This document shows positions 1-59,954 of a stretch of 59,954 nt of DNA, piece by piece. Numbering within the stretch: position 1 is the first letter of the stretch; each line of letters opens with the position of its first letter. The stretch comes from Candidatus Enterenecus stercoripullorum (GTDB lineage Bacteria; Bacillota; Clostridia; Oscillospirales; Oscillospiraceae), in NCBI GenBank assembly GCA_018716015.1, contig DVKM01000029.1, forward strand, positions 1-59,954, written 5' to 3'. The notes beneath the pieces were generated by a model that saw only the letters and a program-made list of their open reading frames with translations, was not told where the DNA came from and made no database searches. The position numbers and the translations under genes are program-made.

Positions 1-2
1 TC

Positions 3-1163
<1,161 letters not shown>

Positions 1164-1178
1164 TCTCAAACACTTTGG

Positions 1179-1210
1179 AAATCCCCGCCGAGTGGCGGGG
1201 ATTTCTTTTT
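1179..1210 (+). terminator. Intrinsic terminator after tuf
   Basis: aaatccccgcc-gagt-ggcggggattt followed by ctttttc. Confidence 0.85.
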
Positions 1211-1378
1211 CTCTATGGGATACTTTCAATGATCGTGGGAACAAAAGTCTGCCCCTGTGAGAAATGGAATGGAGCTGCTTTGTGTGGTTTCCTCTGCCCG
1301 ACGGAAGTAACGCTTTTCTTGCCTTCTGGCCCAGCATGTGGTAAACTAAGCAAAAACCATGCTGAAAGGGGGAGCTTG

Positions 1379-2251
1379 ATGGCTGTTACCCTTGTGGCTT
1401 CTTTCTTGCCCGATGAGGCGATCCAAGGCGTCCTCCAGTTCGGAGTGGCCGGGTTCACAGTGGAAAAGCTCTTCGGGGCTGTGATCGCGTCGGTGTTCTG
1501 CCTGCTGGTCATCAAGATTCTGCTGAAGCTCACAGACCGGGCCCTGCGCCGGGTCCACCTGGACAAGACGCTGAAGAAACTGATCCGGGGTGGGCTGAAG
1601 GCCCTGCTGCTCTTTGTGGGCGTGATTGTGGTGCTGGGCTGCCTGGGCATTCCGGTTACCTCCCTGGTGGCATTGCTGTCCGTCATCGGTCTGGCCCTCT
1701 CCCTGGCGGTGCAGAACTTTCTGTCCAATGTGGCGGGGGGACTGCAGCTACTGGTATCCAAGCCTTTTCAGATCGGGGACTATGTGGAGGCGGGAGACTG
1801 CGCCGGCACTGTGCAGGAGATCGGCCTGTTCTACACCAAGCTGAATACAACGGACAACAAGCTGGTGCAGCTGCCCAACAGCGGCATCGTCTCCCAGAAC
1901 ATCATCAACTATTCCAGCGAGGACAGGCGACAGGTGGAGCTGAGACTCAGCGCCAGTTATGACGCGCCGCCGGAGCTGGTGCGCAGGGTGCTGGGCAACC
2001 TGGTGGAGGCCCATCCACTGGCCTGCCGGGAACCCGCCCCACTGATCCATGTCTATGCCTACCGGGACAGCGCCATTGAGTACCTGGTTCGGGTCTGGTG
2101 CGAGAACTCCAATTACTGGACAGTGTATTTTGACCTGATGGATAGCGTCAAACCCGTTTTGGATCGGGCGGGCATCGAGATGACATATCCCCATATCAAT
2201 GTGCATCTGATGGAGGGGCAGGGAAAGAAAGAGGAGGAAACGTCACCATGA
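1379..2251 (+). CDS. MscS-family mechanosensitive ion channel
   Basis: MAVTLVASFLPDEAIQ...; VTSLVALLSVIGLALSLAVQNFLSNVAGGLQLLVSKPFQIGDYVEAGDCAGTVQEIGLFYTKLNT is the MscS core; start chosen downstream of the ORF track start. Confidence 0.9.
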   Translation: MAVTLVASFLPDEAIQGVLQFGVAGFTVEKLFGAVIASVFCLLVIKILLKLTDRALRRVHLDKTLKKLIRGGLKALLLFVGVIVVLGCLGIPVTSLVALLSVIGLALSLAVQNFLSNVAGGLQLLVSKPFQIGDYVEAGDCAGTVQEIGLFYTKLNTTDNKLVQLPNSGIVSQNIINYSSEDRRQVELRLSASYDAPPELVRRVLGNLVEAHPLACREPAPLIHVYAYRDSAIEYLVRVWCENSNYWTVYFDLMDSVKPVLDRAGIEMTYPHINVHLMEGQGKKEEETSP

Positions 2252-2940
2252 AAAGCTATCCCCAGGCCGCTAAGGGCCTGTACAAGGTTTTCTTGGGCCA
2301 GGCGCTGTCATCCACCATGGCCGTCCTGATGGCCGGAACCGCGATGGGGAGTATCGCGGCCCTGGCTGGTCTGGTGCTCAATCTGATGGGGCTGTACCAG
2401 GCGAAGGCGGATGACCGTGCTTATGGAATTGCCTTTCTGCTGGCGGCGTCCGCTTTGGCCGTCAATTTTATGTGCAATCTGGTGATCGAGGCCTACCCCT
2501 TCCTTGCCGGCATTGCCAGCCCGGTCAGGATTATGGTCATGATCCTGAACCTGGCCACCCTCTTTTTTGTATGCAAAGCCACCGCCGCCCTGTGCGTAAA
2601 GGTGGGCCAGGAAAAGCCGGCCAGATTCGCACGCCCCACACTGCTGGTCAACGTTTTATGTACGGCTGTATCCGTTGTGTTGACCATCATTTTGATCATT
2701 TCCACAATGGAGGATCTGATCGTGCCGCTGAGCAATCTTGTAATTTTCGTAAGCCTTCTGGGCAGCCTGTTGTATATCCTGTTCCTGTTCCGGGCCGGCA
2801 GGGCGCTGGATCAGGCAGCGGTGAGCGGCAATGGGATCGAAGCGGAAGAAGATTACGGCGACGACGGCTACGGCGATTATGAGGACTACAATGATTATGA
2901 CGACTATGATGACGAGGAAGAGGAGGAGTCGGATTCATGA
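2248..2940 (+). CDS. Multi-pass membrane protein with acidic C-terminal tail, paralog of next gene
   Basis: MKSYPQAAKGLYKVFLGQAL..., hydrophobic segments, DYEDYNDYDDYDDEEEEESDS tail; 4-nt overlap with upstream gene. Confidence 0.75.
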   Translation: MKSYPQAAKGLYKVFLGQALSSTMAVLMAGTAMGSIAALAGLVLNLMGLYQAKADDRAYGIAFLLAASALAVNFMCNLVIEAYPFLAGIASPVRIMVMILNLATLFFVCKATAALCVKVGQEKPARFARPTLLVNVLCTAVSVVLTIILIISTMEDLIVPLSNLVIFVSLLGSLLYILFLFRAGRALDQAAVSGNGIEAEEDYGDDGYGDYEDYNDYDDYDDEEEEESDS

Positions 2941-3485
2941 GAAACTATCCCAACGCAGCGCAGGGGCTGTACAAAGTGTTCCTGTCCCAGATTTTGATGA
3001 TCATCGGCGTGCTTACGGCGTTCATTCTGATCGGGGGCATTGTGGCCCTGGTGGGCCAGGTGCTGTATCTGGTGGGGCTGTATCAGGCCAAACAGGATGA
3101 TGAAGGGTATGCGGGGGCATTCAGCCTGGCAATCATCAGCCTGATCGTCAGTTTCCTGGGCGGATTTTTTGGGGATTCGCTGATGGGCAATCTGTTCTCC
3201 CTGATCTCCTCCATTTTGGGATTTGTCATTCTCTACCTGGTGTGCTCCACCACCGCTCTGCTGGTGGGCAGCCTGGGCTTTGACGCCTTAGCCCGCCAGG
3301 GATATATCGTGTGGATGATCAACCTAGTTTGTACCATTGTCAGCGTGATCTGCGGAATTTTGCAGCTTGTTCCAGTGTTGAATCTGCTGACCATACCGGT
3401 TCTGCTGGTCACCGCAATCGCCTCCCTGGTGGGCGGCGTGATGTTTATTCTTTTTGTCTACCGAGCCAGCAAGGCGCTGGCCTGA
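2937..3485 (+). CDS. Multi-pass membrane protein, paralog of previous gene
   Basis: MRNYPNAAQGLYKVFLSQILMI..., same N-terminal motif as previous ORF; 4-nt overlap. Confidence 0.75.
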   Translation: MRNYPNAAQGLYKVFLSQILMIIGVLTAFILIGGIVALVGQVLYLVGLYQAKQDDEGYAGAFSLAIISLIVSFLGGFFGDSLMGNLFSLISSILGFVILYLVCSTTALLVGSLGFDALARQGYIVWMINLVCTIVSVICGILQLVPVLNLLTIPVLLVTAIASLVGGVMFILFVYRASKALA

Positions 3486-3498
3486 GAAGATGTGCAGC

Positions 3499-3524
3499 GG
3501 CCCCAGGCAGCCATGCCTGGGGCC
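3499..3524. terminator. Hairpin between convergent genes
   Basis: ggccccaggca-gccat-gcctggggcc. Confidence 0.6.
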
Positions 3525-3529
3525 GAATT

Positions 3530-4084
3530 TTAGGGCTCTGAAGAGGCAACGGGCTGGGTGCCGCCGGGGGCCGGGGTGCCGCTGGGCGCGGCGCTGGCAT
3601 CCGGGCTGGCAGAGGGCTGGGGCATGGACAGACTGTGGACAAAGCTACCACTGGCGGACTGCACCTGCCCGCCAATGACCCGGTTGCGGTATACCAGCAG
3701 GGCGGCCTGGACGGCGTCCTCGCCGGTGGGGTAGTTGGTGATCTCATAGACATAGCGCTTGACCCGTTTGCCGCAGTAGTTGGTGAGGTCGAAGCCCTGC
3801 TCCGACTGCAGCGCCAGGTAGGAGGCATAGCTTTCGTCAAAGGTCTCCGGGATGAGAAGCTCCTCGGTGCTGATGGGCTGGGCGGAGACCTGCCATCCCA
3901 GACCGGCGAGATAGGCGATCCGGTCGTCGTTGTCCCGGATGTTGGATACCTCGGCCGCCGTGGTCACCGCCCGCTGGCCCAGCGTGAGGGCCAGGGCGAC
4001 GATCACCGCCAGGCAGCAGCACAGGGTGGTGATAGCCCCGGCCAGCAGACGCTTTTTGGGGATCCGCGCCGTCATGATGAACAT
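3530..4084 (-). CDS. Membrane-anchored hypothetical protein (DUF4830-like)
   Basis: N-terminal TM segment, then DDRIAYLAGLGWQVSAQPISTEELLIPETFDESYASYLALQSEQGFDLTNYCGKRVKRYVYEI; Pro/Ser-rich tail. Confidence 0.65.
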   Translation of the reverse strand: MFIMTARIPKKRLLAGAITTLCCCLAVIVALALTLGQRAVTTAAEVSNIRDNDDRIAYLAGLGWQVSAQPISTEELLIPETFDESYASYLALQSEQGFDLTNYCGKRVKRYVYEITNYPTGEDAVQAALLVYRNRVIGGQVQSASGSFVHSLSMPQPSASPDASAAPSGTPAPGGTQPVASSEP

Positions 4085-4224
4085 ACCGAACCACTCCGTT
4101 TCACAAATAGGTTGGGCTACATTGATACCTATGTAGGTTCGGAGGGGAATATGTTATATAGGAGAAAAGAAACTTCCGGGCTGCCGCACGCCTGCGGCCA
4201 GGGCCGGAACGAGGGGGAGAAGAT

Positions 4225-4929
4225 ATGGAGCGGCTGGATAAACGCCTGTCGTCCACGGGCCGGTGGAGCAGGAAGGAGGCCCGGGAGCTGATCCGCGCCG
4301 GCCGGGTGCGGGTGGACGGGCAGGTGGTTCGCGCCCCGGAGGAAAAGGTGGGGCGGCAGGTTCCGGTCATGGTGGACGGGGAGGACGTCGGGGGCGGCGG
4401 TCCGGTTTACCTGATGATGAATAAGCCCGCTGGCCTGGTGTCCGCCACCGAGGATCCCAGGCAGGAGACGGTGCTCTCTCTGCTGCCGGAGCGGTACCGG
4501 CGCCTGGGGCTGTTTCCAGCGGGCCGGCTGGATAAGGATACCGAGGGCCTGCTGCTGCTCACCAACGACGGCCCCTTGGCCCACCGGCTGCTGGCCCCCA
4601 AAAACCATGTGGACAAGGTGTACTATCTGGAAGTGGACGGCGCGCTGGATGAGGCGGACTGCCGGGTGGTGGCAGAGGGGATGACCCTGCCGGACGGGCT
4701 GACGTGCCTGCCGGGAAAATTGGAACCATTTCCCGGGGAAAACCGAGGATATATCACCATTCGGGAGGGGAAATATCATCAGATTAAGCGGATGATGGAG
4801 GCCCTGGGCAAGCCGGTTACCTATCTGAAGCGGGTTAGATTTGGCCCGCTGACGCTGGATGAAACCTTGGAAAAGGGTGGTTGGAGAGCACTAACGGAGG
4901 AGGAAATTCGGGTTCTTTTTGGGCAATGA
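4225..4929 (+). CDS. RsuA/RluB-family pseudouridine synthase
   Basis: S4 domain MERLDKRLSSTGRWSRKEARELIRAGRVRVDG; catalytic GRLDKDTEGLLLLTNDG; KYHQIKRMMEALGKPVTYLKR. Confidence 0.95.
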   Translation: MERLDKRLSSTGRWSRKEARELIRAGRVRVDGQVVRAPEEKVGRQVPVMVDGEDVGGGGPVYLMMNKPAGLVSATEDPRQETVLSLLPERYRRLGLFPAGRLDKDTEGLLLLTNDGPLAHRLLAPKNHVDKVYYLEVDGALDEADCRVVAEGMTLPDGLTCLPGKLEPFPGENRGYITIREGKYHQIKRMMEALGKPVTYLKRVRFGPLTLDETLEKGGWRALTEEEIRVLFGQ

Positions 4930-4973
4930 AACAAAAGTTGTGGCAAATTCAACAAAAAAATTTGAAGAAACTA

Positions 4974-5002
4974 TTGAAATCGGCAAGATAAGCGGATATA
5001 AT
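4974..5002 (+). promoter_or_regulatory. Sigma70-type promoter for the PucR/CdaR-like regulator
   Basis: TTGAAA-17 bp-TATAAT. Confidence 0.7.
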
Positions 5003-5078
5003 GAATTCACTTGAACTTGATCTGTTCAATTTGACGGAGCCGGGGAGGGTTCCTTGGCGAAGAAAGGGGAAATAGAAA

Positions 5079-6170
5079 ATGTCCAGCCGGATTTTTCAGA
5101 GCATCGTTTTGCAAATGAAAGACTGTTCCGACAGGGCTGTGGGCGTCATTGACGAGCAGGGCACCGTGGTGGCCTGCAATGACCTGCCCTGTATCGGTGA
5201 GAAGTGGAGCAATGTGGCGGCGATGCTGGCCACGGAACAGGACGCCCTTGTGGTGAACAATGGCTATACCTTCAAGACGCTGCCGGGCTGGAACGGCCAG
5301 TTTGACTATGCCGCCTTTGCCAGGGGGGAGGACGAGCAGGCCGCGCTGATCTGTTCCATGGCAGTGATCGCCCTGAACGGGGCCAAGACCTACTATGAGG
5401 AGAAGCACGACGAGGCGACCTTTGTGAAGAATATCCTGTGTGACAACATTCTGCTGGGAGACATCTATGTCCGGGCCAAAGAGCTGCACTTTGTCTCCGA
5501 GGTGCCCCGGGCGGTGATCCTGGTGCGCCAGCTGGGCACCCCTGACGTGGCTGCCATTGACGTGATCTCCGGGCTGTTCCCGGACCGTCAGAACGACTAT
5601 GTGCTGTCCATCAGCGAGACGGATGTGGCGCTGGTCAAGCAGCTGGGGGAGAATGCCGACTCTCGGGAGGTGCAGAAGATCGCCCAGACCGTGCAGGAGG
5701 CCCTGACCCGGGAGCTGGGGATCAAGACCGTGGTGGGTGTGGGCACTATCGTCAACCATGTCCGGGATCTGGCCCGGGCCTATAAAGAGGCCCAGGTGGC
5801 TATCGACGTGGGTAAGGTGTTCGATACCGAGCGGTCTATCATCAACTATGAGAATCTGGGGATCGGCCGCCTGATCTATCAGCTGCCCACCACCCTGTGT
5901 GAGATGTTCCTCCAGGAGGTCTTTAAGAAGAACCCCATCGACGCGCTGGATCAGGAGACTCTGTTCACCATCAACAAGTTTTTTGAGAACAACCTGAACG
6001 TGTCCGAGACAGCCCGAAAGCTGTTCGTACATCGCAATACCTTGGTTTACCGGTTGGAGAAGATCAAGAAGCTCACCGGCCTGGACCTGCGGGAGTTTGA
6101 CGATGCCATCACCTTCAATGTGGCGCTGATGGTCAAAAAGTACCTGGTCTCCCGAGGAATCGACTCCTGA
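5079..6170 (+). CDS. PucR/CdaR-type transcriptional regulator
   Basis: C-terminal FFENNLNVSETARKLFVHRNTLVYRLEKIKKLTGLDLREFDDAITFNVALMV is the PucR-type HTH. Confidence 0.88.
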   Translation: MSSRIFQSIVLQMKDCSDRAVGVIDEQGTVVACNDLPCIGEKWSNVAAMLATEQDALVVNNGYTFKTLPGWNGQFDYAAFARGEDEQAALICSMAVIALNGAKTYYEEKHDEATFVKNILCDNILLGDIYVRAKELHFVSEVPRAVILVRQLGTPDVAAIDVISGLFPDRQNDYVLSISETDVALVKQLGENADSREVQKIAQTVQEALTRELGIKTVVGVGTIVNHVRDLARAYKEAQVAIDVGKVFDTERSIINYENLGIGRLIYQLPTTLCEMFLQEVFKKNPIDALDQETLFTINKFFENNLNVSETARKLFVHRNTLVYRLEKIKKLTGLDLREFDDAITFNVALMVKKYLVSRGIDS

Positions 6171-6184
6171 GGTGGACTGCCCCA

Positions 6185-6219
6185 GCGCCGCCGCGTATTC
6201 AATGCGGCGGCGCCTTTTT
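6185..6219 (+). terminator. Intrinsic terminator
   Basis: gcgccgccgc-gtattcaat-gcggcggcgc then ctttttg. Confidence 0.85.
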
Positions 6220-6307
6220 GTAACCCTTTGTTTCTTTTGCGGCGGGTCCCCGGAGAAAAAGTTGACATAACAATATGGCGGATTTTGTGGATATCAGGGA
6301 TATTATG

Positions 6308-6336
6308 TTGACACCGCGGGAATTACCCTATATAAT
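6308..6336 (+). promoter_or_regulatory. Consensus promoter upstream of ftsE
   Basis: TTGACA-17 bp-TATAAT, exact consensus. Confidence 0.85.
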
Positions 6337-6393
6337 GAGGAATAGTTACGCAGCATCCCATAAGTTACAAAGCGGTTACAGGGGGGCCCTTTT

Positions 6394-7086
6394 ATGATAC
6401 GGCTCATGGACGTATTCAAGGAATACGACAATGGAACCAAGGCGCTCAAGGGTATCAACCTGCGCATCGACGACGGAGAGTTCGTCTTTCTGGTGGGCCC
6501 TTCTGGTTCTGGAAAATCTACCATCATCAAGCTGCTCACGGCGGAGGTGTCCGCCACCCAAGGCCGGGTGATGGTCAATGGCTATAATCTGAACAACATC
6601 CGCCAGTGGCAGATCCCCCATATGCGCCGTACCCTTGGCGTCATTTTCCAGGACTTCCGGCTGATCGAGAAAAAGACGGTGCGCAGCAACCTGGAGTTCG
6701 TCATGCGGATCATTGGTGCCAGCCCCCGGGAGATGCGCCGGCGGATTCCCTATGTCCTGGATCTGGTGGGGCTGGGGGACAAGGCGGATGTGTATCCCAA
6801 TGAGATGAGCGGTGGTGAACAGCAGCGGGTGGCCATCGCCCGGGCGCTGATCAACAACCCCCAGATGATCATTGCCGACGAGCCCACGGGAAATCTGGAC
6901 CCCCAGCGCTCCCTGGAGATCATGACGCTGCTGGAGCGGATCAATTCCATGGGTACCACCATGCTGGTGGTCACCCATGAGAAGGAGTTGGTCAACCGTT
7001 TCTCCAAGCGGGTGGTGGCCATCCAAAACGGGGAGCTGGCCAGCGACGAGCGGGGGGGATATTATCAGTATGAAAAATCGGTTTAA
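6394..7086 (+). CDS. ftsE: Cell division ATP-binding protein FtsE
   Basis: MIRLMDVFKEYDNGTKALKGINLRIDDGEFVFLVGPSGSGKSTIIKLL; SGGEQQRVAIARA; followed by FtsX. Confidence 0.96.
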   Translation: MIRLMDVFKEYDNGTKALKGINLRIDDGEFVFLVGPSGSGKSTIIKLLTAEVSATQGRVMVNGYNLNNIRQWQIPHMRRTLGVIFQDFRLIEKKTVRSNLEFVMRIIGASPREMRRRIPYVLDLVGLGDKADVYPNEMSGGEQQRVAIARALINNPQMIIADEPTGNLDPQRSLEIMTLLERINSMGTTMLVVTHEKELVNRFSKRVVAIQNGELASDERGGYYQYEKSV

Positions 7087-7960
7087 TATCGGCTACTTCA
7101 TTACCGAGGGCTTTCGCAGTATTTTTGCTCACGGGCTGATGTCCTTTGCTGCGGTGTGCATGATTGTGGCCTGCCTGCTCATCATGGGCTCCTTTTCCCT
7201 GGTGGCCATCAACGCCGAGCGGATGCTCAGCCAGGCGGAGGATGACAACGAGTTTCTGGCCATCATCGACGAGACCTATACGGATGCGCAGATCGGGCAG
7301 CTTCAGGCCCAAATTGAGGGTGTGAGCAACGTGGCTTCTGTCACCTTCATCACCCGGGAGGAGGCCAAGGCGAACTACCTGGGCGATTATGCCGACGAGG
7401 GGCTGTATGCCGACATTCCCGACGAGGTGTTTCGGGACCGCTTTTCCGTCCATGTGGTGGATCTGGAGCTGTTTAGCCAGACGGTGGCAGAGGTGGATGC
7501 CCTGACTGGGGTGGTCAGTATCCGGGCTATGGGCGAGCTAGCGGACGGCTTTGTCACGGTGCGCAATGTGGCCACCGCCCTGGCTACCGCGCTGGTGCTG
7601 ATTCTGGCGGCGGTGTCCCTGTTCATTATTTCCAACACCATCCGGCTGGCCACCTTCGCCCGGCGGGAGGAGATCGCCATCATGAAGATGTGCGGCGCCA
7701 CCAACGGGTTTGTCCGCTGGCCCTTTGTCTTTGAAGGGTTGATGCTGGGCCTGACGGGGGCGGTGATCGCGTTTTTTGTCCAGTGGGGCATCTATGCCGC
7801 CATTTACCGGGCGGTGGTGGCCAATGGGGCCATCGGGATGTTTCCCCTGTTGAGCTTTGGGGCCATTTGGGCTCCGGTGCTGGGTGTCTTTCTGCTGGCC
7901 GGCGCGCTCATCGGCGCGTGCGGTTCCGGCTTCGCAATTCGCCGATTCCTTCAGGTGTGA
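7070..7960 (+). CDS. ftsX: Cell division protein FtsX
   Basis: MKNRFNIGYFITEGFRSIFAHGLMSFAAV...; ISNTIRLATFARREEIAIMKMCGATNGFVRWPFVFEG. Confidence 0.95.
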   Translation: MKNRFNIGYFITEGFRSIFAHGLMSFAAVCMIVACLLIMGSFSLVAINAERMLSQAEDDNEFLAIIDETYTDAQIGQLQAQIEGVSNVASVTFITREEAKANYLGDYADEGLYADIPDEVFRDRFSVHVVDLELFSQTVAEVDALTGVVSIRAMGELADGFVTVRNVATALATALVLILAAVSLFIISNTIRLATFARREEIAIMKMCGATNGFVRWPFVFEGLMLGLTGAVIAFFVQWGIYAAIYRAVVANGAIGMFPLLSFGAIWAPVLGVFLLAGALIGACGSGFAIRRFLQV

Positions 7961-7973
7961 AAAGGAGGCTCTT

Positions 7974-9203
7974 ATGAAGAAGAAAACACAGCGTATCATT
8001 GTGATCATCATGGCCCTGGCCCTGCTGGTTTCCGTTTTGGTGCCTGCCCTGGGCACGCTGGCGGCGGCGTCCATCACTCAGGGGGATATTGACGAGCTGG
8101 AAAACGAGCTCAGCGAGATCACTCAAGAGAAGGAAGAGGTACAGCAGGAACTGGACTCTATCCGGAATGACCTGGATCAGGCGGAGGAGCAGGTGAATCT
8201 GATCCAGAGCCATCTGCTCCTCACTGAGGAGCAGATCTCCGCCAGCCAACTGCTGCTGGACGAGTATGACGCCCAGATCGCTCAGAAGGAGAGTGAGATC
8301 GCCCAGCTGGAGGAGCAGGAGGCGGAGCAGTACGAGGAGTTCTACACCCAGGTACGCTGGCTGGAGGAGACGGGCCCTGTGTCCTATCTGGCGGTCTTCT
8401 TCCAGGCGTCCAGCTTCTCCGAGATGCTGGACTACGCCATGCTGATGCTGGATATTATGGATTACAGCGAGCGGATCATCACCCAGCTGGAGCAGACCCA
8501 GGCAGAGCTGGACGCGGCCCGGGGCGAGCTCCAGGACTCCCGGGACGCCCAGGCTCTGGTTCAGGCGGAGCTGGAAGCCCAGCAGGCGGAGCTTGCCGCC
8601 CGGCGGCAGGAGGCTCAGGCGCTATACGCCAGCATTGCCCAGACAGAGGCGGAGCTGGTGGCGAAGGAACAGCAGCTGGCGATAGACGAGGCGGAGATGG
8701 CCGATGCCCTGGAAGAGGCGGAGCGGAAGTACGCCGAGCAGATCGCCAACGCCAACGGGAATAACGACGGGGTGTACGCCTGGCCGCTGCCTGGCTACTA
8801 TAACATCTCTTCCCGCTTTGGCTACCGTATCCATCCCATCTATGGCACATCGGATAACCACCTGGGCAACGACGTGCCTGCCCCCGCCTGGACCCCCATC
8901 CTGGCGGCTCAGGACGGGGTGGTCACCTTGTCTCGGTATAACTCCTCCTATGGCAACTACTGCATCATCAACCACGGAGGGGGCTACTCCACCCTGTACG
9001 CCCACCAGATTACCTTGCCCCTCGTGTCCGAGGGGGACACGGTGACCAAGGGCCAGGTCATCGGCTACATCGGTACCTCCGGGGACTCCACCGGCTACCA
9101 CCTGCACTTTGAATTGCGCATCAACGGCACCCGGGGCGACTCCCTCATGTTGTACCCCGGCATGACTTTCTATTGGAAAGGAAGCCCGATTCAGGGCGGC
9201 TGA
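7974..9203 (+). CDS. Coiled-coil M23 peptidase (EnvC/PcsB-like murein hydrolase activator)
   Basis: Signal peptide, long coiled coil, C-terminal RFGYRIHPIYGTSDNHLGNDVPAPAWTPILAAQDGVV...HLHFEL M23 motif; adjacent to ftsEX. Confidence 0.93.
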   Translation: MKKKTQRIIVIIMALALLVSVLVPALGTLAAASITQGDIDELENELSEITQEKEEVQQELDSIRNDLDQAEEQVNLIQSHLLLTEEQISASQLLLDEYDAQIAQKESEIAQLEEQEAEQYEEFYTQVRWLEETGPVSYLAVFFQASSFSEMLDYAMLMLDIMDYSERIITQLEQTQAELDAARGELQDSRDAQALVQAELEAQQAELAARRQEAQALYASIAQTEAELVAKEQQLAIDEAEMADALEEAERKYAEQIANANGNNDGVYAWPLPGYYNISSRFGYRIHPIYGTSDNHLGNDVPAPAWTPILAAQDGVVTLSRYNSSYGNYCIINHGGGYSTLYAHQITLPLVSEGDTVTKGQVIGYIGTSGDSTGYHLHFELRINGTRGDSLMLYPGMTFYWKGSPIQGG

Positions 9204-9322
9204 ACAGGGATTGATAGGCTTTGTTTTCAAGGATGAGAGGCGTGGGCGGGGCCCGCGCCTCTTGTAACATCAGGAGCGGAATTCAGATAAAATTCAGTAT
9301 TGCTCTAAGGAGGTGCAGTCAC

Positions 9323-10483
9323 ATGGAAGAACAACTGGTACAGAAAAGGGAGAAGCGCCGCGGCTGGCTGCCCGGCTGGGGGAAGATTTTGATTTCGGTA
9401 ATCCTGACCTTGGCTATCTCCACCGCCGGCTGGTGCCTGCTGCTGGGCCGGAGCGGCCTGGCGTTGATGGAGGGCTGGCTGCTGGCCCGGTTCGCCTTTG
9501 TGGACACCGGAGCGAATTTGGATGCCGCGGCGGACCAGGCCCTGAGTGGGCTGGTGTCCGGGCTGGGGGACCGCTGGTCCTACTATCTGGACGGGGAGAG
9601 CTACCAGCAGACCCGGCAGCGCCGGGCCAACAACTATGTAGGCATCGGCGTGACGGTAAACGCGGTGGACCGGGAAGAGGGCCTACTGGTACTCTCAGTC
9701 ACCCAGGGCGGCCCGGCGGAAGCGGCGGGCGTGGTGGCTGGAGACGTGATTACTGAAGTGGACGGGGTGCCCATCGCCGGAGACAACCGGTCAGAGGGTA
9801 CCAGCCTGGTCACCGGGGAGGAGGGAACTCAGGTAGAGCTCACTCTGCTGGGGGAGGATGGAACCACCCGCAGGGTGACCTGTACCCGGGCCACTTTGCG
9901 CAACCCCTCCGCGCTGGGACAGATGCTGGAGGATGACATTGGCTATGTCCAGCTGACCAACTTCTATTCCGGGGCTGCCGACAGTTTCCGGGAGGAGGTG
10001 GACGCCCTGGTGGAGCAGGGGGCCCGGGGCCTGATTATCGACGTGCGCAGCAACCCCGGCGGGTACATCTCCGAGCTGACGTCTATCCTGGACTACCTGT
10101 TGCCTGAGGGGCCGGTGTTCCAGCAGAATCCCCGCTGGGGAAGCCAAAGCGTGTATGTATCGGATGCCAGCTGCATTGACCTGCCCATGGTCACCCTGGT
10201 GAACGCCGACACCTATTCCGCGGCGGAGCTGCTGGCCGCAGAACTCAAGGAGTTCCAGGGCTCTCCGGTGGTGGGTACCGTCACCTCTGGCAAGGGCTAT
10301 TCCCAGATCACGTTCCCCCTGATCAACGGGGGTGGGCTGGGGTTGTCCACCGCCACTTACTGTACCGGAGAGGGCAACTCCCTGATTGGGGTGGGCATTA
10401 CCCCCGATGTGGAGCTGGAGCTGTCCGAAACGGAGGATAACCAGCTCCAGGCGGCCATAGAGCGGATATTGGAGCAGATGTAG
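9323..10483 (+). CDS. S41-family C-terminal processing peptidase with PDZ domain
   Basis: PDZ VGIGVTVNAVDREEGLLVLSVTQGGPAEAAGVVAGDVITEVDG; RSNPGGYISELTSILDYLLPEG; NADTYSAAELLAAELKEF; GKGYSQITFPL. Confidence 0.93.
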   Translation: MEEQLVQKREKRRGWLPGWGKILISVILTLAISTAGWCLLLGRSGLALMEGWLLARFAFVDTGANLDAAADQALSGLVSGLGDRWSYYLDGESYQQTRQRRANNYVGIGVTVNAVDREEGLLVLSVTQGGPAEAAGVVAGDVITEVDGVPIAGDNRSEGTSLVTGEEGTQVELTLLGEDGTTRRVTCTRATLRNPSALGQMLEDDIGYVQLTNFYSGAADSFREEVDALVEQGARGLIIDVRSNPGGYISELTSILDYLLPEGPVFQQNPRWGSQSVYVSDASCIDLPMVTLVNADTYSAAELLAAELKEFQGSPVVGTVTSGKGYSQITFPLINGGGLGLSTATYCTGEGNSLIGVGITPDVELELSETEDNQLQAAIERILEQM

Positions 10484-10491
10484 AGACGAAC

Positions 10492-10520
10492 GACGCCCGC
10501 CGCGTTTCGCGGCGGGCGTC
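10492..10520. terminator. Hairpin between convergent genes
   Basis: gacgcccgccgcg-ttt-cgcggcgggcgtc. Confidence 0.7.
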
Positions 10521-10541
10521 GCTGATAATGGGTGATTGGAT

Positions 10542-11378
10542 TTATTTGCGCAGGAACAGCACGCCCAGAGTGTTGGGCCCGCAGTGGGCGGAGATGGTGC
10601 AGCCAGCCTGGCCCACAATGATCTCGTCAAAGCCGTACTGCGCCACCTGGTCGTGCACAGCGGCTACAGTCTCCGGCTTGCAGGCGGCGTGGATGATGAC
10701 GCACCGGTCCTTGCGGTAGTCGCCCGCATCCAGCTGGTCCCGGACATAGTCCAGCAGGACCTTGTCAAAGACGCCCCGGTACTTCTTGCCCACGGCCATC
10801 TTACCGTCGGACAGGACGATACAGGGCTTGAGCTTGAGCAGGTTGGCCCCCAGGGCCACCACGGAGGAGCAGCGGCCGCCTTTGGCCAGATAGTCCAGCC
10901 GGTCCACCACAAAGGTGGTGGCCACCTTGTCCATGAGACCGTTTACCATCTCCACAATGTCTGATGCCTTCTCTCCCCGCAGGGCGGCCTCGGCGGCCTC
11001 CACCACCAGCAGGCCCTGGCCCATGGTCAGGTTGCGGGAATCCACCACATAGACGTTGTCAAAGTCCTCGGCGGCGATGACGGCGTTCTGGTGGCAGGCG
11101 GAGAAGTTCTGGCCGATGTTGAAATGGATGACCGCCTCGTAATCCCTCGCGTACTTGTCGAAGACCTCCTGGTAGTCCACCACATTGACGGCGGCGGTGG
11201 TGGGCAGGCTGCCCCCTGCGGACACGTGGGCGAAGATATCCCCTGGGTGGATGTCCACGCCGTCCCGGCCGGTTTTCCCATCCTGAGTGACGTAAAGGGG
11301 GGTCAGGGTGATGTCATAGCGCTCCAACAATTCCGGGGTGAGATCACAGGTGCTGTCAGATGTAATTTTGATTGCCAT
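10542..11378 (-). CDS. DegV-family fatty-acid-binding protein
   Basis: MAIKITSDSTCDLTPELLERYDITLTPLYVTQDGKTGRDGVDI...; DYLAKGGRCSSVVALGANLLKLKPCIVLSDGKM. Confidence 0.95.
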   Translation of the reverse strand: MAIKITSDSTCDLTPELLERYDITLTPLYVTQDGKTGRDGVDIHPGDIFAHVSAGGSLPTTAAVNVVDYQEVFDKYARDYEAVIHFNIGQNFSACHQNAVIAAEDFDNVYVVDSRNLTMGQGLLVVEAAEAALRGEKASDIVEMVNGLMDKVATTFVVDRLDYLAKGGRCSSVVALGANLLKLKPCIVLSDGKMAVGKKYRGVFDKVLLDYVRDQLDAGDYRKDRCVIIHAACKPETVAAVHDQVAQYGFDEIIVGQAGCTISAHCGPNTLGVLFLRK

Positions 11379-11632
11379 GTAAAACCTCCATGCGCATCAG
11401 GCGCTGTGGGGAAAGGCCCGGCCTGTTCCCTCTTGTTTTCGCTACTTTGCGGCACACGGCATCGTGCCGCCAGGGACCAAAGCAACCGATCCAGGGATTT
11501 TTTGTGATCAGTTGCGTGCAAAATGGGGGAAATGGATCCCCTTGGCCCAGAATATTATATCAGGTTCCGGGGAAATTGCAACGGCATCTTTACCGGCCTG
11601 CCCACATAGTCTGACATGAGGTGGAGCTATGT

Positions 11633-12358
11633 ATGGTAGGCCGGATCCGATTCTATCAGGAAAAGGGAAGGGGAAGCGTGGGGGTGGAGTACCTGGGGGC
11701 GCTGACCTTGATAACGGCGGCGCTGTATGTGCCGCCGGGTCTGTCCCAGCGGCGCTTGAACCGCAGGTTGGCCAAGCTGGAGCGGCAGCTGGCAGGCATG
11801 GGCGTGGGACGGGTGGTGTTGCCAGAGGGATTCCCCTACGCAGACCGGCTGGGCAGGCTGCGGCCGGTGGACACCCTGGGCTTTTACCGGGCGGTGGCAG
11901 ATGTGCTGGCGCTGGAAGCTCTAAGCAGGGTCAGAGCGGATGTAGAGCAGGGGAGCGTGGCCCTGAGTGCGCCCTGGCTATGCCCGGAGCTGCGGCGGAC
12001 GGCCCAGCGGCTGTGTACCCAGGTGCGCGCCATCCGCATCGACGTGCCCCAGGAGGGGGAGGATTACGCCAGGTGGCTGCAGCGGCAGTACGGGCTGCCG
12101 GTGGTGCCCCGGTCGGGCCAGGTGGATGTGACTGTGGCCTTTGGCCCGGGGGAGCGGGCACAGGGATGGACGCTGCGGCTGTATGACCGGCCCCGGCTGG
12201 GCGGCCTGCGCCTATATGCCCGGGACCTGGAGCTGCCCCGGGACTGTAACCAGCAGCTGCTGGCTCTGCTCTGGGAGGGGGGAGCCGTCAGGCGGGAGGA
12301 CCTGTACGCCCTCCCAACCACGGCAGAAGAACCGCACCGGGAGGACCCCTTGCAATAA
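11633..12358 (+). CDS. Conserved hypothetical protein
   Basis: ATG preceded by GAGGTGG; long ORF on the coding strand; no recognised domain. Confidence 0.6.
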   Translation: MVGRIRFYQEKGRGSVGVEYLGALTLITAALYVPPGLSQRRLNRRLAKLERQLAGMGVGRVVLPEGFPYADRLGRLRPVDTLGFYRAVADVLALEALSRVRADVEQGSVALSAPWLCPELRRTAQRLCTQVRAIRIDVPQEGEDYARWLQRQYGLPVVPRSGQVDVTVAFGPGERAQGWTLRLYDRPRLGGLRLYARDLELPRDCNQQLLALLWEGGAVRREDLYALPTTAEEPHREDPLQ

Positions 12359-12378
12359 AACAGCAGCTGTGATATAAT
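12350..12378 (+). promoter_or_regulatory. Promoter upstream of yebC
   Basis: TTGCAA-17 bp-TATAAT. Confidence 0.75.
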
Positions 12379-12437
12379 ACCTCACGAATTTTTGCCCAAA
12401 CAAGAGATAACACCAGAACGAAGGGAACGATCATTCC

Positions 12438-13166
12438 ATGTCAGGACATTCCAAGTGGCATAATATTCAAAAGACCAAGGGGGCGGCGGACGCCAAGCGC
12501 TCTCAGATCTTCACCAAGATTGCCCGGGAGCTTATCGTGGCTGTGAAGACCGGCGGCAGCGGAGACCCCAATAACAACGCCCGTCTGGCCACCGTGGTGG
12601 CTAAGGCCCGGGCGGCCAATATGCCCAACGACAACATCAAGCGCACCATTGAGAAGGCCCTGGGCTCCGGCAACTCCAATGATTACGAGGCCATTACGTA
12701 CGAGGGATATGGGCCCAGCGGTGTGGCCGTCATCGTAGAGACGCTGACGGACAACCGTAACCGTACCGCCTCTGAGGTGCGCCATTACTTCGACAAGTTT
12801 GGCGGCAACCTGGGGGCCACCGGCTGCGTGTCCTGGTCCTTTGACCAGAAGGGCGTGCTGGTTATTGAGCGGGAGGACCTGGACGAGGACACTGCCATGA
12901 TGGACGCTCTGGACTGCGGCGCGGCCGATTTTGAGGCGGAGGACGAGTGCTTTACGGTGTATACCGCTCCAGAAGACTTTGCCGGGGTGCTGGCCGCCAT
13001 GGAGGGGAAGGGGTATACCTTCCTGTCCGCCAAGGTGGAGATGGTGCCCCAGAACTATGTGACCCTCACCGACCCCAAGGATGTGCAGAACATGGAGAAG
13101 CTCATCGACATGCTGGAAGAAAACGACGATGTGCAGAACGTCTACCATAACTGGGAGCAGAGCTGA
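12438..13166 (+). CDS. yebC: YebC/PmpR-family DNA-binding regulator
   Basis: MSGHSKWHNIQKTKGAADAKRSQIFTKIARELIVAVKTGGSGDPNNNARL... Confidence 0.98.
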   Translation: MSGHSKWHNIQKTKGAADAKRSQIFTKIARELIVAVKTGGSGDPNNNARLATVVAKARAANMPNDNIKRTIEKALGSGNSNDYEAITYEGYGPSGVAVIVETLTDNRNRTASEVRHYFDKFGGNLGATGCVSWSFDQKGVLVIEREDLDEDTAMMDALDCGAADFEAEDECFTVYTAPEDFAGVLAAMEGKGYTFLSAKVEMVPQNYVTLTDPKDVQNMEKLIDMLEENDDVQNVYHNWEQS

Positions 13167-13188
13167 GCAGGAAACAGAAACGAAACAG

Positions 13189-13223
13189 CCGGCAGGGGCC
13201 TTTTAAGGTCTCTGCCGGTTTTC
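13189..13223. terminator. Hairpin between convergent genes
   Basis: ccggcaggggcc-ttttaa-ggtctctgccgg tttt. Confidence 0.75.
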
Positions 13224-13239
13224 CATTGAACCGTTACCT

Positions 13240-14646
13240 TCAGTTTCTCAGCGGGTCTGCCTTCCAGTTGCGCACCAGGTGGTCAAAGATAATGGCAAAC
13301 AGGGTTGAGGTGGTGATCACGGCAATGGTGTCCGCGATGGGTTCGGCCAGGAATACTGCGGTGTCCTGGGAGATGGGAAGGATCCGGGGTAGCAGGAAGA
13401 TCAGGGGGACCAGGAGGATGATCTTGCGCAGCACGGCCAGGAACAGGCTGACCCCCGCCTTGCCCAGAGCCACAAAGGTTTGCTGGCAGGCCATTTGGAT
13501 GCCGAACAGAACGCTTGCGGCCATATAGACCCGCAGTGCGCCGCGGGTATAGAGGCCCAGGGTCCCGTCTGGGGGCGTAAAGATGCCAATGACCAGCTGG
13601 GGTATAAATTCGCAGATGGCCCATATCGCGGCGGCGTAGACCAGGCAGGTGATAAGCAGCACCCGGAAGGTTTTGACCACCCGGTCAATCTTGCCGGCCC
13701 CGAAATTGAAGCTGGTGATGGGCTGGGCGCCTTGGGTCAGGCCTTGCAGGGGCAGCATGGAAAACTGCATCACGCTGGACAGAATGGTCATGGCACCCAC
13801 CGCGGTATCGCTTCCATACAGCTGCAGCTGGATGTTGAAGCAGATGGAGATGACGCTCTCGGTCAGCTGCATGACAAAGGGAGACAGCCCCAGAGCGACG
13901 CTGGGCCACAGGATGCTGGCTGACGGGCGCAGGTTAGGAATTTTCAGGCGCAGATAGCTGCGGCGACTGCACAGAAACCAGACGGTGAAGGCCGCTGAGA
14001 TTGCCTGGGAAATGATGGTGGCCAGGGCGGCGCCCGCCACCCCCATTTCAAAGCCGAACATGAGAATGGGGTCCAGGATGATGTTGAGCACCGCGCCGAT
14101 GACCACGGTGAGCATGCCGGTGACGGTGTAGCCCTGGGCGTTGATGAAGGCGTTCAGCCCCAGGGAGAGCTGCACAAAGACGGTGCCCGCCAGGTAGATG
14201 CTGAAGTACTCCCAGGCGTAGCCGATAGTGGCCGGAGAAGCGCCGAACAGATCCAACAGCTGATACCCACAAACCAAGAAAACGGCGGTCAATACCATTC
14301 CCACCACAATAAGGGCGGCGGTACAGTTGCCCAGGATCTTCTCTGCGGTCTCCTGATCCCCCTTCCCCAGAAAGATGGAGGCCCGGGGGGCGCCACCCAT
14401 GGATACCAGATAGGCAAAGGCGGAGATGGCAGTGATGAGAGGGAAGCAGACCCCCACCCCGGTCAGGGCGGCCTCCCCGATGCCCTCCAGATGGCCGATG
14501 TACATACGGTCTACCATGTTATATAGGACGTTGATGACCTGGGCGATGATAGCCGGCACGGCCAGCCGGAACAAAAGCTGCCGGATGCTGCCAGTACCCA
14601 GATCAGGAGCGGCCTTTTGGGCAGGGGTGCTGTGGTGGGAACACAT
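13240..14646 (-). CDS. MATE-family efflux transporter
   Basis: GTGSIRQLLFRLAVPAIIAQVINVLYNMVDRMYIGHLEGIGEAALTGVGVCFPL; multi-TM; start set at an internal ATG behind GGAGG. Confidence 0.93.
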   Translation of the reverse strand: MCSHHSTPAQKAAPDLGTGSIRQLLFRLAVPAIIAQVINVLYNMVDRMYIGHLEGIGEAALTGVGVCFPLITAISAFAYLVSMGGAPRASIFLGKGDQETAEKILGNCTAALIVVGMVLTAVFLVCGYQLLDLFGASPATIGYAWEYFSIYLAGTVFVQLSLGLNAFINAQGYTVTGMLTVVIGAVLNIILDPILMFGFEMGVAGAALATIISQAISAAFTVWFLCSRRSYLRLKIPNLRPSASILWPSVALGLSPFVMQLTESVISICFNIQLQLYGSDTAVGAMTILSSVMQFSMLPLQGLTQGAQPITSFNFGAGKIDRVVKTFRVLLITCLVYAAAIWAICEFIPQLVIGIFTPPDGTLGLYTRGALRVYMAASVLFGIQMACQQTFVALGKAGVSLFLAVLRKIILLVPLIFLLPRILPISQDTAVFLAEPIADTIAVITTSTLFAIIFDHLVRNWKADPLRN

Positions 14647-14730
14647 GATGGGGAAATGCCTCCTTACGCTGTAGGCAGCCATGGGCCGCGATATGGGGAA
14701 ATGCGGGAAGAGATAGTAACGCATAAAAAA

Positions 14731-14758
14731 TCGGAGCAAGCAAAAAAGCTTGCTCCGA
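14731..14758. terminator. Host hairpin next to attL, likely original terminator of the tRNA-Ser operon
   Basis: tcggagcaagc-aaaaaa-gcttgctccga. Confidence 0.6.
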
Positions 14759-14760
14759 CG

Positions 14761-14822
14761 TGGCGCGGAAGGAGGGATTTGAACCCTCGCGCGGCTTTCA
14801 CCGCCTACTCCCTTAGCAGGGG
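14761..14822. repeat. attL: 62-bp copy of the 3' part of tRNA-Ser(GCU)
   Basis: tggcgcggaaggagggatttgaaccctcgcgcggctttcaccgcctactcccttagcagggg is identical to the tRNA 3' portion near 53603-53664. Confidence 0.95.
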
Positions 14823-14886
14823 CTTAAAAGCGCTGGAATTTCAACGGATACAGGCATTTTGCTTACTGTGCTGCTAACTATATTTT

Positions 14887-15981
14887 TCATTTGAGCGTGT
14901 TTACGGCTGCTACGGCATCTGCCGTGTCTGGATGGATATACCGCTGGGTCGTACTGAACTTAGTGTGTCTCATGACCTTCTGAATCACGCTAGGGGCCAC
15001 ATTGTTTCCAAGCGCCAGAGCCGTGGCGGTAGTGTGCCGGCAGGAATAGGGCGGAAGGTCCCGGACGCCAGCGCGCTGAAGCGCGGCGTGATACTCTTCA
15101 TAAAACGTCCAGCGGTTCATTCCGACCACATATTTTCTCCCGTTGCTGGTCTCAATCAGGTTTTGCAGGACTGGGGCCAACAGGTCAGGAAACACGATGG
15201 GCGTCTCCTTGCGCTTTTTGGTTTTCAATCCACAGCCTACGATCTCGTTTTTATCCCATTGTACCATATCCGGTTCAAACTGGCAGAGTTCGCCGGGCAT
15301 CATACCGGTATAGATCATCAGCAATACGCAGCCGATGATCCGGTCCCCTTTTTCGTATGCGTCCCACAGTTTATGCAGCTCGATCTCGGTGAAGGGCTGC
15401 AGCTCCTTCTCATCCAGCGGCGGGAGCCGAATGAACTGGGCCAGGTTTGTCCTGGCAGAGCCCTCGGCCACAGCCCTGGTGTAGAGATGGGACAGCAGGG
15501 TTTTCATGTCTTTCGCCGGATAGTAGGTCGGCGCCTTGTCATCAATGCAGTCCTGGAGCATGTTGATGGTGATCGCATCCATGCGCTTTCCGGCCAGCGG
15601 CTCCAGCTTATTCCATGCGATATTAAAGGCGGTCTGCTTGGATTTAGACAGGTCCAGCATATCACTTTTGCTCCAGCCTGTCCAGTAGTTGCGGAGCGTG
15701 GGGGACTCGACTTCCTCCACCGGCGCCGCCGCATAGGCCAGGGCCTCCCGCTTTGTGGCAAAGCCGCCCTTCCACTTCCGCTTCTGGTGGATCTTCTTCT
15801 CCTCGCCGTCTGGGTATATCTCCGTGGTCCAGACCGCCGTCCAGGTCCGCCCCCGCTTGATGGCGCAGCCCTGGCCGTTGCCCCGGGTGCGCCGGCTCCT
15901 GGCCGGGTTCTGCTCAGCTCCGCACTGACAACAGAACTTACTGTCGTCCGGTATTTCCGCATGGCACTTCCGGCACTTCAT
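14887..15981 (-). CDS. Tyrosine-type site-specific integrase with N-terminal zinc ribbon
   Basis: MKCRKCHAEIPDDSKFCCQCGAEQ ribbon; C-term YSCRHTTATALALGNNVAPSVIQKVMRHTKFSTTQRYIHPDT. Confidence 0.93.
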   Translation of the reverse strand: MKCRKCHAEIPDDSKFCCQCGAEQNPARSRRTRGNGQGCAIKRGRTWTAVWTTEIYPDGEEKKIHQKRKWKGGFATKREALAYAAAPVEEVESPTLRNYWTGWSKSDMLDLSKSKQTAFNIAWNKLEPLAGKRMDAITINMLQDCIDDKAPTYYPAKDMKTLLSHLYTRAVAEGSARTNLAQFIRLPPLDEKELQPFTEIELHKLWDAYEKGDRIIGCVLLMIYTGMMPGELCQFEPDMVQWDKNEIVGCGLKTKKRKETPIVFPDLLAPVLQNLIETSNGRKYVVGMNRWTFYEEYHAALQRAGVRDLPPYSCRHTTATALALGNNVAPSVIQKVMRHTKFSTTQRYIHPDTADAVAAVNTLK

Positions 15982-16140
15982 TGACTTTTTACCCCCATTC
16001 CGTTAAAATGGAAGGGCAGTATTGCCTGGCACGGTTTACTGCCCCGGGTCCCCCGCATCTGGTTGCCGCCGGAGGCGGGGGGTTCTTTTGCTCCCCTTTA
16101 CTATACGGAACATTCGTTCTACAAGCAAGCCTTTTTATAC

Positions 16141-16166
16141 CTCCCCCGGAAAATGATCCGGGGGAG
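16141..16166. terminator. Perfect 10-bp hairpin between integrase and minus-strand genes
   Basis: ctcccccgga-aaatga-tccgggggag. Confidence 0.65.
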
Positions 16167-16185
16167 GTTTTCGTGTTTTCGGGGG

Positions 16186-16212
16186 AAATCCGCAGACGTG
16201 TGCGGATTTGGG
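16186..16212. repeat. Prophage palindromic repeat copy 1
   Basis: aaatccgcagacgtgtgcggatttggg, directly after the stop of the minus-strand gene ending at 16213. Confidence 0.9.
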
Positions 16213-16479
16213 TCATTGGGCCTTCTTCAGCTCGGCCACGTCCCTGGACAGGGCGCGGATCGCTGTTTTCAGCAAGTCGATTTCTTCCTCCATCTGCTCC
16301 ACGCGGCTCTTGGGAGCCAGGGCCTCCAGCAGGGTTTCATGGCCCTCTGCCAGCAGCTTCAGCTGGGGGATCACAGCATTTTCCTGGGTTACGGCCACCT
16401 TGGTGAGGGTGGTCTGGACCTGAGACAACATCTCATCATGCTTGGACAGCAGATCTAAGATTTTTTCTTCGTTGGTCAT
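16213..16479 (-). CDS. Small coiled-coil hypothetical protein
   Basis: MTNEEKILDLLSKHDEMLSQVQTTLTKVAVTQENAVIPQLKLLAEGHETLLEAL...; located between integrase and repressor. Confidence 0.7.
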   Translation of the reverse strand: MTNEEKILDLLSKHDEMLSQVQTTLTKVAVTQENAVIPQLKLLAEGHETLLEALAPKSRVEQMEEEIDLLKTAIRALSRDVAELKKAQ

Positions 16480-16506
16480 GTGTATCTATCCTTTCTAGTG
16501 GATGGC

Positions 16507-16533
16507 AAATCCGCAGACGCATGCGGATTTGGG
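16507..16533. repeat. Prophage palindromic repeat copy 2
   Basis: aaatccgcagacgcatgcggatttggg, directly after the stop of the minus-strand gene ending at 16534. Confidence 0.9.
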
Positions 16534-17049
16534 TTAAAGCCCAAGAAGCTGCTTCTTCTTGGCGTCGTACTCCTCCTGGGTAATGGCTCCAGCATCCAGC
16601 AGCTGTTTGTACTTCATAATTTCATCTGCAGATGTGTTCCCTGGCTCAGCAGACAGCGTGGCTGCCTTTTCCTTTTCTGATAGCGCAGTTATTGCCCTTG
16701 TGGCCTCAGTAAGTAAATCATCTGCAAGCTGGTTTTGCTCTTGCAGCTCTGCTATTGATGCCGTTTTCAGCATAGAGGCAAGTTTTGTATCGGCATCGAC
16801 GGCACGTTGAAAGGCATCAAACCCTGCTCCAACAGAATTAGCATCTATCCCTGGTACTTTCCCCACCGAAGAGAACAGTTTTTCAATTTTACGCTGAAGC
16901 TCTGGTAAAACATGTTCATTTCTATAAAGGCCTTTATCTGATATAGATAACCTAATTTCCATATCTTTCTGAGCGCAATCAGGGCATAGCCCATGCTCAT
17001 TGACACGGAGGAAAAGGCCAGAAGCTCCACATTGTTTACAACGAGCCAT
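16534..17049 (-). CDS. Zinc-ribbon protein with C-terminal SHOCT-like domain
   Basis: MARCKQCGASGLFLRVNEHGLCPDC; C-term DEIMKYKQLLDAGAITQEEYDAKKKQLLGL. Confidence 0.75.
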   Translation of the reverse strand: MARCKQCGASGLFLRVNEHGLCPDCAQKDMEIRLSISDKGLYRNEHVLPELQRKIEKLFSSVGKVPGIDANSVGAGFDAFQRAVDADTKLASMLKTASIAELQEQNQLADDLLTEATRAITALSEKEKAATLSAEPGNTSADEIMKYKQLLDAGAITQEEYDAKKKQLLGL

Positions 17050-17080
17050 GATGTCCTCCTATTCTGCCTGGTAAGGTAAC

Positions 17081-17851
17081 TCAATACTTCGCGCGGAGCT
17101 CCACCACCCGGCCGATGACCCGGACGGGCAGGCGCTCCGCATCGGCGGCGCTGTAAAACTGCACATCGTGGACCGGGTTGGTGGGGATCAGAGAGATCCC
17201 ATCCGGCCCGTATTTTATTTTTTTGACGGTGGCGCTGTCCCCGTTGACCAGCACCACCACGGTGTCGCCGGTCTCGGCGCTGTCCTGCTTGCGGACGATG
17301 ACCACGTCGCCCTCCATCATCCGGGGCTCCATGCTGTCCCCCTTAATGCGGAGGCCGAAAAACTCCCCCGTGGCAGCCAGGGCGGCGTCGATCTCCTCAT
17401 AGTCCACGATATCTGTGATGGCCTCAATGGGGATGCCGGCAGCCACATCGCCCAGGACGGGAATGCGACGGCCACATTGCTGAGCCATTTTGATGAGGTG
17501 ATCCATTGATTGAACCGCAGCGTTGATAGTCTCATCCTGCGCCTCTATGACTCCTTGGTACAAATCGTTTAATTGCTGCGAGGTTTTGAGCTTTTTGCTT
17601 TCATCCGAGATATGCTTTTCTCCTTCTCCAGAGAACAGCCAAATTGGGGTAGTATGAAGAATATCGCTAATTGGTCCAAGCTTCCCAGAGAATGAGCTGC
17701 TTTTACCCTTCTTCCAATCAGTGACAGTTTGAGAAGATATGTTCAACATATCGGCAAAATCTTTTTGAGATATATTGGACTCTTTCAGCAGTTCAAAAAT
17801 TCTGCTTCGAATATCATCATAGCTATTTAGAAGTTTATCCAAAAATCTCAC
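17081..17851 (-). CDS. CI/LexA-like phage repressor (HTH plus S24 peptidase), GTG start
   Basis: HTH NISQKDFADMLNISSQTVTDWKKGK; VLGDVAAGIP cleavage-type site; GDSMEPRMMEGDVVIVRKQ; DSATVKKIKY. Confidence 0.93.
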   Translation of the reverse strand: MRFLDKLLNSYDDIRSRIFELLKESNISQKDFADMLNISSQTVTDWKKGKSSSFSGKLGPISDILHTTPIWLFSGEGEKHISDESKKLKTSQQLNDLYQGVIEAQDETINAAVQSMDHLIKMAQQCGRRIPVLGDVAAGIPIEAITDIVDYEEIDAALAATGEFFGLRIKGDSMEPRMMEGDVVIVRKQDSAETGDTVVVLVNGDSATVKKIKYGPDGISLIPTNPVHDVQFYSAADAERLPVRVIGRVVELRAKY

Positions 17852-17900
17852 CGTCCTGTTGTGCTAATCGCTAAAAATCAGAAAAACTCTTATAATAAGG

Positions 17901-17929
17901 TTGACATTCAGAAATTTTCTGATTATTAT
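17901..17929 (+). promoter_or_regulatory. Early phage promoter with operator palindrome in the spacer
   Basis: TTGACA (17901-17906), 17-bp spacer containing TCAGAAATTTTCTGA (17908-17922), TATTAT (17924-17929). Confidence 0.8.
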
Positions 17930-17991
17930 GACCTTATAACATAAGCCGAGCATATCACAAAAATAGACTTGGTGCAAGACAAAAGGTAAAC

Positions 17992-18174
17992 ATGGGGGAG
18001 GTGAAAGAGGTGAAGGTCACGTTCAAACTCAAAGGCGCCGAAGACCTGGATGCCTTAGTTGAAACATTGTATCGGCAGATCAATGAGATGCGAGCGACAC
18101 TGAACAAAATTGGGCAGGTAACGCTGGAACTGGAGGCTGAGGTAAATCAGCCGCCGGCAGATACCAGCGGCTGA
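17992..18174 (+). CDS. Small hypothetical phage protein
   Basis: First ORF after the early promoter; MGEVKEVKVTFKLKGAEDLDALVETLYRQINEM. Confidence 0.6.
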   Translation: MGEVKEVKVTFKLKGAEDLDALVETLYRQINEMRATLNKIGQVTLELEAEVNQPPADTSG

Positions 18175-18185
18175 TCAGGGAAGGT

Positions 18186-18401
18186 TTACACCGTGAATGC
18201 AACAGATATTTTCGCGTCATCCGGTATTATTTTCACCTGGACGCCGTCGGAAGGCAATAACTCTGTCGCGTCATGGAGGGTCGTATATTCGTCCAGAGGA
18301 AGAGGCTTATTGCAATTCGGGCATTTTCTTGGACGACGATTTTCGAGCCCTTCTTTGTTCAGTGTAAAGAAGCAACCGCAGGTGCATTTGATCAAAACCA
18401 T
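18186..18401 (-). CDS. Small zinc-ribbon protein
   Basis: MVLIKCTCGCFFTLNKEGLENRRPRKCPNCNKPLPL with CxC...CxxC; GGGGTGAAAC upstream on minus strand. Confidence 0.6.
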   Translation of the reverse strand: MVLIKCTCGCFFTLNKEGLENRRPRKCPNCNKPLPLDEYTTLHDATELLPSDGVQVKIIPDDAKISVAFTV

Positions 18402-18472
18402 TGTTTCACCCCCTTTCCGCCCACATTTTACCACGGGCAGGGAAGGGGGACAAGGAGGGAGGTGACAAATAC

Positions 18473-18679
18473 ATGATCATGCGGATCAAGGAGCTGCGGC
18501 TGGAGCGAGGCCTGGATCAGTACAGCTTGGCGTCTTTAATGGGGGTTCAGCAACCGGTAATATCCGGGTGGGAGAAGGAAATCTACCTCCCCAGAGCCCG
18601 GCAGCTTCCCCTCCTGGCCCGGGTGCTGAGCTGTTCCATCGACGAGCTGTTCACCCAGGAGCCCGAGGCGGCCAGCTGA
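18473..18679 (+). CDS. Cro-like HTH regulator
   Basis: MIMRIKELRLERGLDQYSLASLMGVQQPVISGWEKEIYLPRARQLPLLARVL; GGAGGTGA upstream. Confidence 0.85.
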   Translation: MIMRIKELRLERGLDQYSLASLMGVQQPVISGWEKEIYLPRARQLPLLARVLSCSIDELFTQEPEAAS

Positions 18680-18714
18680 TCCCCACACCATAAGCATACT
18701 ACCCCGAGGAGGTT

Positions 18715-19173
18715 TTGACCATGCAGGCAGACTGCAAAAACATCTATCAAAGAGCCCGGAAAGTTGCGGGCCTGACCCAGGAAAAAGCGGCGGAGATGAT
18801 GGGCATCTCGGTGCGCTCCCTGGCGGACTACGAGACGGGGGTGCGCATCCCGCCCAACGACACCGTGGAGCTGATGGTGATGGTGTACAACAGCCAGCTC
18901 CTGGCCACCCAGCACCTGCGCAACTCGGCGCAGTTTGCCCGGGACCTGCTCCCGGACATGGAAGGGATGCGGCTGCCGGAGTCGGTGCTGACCCTGGTGG
19001 ACGCCATCTATGACTTCGCTGACGACAAGCTGGATCGGGAGCTCATCGACATCGCCCGGGACGGCGTCATTGAGGCTGGGGAGCGGGCCCAGTTCGATCG
19101 AATTGTACATAAACTCAAAGAGATCATCGCCGCGGCCATGGCCGTGAGCTGCACGGAGGGATCAACATCATGA
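18715..19173 (+). CDS. HTH (XRE-type) phage protein
   Basis: NIYQRARKVAGLTQEKAAEMMGISVRSLADYETGVRIPPNDTVELM. Confidence 0.85.
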   Translation: MTMQADCKNIYQRARKVAGLTQEKAAEMMGISVRSLADYETGVRIPPNDTVELMVMVYNSQLLATQHLRNSAQFARDLLPDMEGMRLPESVLTLVDAIYDFADDKLDRELIDIARDGVIEAGERAQFDRIVHKLKEIIAAAMAVSCTEGSTS

Positions 19174-19385
19174 CATTGCCTGAACTCAAAGAACTGGATC
19201 GGGCTGTTATCACCCCGGCGATAGCCGCCGACCTGCTGGAGTGCGATCCGAATTGGATCAGGCAGGCGGCCCGGAAGCGCCCGGACCTGCTGCCATTCCC
19301 GGTGATGGTGGTCAAAAGCAGGGTTAAGATCCCGCGGCTGCCATTCATCAAATTCATAGAGGGAGGGAATCAGGATGAAGCATGA
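19170..19385 (+). CDS. Small HTH/excisionase-like protein
   Basis: VITPAIAADLLECDPNWIRQAARKRPDLLPFPVMVVKSRVKIPRLPFIKF. Confidence 0.6.
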   Translation: MTLPELKELDRAVITPAIAADLLECDPNWIRQAARKRPDLLPFPVMVVKSRVKIPRLPFIKFIEGGNQDEA

Positions 19386-19461
19386 CATCGTGAAAGTGAC
19401 CGGGGGAATTTCATTTCTCGCCCTGTTCCTGCTGCTGGGAGTCTCCCATGGGTGGGCGTAA
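19375..19461 (+). CDS. 28-aa hydrophobic small ORF
   Basis: MKHDIVKVTGGISFLALFLLLGVSHGWA, preceded by gagggagggaatcagg. Confidence 0.4.
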   Translation: MKHDIVKVTGGISFLALFLLLGVSHGWA

Positions 19462-19569
19462 AAAATCCCCGCTGGATGCGGGTACATCCAACGGGGCCGG
19501 TGAGCGAGCTCACCATGAGAACACTTGTAGTATAGCAGATCTTTTGATGGTTGACAAGGGGGTGGGAGC

Positions 19570-20400
19570 ATGCCATTGACCAGAATTCAGGGATATGGCC
19601 ATGTGGCGGCCAGGTATGGCCTGGAGGAGGCCATCTTCCTGGACGGCATCGTCCACTGGTACCGGGTGAACCGGGCGGACGGGCGTAACTACCATGACGG
19701 CCGGTGGTGGACCTACAACTCCATCGCCGCCTACACGGACCAGTACCCCTGGTGGTCTGCCAAGCAGATCCGCCGGATCGCGGCCAGCCTACGGGACCAG
19801 GGGGCACTGCTTACCGGCAATTACAACACCAACGGCCGGGACCGGACCATCTGGTACAGCCCAAGCGATGAGGCCCTGGCCCTGTACGGTATCCCTGCCG
19901 AGGATGCCCAAACGGGAAATTGCATTTGCCCAAATGGGCAAATGCAGATGCCCGAACAGGCAAATGCAGATGCCCAAACGGACCAACCATTACCATGTAG
20001 TTACCATGAGGTTACAAACACACCCCCCTATAGTCCCCCCATGGGGGACCCGCAGGAGGAGAAGCCAAAACCAAAGGCCAAGCCCAAGAAAACGGAACCT
20101 TACAAGCTGGACTGGTTTGAGGCGTTCTGGAAGATATACCCCAGGAAGGACAACAAGCAGGCGGCCTTGAGGGCCTGGTGCAAGCTCAAGCCGGACCGGG
20201 CGCTGTGCGGTGTGATGGCCGCGGCGCTGGAGCGGGACAAGTACTCCAAGCAGTGGTGCAAAGACGGCGGGGAGTTCATTCCCATGGCATCCACCTGGAT
20301 CAACCAGAGCCGGTGGAATGACCAGGGGGTGGATCAATCTCAGCTCCCGGATCCTCCGGATGACGGAGGCTGGGCTCCTGACCCGGAGGTGATCGAGTGA
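19570..20400 (+). CDS. Phage replication initiator (O/DnaD-like with wHTH N-terminus)
   Basis: Winged-helix-like N-term, Pro/Lys-rich linker, C-term LDWFEAFWKIYPRKDNKQAALRAWCKLKP; followed by DnaB. Confidence 0.8.
   Translation: MPLTRIQGYGHVAARYGLEEAIFLDGIVHWYRVNRADGRNYHDGRWWTYNSIAAYTDQYPWWSAKQIRRIAASLRDQGALLTGNYNTNGRDRTIWYSPSDEALALYGIPAEDAQTGNCICPNGQMQMPEQANADAQTDQPLPCSYHEVTNTPPYSPPMGDPQEEKPKPKAKPKKTEPYKLDWFEAFWKIYPRKDNKQAALRAWCKLKPDRALCGVMAAALERDKYSKQWCKDGGEFIPMASTWINQSRWNDQGVDQSQLPDPPDDGGWAPDPEVIE
19903..19990. repeat. Four tandem 22-bp iterons (putative phage origin)
   Basis: gatgcccaaacgggaaattgca / tttgcccaaatgggcaaatgca / gatgcccgaacaggcaaatgca / gatgcccaaacggaccaaccat at 19903, 19925, 19947, 19969. 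Confidence 0.8.
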
Positions 20401-21791
20401 ATGGGGAAGTGATGGGAACCGGCGGGGAGGCACAGCAGTCGGTGATTGGCTCCATGCTTATCGATGACCGTTGCGTACCTGTTGTACTTGCTAAGATACG
20501 GGCGGAGGACTTCACCGACGGCACCTGCCGGGCCACCTTCCGGGCCATCCAGAAACTAATCCTATCCGGCCGGCCGGTGGACCCAGTGACCGTGGTGGAT
20601 GAGATGGCAGGCAAAGAGGGGTATGTCCAGTGGCTGCGGCAGGTGATGGAGCTCACCCCTACTGCTGCCAACGTGGAGACCTACATAGACATCACCAAGC
20701 GATCCGCTCAGCTGTACCAGCTCAGGTCTCTGGCGGACCAGATGCTGGCCACCTTTGACCTGGACAGCGCCGCCGCCTTGGTGCGCAAGATGTCTGGCCT
20801 GCTCTCCTCCGCCTCCCGCATGCCCCGGATGACAGGGGTGGAGCTGGCGGCGGACTTTCTGGACCGGATGAAGCGCACGGACAAGCCAGAGTACATCCCC
20901 TGGGGCATCCCCTCAGCGGATCGGATGGCCTACGCGGAGCTGGGGGACATGATCCTGCTGGGTGGCTATGCCTCCGCCGGAAAAACCCTGTTGTCAATCC
21001 TCATGGCCCTGGGCCAGGCCAAGCGGTACCGGGTGGGCTACTACACCCTGGAGACCAAACCGGAGAAAATGGCTGACCGGATTTTTGCCCATCTGGCCAA
21101 GGTCCCCTTGGACAAGATCAAGACCCGGGACTTCGGGGACGGAGAGTGGGCCAGGATCGCCCAGGCAGCTAGCGACTATGCGGTTCATTGCCCCTTTGAC
21201 ATCATCCGGGCGGCCGGTAGCAGTGTAGATGATATCGCCGCGGATGCAGTAGGACACGGTTACCAGATCGTTTATGTGGACTACCTCCAGCTCATTGAGG
21301 CGCCGGGCATCCGTCCAGGGGATCGCTACGCAACGGTGACCGCTGTCAGCCGTGGGCTGAAGCTGTTTGCGCAGAGCACAGGGACAGCGGTGGTCGCCCT
21401 GGCCCAGCTGTCCCGACCGGACAAGGTGGGCAAGGACAAAAAGCCAGTACCGCCCTCCATGGCCTCCTTCCGGGAGTCCGGCCAGATCGAGCAGGACGCG
21501 GATATGGCGTTTTTACTCTGGAGTGCGGAGCAAGAGAATAATCAGGCGCGCCGGGTGCTGAAGCTGGCCAAAAACAAAGAGGGCCGGAAGTTTCGGGTGG
21601 AGCTGGACTTTGACGGCGCCACCCAGACCATGACGGAGGTTGAGTCTGAGGGAAGGCAGGTGGCGGCCAAGTTTAGTGCGAATGGCCGTGCCATCCAGCA
21701 ACGCAACCGTGCCAAGGCCAAACAAATGACATTCGAGGAGCTGTCGGCAGGAGAGGGGGACAACCCGTTTGAGAACGAGCGAGATCAGTAA
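20397..21791 (+). CDS. Replicative DNA helicase DnaB
   Basis: EAQQSVIGSMLIDDRCVPVVLAKIRAEDF; Walker A GGYASAGKT; YQIVYVDYLQLIEAPG; SFRESGQIEQDADMAFLLW. Confidence 0.93.
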   Translation: MNGEVMGTGGEAQQSVIGSMLIDDRCVPVVLAKIRAEDFTDGTCRATFRAIQKLILSGRPVDPVTVVDEMAGKEGYVQWLRQVMELTPTAANVETYIDITKRSAQLYQLRSLADQMLATFDLDSAAALVRKMSGLLSSASRMPRMTGVELAADFLDRMKRTDKPEYIPWGIPSADRMAYAELGDMILLGGYASAGKTLLSILMALGQAKRYRVGYYTLETKPEKMADRIFAHLAKVPLDKIKTRDFGDGEWARIAQAASDYAVHCPFDIIRAAGSSVDDIAADAVGHGYQIVYVDYLQLIEAPGIRPGDRYATVTAVSRGLKLFAQSTGTAVVALAQLSRPDKVGKDKKPVPPSMASFRESGQIEQDADMAFLLWSAEQENNQARRVLKLAKNKEGRKFRVELDFDGATQTMTEVESEGRQVAAKFSANGRAIQQRNRAKAKQMTFEELSAGEGDNPFENERDQ

Positions 21792-21984
21792 GCAAGTGAA
21801 TATCCTCCTGTTGGAAGCGGGGCGGCATGAAAAATTGGCGGCGATATCCAGGGAAGATGTCATTGCCAAAGGTCATCGGGAGACCGCGAGGGCGCTGAGG
21901 CTGGCGGCCCAGTTTATCAAGCTGCAGGTCAAACTCATTCCGATTTCTAAGGGGCTTGCCCTTAAGAAATATAAAATTTTTTGA
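21769..21984 (+). CDS. Small hypothetical phage protein
   Basis: TTG start overlapping the dnaB end; MRTSEISKQVNILLLEAGRHEKLAAISREDVIAKGHRETARAL. Confidence 0.45.
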   Translation: MRTSEISKQVNILLLEAGRHEKLAAISREDVIAKGHRETARALRLAAQFIKLQVKLIPISKGLALKKYKIF

Positions 21985-21997
21985 AAGGGAGATCACC

Positions 21998-22780
21998 ATG
22001 AGAACATTTGCAATTTTGAATATGAAGGGTGGCGTTGGGAAGACCACCACCGCCATCAACCTGGCATACATCCTGGCTACCGCCTACCAGCAGCGGGTAC
22101 TGCTGGTGGATGCAGATGGCCAGGCTAATGCCACCCGGGCCCTGCTGCCGGCCGGGGAGTATGACGGGCTGACTGCTCTGCTGTCTGGCCATGTGATCTG
22201 CTACGACGAGGTCGTTGAGCATACAGAAATCAGCGGGCTGGACATGGTTCCGGCAAGCAACTCTCTTTGGCAGATCGACCTATCCTGCATCACGCGGGAT
22301 GGCCCCGGTACGCTCAGAGCTCTGCGGGATATGCGGGACGCCATTACAGAGGACATCGCCTACGACGTGATGATCATTGATTGCCCGCCCAGCTTTTCCG
22401 GGGCCTGCGCCGCAGCCATTGCGGCCAGCAACAGTATCATCATCCCGGTACTGCCTGATGCTTTCTCCGCCGAGGGAATGGAGGATCTGGTGGCGCAGAT
22501 TGACGGAGTGCGCAGGATCCAGCCAGATGTGCGCATTGCCGGCTGTTTGATCAACCAATTCCACACGGCGGATGTAGTGCTTGACGCTACGGAGTACCTG
22601 CGGGAGTCAGCGCCTGTACCCGTATTTGACACGGTGATCCACCGCACCGATAAGGTGTTGGAATCCACCTGGGCGCATCAGCCGGTGCTGCTCTGGTCTC
22701 CCCGTAGTTCAGCCGCCCGGGATTTTCGGTCCTGGGTGCGGGAGCTAGTGGCAAAGGAGGCGCTGTGTAATGGCCGGTAA
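21998..22780 (+). CDS. parA: ParA-family partition ATPase
   Basis: MRTFAILNMKGGVGKTTTAINLAYIL; VLLVDADGQANATRALL; DVMIIDCPPSFSG; ATG behind AAAGGGAG. Confidence 0.93.
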   Translation: MRTFAILNMKGGVGKTTTAINLAYILATAYQQRVLLVDADGQANATRALLPAGEYDGLTALLSGHVICYDEVVEHTEISGLDMVPASNSLWQIDLSCITRDGPGTLRALRDMRDAITEDIAYDVMIIDCPPSFSGACAAAIAASNSIIIPVLPDAFSAEGMEDLVAQIDGVRRIQPDVRIAGCLINQFHTADVVLDATEYLRESAPVPVFDTVIHRTDKVLESTWAHQPVLLWSPRSSAARDFRSWVRELVAKEALCNGR

Positions 22781-23741
22781 ATTTAATTTGGCGGAGCACC
22801 TAAAGCCGGGAGCAGCTGCCTCGGTGCGGGATATTGAGACCATCACCGCCGAAATTCTAAATGCTAAGAGAGCTGGGGGTGAGGCGATCCTGCGCATCGG
22901 GCAGGCGCTCCTGGATGCTAAGTCCATGCTTCCCCATGGAGAGTGGCTGCTCTGGCTGGAGGAACGGGTAGACTTCTCCGAGCGAGCCGCTCAGAACTTC
23001 ATGCGGCTGGCCCGGGAGTACTCAAATCCGCAGACGCTTGCGGATTTGGGCGCCTCCAAAGCCCTGGCGCTGTTGGCCCTGCCCGCCAATGAGCGGGAGG
23101 AGTTCCTGGCCGGGACTCATATTGTCTCCGGCGAGGAGAAGACGGCGGCTGAAATGTCCGCCCGGGAGCTGGCCCAGGCCATCCGGGACAAGGAGCAGGC
23201 ACAGGCAGATCTGCGCGCAGCAGAGGAGGCCCGGGAGAAGATGGCCCAGGACATGGCCATAGCCAACGCTCGGTTGTCTGGGCTGCGGGAGGACCTAGAT
23301 AAGGCAAAGGCGGCAGAGGCTGCCGCTGCGGAGGAGCTGGCTGCCATGAAAGCTCGCCCGGTGGATGTGGCTGTGGAACAGGTTGTAGATGAGGCGGCCA
23401 TCCAGAGGGCCAGGGCGGAGGCTGTGGCCGAGATGCAGGCCAAGGTGGACAAGGCTCAGGAGGCCAGGAAAGCGGCCGAGGCAAAGCGGAAAAATGCGGA
23501 GGAAGCCCTGGAGCAGGTACGGATCCAGCTTGAGGCGCAGGCCAAGGCGGAGAAGCGGGAAGCTCTTGGCGCAGATAAAGACCTGGCCCTGTTCGACGTG
23601 CTGTTTGCCCAGGTGCAGGACCAGATCAACCGGATGCAAGGGGTTCTGCTCAAGGTCAAGGCCAAGGATGCCCAGAGGGCAGATGGCCTGCACAGAGCCC
23701 TGTTGGCCCTGGCTGATAAGGTCCGGGAGGTGGCGGGATGA
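22770..23741 (+). CDS. DUF3102-like protein with coiled coil, possible ParB-like partner of ParA
   Basis: ETITAEILNAKRAGGEAILRIGQALLDAKSMLPHGEWLLWLEERVDFSERAAQNFMRLAREYSNPQTLADLGASKALALLALP; overlaps the parA end. Confidence 0.8.
   Translation: MAGKFNLAEHLKPGAAASVRDIETITAEILNAKRAGGEAILRIGQALLDAKSMLPHGEWLLWLEERVDFSERAAQNFMRLAREYSNPQTLADLGASKALALLALPANEREEFLAGTHIVSGEEKTAAEMSARELAQAIRDKEQAQADLRAAEEAREKMAQDMAIANARLSGLREDLDKAKAAEAAAAEELAAMKARPVDVAVEQVVDEAAIQRARAEAVAEMQAKVDKAQEARKAAEAKRKNAEEALEQVRIQLEAQAKAEKREALGADKDLALFDVLFAQVQDQINRMQGVLLKVKAKDAQRADGLHRALLALADKVREVAG
23024..23050. repeat. Prophage palindromic repeat copy 3, inside the DUF3102-like CDS
   Basis: aaatccgcagacgcttgcggatttggg. Confidence 0.9.
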
Positions 23742-24082
23742 TCTATCGAGCGATGGCGGTGCAAAAACTCACCGAAGAGTATGGCAAATTCAAGGGTGAC
23801 CGCTACCAGGAGGTCATGAAATCGGCCGTCTTTGAGGCGCTGGTCAACTTCTGCGAAAACGACGAGTTTGCCCAGGCCGTTGTCCAGGGGGGCAGTTTCG
23901 CCGACTGCATGAAGGCGGTATCCAAAAACATCAAGTCCTCCCTCTCGGATCTGGAGGCATACCGTCGGGCTGCGGCCTTCTACTTCGATGGGGCTGAGGT
24001 CAAGATGACGCTCACCATCCAGCTGGAGCCCGCCCAGGCCGAGAGCCATGATATTGTCATCGACCTGGCAGACTTTCTGTGA
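23738..24082 (+). CDS. PcfK-like protein
   Basis: Position directly upstream of PcfJ-like gene; KSAVFEALVNFCENDEFAQAVVQGGSFADCMKAVSKNIKSSLSDLEAYRRAAAFYFDGAEV. Confidence 0.65.
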   Translation: MIYRAMAVQKLTEEYGKFKGDRYQEVMKSAVFEALVNFCENDEFAQAVVQGGSFADCMKAVSKNIKSSLSDLEAYRRAAAFYFDGAEVKMTLTIQLEPAQAESHDIVIDLADFL

Positions 24083-24094
24083 GGGGGTGGAACA

Positions 24095-25792
24095 ATGAAG
24101 CGGACAGTACAGGAGCAGGCCATCCTGGATAACTGGCCTGTTGTCACCGCGGACGACATCGAGATGATGAACGACGAGTTCCCCCACTACATCTTTTTTC
24201 ACCGCCGGAAGGACGGCAGGGTGGAGTATCACACCTCCTGCTGTGGCAAGACCGAGGTGATTGAGCCTGTGCGCCGCACGGAGCTGCCTTGGGGAAATGC
24301 CCTGCTGGATGCCAGTTACCACAATCAGCTGCACACATGTCCCTGGTGCAGTAGGAAGGTGACCATGAAAGACCTGAGCAAGGCCGGCAAGCGGAAGGGC
24401 CTGGCTGCGTACTGATTGGTGGTGCTCCTTCATGGGGATGAGCAGGCCTTGTATGCGGATGCGCTCTCCCTGCGAAAGGATTATGAGGCCATGGCTGACC
24501 TGACTGCCCGGCCAACGTATTGGCTGTGCAGCGGCTACCGCTTTTCCGCTGGAGAGGTCATGGAGATAGACTACCAACTATGGGCCGAAGGGGTTATCAC
24601 CTGGGAGCGGGGCCAGCTGGGCCGGAAAAAGGAGGTACAGGAGCCTTTCAAGAAAGGCAGTCTCTCCTTCTACACCCATGATTCCTATGCGGTCATCGGC
24701 CGGGATGTACTGGAAGACCACCCACTCTACCGGTACTGCCAGTACTTTCACGGTTGGCAATATCGGCCCGGCGGGGGCCGCGGCTATGCCCATAAGTTTC
24801 ATGACCTGATCTCCTATCTCGCCGCGTACAGCATGTATCCCCGGCAGATTGAGATGCTGGTGAAGGCCGGGCTCTATCAGCCGGTAGGCGAACTGATTTG
24901 GAACCGGAAAAAGTTTGCCGCCGCCATTGACTGGGAGGAGCCGGATATTCGCAAGGCCATGGACCTGTCCAAGGGGGAGATCAGACAGCTGTTTGCCATC
25001 CGGCCGGACTTCGGCGCTCTGGAGTGCCGGGCCTACGCAAACCGGCATTTGGGCACATCCTGGGATGTGGAGGATGCGGCCACCTTTTGGGTTATGTGGG
25101 GGCTGGAGTTGCGGCCCATGGAGGTGCTGCGGTTCTGCCGGCGGTATCAGCTGCCGCTGGGCAAGCTCCTGCGCTATCTGGAGCGGGTGACCGGTGGGGA
25201 TAGCTACGGCTTAGTCTGGGCAGAGGCCTTTACCATCTACCGGGATTACCTGGAGGCCGCCTACCACTTGGGCTGGTGCATGGAGCACAGTGCGGTGCTC
25301 TGGCCAGAGCTCCTGCTTTCCGCCCACGATGAGGCCACAGATCAGTGGGCCCAGGTCCAGCTCCGGGAGGCCGAGGCGGACCAAAAAGCAAAACGGCCCC
25401 GAGGGGCCAAGGAGCGGGCCCGGAAGTATGAGTTTGAGCTGGACGGCCTGCTCATCAAAATGCCCATGTCCGCGGCGGCCATCAAGCTGGAGGGGAAGGC
25501 CCTGCATCACTGTGTGGGTGGATACGCCAAGCGCCATCTGGAGGGGGTGCTGACCATCCTGTTCCTCCGCCGGGTAGAGGCGCCTAACACCCCCTACGTG
25601 ACCATCGAGATGCAGGGCAATCAGCTCCGGCAGATCCATGGGTTAAACAATGATGTGGGACAGGTCTCCCCCAGGGTCAGGCACAAGGGATTTTTGAGTG
25701 CCTGGCTCCGGTGGCTCCAGGCCGGGAGTCCCAGGAACGAGGACGGCACGCCGAAGCTGCCGAAAAAGCGGAAGGGGGCTGTTGTGGCATGA
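24095..25792 (+). pseudogene. PcfJ-like protein interrupted by an in-frame TGA at 24413-24415
   Basis: Frame 24095-24412 continues without a shift as 24416-25792; C-term ALHHCVGGYAKRHLEGVLTILFLRRVEAPNTPYVTIEMQGNQLRQIHGLNN is PcfJ-like. Confidence 0.7.
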
Positions 25793-26112
25793 CACGGGAT
25801 ACGGCGATTGTGCAAATTGAAAGTCTGAAAGATTACTGCGAGCGCATGGCAGACGATGACGAAAGCGGTTCTCATGTTTTTGATTTAGATGGACAGGCCC
25901 TGGACCGTGCCCTCTCCGCCCTCCGCCCCGTCAGCCGGGAGCAAGTGGAGAAAGTGTGGGCTGGGTGCGAGAAATGCCACAATCAATCTAACTGGCCGGC
26001 CTGGATTGAGAAGGGATTTGTATACTGCCCTAAGTGCGGGACTCCGCTTACATCGTGGGCGTGGAAGAAACAAATAGAGAGATTGGAGACGCTGAAAGAT
26101 GCGGACGATTGA
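25789..26112 (+). CDS. Hypothetical phage protein with Cys pairs
   Basis: MTRDTAIVQIESLKDYCERMADDD...GCEKCHNQSNWPAWIEKGFVYCPKCGTPL; ATGA overlap with preceding ORF. Confidence 0.65.
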   Translation: MTRDTAIVQIESLKDYCERMADDDESGSHVFDLDGQALDRALSALRPVSREQVEKVWAGCEKCHNQSNWPAWIEKGFVYCPKCGTPLTSWAWKKQIERLETLKDADD

Positions 26113-26389
26113 TGCCGACCAGCTGGCCGATGGCTTGAAACTGCACCGTCAACCAACGGGCCAAAAATATGAGACAGACAGGCAGTGGGCCGTTGGCTAT
26201 AATGCAGGATTAGAAAGGGCACTATATAGCATCGCTCATGCGCCCACCCTCACCCCGCCGAACGAGCCGTTGACCTGTGTGGGGTGCTATTGGCAGACAC
26301 ACGGTTCGATTGGAAAATGTATTGACTGCGTACGGGAGAAAACCGATAACTACTACCGCTGCCCGCCGGAGGGAGAGGAGGACACCTGA
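26099..26389 (+). CDS. Hypothetical phage protein
   Basis: MRTIDADQLADGLKLHRQPTGQKYETDRQWAVGYNAGLERAL... Confidence 0.65.
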   Translation: MRTIDADQLADGLKLHRQPTGQKYETDRQWAVGYNAGLERALYSIAHAPTLTPPNEPLTCVGCYWQTHGSIGKCIDCVREKTDNYYRCPPEGEEDT

Positions 26390-26715
26390 TGGACATTGAG
26401 AAGCTGATCGAGAGTGCGGAACACTGTGATCTTGGTGCCTGTGCTGACTGTCCAAGTATTGGACGCGCCTGTTGCAGAGAACGCACAATGGGCGAATTGG
26501 CGCGAGAATCTAAGCGGCTCCAGGCCGAAAACGAGAAGCTGCGGGAAGAGCTGGAGCAGATGGCCGCCTGTGTCTACTACAAGCCCGGCGGGATGTGCGG
26601 ATATGGAGGCGACGACCCGGCCAACGTTTGTGTGCTTGGGCCTTGTAACTACGAGATTTCGACCCAGGAGGTTCTGACTGAACTGGAGCAAGCGAAAGCG
26701 GCGCGCAGGCGTTAA
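26389..26715 (+). CDS. Cys-rich hypothetical phage protein
   Basis: MDIEKLIESAEHCDLGACADCPSIGRACCRERTMGELARESKRLQAENEKLREELEQMAACVYY. Confidence 0.6.
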   Translation: MDIEKLIESAEHCDLGACADCPSIGRACCRERTMGELARESKRLQAENEKLREELEQMAACVYYKPGGMCGYGGDDPANVCVLGPCNYEISTQEVLTELEQAKAARRR

Positions 26716-26722
26716 GCCTGCG
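26702..26722. terminator. Hairpin between convergent genes
   Basis: gcgcaggc-gttaa-gcctgcgc. Confidence 0.5.
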
Positions 26723-26781
26723 CACCGCCCTGATTGCAAAGCCCGGTTATCACCTGCCGCATTCCCTGCTTGGAGAGGATG

Positions 26782-27042
26782 TTACTGGTCCTCCAGGTCA
26801 GCGGCCGGAATATCGTTTTCCAGGTTGTCCCGGGCCAAATCGGTGTCGATCTCCGGGTAGATATTGGAGGGAATGGGCCGCTCGTGAAAGACCTTCATTT
26901 CAGGCCCGGAGGTCCCTGGAATGATGGGGTTTGCCTTGACTTTTCCGTGTTTGGCTTTCCCTTGAATCTCCGGGACTGGTGGAGCACTGTTTCGGGGCCG
27001 CGTGTGGGTCCAATCAGGACGGGCCATGCCTTTCTTTGCCAT
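26782..27042 (-). CDS. Small hypothetical phage protein on the strand opposite its neighbours
   Basis: MAKKGMARPDWTHTRPRNSAPPVPEIQGKAKHGKVKANPIIPGTSGPEMKVFHERPIPSNIYPEIDTDLARDNLENDIPAADLEDQ; GAGGTGATTTC before ATG; no competing plus-strand gene. Confidence 0.7.
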   Translation of the reverse strand: MAKKGMARPDWTHTRPRNSAPPVPEIQGKAKHGKVKANPIIPGTSGPEMKVFHERPIPSNIYPEIDTDLARDNLENDIPAADLEDQ

Positions 27043-27130
27043 GAAATCACCTCGGAAATAGGATTTCCCGAAACGATAAAAATACGCATGAAGCAGATAC
27101 AACAGTGCTCTGGCCAAAAGGAGGCCGCCC

Positions 27131-27289
27131 ATGCTAACCATTACAATTAAAGTCAACGCCCCACCCGGCCAGGCCATCGGGATCAAGGAACACCTGGCCA
27201 TGTGTCTGGAGCAGTACGGAGATACCAGGGTGGTCTCCATAACAGAAGATCTGCCGGAACAAATCAAAATGAAAGGAGAGAGGAAATGA
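27131..27289 (+). CDS. 52-aa hypothetical phage protein
   Basis: MLTITIKVNAPPGQAIGIKEHLAMCLEQYGDTRVVSITEDLPEQIKMKGERK; ATGA overlap with next ORF; absent from the ORF track. Confidence 0.55.
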   Translation: MLTITIKVNAPPGQAIGIKEHLAMCLEQYGDTRVVSITEDLPEQIKMKGERK

Positions 27290-27465
27290 GCGAGGGAATG
27301 ACCGTGCCGACCTGCTGCCTCAGCTGCCGGTGGTGGAAGTGTCTATCTGCCACTTCTACGCATACCACTAAAGCCTGCCATCTGTTCTTGCAGACTGGGG
27401 TTCGGAACGGGAGAAAAGGGGATGTTTGCGCTACTTGGGAGCCAAGGGGGGATACAAAGGGATGA
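27286..27465 (+). CDS. Small Cys-rich hypothetical protein
   Basis: MSEGMTVPTCCLSCRWWKCLSATSTHTTKACHLFLQTGVRNGRKGDVCATWEPRGDTKG; ATGA overlap. Confidence 0.55.
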   Translation: MSEGMTVPTCCLSCRWWKCLSATSTHTTKACHLFLQTGVRNGRKGDVCATWEPRGDTKG

Positions 27466-27674
27466 AGATTTTCAAAACATGTGTTCGTGGGTGCATCTAT
27501 GTGGCCTGGATGGTGGCGGCGGTGGCGGTCCTTTTTTATCCATGCATCCAGTATGTGCAGACACAGACCATGGACCAGGAGACTCTGCTGCTCCACGCTG
27601 TCCTTGGATTTGCCCTGATCTACTCTGGGACGGAGTTCTGTGACTTTCTGAAACGGAGGTGGCAGGATGGGTAA
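27462..27674 (+). CDS. Small membrane protein
   Basis: MKIFKTCVRGCIYVAWMVAAVAVLFYPCIQYVQ...; two hydrophobic segments. Confidence 0.55.
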   Translation: MKIFKTCVRGCIYVAWMVAAVAVLFYPCIQYVQTQTMDQETLLLHAVLGFALIYSGTEFCDFLKRRWQDG

Positions 27675-27876
27675 ACAATCCCGAAAGCGCAATCTCCGTC
27701 GGATCAACATTGTGGTCACAGCCCAGACGGTGGGCAGCCTGGCCTATCTGGCCAAGATGTGCAACTACCCTGAGATCGGCATGGCGGTGGACAAGCTGAC
27801 CCGGGAGAAGATGCTCAGTCTGCGGGCCTGGGGCTCCGGGAGTCGGCGGGCAAAGCGGGGTGATCACGATGGCTAA
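27667..27876 (+). CDS. Small basic hypothetical protein
   Basis: MGKQSRKRNLRRINIVVTAQTVGSLAYLAKMCNYPEIGMAVDKLTREKM. Confidence 0.55.
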   Translation: MGKQSRKRNLRRINIVVTAQTVGSLAYLAKMCNYPEIGMAVDKLTREKMLSLRAWGSGSRRAKRGDHDG

Positions 27877-28675
27877 GGTCCTGCGCACAGTGGAGGCGGG
27901 TAGGCTGCGGTATGCGGTGCTCTACGACCGATACTCGCCGGCCGACCCGCCCCGGGCCCGGGCGGAGAAGCAGCGGGCCAGCTCAGCAGCCCGGCAGGCG
28001 CTCAACATGAGGACCAGCTGTCAGCGGTTGGAGTGCCTGCTGTTTTCCAACTTCGGCCGGGACGATTGGCTGGTGACTCTTACATATGATGACGCGCACC
28101 TGCCAGCAAACTGGGAAGCGGCCATCAAGCAGGCCAAAAAGTTTATCCGCACTCTGCGAGAGCACCGGCGGCCGCGAGACCAGCCTCTACGCTATGTCTA
28201 TGTGACAGAGGACAAGCACGGCGATGGGCGCGTCCACCACCACATGGTGGTCAACGGCACCGGCGAAGATATGGAGACCTTCCGCTCATTATGGACCAAT
28301 GGGATCGTTCTGATGCAAAACCTCAGGCCCAGAGAGTTCCCGGCCTTGGCCCGATATCTCACTAAGGAGCCGCGGGAGTACGGCCGGGTGGATGTGGGCG
28401 CCCGGAATTGGTCCGCATCCAGAGGTCTGGCCAAGGCGGTGGCGCCGCCGGCGGAGATCGTGCCAGACATCTTGACCCTCCAAGCTCCTCCTGGAGCATA
28501 TATATTAGAAAACGAGGGGACGATGGTCAATGAGTTCGGCAACTACCAATTCATCAAATACCTTATGCCGGACCAGGAGGACTACCGGGTGCCTCTGGAG
28601 GTATCCACCGACCCGGAGCTGGACCTGACGCCCTGGCGGTACGCGCCGGAGCGGCGGAAGAGGAAAACTGCATAG
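27869..28675 (+). CDS. HUH-type rolling-circle replication-associated (G2P/ORF2-like) protein
   Basis: DDWLVTLTYDDAHLP; LRYVYVTEDKHGDGRVHHHMVVNG (His cluster); ALARYLTKEPRE (Tyr/Lys). Confidence 0.72.
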   Translation: MAKVLRTVEAGRLRYAVLYDRYSPADPPRARAEKQRASSAARQALNMRTSCQRLECLLFSNFGRDDWLVTLTYDDAHLPANWEAAIKQAKKFIRTLREHRRPRDQPLRYVYVTEDKHGDGRVHHHMVVNGTGEDMETFRSLWTNGIVLMQNLRPREFPALARYLTKEPREYGRVDVGARNWSASRGLAKAVAPPAEIVPDILTLQAPPGAYILENEGTMVNEFGNYQFIKYLMPDQEDYRVPLEVSTDPELDLTPWRYAPERRKRKTA

Positions 28676-28746
28676 CTCTTATATTTATTGCACTTGCAAG
28701 CATGTATAACAAATGGAAAAGTGTTTGAAAAAAGGGGGCCAAAGCA

Positions 28747-28950
28747 TTGCAAACCAAAGAAAAGTGTGGTAAACTAACGGTGAAAGATGGATGGCTGATG
28801 TGTCCGGCCTGCGGAAGGCAGAAGGTCCTCCGGCTGAGACCAGGGACACAAGCCAAAGACCTGCCGGTATACTGCAAGCGATGTGGGCAGGAGTCCATCG
28901 TAAATATCGACCAGAGCCTGAGCCAACGTCGAGACCCGACAAGCGCCTGA
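28747..28950 (+). CDS. Cysteine-rich KTR-like zinc-ribbon protein
   Basis: MCPACGRQKVLRLRPGTQAKDLPVYCKRCGQESIVNI; TTG start behind AGGGGG. Confidence 0.7.
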   Translation: MQTKEKCGKLTVKDGWLMCPACGRQKVLRLRPGTQAKDLPVYCKRCGQESIVNIDQSLSQRRDPTSA

Positions 28951-28994
28951 GCCTATGACCACCCGATTGGGAGTCGTGGCTTGGGCGCTTTTTT
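28914..28994 (+). terminator. Structured terminator element, copy A
   Basis: GAGCCTGAGCCA ... AGCGCCTGAGCC ... GGCTTGGGCGCTTTTTT. Confidence 0.7.
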
Positions 28995-29016
28995 GTTTGC
29001 CCGGAGGTGATAGCCC

Positions 29017-29397
29017 GTGGCCCTAAAACCGCCCAGGCCTTGCCGACATCCTGGCTGCGGTGTGCTGACCAGGGATGGATACTGTGCCCAGCACAAGCCC
29101 AAACAGGCCGGCCGCCGCCAGTCCGCCCAGTGGCACAGCTGGTACTCGCTGCCCATCTGGACGGAGGACCTGCGGCCGGGGCAGCTGCTCCGGGAGCCTT
29201 TCTGCCGTGAGTGCGCCTGCCATGGCATACGGACGCCGGCCACCGACGTGGACCACATCCGGGAGCACCGAGGCGACTGGGCGCTGTTCACCGCCCGGGA
29301 CAATCTCCAGAGTCTGTGCCACTCCTGCCACAGCCGCAAGACCATGCGGGAGCTATGGCAAAATCGGCGGGAAAATTCCGGCGGAAGCAGGCGATAA
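29017..29397 (+). CDS. HNH endonuclease
   Basis: CRHPGCGVLTRDGYCAQHKP; ATDVDHIREHRGDWALFTARDNLQSLCHSCHSRKTMRE. Confidence 0.92.
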   Translation: MALKPPRPCRHPGCGVLTRDGYCAQHKPKQAGRRQSAQWHSWYSLPIWTEDLRPGQLLREPFCRECACHGIRTPATDVDHIREHRGDWALFTARDNLQSLCHSCHSRKTMRELWQNRRENSGGSRR

Positions 29398-29583
29398 GCG
29401 GGCCAGCTTTGGGCGCGGGCGCGTGGCCTGGGTGCGCAGGCGCGCCCGGGCGAGAAATTTTTGCAAATTTCCTTCACCCTCCCCCCGGGGCAAAAAAGTT
29501 TCGGCGGGAAGATGTAAGACCGCAAGCCAGCCTTCGTGAGGGATTTTTTCCCCACGAAAATTCTCAAGAAAGGACCCAGTGCA

Positions 29584-30342
29584 TTGGATAGATTGGAAAA
29601 GGCTCGAAATATCCGGCTGCATCATTGTGACTGCCTGGTGGGGATGAGCCGAATCGAGACGGGAAGTGTGGATCTGGTGCTGTGTGACTTGCCTTATGGG
29701 ACGACGAACTGCTCTTGGGATTCTGTGATTCCATTTGAGCCTCTTTGGGAACACTACCGCAGAATTTTGAAACCCCGCGGGGCTGTGGTGTTGACGGCTG
29801 CACAGCCCTTTGCCACCGACTTGATCAATAGTGCCCGGTCACTGTTCCGGTACGACCTGGTTTGGGAGAAAACAGGACCGGCTGGTTTTGCGAATTCACA
29901 TAAGATGCCGATGAGGGCCCATGAGTTGATATTGGTGTTCTATCGGCGCCTCCCCAAATACCACCCTCAGGAACTGGTCCCATTGGATCGGCCCATTGTG
30001 AGGAAGGGAAAGCCAAAGTCGCAGGATGGGGTGTATCACGGACTTGGAAAGGCTAGTATACAGCGGTTTACCAACTATCCTAGGTCGGTCTTGCATTTTA
30101 GCAACCGAAAAGGGAAGCGGGTGCATCCCACCCAAAAGCCAGTGGAATTGATGGAGTATTTAGTGCGGACCTATACAGACCCAGGGGACCTTGTTGTAGA
30201 TAACTGTATGGGAAGTGGGACCACTGCCATTGCCTGCCTGAACAGCAGACGGCGGTTTGTGGGATTTGAGACGGATGTACGGTATTATGACGTAGCCTGT
30301 CAGCGTGTTAATAAGTGGGAGCCAGCAGCGTGTGCGAGGTGA
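29584..30342 (+). CDS. Site-specific DNA methyltransferase (N4/N6 class)
   Basis: VDLVLCDLPYGTTNCSWDS; HPTQKPVELMEYLVRTYTDPGDLVVDNCMGSGTTAIACLNSRRRFVGFE; TTG start behind AGAAAGGA. Confidence 0.92.
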   Translation: MDRLEKARNIRLHHCDCLVGMSRIETGSVDLVLCDLPYGTTNCSWDSVIPFEPLWEHYRRILKPRGAVVLTAAQPFATDLINSARSLFRYDLVWEKTGPAGFANSHKMPMRAHELILVFYRRLPKYHPQELVPLDRPIVRKGKPKSQDGVYHGLGKASIQRFTNYPRSVLHFSNRKGKRVHPTQKPVELMEYLVRTYTDPGDLVVDNCMGSGTTAIACLNSRRRFVGFETDVRYYDVACQRVNKWEPAACAR

Positions 30343-30346
30343 TGAT

Positions 30347-30832
30347 ATGCCGGGACCGAGACAGCCCACGGATGTGATCAAGGCCAAGGGGCGAAAGCAC
30401 CTGTCCAAGGCCGAGGAGGCCCAACGGCGGGCCGGGGAGGTGCAGGTGGAGCGCCCCAAGACGGTGAAGGTGCCCAAGTGGGTGCCGGAGGACCTGAAAA
30501 AGGACTTCCGGGCCCTGGGCAGGAAGCTGCTGGCGGCGGGGCTGTACACCGATCTGGACGGGGACACCCTGGGGCGGTACCTCATTGCCCAGCGGCAGTA
30601 CCTTATCGCCACGGAGGAGACGGACAAGGCCCTGGCCCGGAAGGACCAGGAGGAGGCGGACGCCTGGGGTAAGGTGTTGGACCGGCATTTTAAGCAGGCC
30701 CGGGCGTGCGCTAACGACATGGGGCTGACGGTGACCAGCCGGTGCCGGCTGGTGGTGCCGGACAGCCCGCAGAAGGGGGAGGAGGACAATCCCTTCCTCC
30801 AGCTGATCCAGGGAGGCCAGAAACGTGCCTGA
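30347..30832 (+). CDS. Phage terminase small subunit (P27-like)
   Basis: MPGPRQPTDVIKAKGRKHLSKAEEAQRRAGEVQ; directly upstream of TerL. Confidence 0.85.
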   Translation: MPGPRQPTDVIKAKGRKHLSKAEEAQRRAGEVQVERPKTVKVPKWVPEDLKKDFRALGRKLLAAGLYTDLDGDTLGRYLIAQRQYLIATEETDKALARKDQEEADAWGKVLDRHFKQARACANDMGLTVTSRCRLVVPDSPQKGEEDNPFLQLIQGGQKRA

Positions 30833-32558
30833 CCTGATGACCCTGGCCCAGGATGTCCAGGTGCCGGCGCCGGAGGATGGGGCCCAGCTGCGGTATAACC
30901 AGGAGGCTGTGGACCGGGTCATGGGGTTTTTCTCTCTGCTGGTGTTCGGCCAGAACGAGTGGGCTGGCAAGCCCTTTGCCTTGCTCCCCTGGGAGAAGCA
31001 GGCCATCCGGGAGTTTTACGGCGTCCAGGTGCTGGACGACGACGGCAACTGGGTGCGCTATCGCCGATTTCTCTATGACGAGATCGCCAAAAAGAACGGC
31101 AAGAGCGAGTTTGCCGCCGGCCTGGGACTGTACCACTTGCTGGCAGATGGGGAGGCCAGACCCCAAGTGGGCATCTTCGCGGCTGACAAGACCAACGCGG
31201 ATATCATATACCAGTGCGCCAAGTACATGGTGGAGTACACCGCCCTGAGCCAGCCCCGCCACCGGCCCCTGGCCTGGTGCCGGGACAGCGTGCGGGAGAT
31301 CCGTACCCGGTTTGGCGGGGTGATGAAGGTCTACTCCTCCGATGCCGACACCAAGCATGGGTACAGCTTTTCCGCGATTTTGTTTGATGAGCTCCACGCC
31401 CAGCCCAACCGGCGCCTGTGGGATGTACTTACCACTGGATCGGACGCGGCCCGGCGGCAGCAGGCGGTGATCGTGCTCACCACCGCCGGGGATGACCCGG
31501 ACCGAAAGAGTATTGGCTGGGAGATCCACGAGAAGTGCCGACGGCTGTTGGCCTGGCGCCGGGGGGAGCCGGAGCAGCCCCTGGACCAGGATGACCCCCA
31601 GTGGTGCCCCATTATGTACGGTATCAGTACTCTTACCGGGGACGACCCGGACAAAATCGCCGCCCTGGACATCTACGATGAAGATCTGTGGAGGCAGTGT
31701 AATCCATCCTATGGGGTGACCATCAAGCCCAGGCAATTCCGGGCGGACGCCCGGGCGGCCCGGCAGAGCGAGGTGGCGGAGCGGAATTTTCGCTGGCTGC
31801 GGCTCAACCAGTGGATCGCCACCAAGGACGTGGGCTGGCTGCCTCTGACCTTGTACGACAAGAGCCAGGTGGGCCCCTCGGCCAAGGCAGAGCGGGAGGA
31901 ATGGGTCCGGGAGAACCTGACAGGCAAGCAGTGCTATGGAGGGCTGGACCTGTCCACCACCACTGACCTGACGGCCTTTGTGCTCATCTTCCCGCCCCAG
32001 CCGGGGCTGGACACCTGGGTGGCCCTGCTCCAGGCCTGGCGGCCCCAGGAGGGCGTGCTGGAGGCGGAGCAGCGGGATCATGTACCCTATCGGGATTGGG
32101 CCCGGGCGGGCTTTTTGGAGCTGTGCCCTGGGGATATGATCGACTATACCCAGGTGGAGGAGGCCATCGCCCAGGCGGCGGAGATCTACCAGCTGGAGAT
32201 GCTGGGGGTAGACCCCTACCTGTCCCGGACGCTGACCCAGCGCCTGAGCGAGCGGGGGCTGACCGTGGTGGAGATCCCCCAGACCATGACGCACATGAGC
32301 CCAGCCATGAAGGAGCTGGAGCGGCTCATCCGAGCTCATGAGATGCTCCACGTCCACAATACCTGCGCCCGCTGGTGCTTTGGTAACGTCCGGTGTGCTG
32401 TGGACGGCAATGAGAACCGAAAGCCGATGAAAAACCGCAGCATTGGCCGCATTGACATCGCCGTTGCCTGGATCATCGCCGTGGCCACGGCCATCGTGGC
32501 CCAAAACCAGAAGCCGGACTTAGCGGCGGCTATGGACCGGCCAGGCTGGGGAATGTAG
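30825..32558 (+). CDS. Phage terminase large subunit
   Basis: WAGKPFALLPWEKQAIREFYG; FLYDEIAKKNGKSEFAAGLGLYHLLADGE; HGYSFSAILFDELHAQPNRRLWDVLTTG; CYGGLDLSTTTDLTAFVLIFP. Confidence 0.95.
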   Translation: MPDLMTLAQDVQVPAPEDGAQLRYNQEAVDRVMGFFSLLVFGQNEWAGKPFALLPWEKQAIREFYGVQVLDDDGNWVRYRRFLYDEIAKKNGKSEFAAGLGLYHLLADGEARPQVGIFAADKTNADIIYQCAKYMVEYTALSQPRHRPLAWCRDSVREIRTRFGGVMKVYSSDADTKHGYSFSAILFDELHAQPNRRLWDVLTTGSDAARRQQAVIVLTTAGDDPDRKSIGWEIHEKCRRLLAWRRGEPEQPLDQDDPQWCPIMYGISTLTGDDPDKIAALDIYDEDLWRQCNPSYGVTIKPRQFRADARAARQSEVAERNFRWLRLNQWIATKDVGWLPLTLYDKSQVGPSAKAEREEWVRENLTGKQCYGGLDLSTTTDLTAFVLIFPPQPGLDTWVALLQAWRPQEGVLEAEQRDHVPYRDWARAGFLELCPGDMIDYTQVEEAIAQAAEIYQLEMLGVDPYLSRTLTQRLSERGLTVVEIPQTMTHMSPAMKELERLIRAHEMLHVHNTCARWCFGNVRCAVDGNENRKPMKNRSIGRIDIAVAWIIAVATAIVAQNQKPDLAAAMDRPGWGM

Positions 32559-32567
32559 GAGGTGCCC

Positions 32568-32747
32568 ATGAAGAAGTTGATGAAAAATCTGGCCCGGTAT
32601 GCCATGGACCTGGTACTGGCGGCGGGAGCCGCCGCCGTGGCGGTGGGCGCCGGGATGATCTACCTGCCGGCGGGGCTGATCACCGGGGGCGTGCTGGCCA
32701 TCGCCGGGGCGGTGCTGTCCAGCGTGAGCGGAGGTGATGGCGGATGA
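32568..32747 (+). CDS. Small hydrophobic phage protein
   Basis: KKLMKNLARYAMDLVLAAGAAAVAVGAGMIYLPAGLITGGVLAIAGAVLSSV. Confidence 0.6.
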   Translation: MKKLMKNLARYAMDLVLAAGAAAVAVGAGMIYLPAGLITGGVLAIAGAVLSSVSGGDGG

Positions 32748-34027
32748 GCCTGTCCAAAGGGCTGCGGGCCCTGGCGAGGGCACCGGTGCGCGCCAAGGCC
32801 TTGACAGTGGACAACCTGATTGCAGCCGGGTACCCATCGGAGGGCACCGAGGTGACGGAGGACTACGCCCGGAAACTGAGCGTGGTGGACCGGTGTGTGG
32901 AGATCCTCAGCGACTCCATATCCAAGCTGCCCATCTACGTCTTTGACAGCCGGACCAGGCAGCGGCTCGATCACCCGCTGCTGTACCTGCTCAACACCAG
33001 GCCCAACGAGGCGATGAGCCCCAGCGTAGCCAAGAAGCTGGTGGAGACCTGCCGTCTGGAGGGGGGCAACGGATACCTGTGGATCGTGCGAGACCGCCGG
33101 ACGGCACGGCCGGAGGAGCTGATCCCGGTACCCTGTCGGCTGGTGCAGCCATGGCGGGACCTAGCCGGTCGGGTGTGGTATGACGTGACCCACCCTGTGA
33201 CGGGGGAGGCCATGCGCCTGCCTAACGAGGACATGGTCCACGTCAAGGGGGCTAGCCGGGATGGGCTTAAGGGAATCAGCGTGCTGCGGAGGGCGGCGGA
33301 GGCCATCCAGTCCGCCCGGGCCCAGCAGCAGTACGGCCTGAGCTACTACGAAAATGGTGGTCAGCCCTCCGGGGTGCTCAAAACGGACTCCGACATTGGC
33401 GGATACGCTAAGGGGACGGATGGAAAGCCTCTGCAGCGCGCAGACGGCAGCTATGTGACCAGGCGGGACGTCATTCGCCAGGAGTGGGAGCGGGTTCACA
33501 TGGGGCCCAGCAACAGCCACCGGGTGGCCATCCTGGATCTGGGCCTGGACTACAAGCCTATGACAGGGAGCAACGCCGACGCCCAATTTATCGAGAGCCA
33601 GGAGGTCAGCGTGAAGGATCTGGCCCGGTACTTCGGTGTGCCGTTGTACAAACTCCAGGAGGGAAAGCAGTCCTACAGCTCCAACGAGCAGAACGCCATC
33701 GAGTACGTGGTGGGCACCCTCCATCCCATCGTCACCCAGTACGAGGAGGAGCTGAGCTATAAGCTACTCACCGACCCGGAGCTGACGGCGGGGGTGGAGG
33801 TTCGCATCAACATGATGGCGGAGCTCAAGGGGGATACCACCGCCCGGGCGGCCTGGTACAAGGCCATGCTGGAGGAGGGTCCCCTGTCTGTCAACGAGGT
33901 ACGGGCCTTGGAGGACCTGCCGGACATCCCCGGCGGGGACGAACACCGGGCCAGCCTAAACTATGTGCCCCTCTCCCGGTGGCCGGAGCTGAGCATGCTC
34001 CGGGCCAGAGGGAGCGAAACCGAATAG
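32744..34027 (+). CDS. HK97-family portal protein
   Basis: ALTVDNLIAAGYPSEGTEVTEDYARKLSVVDRCVEILSDSISKLPIYVF; YFGVPLYKLQEGKQSYSSNEQNAIEYVVGTLHPIVTQYEEELS. Confidence 0.95.
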   Translation: MSLSKGLRALARAPVRAKALTVDNLIAAGYPSEGTEVTEDYARKLSVVDRCVEILSDSISKLPIYVFDSRTRQRLDHPLLYLLNTRPNEAMSPSVAKKLVETCRLEGGNGYLWIVRDRRTARPEELIPVPCRLVQPWRDLAGRVWYDVTHPVTGEAMRLPNEDMVHVKGASRDGLKGISVLRRAAEAIQSARAQQQYGLSYYENGGQPSGVLKTDSDIGGYAKGTDGKPLQRADGSYVTRRDVIRQEWERVHMGPSNSHRVAILDLGLDYKPMTGSNADAQFIESQEVSVKDLARYFGVPLYKLQEGKQSYSSNEQNAIEYVVGTLHPIVTQYEEELSYKLLTDPELTAGVEVRINMMAELKGDTTARAAWYKAMLEEGPLSVNEVRALEDLPDIPGGDEHRASLNYVPLSRWPELSMLRARGSETE

Positions 34028-34030
34028 GGG

Positions 34031-34113
34031 GAGCCTGAGCCAGAGCCCGCAAGGGCCAGCGCCTGAGCCGGGGCGGGGAGACCCGCCCTTGACTCAGGCG
34101 CTTTTTATTTTTT
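34031..34113 (+). terminator. Structured terminator element, copy B
   Basis: GAGCCTGAGCCA ... AGCGCCTGAGCC ... CTCAGGCGCTTTTTATTTTTT between portal and protease genes. Confidence 0.75.
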
Positions 34114-34128
34114 GAGGGGAGTGAGGAT

Positions 34129-34866
34129 GTGAACGAGTTTTGCAAGGCTGCCCGCATTGAAAAGTCGGCGGCCGTGGATGAGGGGGAGCTGGCGCTGATC
34201 AACGCTCAGGCCCTCCGGCCGCTGGCGGCAGAAGAGGTGTTTGTTTTCCGTCTGGCGGCCTGTGACGACCAGGTGGACCGGGATTTTGAGCGGTTCACCA
34301 AAGACTGCTTGGAGGCGCTGGCCCCGCTGTACGTGGGTAAGCCGGTGCTCAAGGACCACCAGTGGAGGGCCGGAGAACAGACCGCCCGGGTGTATGCCGC
34401 CCAAGTGGAGACCCGGGACGGTGTGAGCCGGCTGGTGCTGCGCTGCTACATGCCCCGGACGGAGGGGACGGCGGAGACCATCACCGCCATTGAGAGCGGC
34501 ATGCTCCGGGAGTGCTCCGTGGGGGTTGCAGTGGGCCGGGCGACCTGCTCCATCTGCGGAGCCAACCAGCTGGAGACGCTGTGCAAGCATGGCGGCGGAC
34601 GGGAGTACGACGGCCAGGTGTGCCACTTTGACCTGGACGACCCCAGGGACGCCTACGAGGTGAGCCTGGTGGCGGTGCCTGCCCAGAAGGAGGCGGGAAT
34701 TATCAAGGCCAAGCGGTACGGCGGCGCTCAGCCGCTGGAGGACACAGACCCACCGGGGGGAGGCCCCGGAGACGATAGCCAGAACTGGCAGGCCAAGGCC
34801 CTGCTGGAACTGGAGAAAAACCGATTTAATTTGGAGGGAAGCGAAGATGAGACGCAAACTGATTGA
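34129..34866 (+). CDS. Prohead protease-like protein
   Basis: DDQVDRDFERFTKDCLEALAPLYVGKPVLKDHQWRAGEQTARVYAAQVE; location between portal and capsid. Confidence 0.8.
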   Translation: MNEFCKAARIEKSAAVDEGELALINAQALRPLAAEEVFVFRLAACDDQVDRDFERFTKDCLEALAPLYVGKPVLKDHQWRAGEQTARVYAAQVETRDGVSRLVLRCYMPRTEGTAETITAIESGMLRECSVGVAVGRATCSICGANQLETLCKHGGGREYDGQVCHFDLDDPRDAYEVSLVAVPAQKEAGIIKAKRYGGAQPLEDTDPPGGGPGDDSQNWQAKALLELEKNRFNLEGSEDETQTD

Positions 34867-36082
34867 ACTCAAGCAGCAGCGCGCCGCCCAGCTGGAGGCG
34901 GCGGAGACCGCCCTGAAGGCGGGCAAGCAGGAGGACTACAACTCCAGCATGGAGCAGGTCCGCAACATGAACACCGAGATCAAGTCCATCCAGGACCTGA
35001 TCGAGGAGCAGGACCGGAAGTTCCTGGAGAAGGCGGACGACCCCCAGGTGGAGAAGGACAAGGCTGGGGAGCGGGGCAACGCCCTGATGAAGGGGGAGAA
35101 GGTGACCTTTGAGGTCTCTGAGGTCCGAAAGGCCCTGTGGGGGGTGAACAAGTCCATCACCCTGGCCACCGGCACCCTGGTGCAGCCCACCGGGGCTGGT
35201 GCCAACATCCGGGACAACCTGGAGACTGCGGTGAGCTCCATTGTGGATCAGGTGCAGGTGCAGGACCTGACCGGCATGGGCTCTCTGCTGGAGCCCTATG
35301 TGATCACCGAGAGCGACGCCAAGGGGGGCAAGGTGACCACCAACGCCGGTACCGCCCGCACCGCCTCTGCCGACCCCACCTTCGGGGTGGCCAAGATCGC
35401 CCCCTATGAGCTCAACGTGACCAACTACGTTGACCGGAACATCTCCCGGCTGTCCCCGGCCAACTACTACGCCAAGATTTACGGCATGGCCATGCGGGCC
35501 ATGCGCCGGAAGCTGGCCGAGCTCATCGTCAACGGCGACGGTCAGGCCACCCCGGACATGTACGGCATGAAGAACGCCAAGAACCAGGCGGGCAACGAGA
35601 TCTTCGCCTCGGTGAACCTCTCTGCCATCGACGAGAACACGCTGGACGAGCTGTTTTATGCCTACGGCGGGGATGAGGAAATCGCCGGCAACGCCCGGCT
35701 GTTCCTGAACAAGGCAGACCTGAAGGCCATGGGCAAGATCCGGGGCACGGCGGACAAGAACCGGGTTTATAAGGTCCACCCAGACATGGGGAATCCCAAC
35801 ACCGGCATGATCGAGGATGGGGGCAACTTCGTGCCCTACACCATCGTGTCCGCCCTCACCGCTCTGTCCGGCTCCACCGCCGGGGCGGCTGCCATCCAGA
35901 CCATGCTGTATGGCAGTCCCATGAACTACATCCTGGGCCTGTTCGGACCCTACTCCATCCGGGTGGATGATTCTGTCAAGGCCGTGGAGCGGATGCTCAC
36001 GATCCTGGGCGACGCCTTTGTGGGCGGCAACCTGGCCACCCATTACGGCATGGTGGTGGGCACCCTGCCCGCCACCGGCTGA
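34847..36082 (+). CDS. HK97-family major capsid protein
   Basis: N-terminal coiled-coil delta domain, then AVSSIVDQVQVQDLTGMGSLLEPYVITESDAKGGKVTTNAGTARTASADPTFGVAKIAPYELNV... Confidence 0.92.
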   Translation: MRRKLIELKQQRAAQLEAAETALKAGKQEDYNSSMEQVRNMNTEIKSIQDLIEEQDRKFLEKADDPQVEKDKAGERGNALMKGEKVTFEVSEVRKALWGVNKSITLATGTLVQPTGAGANIRDNLETAVSSIVDQVQVQDLTGMGSLLEPYVITESDAKGGKVTTNAGTARTASADPTFGVAKIAPYELNVTNYVDRNISRLSPANYYAKIYGMAMRAMRRKLAELIVNGDGQATPDMYGMKNAKNQAGNEIFASVNLSAIDENTLDELFYAYGGDEEIAGNARLFLNKADLKAMGKIRGTADKNRVYKVHPDMGNPNTGMIEDGGNFVPYTIVSALTALSGSTAGAAAIQTMLYGSPMNYILGLFGPYSIRVDDSVKAVERMLTILGDAFVGGNLATHYGMVVGTLPATG

Positions 36083-36087
36083 TTGCC

Positions 36088-36426
36088 ATGGCGCTGAGCG
36101 AGGAGCGGAAGGCCAGCCTGCTGGCCTACTGCAAGCTGACCGAGCTGGCGGATGACCCGGACGTCCAGGTGCTGATCCCCATCCTCTATGACGGGGCGGT
36201 GGAGTACTTGGCGGACGCGGGCGTCCAGGAGCCGGAGGATGGCGCAGCCCGGTCCCGGTATGACCTGGCGGTCAATGCCATGGTGCTGGACGGCTGGGAC
36301 AAGCGGGGTATGACCGTCACTGAGTCGCTGAAGGACAACCCAGCCTTTCGGCTGCTGGTCAACCAGCTTAAACAAACCCAGCCGGTATCAAATCCGCAGA
36401 CGCTTGCGGATTTGGGGGTGAGCTGA
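36088..36426 (+). CDS. Head-tail connector protein
   Basis: MALSEERKASLLAYCKLTELADDPDVQVLIPILYDGAVEYLADAGV; follows capsid. Confidence 0.8.
   Translation: MALSEERKASLLAYCKLTELADDPDVQVLIPILYDGAVEYLADAGVQEPEDGAARSRYDLAVNAMVLDGWDKRGMTVTESLKDNPAFRLLVNQLKQTQPVSNPQTLADLGVS
36390..36416. repeat. Prophage palindromic repeat copy 4, at the 3' end of the connector CDS
   Basis: aaatccgcagacgcttgcggatttggg. Confidence 0.9.
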
Positions 36427-36983
36427 TGCCAACAGATCATGTGGACACCGGCAGACTGGACGAGCGGGTCAAGGTGCTGGAGTTTGCCGAGCAGAGCCCG
36501 GACGCCTGGGCCTGGAGACAGGCCCGGCTTACCTGGGCCAAGGTGGAGCTGTCCACCCGGCACAACGTGTGGTCCGTCCACGGCATCGGCGCCACCGGGG
36601 TGACCATGACCATGCGGAAGCAGGCCCTGCGTCTTGGTAACGCCCTGGAATGGAATGGGCGGCACTGCTTTATCACTGCCATCGAACCCATGGGCCGCAA
36701 CCACATAGAGGTGAGCGCGGCGCTGGTGACCATTGCCCAGTGCGAGGACAAGGTGGCGGGGGTGACCTTCCCAGCCAGCGTGACTGAGAAATACATGGGC
36801 CACGACCAGCTAGAGCCCTATGCCACCAACGTGCTGCGGCATGTGCTGGTGACGCCCAAGGCCATCCAGCTCAGGCCCGGGCAACTGGTGGAAGTAGACG
36901 GGATGGCCTGGCCGGTGACTCTGGCCCACACCCTGGATCTCTGGCACAACGAATATGAGATCGAGAGGACGGTGGACCTGTAA
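36426..36983 (+). CDS. Head closure/adaptor-like protein
   Basis: MPTDHVDTGRLDERVKVLEFAEQSPDAWAWRQARLTWAKVELSTRHNVWSVHGIGATGVTMTMRKQ. Confidence 0.65.
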   Translation: MPTDHVDTGRLDERVKVLEFAEQSPDAWAWRQARLTWAKVELSTRHNVWSVHGIGATGVTMTMRKQALRLGNALEWNGRHCFITAIEPMGRNHIEVSAALVTIAQCEDKVAGVTFPASVTEKYMGHDQLEPYATNVLRHVLVTPKAIQLRPGQLVEVDGMAWPVTLAHTLDLWHNEYEIERTVDL

Positions 36984-37462
36984 TGCTGGAGATGCAGTTG
37001 GACACCCGGGAGCTGGGGGAGTTGGCGACCCGTCTGGACCGGGCCCCAGAGGTGATCAGGGAGGCCAGGCGGCAGGCCATGGAGCAGGCCGCACCCAAGC
37101 TGCAGGGCCTGGTGACCGCCGAGATCGGCGGCACCGGCAAGGTGCAACGGTGGCAACAGGCCTATGTAGGCAGCTGGGGCGGCTATGCCGCCGTCCGGCC
37201 CAAGGCCAAGACCTTCGCCCAAGACAACCGGGGGAAGGTCACCCGCTACCAGGTGGGAGCGGTGACCAACGCTATCAACGCCGGCCACCGCTTCCCCAGC
37301 CCCAGCGGGCGCAACCGGGACTATCGGCCCCGTATCCGCAGCGGGCAGCAGCGGGTTCCAGGACGGCATTTTTACGAGTCCGCCCAGGCCAAGGTGCCCC
37401 AGGTAGCCCAGGAGGCCGCCCAGCAGATGGCGGACGCGCTGATCTCACATCTGGAGGGATAA
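36983..37462 (+). CDS. HK97 gp10-like neck/tail component
   Basis: MLEMQLDTRELGELATRLDRAPEVIREARRQAMEQAAPKLQGLV...PGRHFYESAQAKVPQVAQEAAQQMADALISHL. Confidence 0.75.
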   Translation: MLEMQLDTRELGELATRLDRAPEVIREARRQAMEQAAPKLQGLVTAEIGGTGKVQRWQQAYVGSWGGYAAVRPKAKTFAQDNRGKVTRYQVGAVTNAINAGHRFPSPSGRNRDYRPRIRSGQQRVPGRHFYESAQAKVPQVAQEAAQQMADALISHLEG

Positions 37463-37465
37463 CCA

Positions 37466-37933
37466 GTGATCACACCCAACGACATCATGGACCGGATCGC
37501 GGAGCTGGTGGCGGAGAAGTTCCCCGGGGAGGACATCCACCGGGAGCTGTGCCCCCAGGGCTTCACCCGGCCCTGCACGCTGATCGTGCAGGACGAATGC
37601 AACTGCAATGTGGGCTTTGGCCCCGACATTGTGGAGCTGACCCCGGTGTTCACCCTGACCACCTTTGTCCAGGTGGACGAGTACCACCACAGCCACCTGG
37701 CCGGGATGCACCAGCGGCAGATGGCGCTGGCCGGTCTGTTTCTCCCAGGCTATCTGAAGGTAGGAGACCGGGCGCCTAAGGTCACCGGCTTGAAGATGGC
37801 TGGAGGCTATGACTACGATACGGTGACGGTTACCTTCTCGCTGACATTGAGTCGCAGTGATTTTGAAATTATCGAGCAGCGCCCCGTAATGGAGCAGCTG
37901 CACTTGAGACAGGAGGCAACGACATATGGCTAA
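37466..37933 (+). CDS. Phage tail terminator/connector-like protein
   Basis: MITPNDIMDRIAELVAEKFPGEDIHRELCPQGFTRPCTLIV; synteny before the sheath. Confidence 0.65.
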   Translation: MITPNDIMDRIAELVAEKFPGEDIHRELCPQGFTRPCTLIVQDECNCNVGFGPDIVELTPVFTLTTFVQVDEYHHSHLAGMHQRQMALAGLFLPGYLKVGDRAPKVTGLKMAGGYDYDTVTVTFSLTLSRSDFEIIEQRPVMEQLHLRQEATTYG

Positions 37934-38999
37934 TCTCAATTCGCCCAGCATCAACGTGACATTCACAGAGCTGGGCATTTCCGCCATCAACCGGGGCAGC
38001 AAGGGAACGGTTGCGGTGATTCTGCGGGACGCCGCAGAGGTAGACCCCGTGGCCTTGACTCAGGCAAGCCAGATCCCAAATACGCTGGGGGCGGACAACC
38101 AGGCCTATCTCCGACGGACCTTCCTTGGGTACGTGAACCCGCCCAAAAAGGTGATCGTCTACGTTACCGACGAAGAGGACACCAATCTGGCGCAGGCTCT
38201 GGCCTATATGGCTACCCAGGACTTTGACTATCTTGTGGGTCCGGCGGACTGCACCAGCACCGAGGCGGCGGCCATTGCCACCTGGGTGGACAGCCAGCGG
38301 ACCAATAACGGGGCTAAGTACAAAGCGGTGCTGCCCAACCAGGCCTCGGATAAATACCCCATCATTAACTTTGCGGCCACCGGGATGACGGATGGGACGG
38401 AGACGTACACCACGGCGGAGTACTGTTCCCGGATGGCCGGACTGATCGCCGGGACCCCTATGAAGATCTCAGCCACCTATGCCCCACTGCCGGAGTTGAC
38501 GGATGTGGACCGGCTGACCAAGGAGGAACTGAGCGAGGCGGTAAATGCGGGGAAGCTGGTGCTCAAGTGGGACGGCCGTCAGGTGAAGGTGGATCGGGCG
38601 GTGAACTCCTTTGTCACCACCACCCAGGGGATGCTGGACAGTTTCAAGAAGATCAAGATCGTGGAGATCATGGATCTGATCCGCACCGATGTAACCGCCA
38701 CGGCCGAGGACAGCTACATCGGGAAATACGCCAACACCTACGACAATAAGCTGCTGCTGGTTACGGCCATCCGGGGCTATTTCATGGGGCTGGAACAGGA
38801 CGACCTGGTGCAGCCGGGCTACACCGTAGACATCGACGTGACAGCCCAGGAGCAGTGGCTTGCAGCCAAGGGCGTGGACACCAGCGAGATGACCGAGCAG
38901 GAGATTCGGGCGGCGGACACCGGCACAAATGTATTTTTGCTGGTACAGTGCAAGATCCTGGACGCCATTGAGGACATCGACATCAATATTGAGATCTGA
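37926..38999 (+). CDS. Contractile tail sheath protein
   Basis: MANLNSPSINVTFTELGISAINRGSKGTVAVILRD; LAYMATQDFDYLVGPADC; KLVLKWDGRQVKVDRAVNSFVT; YIGKYANTYDNKLLLVTAIRGYF. Confidence 0.92.
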   Translation: MANLNSPSINVTFTELGISAINRGSKGTVAVILRDAAEVDPVALTQASQIPNTLGADNQAYLRRTFLGYVNPPKKVIVYVTDEEDTNLAQALAYMATQDFDYLVGPADCTSTEAAAIATWVDSQRTNNGAKYKAVLPNQASDKYPIINFAATGMTDGTETYTTAEYCSRMAGLIAGTPMKISATYAPLPELTDVDRLTKEELSEAVNAGKLVLKWDGRQVKVDRAVNSFVTTTQGMLDSFKKIKIVEIMDLIRTDVTATAEDSYIGKYANTYDNKLLLVTAIRGYFMGLEQDDLVQPGYTVDIDVTAQEQWLAAKGVDTSEMTEQEIRAADTGTNVFLLVQCKILDAIEDIDINIEI

Positions 39000-39010
39000 G
39001 GAGGGATAGC

Positions 39011-39433
39011 ATGCTGGATCAGAGAGTGATGAGCGGCACCTGGGGGCAGGTGTGGGTGGACGGAGAACTGTGGGCGGAGCTGAGCGCCTTCCAGGCTAAG
39101 TATACCTATAACAAAACCGATATCAACATGTGCGGGGAGATGACCGTGGGCAGCAAGGTGACTAACGTCAAGGGCACCGGCTCCATCACGGTGCACAAGG
39201 TATACACCCGCAACCACAGCCGCAGCGACCAGATCCTGGCGGGCAGGGACGTGCGGGCCACCATTGTGGGCAAGCTGGACGACCCGGACGCCTATGGCGC
39301 GGAGCGAGTGGCATTGTACAACGTCAGCTTTGATGATGAGACCATCATGGATTTTACGGCAGGCAGCCCCGGATCCACCACCCACCCCTTCACGTTCAGC
39401 CGCCGGGAGTGGCTTGATACGGTGAGCGCATGA
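39011..39433 (+). CDS. XkdM-like tail tube protein
   Basis: MLDQRVMSGTWGQVWVDGELWAELSAFQAKYTYNKTDINMCGEMTVGSKVTNVKGTGSITVHKVYTR. Confidence 0.9.
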   Translation: MLDQRVMSGTWGQVWVDGELWAELSAFQAKYTYNKTDINMCGEMTVGSKVTNVKGTGSITVHKVYTRNHSRSDQILAGRDVRATIVGKLDDPDAYGAERVALYNVSFDDETIMDFTAGSPGSTTHPFTFSRREWLDTVSA

Positions 39434-39452
39434 CCAGGTAAGGAGTATTGGC

Positions 39453-39848
39453 ATGAGTAAATTTTTGGACCAGATTTTACGGCCGGAGGTTCAGAGTGTC
39501 CAGGACGCTTTGCCCACGGCGGAGTATGAGATCAAGCGGCTCAGCCGCCTGTGTGGGGAGCGGGTATCCGTCACCCTCAAGGCCCTGCCCTATGGCAAGA
39601 CCCAGGACCTCAAGAATATAAGCGCGGACGTGGAGATCCATATCCTGCTGGCAGGCTGCCAGGAGCTGAGAGACCCGGCGCTCCAGGCTAAATTCGGCGG
39701 GGCCACCCCGGTGGAGACGGTGAAGGCCATGCTGCTGCCTGGAGAGATTGAGGATCTGTCTCGGGCAGTGGAGCGACTGACGGGATATCGCCAGAATACC
39801 ATCCGTGAAATAAAAAACGGATCAGGGAGGGCAGCGACCCGGACCTGA
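39453..39848 (+). CDS. XkdN-like tail assembly chaperone, 0-frame product
   Basis: MSKFLDQILRPEVQSVQDALPTAEYEIKRLSRLCGERVSVTLKALPYGK; between tube and tape measure. Confidence 0.85.
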   Translation: MSKFLDQILRPEVQSVQDALPTAEYEIKRLSRLCGERVSVTLKALPYGKTQDLKNISADVEIHILLAGCQELRDPALQAKFGGATPVETVKAMLLPGEIEDLSRAVERLTGYRQNTIREIKNGSGRAATRT

Positions 39849-39973
39849 CCCTCCTATGGTGGTTGTTTCGCTACAAAAACGTGATGCCATGGGAAGTCTA
39901 TGGACAAAACCAGGGCTACCGGGACCTGGCCTGTGCCATGGCGCTCCGTGAGATAGAGCTTCGCAATAAGTAA
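39453..39973 (+). CDS. Tail assembly chaperone -1 frameshift fusion product
   Basis: Slippery A_AAA_AAC at 39812-39818; -1 frame continues RIREGSDPDLTLLWWLFRYKNVMPWEVYGQNQGYRDLACAMALREIELRNK to TAA 39971-39973. Confidence 0.85.
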
Positions 39974-39986
39974 GGGGGGTGGGATC

Positions 39987-42077
39987 ATGCCGAAAAACGG
40001 AGTCAGCTTATATTTTACCATCCGGGACGGCGGGTCCCAGGTGCTCAGCGCCATTGGGGATAAAACCAAGGCGCTGGACAAAGAGACTCAGAGCCTGGCT
40101 CAGGCTCAACAGGCCCTTCAAAAGGCCAATGAAAGCCTGACACGCCGCCAGACAGAGCTGAAAACCGCCCTGGAAAAGAGTCAGGTAGCGGTGAAGGACG
40201 CCAGATCGGAATTTCGGAAGCTGCATGACGAGGCCAGCGGGAACAAACTCCAGGATGCCATTGAGGAGCAGGAGGAGCTCAAGCGCTCCCTCCGGGATGT
40301 GGAAGATCAGCTGAAGAGCAATTCCAAAACCTTTAATGAGTACCGGGAGACCCTGCGCAAAGGCAGTGCGGGGAGCGGCTCCGGCGGAAGCGGCTCGTCG
40401 GTGCTGTCCACCCTGGGGCAGGCGGGCGCCTTTGCGTTTCTGGGTGACGCGGCGGCTCAGTGGGGCACCACCCTGGCGGACTCGGCCTTTGGCAACGGAG
40501 CCGGATCAGTGCTCAGCTCCGCCCTGTCCGGGGCAGGCAGTGGGGCGGCGATTGGCTCAATGATAGGGGGGCCGGTTGGCACTGCCATCGGTGCAGCCTT
40601 GGGCCTAGTGGTGGGTGGTTTATCCGGCGGCTCCCAGATCTATGAGGAGCAGGACGACGCATTCAAAAGCTACGTCCAGGAGGGCGCGGAAAGCGCCCTG
40701 TCTGATCAGCAGGAGCGGACGGAGACTGGCTCCACCATTGCTGGAAGCCGGGAGCAGACCCAGATGGCCTTTGCCCAGCGGCTGGGCAGCGACGAGGCGG
40801 CGGCGGAGTACCTGGCCCAGGTGCGGACCATGGCGGCCCGTACCAACTACGGCTACGACGAGATCACCGGCTACTCTAAACTGCTGCTCAACAGCTACGA
40901 TCCGGAGGAGGTCTTTGGGGTACTTCAGTCCCTCAGCGACGCTACAGCGGCATTGGACCTGTCCAGCAGCGACATTGAAGTGATGATCTCCGGCCTGAGC
41001 CGGATGCGCACCACGGGGAAAGCCACGCAGGAGTATCTGAACTTCTTTTCGGAGCGGGGCGTGGACGTATATGACGCTCTTGGACAAGCCATTGGGGTGG
41101 ACAAGAGCCAGGTTTCCGATATGGTGACCGACGGCGAAATTGGCGGCGTGGAGGCAGCCCAAGCGATCCTGGACTACATTGACCAGGAGTTCGGCGGGCT
41201 GAGCGAAAAGCTGATGGGCACCTATGATGCTATGGTGGATAACTTGTCTGATGCTGAGGCCAATTTGCAGGCTCGGGCCGGGGAAGGATACAACGAGACC
41301 CGAAAGCAGGGAATCCAGGCCCAGCAGGAGTGGATGGAGGATAAGGAGGGCGAACTGGGCGACGCCTACTCTATGATCGGGCAGTGGCAGGCCAGCCTGG
41401 AAAACTTGGCAGAGGAGTATGAACGGGCCGCTTTGGACGCTGTGATGAGCGGCACGGCGTCTGACCTCTATGAAGGTAGCGATCAGCAGGCCCGGCTGGA
41501 AGAGCTGGCCCAGGAGTACCAGAGCGCCCTGGCGGACTATGAGGCCGGCAATGAGGAGGCAGGAGCCAGAATGGGGCAACTGCTGGCAGAAGCCCAGATC
41601 ATCGCGCAGAACGAGTACAACGCCAGCGAAGGTGCACAGCTGGCGCTCCAGTCCCAGCTGGATTTGGCTGAAACCATCCGAGAGGACACGGCCAGCAATG
41701 AGGCGTACTGGAACGCTGGATATCGAAAGGGGCAGGAGTTCAGTAAGGGCATGGCTGCGGCCTGGTGGCGCGGCGGCAGCTCTGATGTAGAACCTGGCGC
41801 CATGATTCTGAACGCGGCGGGCGAGGTTGTCCCCGCGGGCGGGTATGCCATGGGGCTGGATAGAGTCCCCTACGATAATTTTCCCGCTCTGCTCCACGAG
41901 GGGGAGCGGGTGCTGACGGCCAACGAGGCCAGAGCCATGGACCAGGCCAACGGTGTACAAGTGAGCATAGGGTCGGTGTCCATCGGCGGAAGTCTGGGTG
42001 GTGTATCCATCCTGGATATTGCCATGGAGATTGCCAAAGAGCTGGAGCGGGCGGCTGTGGTAGCAGTCCCCAGATGA
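39987..42077 (+). CDS. Tail tape measure protein
   Basis: Coiled-coil N-term, Gly/Ala hydrophobic centre, 696 aa; follows frameshift chaperone. Confidence 0.9.
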   Translation: MPKNGVSLYFTIRDGGSQVLSAIGDKTKALDKETQSLAQAQQALQKANESLTRRQTELKTALEKSQVAVKDARSEFRKLHDEASGNKLQDAIEEQEELKRSLRDVEDQLKSNSKTFNEYRETLRKGSAGSGSGGSGSSVLSTLGQAGAFAFLGDAAAQWGTTLADSAFGNGAGSVLSSALSGAGSGAAIGSMIGGPVGTAIGAALGLVVGGLSGGSQIYEEQDDAFKSYVQEGAESALSDQQERTETGSTIAGSREQTQMAFAQRLGSDEAAAEYLAQVRTMAARTNYGYDEITGYSKLLLNSYDPEEVFGVLQSLSDATAALDLSSSDIEVMISGLSRMRTTGKATQEYLNFFSERGVDVYDALGQAIGVDKSQVSDMVTDGEIGGVEAAQAILDYIDQEFGGLSEKLMGTYDAMVDNLSDAEANLQARAGEGYNETRKQGIQAQQEWMEDKEGELGDAYSMIGQWQASLENLAEEYERAALDAVMSGTASDLYEGSDQQARLEELAQEYQSALADYEAGNEEAGARMGQLLAEAQIIAQNEYNASEGAQLALQSQLDLAETIREDTASNEAYWNAGYRKGQEFSKGMAAAWWRGGSSDVEPGAMILNAAGEVVPAGGYAMGLDRVPYDNFPALLHEGERVLTANEARAMDQANGVQVSIGSVSIGGSLGGVSILDIAMEIAKELERAAVVAVPR

Positions 42078-42087
42078 GGAGGTTCAG

Positions 42088-42855
42088 ATGCAGCGGTATG
42101 TCATCCTGAAGAACACCGAGACGGGCCAGGAGCTGACGCTGCCAGTGACTCCATCGTCCTACCCCATGGCGGCAGGCCGGGCGGTGGAGACCCTGGACAT
42201 GGCCGAGACCGGGCAGATTACCCTTCCGGGCCTAAAGAGCCTGTTTGACAAGACGATTGAGGGGATGTTCCCGGCCAAACTTTACCCGTTTTGCGCGCCT
42301 GGAGCGGTGGCGGATCCCAGATACTACATCGAGCTATTGACCCAGTGGAGCGCAGACGCGCAAGTCTGCCGGTACATCGTCTCGGGAACAGGGATCAACG
42401 TCCCGGTGCTGCTGGGTCCGCTCTCTTATGGAGAGGCAGACGGCAGCAACGACGTGCAATACACCCTGCCCATCCGGGAATACCGATATCTGGAAGAGGT
42501 TGTGGTGGAGGAGACTGGAAACAGTTCCCGGCCGGTGGAGCCTGCCGGAGAACCGGAGACGGCGGACCGTTATACCGTGGTCAAGGGGGATTGCCTTTGG
42601 ACCATCTGCCGGCGCATTTACGGGGACGGATCTCTGGCTTACAAGTTGGCCACGGCCAACAACATCAGAAACCCGAACCTGATCTATCCGGGGCAGGTAC
42701 TGGAATTGCCGGATAAAGCGACCTTGTCTGGCTTGGCGGCAACGGCTGCACCTCAGACGACCACAGCACAGCAGACTACACAGGAAGTACGGGAAACGGT
42801 CAGGAAAACCTTAGGCCTGAAGAGTGAGAAACCGCTGTTTACAACATTGAGGTGA
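42088..42855 (+). CDS. LysM-domain XkdP-like tail protein
   Basis: DRYTVVKGDCLWTICRRIYGDGSLAYKLATANNIRNPNLIYPGQVLELP LysM. Confidence 0.92.
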   Translation: MQRYVILKNTETGQELTLPVTPSSYPMAAGRAVETLDMAETGQITLPGLKSLFDKTIEGMFPAKLYPFCAPGAVADPRYYIELLTQWSADAQVCRYIVSGTGINVPVLLGPLSYGEADGSNDVQYTLPIREYRYLEEVVVEETGNSSRPVEPAGEPETADRYTVVKGDCLWTICRRIYGDGSLAYKLATANNIRNPNLIYPGQVLELPDKATLSGLAATAAPQTTTAQQTTQEVRETVRKTLGLKSEKPLFTTLR

Positions 42856-42859
42856 GACT

Positions 42860-43858
42860 GTGCAGCCCTATGTAAAAATCCGGACAACGGACCCGGACGG
42901 TACCACGGCCAACATCACAGAGCTGTGCCGGTCCATCACCTGGAGCGGGGACTGGCGCAATGCCGCCAGGACCTTGGCCTTCTCCCCGGTGGTCAGCGCT
43001 GTGGATAAGAATCTGCCTCGGGCCCCCACAGAGCTGGGCGGCTCGGCTCAGTTCTGGGGGGAAACTGGGCTGCTGATGGACGCCTATTCCCTGGAGCGGA
43101 CCCGGGACAGCCTGGGCAATACCATCGATGTGGTGGCCTATGACCGGGGACTGTACCTGACCCGGAACAGCAAGTTTTTCCGAGTGACTCAGCAGACCCC
43201 GGAGACAGTGACTGCTGCTTTATGCGGAGAATATGGCATCCAAGTGGGACAGCTGGCCGCTACTGGGGTCCCAATCACCCGAAACTTCCTGGGGGTGAAC
43301 CTCTACAAGATCATTATGACGCTGTATACTCTGGCTGCGGACCAGACGGGCAAAAAGTACCGCATCCGCTTTAAGGGGGCCAAGCTGGAAGTGGTGGAGA
43401 TGGGCCTGTCTGAGGAGTCCATCCGGCTAATGCCAGGGAGCAACCTACTGGTGTGCACCACCACAGAGTCGGCATCTAAAATGACTAACTCGGTGGCCAT
43501 CTACGATGACAACTTCAAGCAGATCCAGGTTCAGGAGGATAGTGAGGCGGTGGCTCTCTATGGTCTAATGCAGACGGCCATCAAATCCACTTCATACGAG
43601 GACCCAGTAGCCCATGCCAAGCAAATTTTGGCAGAGAATGGTCTCCAGACAGATATCACGGTGCAGGCCCTGGGGAATCTGAAACTGATCACTGGGAATA
43701 CGGTGGCGCTCCAGGAGCCAGTGACGGGTATCTACGGGAAGTTTTGGATTATCAGCGATACCCACACTTGGCAGCGAGGGCTTTACCAGACTAAGCTGAC
43801 ATTGTCCCTGGAAGCCTTGATGGACGCGCAGGAGGCCGGAAGTCTGCCAAAGGAATAG
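42860..43858 (+). CDS. XkdQ-like tail/baseplate hub protein
   Basis: ITELCRSITWSGDWRNAARTLAFSPVVS; VVAYDRGLYLTRNSKFFRVTQQTPETVTAALCGEYGI. Confidence 0.88.
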   Translation: MQPYVKIRTTDPDGTTANITELCRSITWSGDWRNAARTLAFSPVVSAVDKNLPRAPTELGGSAQFWGETGLLMDAYSLERTRDSLGNTIDVVAYDRGLYLTRNSKFFRVTQQTPETVTAALCGEYGIQVGQLAATGVPITRNFLGVNLYKIIMTLYTLAADQTGKKYRIRFKGAKLEVVEMGLSEESIRLMPGSNLLVCTTTESASKMTNSVAIYDDNFKQIQVQEDSEAVALYGLMQTAIKSTSYEDPVAHAKQILAENGLQTDITVQALGNLKLITGNTVALQEPVTGIYGKFWIISDTHTWQRGLYQTKLTLSLEALMDAQEAGSLPKE

Positions 43859-43866
43859 GAGGGAGC

Positions 43867-44373
43867 ATGATGGAAGGCAACCCATACGCACGGATCATAC
43901 AGTTGATGCGCAGCGAGAGCAGTGAACAAACCGGGACCGGCGAGAGCCAGAGCGCAGGGCTTGGAGCAAGCCCTTGCAAAATGCGGCTTGGGGTTGTGCG
44001 GCAAAAAGTGCCGCTGACAATTACTGTTGCTGGGGTTGAGCAGCCTACGCAGGCGCTGAAGATCAATGAGCGGCTGACCAGGGACGCTGAGTGGAAGGTG
44101 CAGGTCACCAGCCCGGACAGCGATTACAATGAACTTTCCGGATCGCTGGCGGGGCCGGTAACCTGCCCGGGAGGCCATGGTTCACCGGTACTGGGTCAGG
44201 TGACTGGTGGACAGATCCAAAGTAAGGACACCATAATCGGTAAGGATACACCATCCGGGATGGCCACGGTGAAGCAGCTGGAGGTTGATCTTGATGTGGG
44301 GGACCAGGTGCTACTGCTCACCGAGGACGACCAGATTTTTTACATCCTGATGAAGGTGGTAGACGCCGTATGA
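43867..44373 (+). CDS. DUF2577-like tail protein
   Basis: MMEGNPYARIIQLMRSESSEQ...; order XkdQ-XkdR-XkdS. Confidence 0.75.
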   Translation: MMEGNPYARIIQLMRSESSEQTGTGESQSAGLGASPCKMRLGVVRQKVPLTITVAGVEQPTQALKINERLTRDAEWKVQVTSPDSDYNELSGSLAGPVTCPGGHGSPVLGQVTGGQIQSKDTIIGKDTPSGMATVKQLEVDLDVGDQVLLLTEDDQIFYILMKVVDAV

Positions 44374-44798
44374 GTATTTTCCCCATGATTCAACCGCCAG
44401 AGGTAAACCAGCTCTCAGCGTCGGCCCTCCCCCTGTGCCAGGAAGTGGCCTGGGACTACCAGCGCAACGTGCCCATCTGGCGACGGGGCGAGCCGGTGAT
44501 CGTCACAGGCAAAGAGGCTGTGAAGGTGTGGATCTGGAAAGCGCTACACACTGCCCGGTACCGCTATGAGATCTATTCCTGGACCTACGGCAACGAATTT
44601 GAGAGCCTGGTTGGGCAGGCCTATACTCCAGGTCTTAAGGAGGCGGAAGCCCCCCGGTATTTGCGGGAGGCGCTGATCATCAATCCCTACATTACCGCTG
44701 TGACTGGGATTACCGTGGACTTTTCCGGTAGCCGGCTGGATGTGAGTGGCCGGGCAGAAACCATTTATGGAGAGGTGGAGTTCCATGCCGATCTTTGA
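44370..44798 (+). CDS. XkdS/DUF2634-like baseplate protein
   Basis: VPIWRRGEPVIVTGKEAVKVWIWKALHTARYRYEIYSWTYGNEFESLVGQAY. Confidence 0.85.
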   Translation: MSIFPMIQPPEVNQLSASALPLCQEVAWDYQRNVPIWRRGEPVIVTGKEAVKVWIWKALHTARYRYEIYSWTYGNEFESLVGQAYTPGLKEAEAPRYLREALIINPYITAVTGITVDFSGSRLDVSGRAETIYGEVEFHADL

Positions 44799-45861
44799 AA
44801 ACGAAACCCCGGAGACCATCAAGACCAGGATTTTGGAGCGGATGAGTACGGAGCTGCAAACCAGAGAGGGCAGCTACACGAACGACATGGTGTCCCCAAT
44901 GTCTTTTGAGATCTGGCGCTGGTGTATGACTATGGATGAGCTGATCACAGCCTTCTACGTGGACGAGAACAGCGGGAAGTATCTTGATGACCACGCCACC
45001 CTGTTGGGACTCGCCCGGAAGGTGGGGACCCGGGCATACGCCACTATCCACTTCACCGGTCGGGATGGGACCATTGTGCCGGCTGGCACAGTGTTTCTTG
45101 CACCTACCGGATTGGAATACAGCCTTGTGTACGATGTGACACTGGCCGACGGGGAGGGGGAGGGATACCTTCAGGCAGGAGCCGTGGGTGATGCCTACAA
45201 TGCAGAGGCTGGAGAGATCACCCAGATCCTGCGCAACATCTCTGGGCTGACGAGCTGGAACAATGAAGCGGCCCAGGGTGGTACAGACCCGGAGAGCGAC
45301 GCTGACCTGTTTGCCCGTATTGACCGGAGGCGGAAGGACCCGGGCACCAGCGGAAACGAGGCCCATTACCGGGAGTGGGCCCTGGAGTGCGATGGGGTGG
45401 GTGCCTGCAAGGTAACAAAGCTGTGGAACGGGCCGGGAACGGTGCGGGTGTTGTTGGCCGGATATGACCGACAACCGGTGGATGAGGATGTGGTGCAGGC
45501 CTGCTATGACTACATCGAGGAATATCGCAGACCAATTGGGGCGGATGTTACAGTGGTTTCTGCTACGGGAACGGCGATTAATATCGCGGCCAAACTTGTC
45601 CTAAAAAATGGCGCGGCTCTTCCTGATGTGAAGACTATGTTCGCTGTCAAACTAGACACCTATCTTCAGGAGCTGGCCAGTGAGTATTTTCAGGCATCTG
45701 CAACTTATCCTTACACCTTGTATTATAACAGGATCGCCGCGCTGTTGATGGCGGTGGAGGGGGTGCAAGATTACTCTACACTGCTGGTCAACGGCGGGAC
45801 ATCAAATATTACCATCGGAGAGACGGCAGTGCCAGTGATGGGGACGGTGACATTGGAATGA
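44785..45861 (+). CDS. Baseplate J-like protein (XkdT)
   Basis: MPIFENETPETIKTRILERMSTELQTREGSYTNDMVSPMSFEIWRW; DPESDADLFARIDRRRKDPGTSGNEAHYREWALECDGVGACKVTKLWNGPGTVRVLL. Confidence 0.95.
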   Translation: MPIFENETPETIKTRILERMSTELQTREGSYTNDMVSPMSFEIWRWCMTMDELITAFYVDENSGKYLDDHATLLGLARKVGTRAYATIHFTGRDGTIVPAGTVFLAPTGLEYSLVYDVTLADGEGEGYLQAGAVGDAYNAEAGEITQILRNISGLTSWNNEAAQGGTDPESDADLFARIDRRRKDPGTSGNEAHYREWALECDGVGACKVTKLWNGPGTVRVLLAGYDRQPVDEDVVQACYDYIEEYRRPIGADVTVVSATGTAINIAAKLVLKNGAALPDVKTMFAVKLDTYLQELASEYFQASATYPYTLYYNRIAALLMAVEGVQDYSTLLVNGGTSNITIGETAVPVMGTVTLE

Positions 45862-46394
45862 AAAACCTGATGAACTATCTACCGGACTGGAACAAGGACA
45901 GCCCGGAGACTGTGACCATCCAGGAGGCTATCCAGCCGGAGATAACGAAGCTCTGGGAGGCCCGTGATGACTTGCTCTTGCAGCTCAACCCGTGGACGGC
46001 TACCTGGGGGCTGGACTATTGGGAGAACGGACTGGGGCTCCAAAGCCTGCCCCAGGAGAATCTTGCTCAACGCCGGGCAAATGTGGCGGCAAAGCTCAGA
46101 GCCCGGGAGACCACCACCCCGGCCCTGGTCCGGGAAGTCTCTGAAACCATCCTGGGCGTGCCGGTGACGGTGAAGGAGATCTTTAGTGGGTATCGAGTGG
46201 AGATCTGTTTCGACGCACAGGGAGAGCTGCCGGAAGGGATGGAGGCTCTGCGCACCCAGCTCGATCAGATCATGCCGGCCCACTTGGCATGGGACTTTTT
46301 GATTACCATGACGCCGTCCCTGTATGTGGGGGGGCATTTTACCAGCTGGTGCAGCACGGCCCTGCCTGTGCTGGAGGATGAGGAGGAGACCTGA
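45858..46394 (+). CDS. XkdU/DUF2313-like tail protein
   Basis: MKNLMNYLPDWNKDSPETVTIQEAIQPEITKLWEARDDLLLQLNPWTATWGLDYWENGLGL. Confidence 0.88.
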   Translation: MKNLMNYLPDWNKDSPETVTIQEAIQPEITKLWEARDDLLLQLNPWTATWGLDYWENGLGLQSLPQENLAQRRANVAAKLRARETTTPALVREVSETILGVPVTVKEIFSGYRVEICFDAQGELPEGMEALRTQLDQIMPAHLAWDFLITMTPSLYVGGHFTSWCSTALPVLEDEEET

Positions 46395-47419
46395 TGTACG
46401 GAATTGTCTTTACAACGGTGGGGGAGGCACTGCTGGCCAGCCTGGGTACTGGGGAGAGTTTGATCATTACCCGTTGTATGGTGGGTAGTGGGTCTATCGG
46501 TTCGAGGGAGGCGGCCAAGGCCCTGACCGACCTGGTCCAACCGGTGGCAGCGGCCACCAGCACCAAGCCCATCCAAAAGGATAACAATGTTTCACTGATC
46601 GTAGAGTATCGGAACGATCTGAACGGCGGGCTGGAAACTGGGTTTGACATTACCGAATTTGGCATATGGGCGCAGACAGGCAGCCAGGCGGAGGTAATGC
46701 TGCTTCGGGGGGAATTGTCCGACCATCCCCATCCCATTGAGGCCTATACGCCGGGTTCCGGTGTGGAGACGCAGCGCTTTCCGGTATCGGTGGGGGTACG
46801 TGATGACTGTCCGGTGACGCTGGCATATCCCGCACAGGCATTTATGACGGCGGATGATGTGACCAACCACTGCATTTCCGTTGTCCTTCCCCTGTTCTTA
46901 GCGCAGGCGGAAACGATCCTGGCCCATATCAAGACCTTGGGGGAGGTGCTTATCCCGGCCGAGGGATGGGGGCAGGCCACCCAGGAGGACGGGGAATTCC
47001 CGTATTATTTGGAGATGCCCTGCAGCGAAGTGCTGGTCACCCACAACGCCGAAGTGATGGTGGATGACAATAGCCTACGCACGGCCTGGGATTGCGGCTT
47101 GTCACCCACTATGGAGACGCTGGACGGGTATCTGCGCTTCCGGGCGCGGCGGATCCCCGCAGAGCCTATCCTGTGTCATATAACCCTGTTCCGAGAGGGC
47201 GGCACCGGAGGGACGGGAGGGGCCACCGGGAGCGGCGGCTATCAGCTGCCCATTGCATCCGAAACCACCCTGGGCGGTGTGATGATCGGGGACAACATCG
47301 ACATTGATGAGGATGGGCGTATCACCCCAACCGGGGCCACGCTGTCCGAGGAACAGACGGCAACGTCCCAGGACATACAGGGCATTATCTCTGATGTGTT
47401 CGGGCCTGACACCGAATAA
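46394..47419 (+). CDS. Tail fibre/collar protein
   Basis: MYGIVFTTVGEALLASLGTGESLIITRCMVGSGSI...; position after XkdU; Gly-rich hinge. Confidence 0.75.
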   Translation: MYGIVFTTVGEALLASLGTGESLIITRCMVGSGSIGSREAAKALTDLVQPVAAATSTKPIQKDNNVSLIVEYRNDLNGGLETGFDITEFGIWAQTGSQAEVMLLRGELSDHPHPIEAYTPGSGVETQRFPVSVGVRDDCPVTLAYPAQAFMTADDVTNHCISVVLPLFLAQAETILAHIKTLGEVLIPAEGWGQATQEDGEFPYYLEMPCSEVLVTHNAEVMVDDNSLRTAWDCGLSPTMETLDGYLRFRARRIPAEPILCHITLFREGGTGGTGGATGSGGYQLPIASETTLGGVMIGDNIDIDEDGRITPTGATLSEEQTATSQDIQGIISDVFGPDTE

Positions 47420-47446
47420 AACAACAAATTTCAGGGGGTAAAAATC

Positions 47447-48175
47447 ATGGCAACAACCAAGTATATTTCCACTCAAAACTTACAAGAGGCCCTGGATCTG
47501 GTGAAAGCAAAGGTTGTCCTGAAAGAGACCGGGAAGGGCCTGTCCACCAACGACCTGACCAATGAGCTGAAACAGAAGTGTGACCAGGCCGCCACAAAGG
47601 TGGAGCAGTTGGAGGCGACCGGAGGCCAGGCCAACGTGATCGAGAAGATCAAGGTCAATGGCACTGAGCAGCAAGTGGGCGCGGAGAAGGACGTGAACAT
47701 CACTGTCCCGACCAAGGTATCCGACCTGACCAACGATTCCAAGTTCCAGACCGAAGAGCAGGTCAACGCCAAGATCAGCGCCGTGTATAAGCCCGGTGGC
47801 TCCCTGGCCTTTGCATCCCTGCCCGAGCCGTCCGCCACGGTGTTGGGCATGGTGTACAACGTGACGGACGGATTCACCACCACGGACAACTTCTTGGAGG
47901 GCGCAGGCAAGGCCCACCCTGCGGGGGAAAACGTCGCGGTGGTTGACGTTGGAGAGGGCAACTATAAGTTTGATGTGCTTTCCGGCTTTGTCGACCTGTC
48001 CGGATATACCAACACGGAGGGCATGACCCAGGCCATCGGCACGGCCAAGCAGGAAGCCATTTCTGCCGCCGCCAGCGCCACGGACACTAAGCTGGCCACG
48101 TATGTCAAGGCTGCTGATCTGGTGGCTGCCACCACCGAGGAAATCCAGGCCATGTTCACCAGCTGGACGGCCTGA
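47447..48175 (+). CDS. Tail fibre-associated protein
   Basis: MATTKYISTQNLQEALDLVKAKVV...; VSDLTNDSKFQTEEQVNAKISAVYKPGGSLAFASLPEPSATVLGMVYNVTDGFTTTDNF. Confidence 0.7.
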   Translation: MATTKYISTQNLQEALDLVKAKVVLKETGKGLSTNDLTNELKQKCDQAATKVEQLEATGGQANVIEKIKVNGTEQQVGAEKDVNITVPTKVSDLTNDSKFQTEEQVNAKISAVYKPGGSLAFASLPEPSATVLGMVYNVTDGFTTTDNFLEGAGKAHPAGENVAVVDVGEGNYKFDVLSGFVDLSGYTNTEGMTQAIGTAKQEAISAAASATDTKLATYVKAADLVAATTEEIQAMFTSWTA

Positions 48176-48196
48176 ATCTAACGAGGGGGTGGCCCA

Positions 48197-48613
48197 ATGC
48201 CAGACATTGACTACATCAACAAACAAGGGCTTCAAGCCGCCCTTGACAAGCTACTCACTCTCTGTCTGACCAAGTCAGAGGGTGCGGCTATCACCGGTGC
48301 GCTGGAAGTGCTGGCCGCTGCCGTGATGTTCCCGGCTGTCAACCTGTCAATCCCGGCCACCGGCTGGCAGTCCGGGACGGTGGGGAGATACACCGTATAC
48401 CGTGACATCACGGCAGAGGTAACGGCGGCGGACAGCGTGGACGTGGCCCTCTCTGCGGACGGGCTTGACACGGCTGTGTCCTGCGGAATGTGCCCGACGG
48501 TGGAAACATTGGACGGGTATTTGCGTTTCCGGGCAATCTTTGCGCCGGTAACAACGATAACAGGAGAGTACCGCATAATTCGCGGTGCGGCTCAGAATGA
48601 GGAGGAAACCTGA
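48197..48613 (+). CDS. Tail protein with module shared with the 46394-47419 product
   Basis: SCGMCPTVETLDGYLRFRAIFAPVTTITGEYRIIRG vs DCGLSPTMETLDGYLRFRARRIPAEPILCHITLFREG. Confidence 0.65.
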   Translation: MPDIDYINKQGLQAALDKLLTLCLTKSEGAAITGALEVLAAAVMFPAVNLSIPATGWQSGTVGRYTVYRDITAEVTAADSVDVALSADGLDTAVSCGMCPTVETLDGYLRFRAIFAPVTTITGEYRIIRGAAQNEEET

Positions 48614-48819
48614 TGGGCTATGGATCTGTCAATATCGGCTATGTGCCGGAAATAAACGTGCCCAACGGCCTGGTGCAGTTGGACAATAACGGCCTGATTC
48701 CGGAGCAATTCCTGCCCGGTTCCGGCTTTGTGGAGATGGAGAGCAGCATCCCCGTTGCAATTCGCAAACAAAAGACCCTGTACGGCCTGATCCTGGCTGA
48801 TTTCGGAGGTGGTAACTGA
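48613..48819 (+). CDS. Small tail protein
   Basis: MGYGSVNIGYVPEINVPNGLVQLDNNGLIPEQFLPGSGFVEMESSIPVAIRKQ. Confidence 0.6.
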   Translation: MGYGSVNIGYVPEINVPNGLVQLDNNGLIPEQFLPGSGFVEMESSIPVAIRKQKTLYGLILADFGGGN

Positions 48820-50456
48820 TGGCGCGGCAGTCTATTGCATCAAAACCAGTTGGGACTACTATAAAAATCAATGAGTTTGGATCACCTGTGGAATACATCA
48901 TTGTTCACCATGGGAGACCGAGTGACATGTATTCTGAGACCTGCGATGGAACGTGGGTGTGGAGAGTTGATCAGGGAGAGGCTCGCAGATATGCTGATTC
49001 CAGCACTGCATATTCTACCAGCGAAATCAATGCGCATCTAAACGGTGATTTTCTGGATCGATACGATGAAGATTTTCGCAACGCCATCAAAGATGTGAAA
49101 ATTCCGAGTACCTATGCTAACTATTCTAACGAAGTTAATAGCGGAGAAAATGGCTTACCGTGCAAGGCATTTATACTTGGATATAAAGAGATGGGAGCAG
49201 GTCATGCAACTTTTGATTCAATGATCTGTGTTGACGGGGCAGTACTGGACTATTTCAAAGAAGATGCTGTAAATCGACGCAAAGGAAACAGAAACCTTCA
49301 TTATTGGACAAGAAGTAGCATCACTATAAATTCCAGGATTGTAACTGTGTCTGGCTATGGTGGCTCGGGGAACTTTTCCGCAGATATAAGCGTCACGAGC
49401 CAAGTGCCAACAATTCGCCCCGCCCTTATTCTGCCTTCGACTGTATATGTGGATGATGACGGGAGCGTAGTCCTAAACCAGCCGCCCACGGCGCCCGGAA
49501 GCATCAACGTGACCAACGTGGTAGCGGGAAATAAGGCCGCCATCGCCGTCACGGCAGCCACAGACCCGGACGGAACCATCGCAAGCTATATCTATGACCG
49601 GAGCGTGGATGGGAGTGCATGGCAGCAGATCGCCAACGTCAACGCTCGCTCCTATCAGGATATGGTGAGCGCGGATTGGGGAACTGTGGCCTATCGGGTG
49701 TGCGCTGTTGACAATGATGGGGCCAGCGGCCCCTATGTGACCAGCAATACCAGCGTGGTCAATTCTGGGTGGGTGATTCTGTCTGGCCCTGCCGATGCCA
49801 TGGGGAGCAAACCTGCGCCGTTTGAGTTTGCGGTGACACCGTCCATCTCCGGTGTGACCCAATCTAGCAACATCTCCGTGGAGATCACCTTAGACGGGGT
49901 AAGTGTGTACAGTCAGGCGGTGAGGGCTGGAACTGAAATCACCGTCGGTATTGACACCCGGATCATGAAAACCGGCAACCACAGCATTGTGGTGACTGGC
50001 ACCTGTGCGGGCTATGTCCCGGCAAGCAAAGAATATACTTTCTCAGTCCCCAGTATCGACCTGAGTGACGGTGGGCGGCTGGAGCAGCTGGAAGGGCCGG
50101 ACGGTCAGGCCATTTTCCCCGTGACCCTGCCCCGTGCGGTGGTTGGGCTTGATGTCTACGGCGTAGAGAGCAAGGTGCATTCTGGTGCATATACCGGGAG
50201 CGGGACATACGGCAGCGGCAACCGAAACACCCTAAATTTTGACTTTGAGCCGAAACTGGTCATCATCCAGGGAACCAGCGGGAGAACGGCCATCCTGACC
50301 AAACCGTCCGGCATCGGCGTGAGTATTGGCCCGTCTGACACCGCCCAGATCAATGTGACGTGGAATGGCAACAGCGTGAGCTGGTATAGCAGACAGAACG
50401 CCGCCAACCAGATGAACACCAATAGCGAGAGCTATTCCTATACCGCATTCGGATAA
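48819..50456 (+). CDS. Putative receptor-binding tail protein (DUF6273/C-type-lectin-like region plus FN3-like domain)
   Basis: NLHYWTRSSITINSRIVTVSGYGGSGNFSADISVTSQVPTIRPALILPSTVYV; PPTAPGSINVTNVVAGNKAAIAVTAATDPDGTIASYIYDRSVDGSAWQQI. Confidence 0.7.
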   Translation: MARQSIASKPVGTTIKINEFGSPVEYIIVHHGRPSDMYSETCDGTWVWRVDQGEARRYADSSTAYSTSEINAHLNGDFLDRYDEDFRNAIKDVKIPSTYANYSNEVNSGENGLPCKAFILGYKEMGAGHATFDSMICVDGAVLDYFKEDAVNRRKGNRNLHYWTRSSITINSRIVTVSGYGGSGNFSADISVTSQVPTIRPALILPSTVYVDDDGSVVLNQPPTAPGSINVTNVVAGNKAAIAVTAATDPDGTIASYIYDRSVDGSAWQQIANVNARSYQDMVSADWGTVAYRVCAVDNDGASGPYVTSNTSVVNSGWVILSGPADAMGSKPAPFEFAVTPSISGVTQSSNISVEITLDGVSVYSQAVRAGTEITVGIDTRIMKTGNHSIVVTGTCAGYVPASKEYTFSVPSIDLSDGGRLEQLEGPDGQAIFPVTLPRAVVGLDVYGVESKVHSGAYTGSGTYGSGNRNTLNFDFEPKLVIIQGTSGRTAILTKPSGIGVSIGPSDTAQINVTWNGNSVSWYSRQNAANQMNTNSESYSYTAFG

Positions 50457-50471
50457 GGAGGAAACGAACCC

Positions 50472-51119
50472 ATGAAGATCATAGCGAAAACCCCGGCCAG
50501 CAACGGGGCTTACCCGCCCCCCCAGGATTGGGGCGGGCTTGTGCCACCGGAGGGCTACTATCAGTGGCCGGATAGCCTGGACACGGCTGATTTTTACGTT
50601 CACAGCGGCTTTGTGACGCTGACCACAGCCCGCAACCTGGTCATGGACTACGAACCGAACACTGAGGCGTGGGAGGCGTGGAAGAGCACACAGCCAGACC
50701 CTATTGACGAGGCCAAAGTCAAGAAAGAGGCGGATCTGTCCGCCGCCTGTAATGCGGCCATCGTGGAGGGCATGGACGTGGAGACCGTCCAGGGAACAGA
50801 GCATTTCAGCCTGGAAGAGACTGACCAGATCAACCTGACTGCGGCGCACAGCGCGATCCAGGCCGGGGCACCCGGCTATCCATATCATGCAGATGGGAAG
50901 CTGTGCCGGATGTTTGCGGCCCAGGAGATCAACGCGATTTCCGCCGCCTCCATCGCGCACAAGCTGTATCACACAACGCTGTGCAACCATCTCCTTACCT
51001 GGGTGAGACGGGCAGAGACCATCGAAGAGGTTAACGGCATCACCTATACCGCCGAGGGTATGCCCGAGGATCTCGCGGCCAACATGGCGCAGATCCTCTC
51101 CACCGCTCAAAATGGGTAG
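50472..51119 (+). CDS. Tail fibre assembly/DUF4376-like protein
   Basis: MKIIAKTPASNGAYPPPQDWGGLVPPEGYYQWPDSLDTADFYVHSGFVTL; position after receptor-binding protein. Confidence 0.6.
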   Translation: MKIIAKTPASNGAYPPPQDWGGLVPPEGYYQWPDSLDTADFYVHSGFVTLTTARNLVMDYEPNTEAWEAWKSTQPDPIDEAKVKKEADLSAACNAAIVEGMDVETVQGTEHFSLEETDQINLTAAHSAIQAGAPGYPYHADGKLCRMFAAQEINAISAASIAHKLYHTTLCNHLLTWVRRAETIEEVNGITYTAEGMPEDLAANMAQILSTAQNG

Positions 51120-51564
51120 GGCGGGGCGTTACGTCCTTTCCATGCTCCTGTGGACATGGGGCGGGGCGGTTTATTTCCTACTCGAAGTGGCCTGGAAAAC
51201 CATAGGGGGCCACCCGGAGCGGATTAGCTGGACGATGCTGGTGGTGGCGGTGATTCTTTGTATCCCGATCGAGCGGTGCGGGGCGGAAGCGCCGTGGGAT
51301 TGGCCCATATGGCTCCAGGCGGTGGCCTGCGCTACCCTTGTGACAGCCGTGGAGCTGGTGGCCGGGGTTGTGCTCAATATCTGGCTGGGGCTTGACATAT
51401 GGGACTACTCTCATCTGCCATTAAACTTCCTGGGGCAGATATGCCCGCAATTCTCCGCCCTGTGGGTGGGACTATGCCTTGTGTTTGTGCCTGTCTTTGA
51501 CTGGCTGCGCTGGGCCGTTGCGGGCGGTGAAAGGCCGCATTACACCTGGATGCTTAATTTTTGA
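51112..51564 (+). CDS. Multi-pass membrane protein (CmpB-like)
   Basis: CATLVTAVELVAGVVLNIWLGLDIWDYSHLPLNFLGQICPQFSALWVGL. Confidence 0.7.
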   Translation: MGRAGRYVLSMLLWTWGGAVYFLLEVAWKTIGGHPERISWTMLVVAVILCIPIERCGAEAPWDWPIWLQAVACATLVTAVELVAGVVLNIWLGLDIWDYSHLPLNFLGQICPQFSALWVGLCLVFVPVFDWLRWAVAGGERPHYTWMLNF

Positions 51565-51580
51565 TGAGGGGGTGAATCCA

Positions 51581-51919
51581 ATGGTCCAGATGGATCTAGG
51601 GGCGCTTGCGGCAACGTTTATCGCGGCCCTGGGCATCCCCAGCACGATCATGGGGCTGTTTGTTTGGCGCCTGAAGAAATCGGTCGAGGCAAGGGATAAA
51701 GAGCAGGAGGCCCGAGCCAAGGCCCAGCAGGATTTTTTGGTATTGCTTGTACAGGGAAACCAGGCGGCTATCGCGCTGGGGGAGGCGACTGCCCACGCCA
51801 TGCAACGGGGACATACCAACGGCGACATGGAGGCCGCACTGAAGTATGCCACCCGTATCAAGCACGATCAGAAAGAATTTTTAAACAAACAAGGCGTGCA
51901 CGCCTTGATGAGCGAATGA
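51581..51919 (+). CDS. Small membrane-anchored phage protein
   Basis: MVQMDLGALAATFIAALGIPSTIMGLFVWRLKKSVEARDKEQEARAKAQQDFLVLLVQ. Confidence 0.65.
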   Translation: MVQMDLGALAATFIAALGIPSTIMGLFVWRLKKSVEARDKEQEARAKAQQDFLVLLVQGNQAAIALGEATAHAMQRGHTNGDMEAALKYATRIKHDQKEFLNKQGVHALMSE

Positions 51920-51932
51920 GGAGGACATATCA

Positions 51933-52232
51933 ATGGAAAATCTTGCTGTATTGCTACCGGTCATTGGTTTGCTGGTGGCCCTGACCAACATTGTCACCCA
52001 GGTGCTCAAACGGATGACCTGGGATAAGATGCCTACCAATGTAGTGGCCGTGATCGTAGCTATGGTCTTGACTGTGGCAGCCGGAATTGCCTATTGCCAG
52101 CTGAAGGGCTTGGCTATCACCTGGTATCTGGTGGTGGGCCTGATCGTGGGCGGCTTTGCGGTGGCCTATGCGGCCATGTTTGGTTTTGATAAGCTGAAAG
52201 AAATTCTGAACTGGGGTGACAAGGATGGCTAA
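51933..52232 (+). CDS. Phage holin
   Basis: MENLAVLLPVIGLLVALTNIVTQVLKRMTWDKMPTNVVAVIVAMVLTVAAGIAYCQ...; next to endolysin. Confidence 0.8.
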   Translation: MENLAVLLPVIGLLVALTNIVTQVLKRMTWDKMPTNVVAVIVAMVLTVAAGIAYCQLKGLAITWYLVVGLIVGGFAVAYAAMFGFDKLKEILNWGDKDG

Positions 52233-53055
52233 GATCATGACCGCGGCTGCTTTTGTAGCCAAGGCCAAGGAAATCGCCACTGGCCACAAGACCACCTATA
52301 TGCTGGGCCCCTGGGGTTGGCCTTGCAACCAGAAGATGATTACTCGGGCCACCACCAACGGCAGCAATGCCCAGACCAACAAGCAATGGCTGTCCTACGC
52401 CTATGCTATTGAGGACGAGGGGTTTATTTTCGATTGTGTTGGGCTAATCAAGGGTATCCTGTGGGGCTGGTCCGGGGATATGTCCAGGACCTACGGCGGC
52501 GCTGGATATGCCTGCAATGGTCTGCCGGATCTCGACGCTGGCGGCATGATCAAAAGCTGCCCCGATGTATCCACTGACTTCTCCAACATTGTGCCGGGTG
52601 AAGTGGTATACATGCCCGGTCACATCGGAATCTATGTAGGGGATGGCGTGGTATCCGAGTCCACGCCCAAATGGAACTGGGGCGTGCAGCTGTCTACCTG
52701 CACCAATGTGTCCAAGACGAAGGTACCGGGCACAGTCGGCCAGAGGACTTGGACGAGCCACGGGCGTATCCCTTGGGTGGACTACGAGACCGCGGAAGAA
52801 ACTAAGGAGGATGAAGACGATATGGTTAGATACGAAAGACTGAGCGATATCCCGGAGGGGAGCGACTTCCGGGCCATCATTAATGACCTGATGGACGCTA
52901 AGATTATCAATGGTGATGGGTCTGATCCGGACGGCAATGAAGACCGTATTGACTTGAGCCATGATATGGTACGGCTGTTGGTCTTTAATTACCGTGCCGG
53001 TGTGTATGAGGAGGCAATCAAAGCCGCCGGTAAGGACCCGGATCAGTACAAATGA
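52225..53055 (+). CDS. Endolysin (NlpC/P60- or CHAP-type N-terminal domain)
   Basis: DEGFIFDCVGLIKGILWGW; NIVPGEVVYMPGHIGIYVGDGVVSESTPKWNWGVQLS. Confidence 0.85.
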   Translation: MAKIMTAAAFVAKAKEIATGHKTTYMLGPWGWPCNQKMITRATTNGSNAQTNKQWLSYAYAIEDEGFIFDCVGLIKGILWGWSGDMSRTYGGAGYACNGLPDLDAGGMIKSCPDVSTDFSNIVPGEVVYMPGHIGIYVGDGVVSESTPKWNWGVQLSTCTNVSKTKVPGTVGQRTWTSHGRIPWVDYETAEETKEDEDDMVRYERLSDIPEGSDFRAIINDLMDAKIINGDGSDPDGNEDRIDLSHDMVRLLVFNYRAGVYEEAIKAAGKDPDQYK

Positions 53056-53468
53056 AGATCCGGGCATCTACGCTGGCCCTGTGCGTGGCCTACATAGCGG
53101 CCTGCGTGGCCATCCTGTACGCGCTCAACCATGGCGGCATCCGGCTGCTATTCGCGTTGGTGACGTTGGTAAGTGGGGCCTTTCTGGGCTGGCTACTATG
53201 CTGGCTCCATGACCGTGGGGCCCTGACCTACAGCCATGTCATTGTCTCCTGGCTGATCGTAAACGGTACCTGTGTGCTATGGGGGGTGCTATACCTGGCG
53301 GCGGTCGGCGCGGAGCAGATCGCGGAGACCCTGGGCCGGTATGTGGTGACAGAGCTGCTAGGCACAGTCTGCTTTGCTCTGGCCAAAGCAACTGTCGAAA
53401 ATCTGAGCAAAAATAATAGCTGGCCGGATAAGACCAGCAAAAGCAGCGAGATCAAGAAGGATCTATAA
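53052..53468 (+). CDS. Membrane protein
   Basis: Several hydrophobic segments; ATGA overlap with endolysin; last gene before attR. Confidence 0.6.
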   Translation: MKIRASTLALCVAYIAACVAILYALNHGGIRLLFALVTLVSGAFLGWLLCWLHDRGALTYSHVIVSWLIVNGTCVLWGVLYLAAVGAEQIAETLGRYVVTELLGTVCFALAKATVENLSKNNSWPDKTSKSSEIKKDL

Positions 53469-53560
53469 CTGCATAGATTCGCTAACTGTATTGCTAACTA
53501 CTGGTCACATCACGCTATATTTTCACACAGGTTTTCACGCCAAATGCCGAGAAAACGAAA

Positions 53561-53598
53561 AACCCCGAATCCGTTGGGATACAACGGGTTCGGGGTTT
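53561..53598 (-). terminator. Phage-derived terminator downstream of tRNA-Ser(GCU)
   Basis: aaccccgaatccgttg-ggata-caacgggttcggggtt; A-run at 53558-53562 gives a T-run on the minus strand. Confidence 0.7.
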
Positions 53599-53602
53599 AT
53601 TT

Positions 53603-53692
53603 GGCGCGGAAGGAGGGATTTGAACCCTCGCGCGGCTTTCACCGCCTACTCCCTTAGCAGGGGAGCCCCTTCGGCCTCTTGGGTACTTCCGC
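53603..53692 (-). tRNA. tRNA-Ser(GCU), contains attR
   Basis: gcggaagtacccaagaggccgaaggggctcccctGCTaagggagtaggcggtgaaagccgcgcgagggttcaaatccctccttccgcgcca. Confidence 0.95.
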
Positions 53693-53730
53693 AGGCAGAA
53701 TGGTAACGCTGACAGACAGCCTATTTTATT

Positions 53731-53817
53731 TGGCGGAGAGAGTGGGATTCGAACCCACGGCCCTTGCGGGTCACCGGTTTTCAAGACCGGCTCCTTAAAC
53801 CACTCGGACATCTCTCC
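53731..53817 (-). tRNA. tRNA-Ser(UGA)
   Basis: ggagagatgtccgagtggtttaaggagccggtctTGAaaaccggtgacccgcaagggccgtgggttcgaatcccactctctccgcca. Confidence 0.95.
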
Positions 53818-53929
53818 AGGTGGAGCAACCGCTCAAGTGCAAAAACTATCTTACCATATACCCACAGGTTTGTCAATGTGAAAATTCTCAGCGTGGCCCC
53901 TTGACAACGGGACTTTACTCCATTAAAAT

Positions 53930-54203
53930 AGAACAAACAAAAGGCGCAGATGGGAAGAAGGCATGGATGACCCCGCTTCAGAGAACCGGTGGCAGGTGGA
54001 AACCGGTGCGGAGGGCCGTGCGAATACTGGCCCCGGAGCCGCCGCCCCGAACCGTAGATGCAGTAGGGACGGACGGGCGATCCCGTTACAGGTCAAGGCC
54101 TTGCTGGAGGCCGGTGAGCGCCCCTGGGTAACCCGGGGCGGAATTAGGGTGGTACCGCGTAAGTTTACGCCCCTGACGATTTACAGTCGGGGGCGTTTTT
54201 TGT
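53930..54203 (+). promoter_or_regulatory. T-box leader upstream of leuA
   Basis: AGAGA, GGTGGCAGGTGGAAACC, CGTTA, core AGGGTGGTACCGCG (54146-54159), terminator cgcccctgac...gtcgggggcgtttttt (54168-54202). Confidence 0.92.
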
Positions 54204-54233
54204 TCCCCCGCATGAGCCAAAGGAGGACTCGCT

Positions 54234-55931
54234 ATGAACTTGAAACCCGGATTTCACAAGTACATTCCCTTCCAGCCCCAGCCCATTGAGGGCCGCACCT
54301 GGCCGGATCACACCATCCAGAAGGCGCCCATCTGGTGTTCGGTGGACCTGCGGGACGGCAACCAGGCCCTGATCGATCCCATGAACCTTCAGGAAAAGCT
54401 GGAGTACTTCCACACCCTGGTGGACATCGGGGTAAAGGAGATTGAGATCGGTTTTCCCTCTGCTTCGGAGACGGAGTTCGAGATCTGCCGGGAGCTGATC
54501 GAGGGAGGGCATATTCCAGACGACGTGACTATCCAGGTGCTGGTCCAGGCCCGGGAGCACCTGATCCGCCGCACTTTTGAGGCCATTGACGGGGCCAAAA
54601 ACGTGATTCTCCACTTCTACAACTCTACCTCTACACTCCAGCGCAAGGTGGTGTTCCACGCCGACTGCGACGCCATCACCAAGATTGCCACCGACGCGGC
54701 CGACCTGATCTACGAGATGGCCCAGCCGGTGATCGCCAAGGGGATGAATCTGCGCTATGAGTACTCCCCAGAGTCCTTTATGGGTACCGAGATGGACTAT
54801 GCCGCCGAGATCTGCGCTGCCGTGCTGGACCACCTCCACGCCACGCCGGAAAACCCGGTGATTCTCAACCTGCCTACCACGGTGGAGAACTGCATGCCCA
54901 ACCAGTTTGCCGATATGCTGGAGTATTTTCTCCGCAAGCTGAAGGGCAAGGAACGGGCCATTATCTCCCTGCATCCCCACAATGACCGAGGCACCGGTGT
55001 AGCCACCACCGAGTTGGGTCTGCTGGCGGGGGCGCAGCGGGTGGAAGCCACCCTTTTCGGAAACGGGGAGCGCACCGGCAACGTGGATATGGTCACCCTG
55101 GCCATGAATCTGTGGAGTCAGGGCATCGACCCAGAACTGGACTTCCACGACATCAACAAGATTCGGGACATGTATGAGCGGTGCACCAAGATGAAGGTGG
55201 GCGAGCGCCAGCCCTATGTGGGCCAGTTGGTGTTCACCGCCTTCTCCGGCAGCCATCAGGACGCCATCAACAAGGGCTTCCGCTATATGGAGGAGAGCGG
55301 CACCGATATGTGGGAGGTGCCCTACCTGCCCATAGACCCGGCGGACGTGGGCCGGCAGTACGAGCCCATCATCCGCATCAACTCCCAGTCCGGCAAGGGC
55401 GGGGCGGCCTTCGTCATGCAGCACACCTTCGGCTATGATCTACCAAAAGCTATGCACACGGAGTTTGGCGCCATTGTCCAGAAGGAGACTGACCGGGTGG
55501 GCAAGGAACTCCAGCCCCAGCAGATCTTTGATCTGTTTGACAAGGAGTACCTGTCCGCCCCTAAGACCTATCAGCTGGTGCGCCACAGCTTTCAGGAAGA
55601 CGCTCGCCACGGGGATGCCAGCTGGGTGAAGTTCCAGGGGGAGATTAGCTACAAGGGCAAGACCATGGCAGCCAGCGGCGAGGGCAACGGCCCCATCGAT
55701 GCCTTCTTCAACGCCCTGCACAGTATGCCCGAGGGGGCCATCGACGGCTACCAGTTCGTGGACTATCAGGAGCACGCCATTTCCTCCGGCTCGGACACTC
55801 AGGCGGTGTGCTACATTCACCTGAAGGACCCCAAGGGTGAGGACGTGTTCGGTGTGGGCAAGAGCCATAATATCAACCGGGCGTCCCTGCGGGCCATTCT
55901 GAACGCCATCAACCGCTCCCTGTTGAAATAG
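54234..55931 (+). CDS. leuA: 2-isopropylmalate synthase
   Basis: PDHTIQKAPIWCSVDLRDGNQALIDPMNLQEKLEYFHTLVDIGVKEIEIGFPSASETEF; ISLHPHNDRGTGVATTELGLLAGAQRVEATLFGNGERTGNVD. Confidence 0.97.
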   Translation: MNLKPGFHKYIPFQPQPIEGRTWPDHTIQKAPIWCSVDLRDGNQALIDPMNLQEKLEYFHTLVDIGVKEIEIGFPSASETEFEICRELIEGGHIPDDVTIQVLVQAREHLIRRTFEAIDGAKNVILHFYNSTSTLQRKVVFHADCDAITKIATDAADLIYEMAQPVIAKGMNLRYEYSPESFMGTEMDYAAEICAAVLDHLHATPENPVILNLPTTVENCMPNQFADMLEYFLRKLKGKERAIISLHPHNDRGTGVATTELGLLAGAQRVEATLFGNGERTGNVDMVTLAMNLWSQGIDPELDFHDINKIRDMYERCTKMKVGERQPYVGQLVFTAFSGSHQDAINKGFRYMEESGTDMWEVPYLPIDPADVGRQYEPIIRINSQSGKGGAAFVMQHTFGYDLPKAMHTEFGAIVQKETDRVGKELQPQQIFDLFDKEYLSAPKTYQLVRHSFQEDARHGDASWVKFQGEISYKGKTMAASGEGNGPIDAFFNALHSMPEGAIDGYQFVDYQEHAISSGSDTQAVCYIHLKDPKGEDVFGVGKSHNINRASLRAILNAINRSLLK

Positions 55932-55992
55932 CAGCTTGCCATCGGTGGGGTGGATATGATAGGATGAAGAAAAACATCATAGGAAGGCTGGG

Positions 55993-56832
55993 ATGACCGT
56001 GAAAACTGCCGCGTTTATCGGCACTGGAAATATGGGGGGCGCTCTGGCCAGGGCAGCTTGCCGGGCCATCGGGCCGGGGGAGGTGGTGCTGGCCAACCGC
56101 ACGCTTCAAAAAGCAGAGGACCTTGCCCGGGAGCTGGGCTGCGCCGTGGCGCCGGACAACGCCCAGGCGGTGGAGAGCGCCCGGTATGTCTTTTTGTGTG
56201 TCAAGCCTCAGATGATGGCCGGCGTTCTGGCGGAGCTGGCCCCTGTCCTCCGGCGATGCCATGCGGCAGGGGAGGACAAGGTTCTGATCTCGGTGGCCGC
56301 TGGTCTGCGGCTGGCCGACCTGGCCCGGTCTGTCCAGGGAGCGGGCTATGATCCGGCGATCCTGCGGCTGATGCCCAACACCTGCGTGAGCGTGGGGCAG
56401 GGGGTGACCGCCATGTGCGCCCCGGCTGGAGTCGATGAGAAGGTGCTGGCAGAGGTGGAGAGCACCCTGAGCTGTTCCGGGGTGGTAACCCGGATTCCGG
56501 AAAGCCAGATGGACGCCTTTTCCGCCCTGGCGGGCTGCGGCCCCGCCTTTGTCTGCCTGTTCCTGGAGGCCCTTGCCGACGGCGGAGTCATGGCCGGTCT
56601 GCCTCGGAAGCAGGCCATGGAGTATGCTGCCCGGGTGGTCCTGGGGACCTGTGCCATGGCTTTGGAGCGCGACAAGCACCCTGGCGTCCTCAAGGATGAG
56701 GTCTGCTCACCGGCGGGTTCTACGATCGCCGGTGTGGCCGCGCTGGAGCGAGGGGGCTTCCGGGCCGCCGCCATGGAGGCGGTGCTGGCGGCCTGGCGGC
56801 GCAATGCCGAGCTGGGCAAGAAAAGATATTAA
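55993..56832 (+). CDS. proC: Pyrroline-5-carboxylate reductase
   Basis: MTVKTAAFIGTGNMGGALARAAC; LRLMPNTCVSVGQGVTAMC; LAGCGPAFVCLFLEALADGGVMAGLPRKQAMEYAARVVLGT; HPGVLKDEVCSPAGSTIAGVAALERGGFRAAAMEAV. Confidence 0.97.
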   Translation: MTVKTAAFIGTGNMGGALARAACRAIGPGEVVLANRTLQKAEDLARELGCAVAPDNAQAVESARYVFLCVKPQMMAGVLAELAPVLRRCHAAGEDKVLISVAAGLRLADLARSVQGAGYDPAILRLMPNTCVSVGQGVTAMCAPAGVDEKVLAEVESTLSCSGVVTRIPESQMDAFSALAGCGPAFVCLFLEALADGGVMAGLPRKQAMEYAARVVLGTCAMALERDKHPGVLKDEVCSPAGSTIAGVAALERGGFRAAAMEAVLAAWRRNAELGKKRY

Positions 56833-56844
56833 AAGGCGTAGGAA

Positions 56845-56878
56845 AAAGCGCGCCGACTGCCAGCAGTCGGCGCGCTTT
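56845..56878. terminator. Hairpin between convergent proC and FUSC-like gene
   Basis: aaagcgcgccgactg-ccag-cagtcggcgcgcttt. Confidence 0.75.
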
Positions 56879-56906
56879 GACTTGTCAAGACATGGACCAT
56901 CTTTCC

Positions 56907-57473
56907 TCAATCCTTGGAGTGGGATCCGTCTTGAGGCTGGGACGGCTTGCTGCGGGCGGGTAGCGCGGCGTTGACCAGAAAGGCCACGGATACCCCCACC
57001 ATGGTCTCCAGCACCCGGGCGATGGCATAGTAGTGGCGCTCATTTCCGGTGACGCTGCCTGAAATGGCCATGATGCAGGGGAGAATGCAGGCCATGGTGC
57101 AGGCCGCCGGGCGGTGTAGCACCTCCGTACACAACCAGATGCCCACAACACAGGACAGGCCCAGCAGCACCGCCTTGAAGGGCCAGAAGGAGAGCAGGGA
57201 CTCCGGGATCAGGATCATCAGCGCGCCGATGACTGCCCCGACCAGAACCCCCAGAAAGCGGGACAACCCGACCTGAAGGGTCTGCTCCAGGGAGCTTTGC
57301 ATACACACCACGCAGGGGATGCAGGCGTAAAGCGGTCCGATATAGCCCAGCACGCCCGGATAGCTCTCGTTGTAAAGCAGTCCGAAGGGGATGAAGATCA
57401 GGTAGGACAGGGTGACTGCCACAGCGGTTTTGATGGTGCGCATGCCGATGTGGGGATGGGTTATCTTTCGCAC
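56907..57473 (-). CDS. FUSC/aromatic-acid exporter-like membrane protein
   Basis: HIGMRTIKTAVAVTLSYLIFIPFGLLYNESYPGVLGYIGPLYACIPCVVCMQSSLEQTLQVGLSRFLGVLVGAVIG. Confidence 0.85.
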   Translation of the reverse strand: MRKITHPHIGMRTIKTAVAVTLSYLIFIPFGLLYNESYPGVLGYIGPLYACIPCVVCMQSSLEQTLQVGLSRFLGVLVGAVIGALMILIPESLLSFWPFKAVLLGLSCVVGIWLCTEVLHRPAACTMACILPCIMAISGSVTGNERHYYAIARVLETMVGVSVAFLVNAALPARSKPSQPQDGSHSKD

Positions 57474-57526
57474 GTGTCATTCCTCCAACCAGCCCACAGG
57501 CAGCCGTTCCGGTGCCGGCGACCGGC

Positions 57527-58363
57527 TCAATAGGCGGCGATGATACCGCCGCTGTTGGCGTAAAAGGTGCTGATGCCCCGGGTCTCGGTAATCAGGATTT
57601 CAGAGAAATTGCAGTTTTTCCGGGCCAGCATCCGCAGGTATTCCGCCCGCTCCCGGCACAGGCAGTGGGAAATGCACAGCGTCTTTCCGTGGTGCCGTTC
57701 GTCGCGCACCATCAGATCGGTGAGCTTGCTCAGCGCCTGCTTGATGGATAGCGCCTGGGTATGTTTGCGGATCTCCCCCTCAGGGGTGGAACCCATCACC
57801 AGTTTAACACGCAGGGCGCCGGTTATCAAGGCCTGAGTTTTGGTCAGCCGTCCCGCTTTGCGCAGGGTATCCAGGTTTTCCAGCACAAACAGGGTGTTCA
57901 TCTCAGCGATATACCGGTCTGTCTCCGCCACCACCTGGGCAAAGGGAAGTCCATCCCCGGCCAGCCTCGCGATCTTCTCTGCCACCAGCGTCTCCCCTGC
58001 GGAGGCGGAGCAGGAGTTAAATACATGGAGGTTGCGGTCTGGGTGCTGCTCCCGAAAGAGCTGGGCGGCCTGCCAGGCGCTGTTGTGGGAGCCGGAAAGT
58101 AGGGCGGAGAGGGTGACCACATAGACGTCTCCCTCGGCGGCCTCATAGGCAGATAGGTACTCCGCCGGCGAGGGGCAGGCGGTGTGAGCGGCCTGCTCAC
58201 ACATGGCCATGGCGTCCGTGAGCAGCTCAGTGTCCAGAGTTTCGTCATCCCGGTACTCCGCCTCGCCCACATAGATGGTCAGAGGCACGTTGATATAAAG
58301 CCCGGAGGCGCGTTGCTGCTGGGTGAGGTCGCAGCAGCTGTCCACAATGATCTTAAAACTCAT
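57527..58363 (-). CDS. DegV-family protein, second copy in window
   Basis: MSFKIIVDSCCDLTQQQRASGLYINVPLTIYVGEAEYRDDETLD...; LENLDTLRKAGRLTKTQALITGALRVKLVMGSTPEGEI. Confidence 0.93.
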   Translation of the reverse strand: MSFKIIVDSCCDLTQQQRASGLYINVPLTIYVGEAEYRDDETLDTELLTDAMAMCEQAAHTACPSPAEYLSAYEAAEGDVYVVTLSALLSGSHNSAWQAAQLFREQHPDRNLHVFNSCSASAGETLVAEKIARLAGDGLPFAQVVAETDRYIAEMNTLFVLENLDTLRKAGRLTKTQALITGALRVKLVMGSTPEGEIRKHTQALSIKQALSKLTDLMVRDERHHGKTLCISHCLCRERAEYLRMLARKNCNFSEILITETRGISTFYANSGGIIAAY

Positions 58364-58487
58364 AATAAAAAGCTCCTAATATGATTTTTGAAATTATTTT
58401 GCCAAAAAATTATAGCATAGAGGGAAGCGGAAGTCAAGAAAATGCAAAGAAAATTGATAGTGTGTGAAAAAAAAGACAAATTGGTAC

Positions 58488-58516
58488 TTGACGTGGGTGA
58501 TAATTCATAGTAAGAT
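58488..58516 (+). promoter_or_regulatory. Promoter upstream of flavoprotein gene
   Basis: TTGACG-17 bp-TAAGAT. Confidence 0.55.
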
Positions 58517-58593
58517 TGTCGGGAAAAGAACGGTGCACCGTGTGTGCGTCCGAAAGCATTTGCCAAACTGATTCTATTGAGGTGGAGTGTACC

Positions 58594-59763
58594 ATGAATT
58601 TTTCTTCTGGCGCCAGCGCGATCCGCTGTGTAGGTTGCTATGACGCTGACTTGGATTTGTTTGAGTGTCAGTATACGGTGCCGGACGGCATCTCGTATAA
58701 CTCGTATGTGATCCTAGACGATAAGATCGCCGTACTGGATACCATCGATCCCCGGAAAAGCGAGGAGTGGATGACCAATCTGGAAGAAGCCCTGGCGGGT
58801 CGGAAGCCGGACTATCTGATCATCCACCATATGGAGCCCGACCACTCGGGCAACGTGGCGCGGCTGGCCCGCTGCTATCCTGAGATGAAACTGGTGGGCA
58901 ATGCCAAGACCTTCACCATGCTGACCCAGTTCACTGGGGAGGACTATGCGGGGCGCACCATGATGGTCAAGGAGGGGGACACCCTAGGGCTGGGCAGCCA
59001 TACGCTGCAGTTTTTTATGGCGCCCATGGTGCATTGGCCCGAGGTGATGGTGTCCTATGAACAGACGGAGAAAGTGCTGTTCTCCGCGGATGGCTTTGGC
59101 CGGTTCGGCAACCCGGACAGATCGCTGCCCTGGGACGATGAGGCTCGGCGGTATTACACCAATATTGTGGGTAAGTACGGCACTCAGGTTCAGGCCCTGC
59201 TGAAAAAGCTCTTCGGGCTGGAGCTGCGGGCGATTTGCCCGCTGCACGGCCCCGTGCTGACGGGGGAGAGGATTTCCCGCGCTGTGGAGTTGTACGACCT
59301 GTGGAGCCGCTATGAGCCGGAGGAACGGGGGGTGCTGGTGGCCTTTGCCTCCATCCACGGGCACACCGCGCAAGCTGCCTGGGAGCTGGGGGAAATGTTG
59401 AACAAGGCTGGCGTAAAGGTGCAGGTCTTCGACCTGGCCCGACAGGACTGGGCAGAAGCGGTGGCCCAGGCGTTCCGGTACAGCGGGATGGTGCTGGCCG
59501 CTTCCAGCTATGATGCGGGCGTATTTACCCCCATGGCCCAGTTCCTATACCGGCTGAAGATGAAGAGCCTGCGCAACCGGGTGGTGGGCCTGGTGGAAAA
59601 CGGTTCCTGGGGACCCACGGCGCTGAAGACCATGCAGGAGGCCCTGGCAGAAATGAGAGACATGACGGTGGTGGAGCCTGCGGTAACCATTCGCTCCGCC
59701 TTGAACGCGGACAGCCGCGCGCAGATGGAGCAGCTGGCTGCCTCCATGGTCCAGGCAGTCTGA
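58594..59763 (+). CDS. FprA-type flavoprotein (flavodiiron family)
   Basis: YNSYVILDDKIAVLDTIDPRKSEEWMTNLEEALAGRKPDYLIIHHMEPDHSGNVARL; AICPLHGPVL; VLVAFASIHGHTAQAAWELGEMLN. Confidence 0.95.
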   Translation: MNFSSGASAIRCVGCYDADLDLFECQYTVPDGISYNSYVILDDKIAVLDTIDPRKSEEWMTNLEEALAGRKPDYLIIHHMEPDHSGNVARLARCYPEMKLVGNAKTFTMLTQFTGEDYAGRTMMVKEGDTLGLGSHTLQFFMAPMVHWPEVMVSYEQTEKVLFSADGFGRFGNPDRSLPWDDEARRYYTNIVGKYGTQVQALLKKLFGLELRAICPLHGPVLTGERISRAVELYDLWSRYEPEERGVLVAFASIHGHTAQAAWELGEMLNKAGVKVQVFDLARQDWAEAVAQAFRYSGMVLAASSYDAGVFTPMAQFLYRLKMKSLRNRVVGLVENGSWGPTALKTMQEALAEMRDMTVVEPAVTIRSALNADSRAQMEQLAASMVQAV

Positions 59764-59794
59764 GGGCTGGAAAAGAGAGTATAGATGAGCGCAA

Positions 59795-59849
59795 CGCGTG
59801 GGGCGGGGCCGGAGTGAAAACTCCGGCCCCGCCCCACGCGATATTTTTT
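59795..59849 (+). terminator. Intrinsic terminator with perfect 20-bp stem
   Basis: cgcgtggggcggggccggag-tgaaaa-ctccggccccgccccacgcg then atatttttt. Confidence 0.9.
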
Positions 59850-59897
59850 GCCCTGCTGCGGTACAATAAAGCCAGACCACACGAGGAGGTGTATACC

Positions 59898-59954
59898 GTG
59901 AAAAAGAAAATCACTGTACAAGGCATCCGGAACTTTCAAGCCTACCTGCGCCAG
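59898..59954 (+). CDS. Truncated ORF, possibly N-terminus of a tyrosine recombinase
   Basis: GTG start behind GAGGAGGT; (M)KKKITVQGIRNFQAYLRQ; too short to be sure. Confidence 0.3.
   Translation, partial: MKKKITVQGIRNFQAYLRQ

Follow-up and report, generated by a model that had tools for sequence, protein, structure and literature searches.

In phage lambda, helicase function is encoded directly downstream of the gene O. The origin of lambda and of Stx phages lies in the middle of O, where imperfect inverted-repeat iterons stand beside an AT-rich tract (PMC7466680). Phage SPP1, which replicates by the theta mode with a phage DnaB-type helicase, carries its origin oriL in gene 38, so that direct repeats and an AT-rich unwinding element are found inside the gene for the origin-binding protein (PMC6316719). 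In RepA_N plasmids the origin is central in rep, and the iterons are semi-palindromes around an A-tract (PMC5703833, PMC7145576); in pSK41 this central origin encodes a linker (PMC5703833). Within this group, the N-terminal domain and the origin have been swapped together, as in pPR9, which has a phage-like N-terminal domain (PMC5703833, PMC7145576, PMC8263062).

Here we analyze a locus with a similar layout in Candidatus Enterenecus stercoripullorum, a gut bacterium of the Oscillospiraceae. The window, that is, the whole stretch of DNA that was analyzed (59,954 nucleotides), is one complete contig of a 1.83-Mb assembly with 114 contigs. A prophage lies within it, with genes for an integrase (14887-15981, minus strand), a CI-like S24 repressor (17081-17851, minus strand), a terminase large subunit (at 30825), a portal (at 32744), a head protein (at 34847) and a tape measure protein (at 39987). 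The phage replication initiator gene (19570..20400, plus strand) encodes 276 aa, comprising an N-terminal winged helix, a disordered linker and a C-terminal helical domain. It is overlapped by 4 bp by the next gene, which codes for a DnaB-like replicative helicase (20397..21791, plus strand; PF03796 E 3e-39, PF00772 E 2e-18). A ParA-like partition gene (21956-22780) lies 3' of the helicase gene, as it also does in Flavonifractor phage Cormatin; this is a plasmid-like trait, yet the phage has an integrase. The sign of the GC skew switches near 17-18 kb, in the neighborhood of the repeats described below and not at them; GC skew was rejected as an origin marker, being uninformative within a prophage contig.

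The initiator and its 22-bp iterons

The initiator matched the PHROG replication-initiation families phrog_270, phrog_11233 and phrog_9474 (E 1e-26 to 1e-20; profile E-values of 9e-26 for phrog_270 and 5e-24 for phrog_11233). Together with the adjoining helicase gene, these matches support the original prediction that the gene encodes a replication initiator. No Pfam family (E up to 0.1) and no NCBIfam entry was matched, and a sequence search of solved structures gave nothing relevant. An AlphaFold model of moderate confidence (mean pLDDT 65.7) placed a winged helix within the N-terminal ~100 residues (blocks mostly at 70-88), followed by a disordered stretch at residues 115-174 (<50) and a helical C-terminal domain. 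The predicted winged-helix elements are a helix (residues 52-58), a recognition helix (64-76, encoded by 19759..19797, plus strand) and a two-strand wing (80-84, 94-98). Residues K65, Q66 and R68, at the N-terminal end of the predicted recognition helix, are invariant down to 21% identity in an alignment (A3) of 16 members, six of which had been found via the iteron. When the model was compared with the PDB using Foldseek, the structures 4pql, 5kbj and 4pt7, which we take to be RepA_N initiators, appeared at ranks 1, 2, 7 and 10. These matches were weak (E 0.03-0.14, probability 0.92-1.00, TM to target about 0.54), and those among viral structures were phage replication proteins and replisome organizers. 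The identity of 4pql, 4pt7 and 5kbj as RepA_N initiator structures is taken in part from PMC7145576.

Inside this gene, TRF detected a single array at 19903-19981, with a period of 22, 3.6 copies, 78% matches, a score of 109 and the consensus GATGCCCAAACGGGCAAATGCA; it was the best of only four TRF arrays in 60 kb. Three full copies lie on the plus strand at 19903..19924, 19925..19946 and 19947..19968, followed by a partial copy of 13 bp at 19969..19981. The original prediction had proposed four copies. Its starting positions were confirmed, as were three of the copies at full length, but the fourth matches over 13 bp only and the remaining positions, 19982-19990 (GACCAACCA), do not match, so that the array ends at 19981 and not at 19990. 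The palindrome proposed at copy 2, GCATTTGCCC-AAAT-GGGCAAATGC, is exact at 19922-19945 and has a 4-bp center. The string TGCCCRAAYRGGCA has two exact matches in the 1.83-Mb assembly, both of them within the array. In the AlphaFold model, the residues encoded by the iterons fall within the disordered stretch or just before it, in agreement with the predicted location of the repeats in a linker between a wHTH-like N-terminus and the C-terminal domain.

Since 22 is not a multiple of 3, the copies encode different peptides, and it had been argued on this ground that selection acts on the DNA. We found support well beyond the period itself, both in codon shuffles and in codon identity among relatives. 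The period-22 score of the array was 33.6, compared to a mean of 11.2 and a maximum of 30.0 in 5000 synonymous-codon shuffles that kept the protein, so that none of the 5000 reached it; the next best region of the window scored 14.6. Among ten relatives, identical residues inside the array were encoded by identical codons in 657 of 732 cases, against 410 expected from the rest of the gene. This corresponds to a fraction of 0.90 within the array, compared to 0.52 in the N-terminal and 0.59 in the C-terminal part of the gene.

Co-variation of iterons and winged helix

The original prediction had proposed a comparison of iterons and initiators in related phages, and when this was carried out the iteron sequence was seen to follow the winged helix. 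Repeats at about residues 98-150 of the initiator were present in every one of nine named phages that share the winged helix and whose hosts belong to eight genera (Burkholderia, Bacillus, Bacteroides, Listeria, Staphylococcus, Lactobacillus, Flavobacterium and Vibrio), and the repeat sequences are quite different. The best period was 22 in five of these phages, 45 (about double) in three and 24 in one, and in each phage the best score exceeded all 100 codon shuffles. Repeat cores among them include GCTC-AAAA-TGAGC in a Staphylococcus phage, AGCC-AAAC-GGCT in a Vibrio phage and GGTC-AAAA-TGACC in a Bacillus phage.

The residues at the start of the recognition helix track these differences. Among the initiators gathered here, with one mismatch allowed and iteron-found loci left out, TGCCC-N4-GGGCA cores were present with 13 of 13 initiators having KQ at residues 65-66, but with only one of 15 non-KQ initiators (p 7.5e-7 by a Fisher test, which ignores shared ancestry). 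In six close relatives (L005, L006, L009, L011, L014 and L010) KQ is replaced by AQ, GQ or RQ (AQ in L005, GQ in L009 and RQ in L010); in their arrays the GCCC/GGGC halves are largely lost and the outer CATTTG and CAAATG are kept. We also scanned the 2.9 million viral contigs of IMG/VR for TGCCCAAAYGGGCAAATGCA, using DNA only. Eight contigs were recovered, seven of which encode the same winged helix at 28-63% identity, while in the eighth the contig ends within the gene. The linker of the open frame holds the repeats in each of the eight, and several have different C-terminal domains. Conversely, in L016 and L012 the C-terminal domain is shared, with N-terminal domains and linkers of other kinds. 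A relative at L023:3995-4948 has a second iteron block, of the CPNGQM type, ~90 bp upstream of its main array.

As judged from sequence, these data support co-variation of the iterons with the winged helix. The N-terminal domain and the iterons would thus constitute one exchangeable module, as in RepA_N plasmids. KQ at the start of the recognition helix would predict the iteron half-site, and the origins of many uncultured phages could then be located from their sequence.

The AT-rich stretch and the C-box

Beyond the iterons lie two elements that the original prediction did not include. The AT-rich stretch at 19987..20022 (plus strand), a candidate unwinding element, has 22 of its 36 bases as A or T, compared to about 40% regionally (regional GC about 0.60). 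Among the ten relatives the codons for residues 141-151, in this stretch, are as constrained as those of the array (0.90). Between the iterons and the next element, TTACCATG occurs twice, 11 bp apart, and TTAC occurs a third time at 11-bp spacing (19990-20013). This next element (20023..20047, plus strand), here called the C-box, consists of C6-TATAGT-C6, AT and G5 (CCCCCC TATAGT CCCCCCATGGGGG) and has the potential to form a C/G hairpin. The order at the locus is therefore iterons, AT-rich stretch and then CCCCCTATAGTCCCCC-NNN-GGGGG. The fraction of identical codons in the C-box is 76%, compared to 50-59% elsewhere in the gene. Its DNA is kept in relatives though their N-terminal domains differ and though the codon frame is not the same in all of them, one of the two frames in use yielding PPYSPP and the other PPIVPP; the third frame would hold a stop codon. 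Since the two frames give different peptides, we rejected a protein motif, and the recurring PPYSPP / PPIVPQ peptides of phage initiators can be explained as by-products of a DNA signal.

In IMG/VR, CCCCCTATAGTCCCCC was present in at least 120 stretches, compared to five for a reversed control motif, which was at least 24 times rarer. When the middle two bases were left free, they were AG in 60 and AA in 37 of the approximately 120 matches listed. The rarity of the reversed motif and the predominance of AG or AA (97 of the ~120 listed) led us to reject chance C-runs. The fuller form CCCCCTATARTCCCCCNNNGGGGG was found at 29 loci, a census that is complete for this exact pattern, while figures for the shorter motif are lower bounds or hold among the matches listed. 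In 26 of the 29 loci, the motif lay about 124-214 residues into an initiator-like ORF of 222-405 aa, and at least 21 of these 26 ORFs matched a replication-initiation family. By BLASTP, their N-terminal halves formed nine clusters and their C-terminal halves six. The 30 bp upstream of CCCCCTATARTCCCCCNNNGGGGG had an A+T content of mostly 0.6-0.9.

We further considered 31 C-box initiators among the matches listed for the shorter motif, a set that partly overlaps the 29-locus census. Repeats with a period of 20-24 (score at least 14) were present within 200 bp upstream of the box in 45% of them and in none of 100 control windows (p 4e-14); none had such repeats on the other side of the box. In these 31, the last 30 bp before the box were 18 points higher in A+T than their surroundings. 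The order that such initiators have in common is thus that of the window: iterons, AT-rich stretch, C-box. A G5 partner, as required for the hairpin, was present in 15 of the 31 coding and in five of 115 non-coding cases among the matches listed, so neither the partner nor the hairpin is essential. A fixed orientation was also rejected, since at least two DUF1376-type initiators with 22-bp repeats have the box on the opposite strand (L027:10830-10845; L100:2903-2918).

The C-box occurred in four of 117 genomes of the host order and in three of 399 genomes of a phylum sample, and four of its five places outside the genome of the window were in phage initiators. Being rare and mostly within phage initiators, it is not a general bacterial sequence. 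Among named phages, it is present in Flavonifractor phage Cormatin and, with C4 in place of the longer runs, in Erysipelothrix phage SE-1. The nine named winged-helix phages considered above yielded no C-box, so that the element is not obligatory. The motif strings did not appear in the open-access literature searched, most subscription journals and older phage-origin papers lying outside that search, and the C-box appears not to have been described before.

In viral contigs, a non-coding form, C7-TATART-C7, adjoins genes for the small terminase subunit or for a T7-type large one (L039:1054-1069, L072:9728-9743, L087:3524-3539 and L142:3052-3067). It was rejected as an iteron origin, as there are no repeats above background nearby; it may instead serve in packaging, mark a genome end or be a second origin. 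No non-coding form was found near the terminase in phages P-SCSP2, ProddE and CRP-171.

We infer that the C-box in initiator genes is part of the origin. It is independent of the type of DNA-binding domain and of C-terminal domain, and therefore its partner is more likely to be a component that replisomes share, the machinery of polymerase and primase, or the DNA itself through some structural property. On balance, and with some reserve, we favor the view that C5-7-TATART-C5-7, often followed by n2-5-G5, is a general, undescribed element of phage origins, which is located 3' of the iterons and an AT-rich stretch in the initiator gene, acts independently of domain type and serves a step common to many replisomes; the non-coding form near podovirus terminase genes is perhaps related. 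In many initiator genes the AT-rich stretch is delimited on one side by a conserved C-rich element, which would point to a shared step of origin opening or replisome loading.

A probable phage origin and its relation to known systems

We conclude that a temperate phage very probably has its replication origin here, within the gene that encodes its own initiator: the tandem repeats lie inside this gene and are conserved as DNA, with a candidate unwinding element beside them. By analogy with the systems outlined above, the winged helix would bind the iterons, the AT-rich stretch would melt and the C-terminal domain would recruit replication proteins. In such a scheme, K65, Q66 and R68 at the start of the recognition helix may contact the palindromic TGCCC-AAAY-GGGCA cores, whose 22-bp spacing, about two helical turns, would set several initiator dimers on one face of the DNA. 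The lined-up dimers could then strain the AT-rich stretch just downstream (19987-20022) and open it, and the C-terminal domain may help to load the DnaB helicase that the phage itself encodes in the adjoining gene. The C-box (20023-20047) would bound the opening and probably serves a common later step, e.g. helicase or primase placement.

The same repeats might instead be initiator sites for autoregulation or copy control, acting as an operator or through handcuffing, with replication starting elsewhere. A candidate start is the nick site of a second replication protein of the same prophage, a G2P-like rolling-circle-type Rep encoded ~8 kb from the iterons (27860-28675; PF23343 REP_ORF2-G2P E 3e-15, phrog_3584 E 1e-54), and iterons of Rep_3 plasmids can regulate transcription too (PMC5703833). 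However, the array lies inside the gene and not at its promoter, it is directly followed by an AT-rich stretch that is constrained as DNA, and the helicase gene adjoins that of the initiator. Moreover, the same layout recurs in unrelated initiators, and the equivalent position is the origin in lambda, SPP1 and pSK41. We therefore regard a purely regulatory role as improbable, although a second or alternative origin is possible because the prophage encodes this Rep. It is much less probable still that the repeats work in the transcript, as a strong RNA hairpin controlling translation or transcription of the replication genes. RNA of 19895-19995 does fold better than 200 of 200 shuffles (z -4.2), but a strong fold is expected of any tandem palindrome, there is no Rfam match and no terminator at the array, and an RNA hairpin would not require the iteron sequence to track recognition-helix residues. 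That the array, which is coding and in frame, is a repetitive peptide linker with DNA similarity as a by-product can be practically dismissed, given the different peptides from each copy, the loss of the repeat upon synonymous-codon shuffling and the far commoner identical codons in the array than in the rest of the gene.

As an origin, the locus can be compared with several known systems. Like lambda and Stx phage O, it has iterons next to an AT-rich tract in mid-gene and helicase function encoded downstream, and the analogy with lambda ori within O drawn in the original prediction holds. In contrast to the 22-bp iterons of the window, those of lambda/Stx O are 19 bp long and present in four or six copies, and lambda P is a helicase loader, whereas the next gene in the window encodes the helicase itself. 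There is no lambda O-type sequence match (no Pfam match; the best PHROGs are other initiation families). SPP1 oriL shares the repeats and AT-rich element within the initiator gene and the DnaB-type phage helicase, and differs in that SPP1 relies on gp39 as a separate loader and has oriR as a second origin. Cormatin and SE-1 likewise have a C-box after an AT-rich stretch in the initiator gene, and both differ in their N-terminal DNA-binding domain and iterons. Cormatin has 24-bp iterons, with DnaB and ParA downstream, while in SE-1 the box is flanked by C4 runs and lacks the G5 partner, and the repeat is only weak.

RepA_N plasmids are closer than lambda. The RepA_N replicons pSK41 and pTZ2162, as well as RepA of the V. 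cholerae satellite PLE, use an N-terminal winged helix to bind semi-palindromic iterons converging on an A-tract (PMC5703833, PMC7145576, PMC8263062); the window has a predicted winged helix and semi-palindromic iterons around an A-tract (TGCCC-AAAY-GGGCA), central in the initiator gene. Unlike in RepA_N replicons, the helicase is phage-encoded and adjacent, and a C-box follows the AT-rich stretch. The initiator did not match the RepA_N sequence family PF06970 (no Pfam family, E up to 0.1) and, having no Pfam match at all, falls outside it. Judged by its predicted features, the locus behaves like RepA_N and lambda origins while being by sequence a member of neither. Collectively, its layout places it among the origin-in-initiator systems, beside lambda O, SPP1 oriL and, above all, the RepA_N plasmids.
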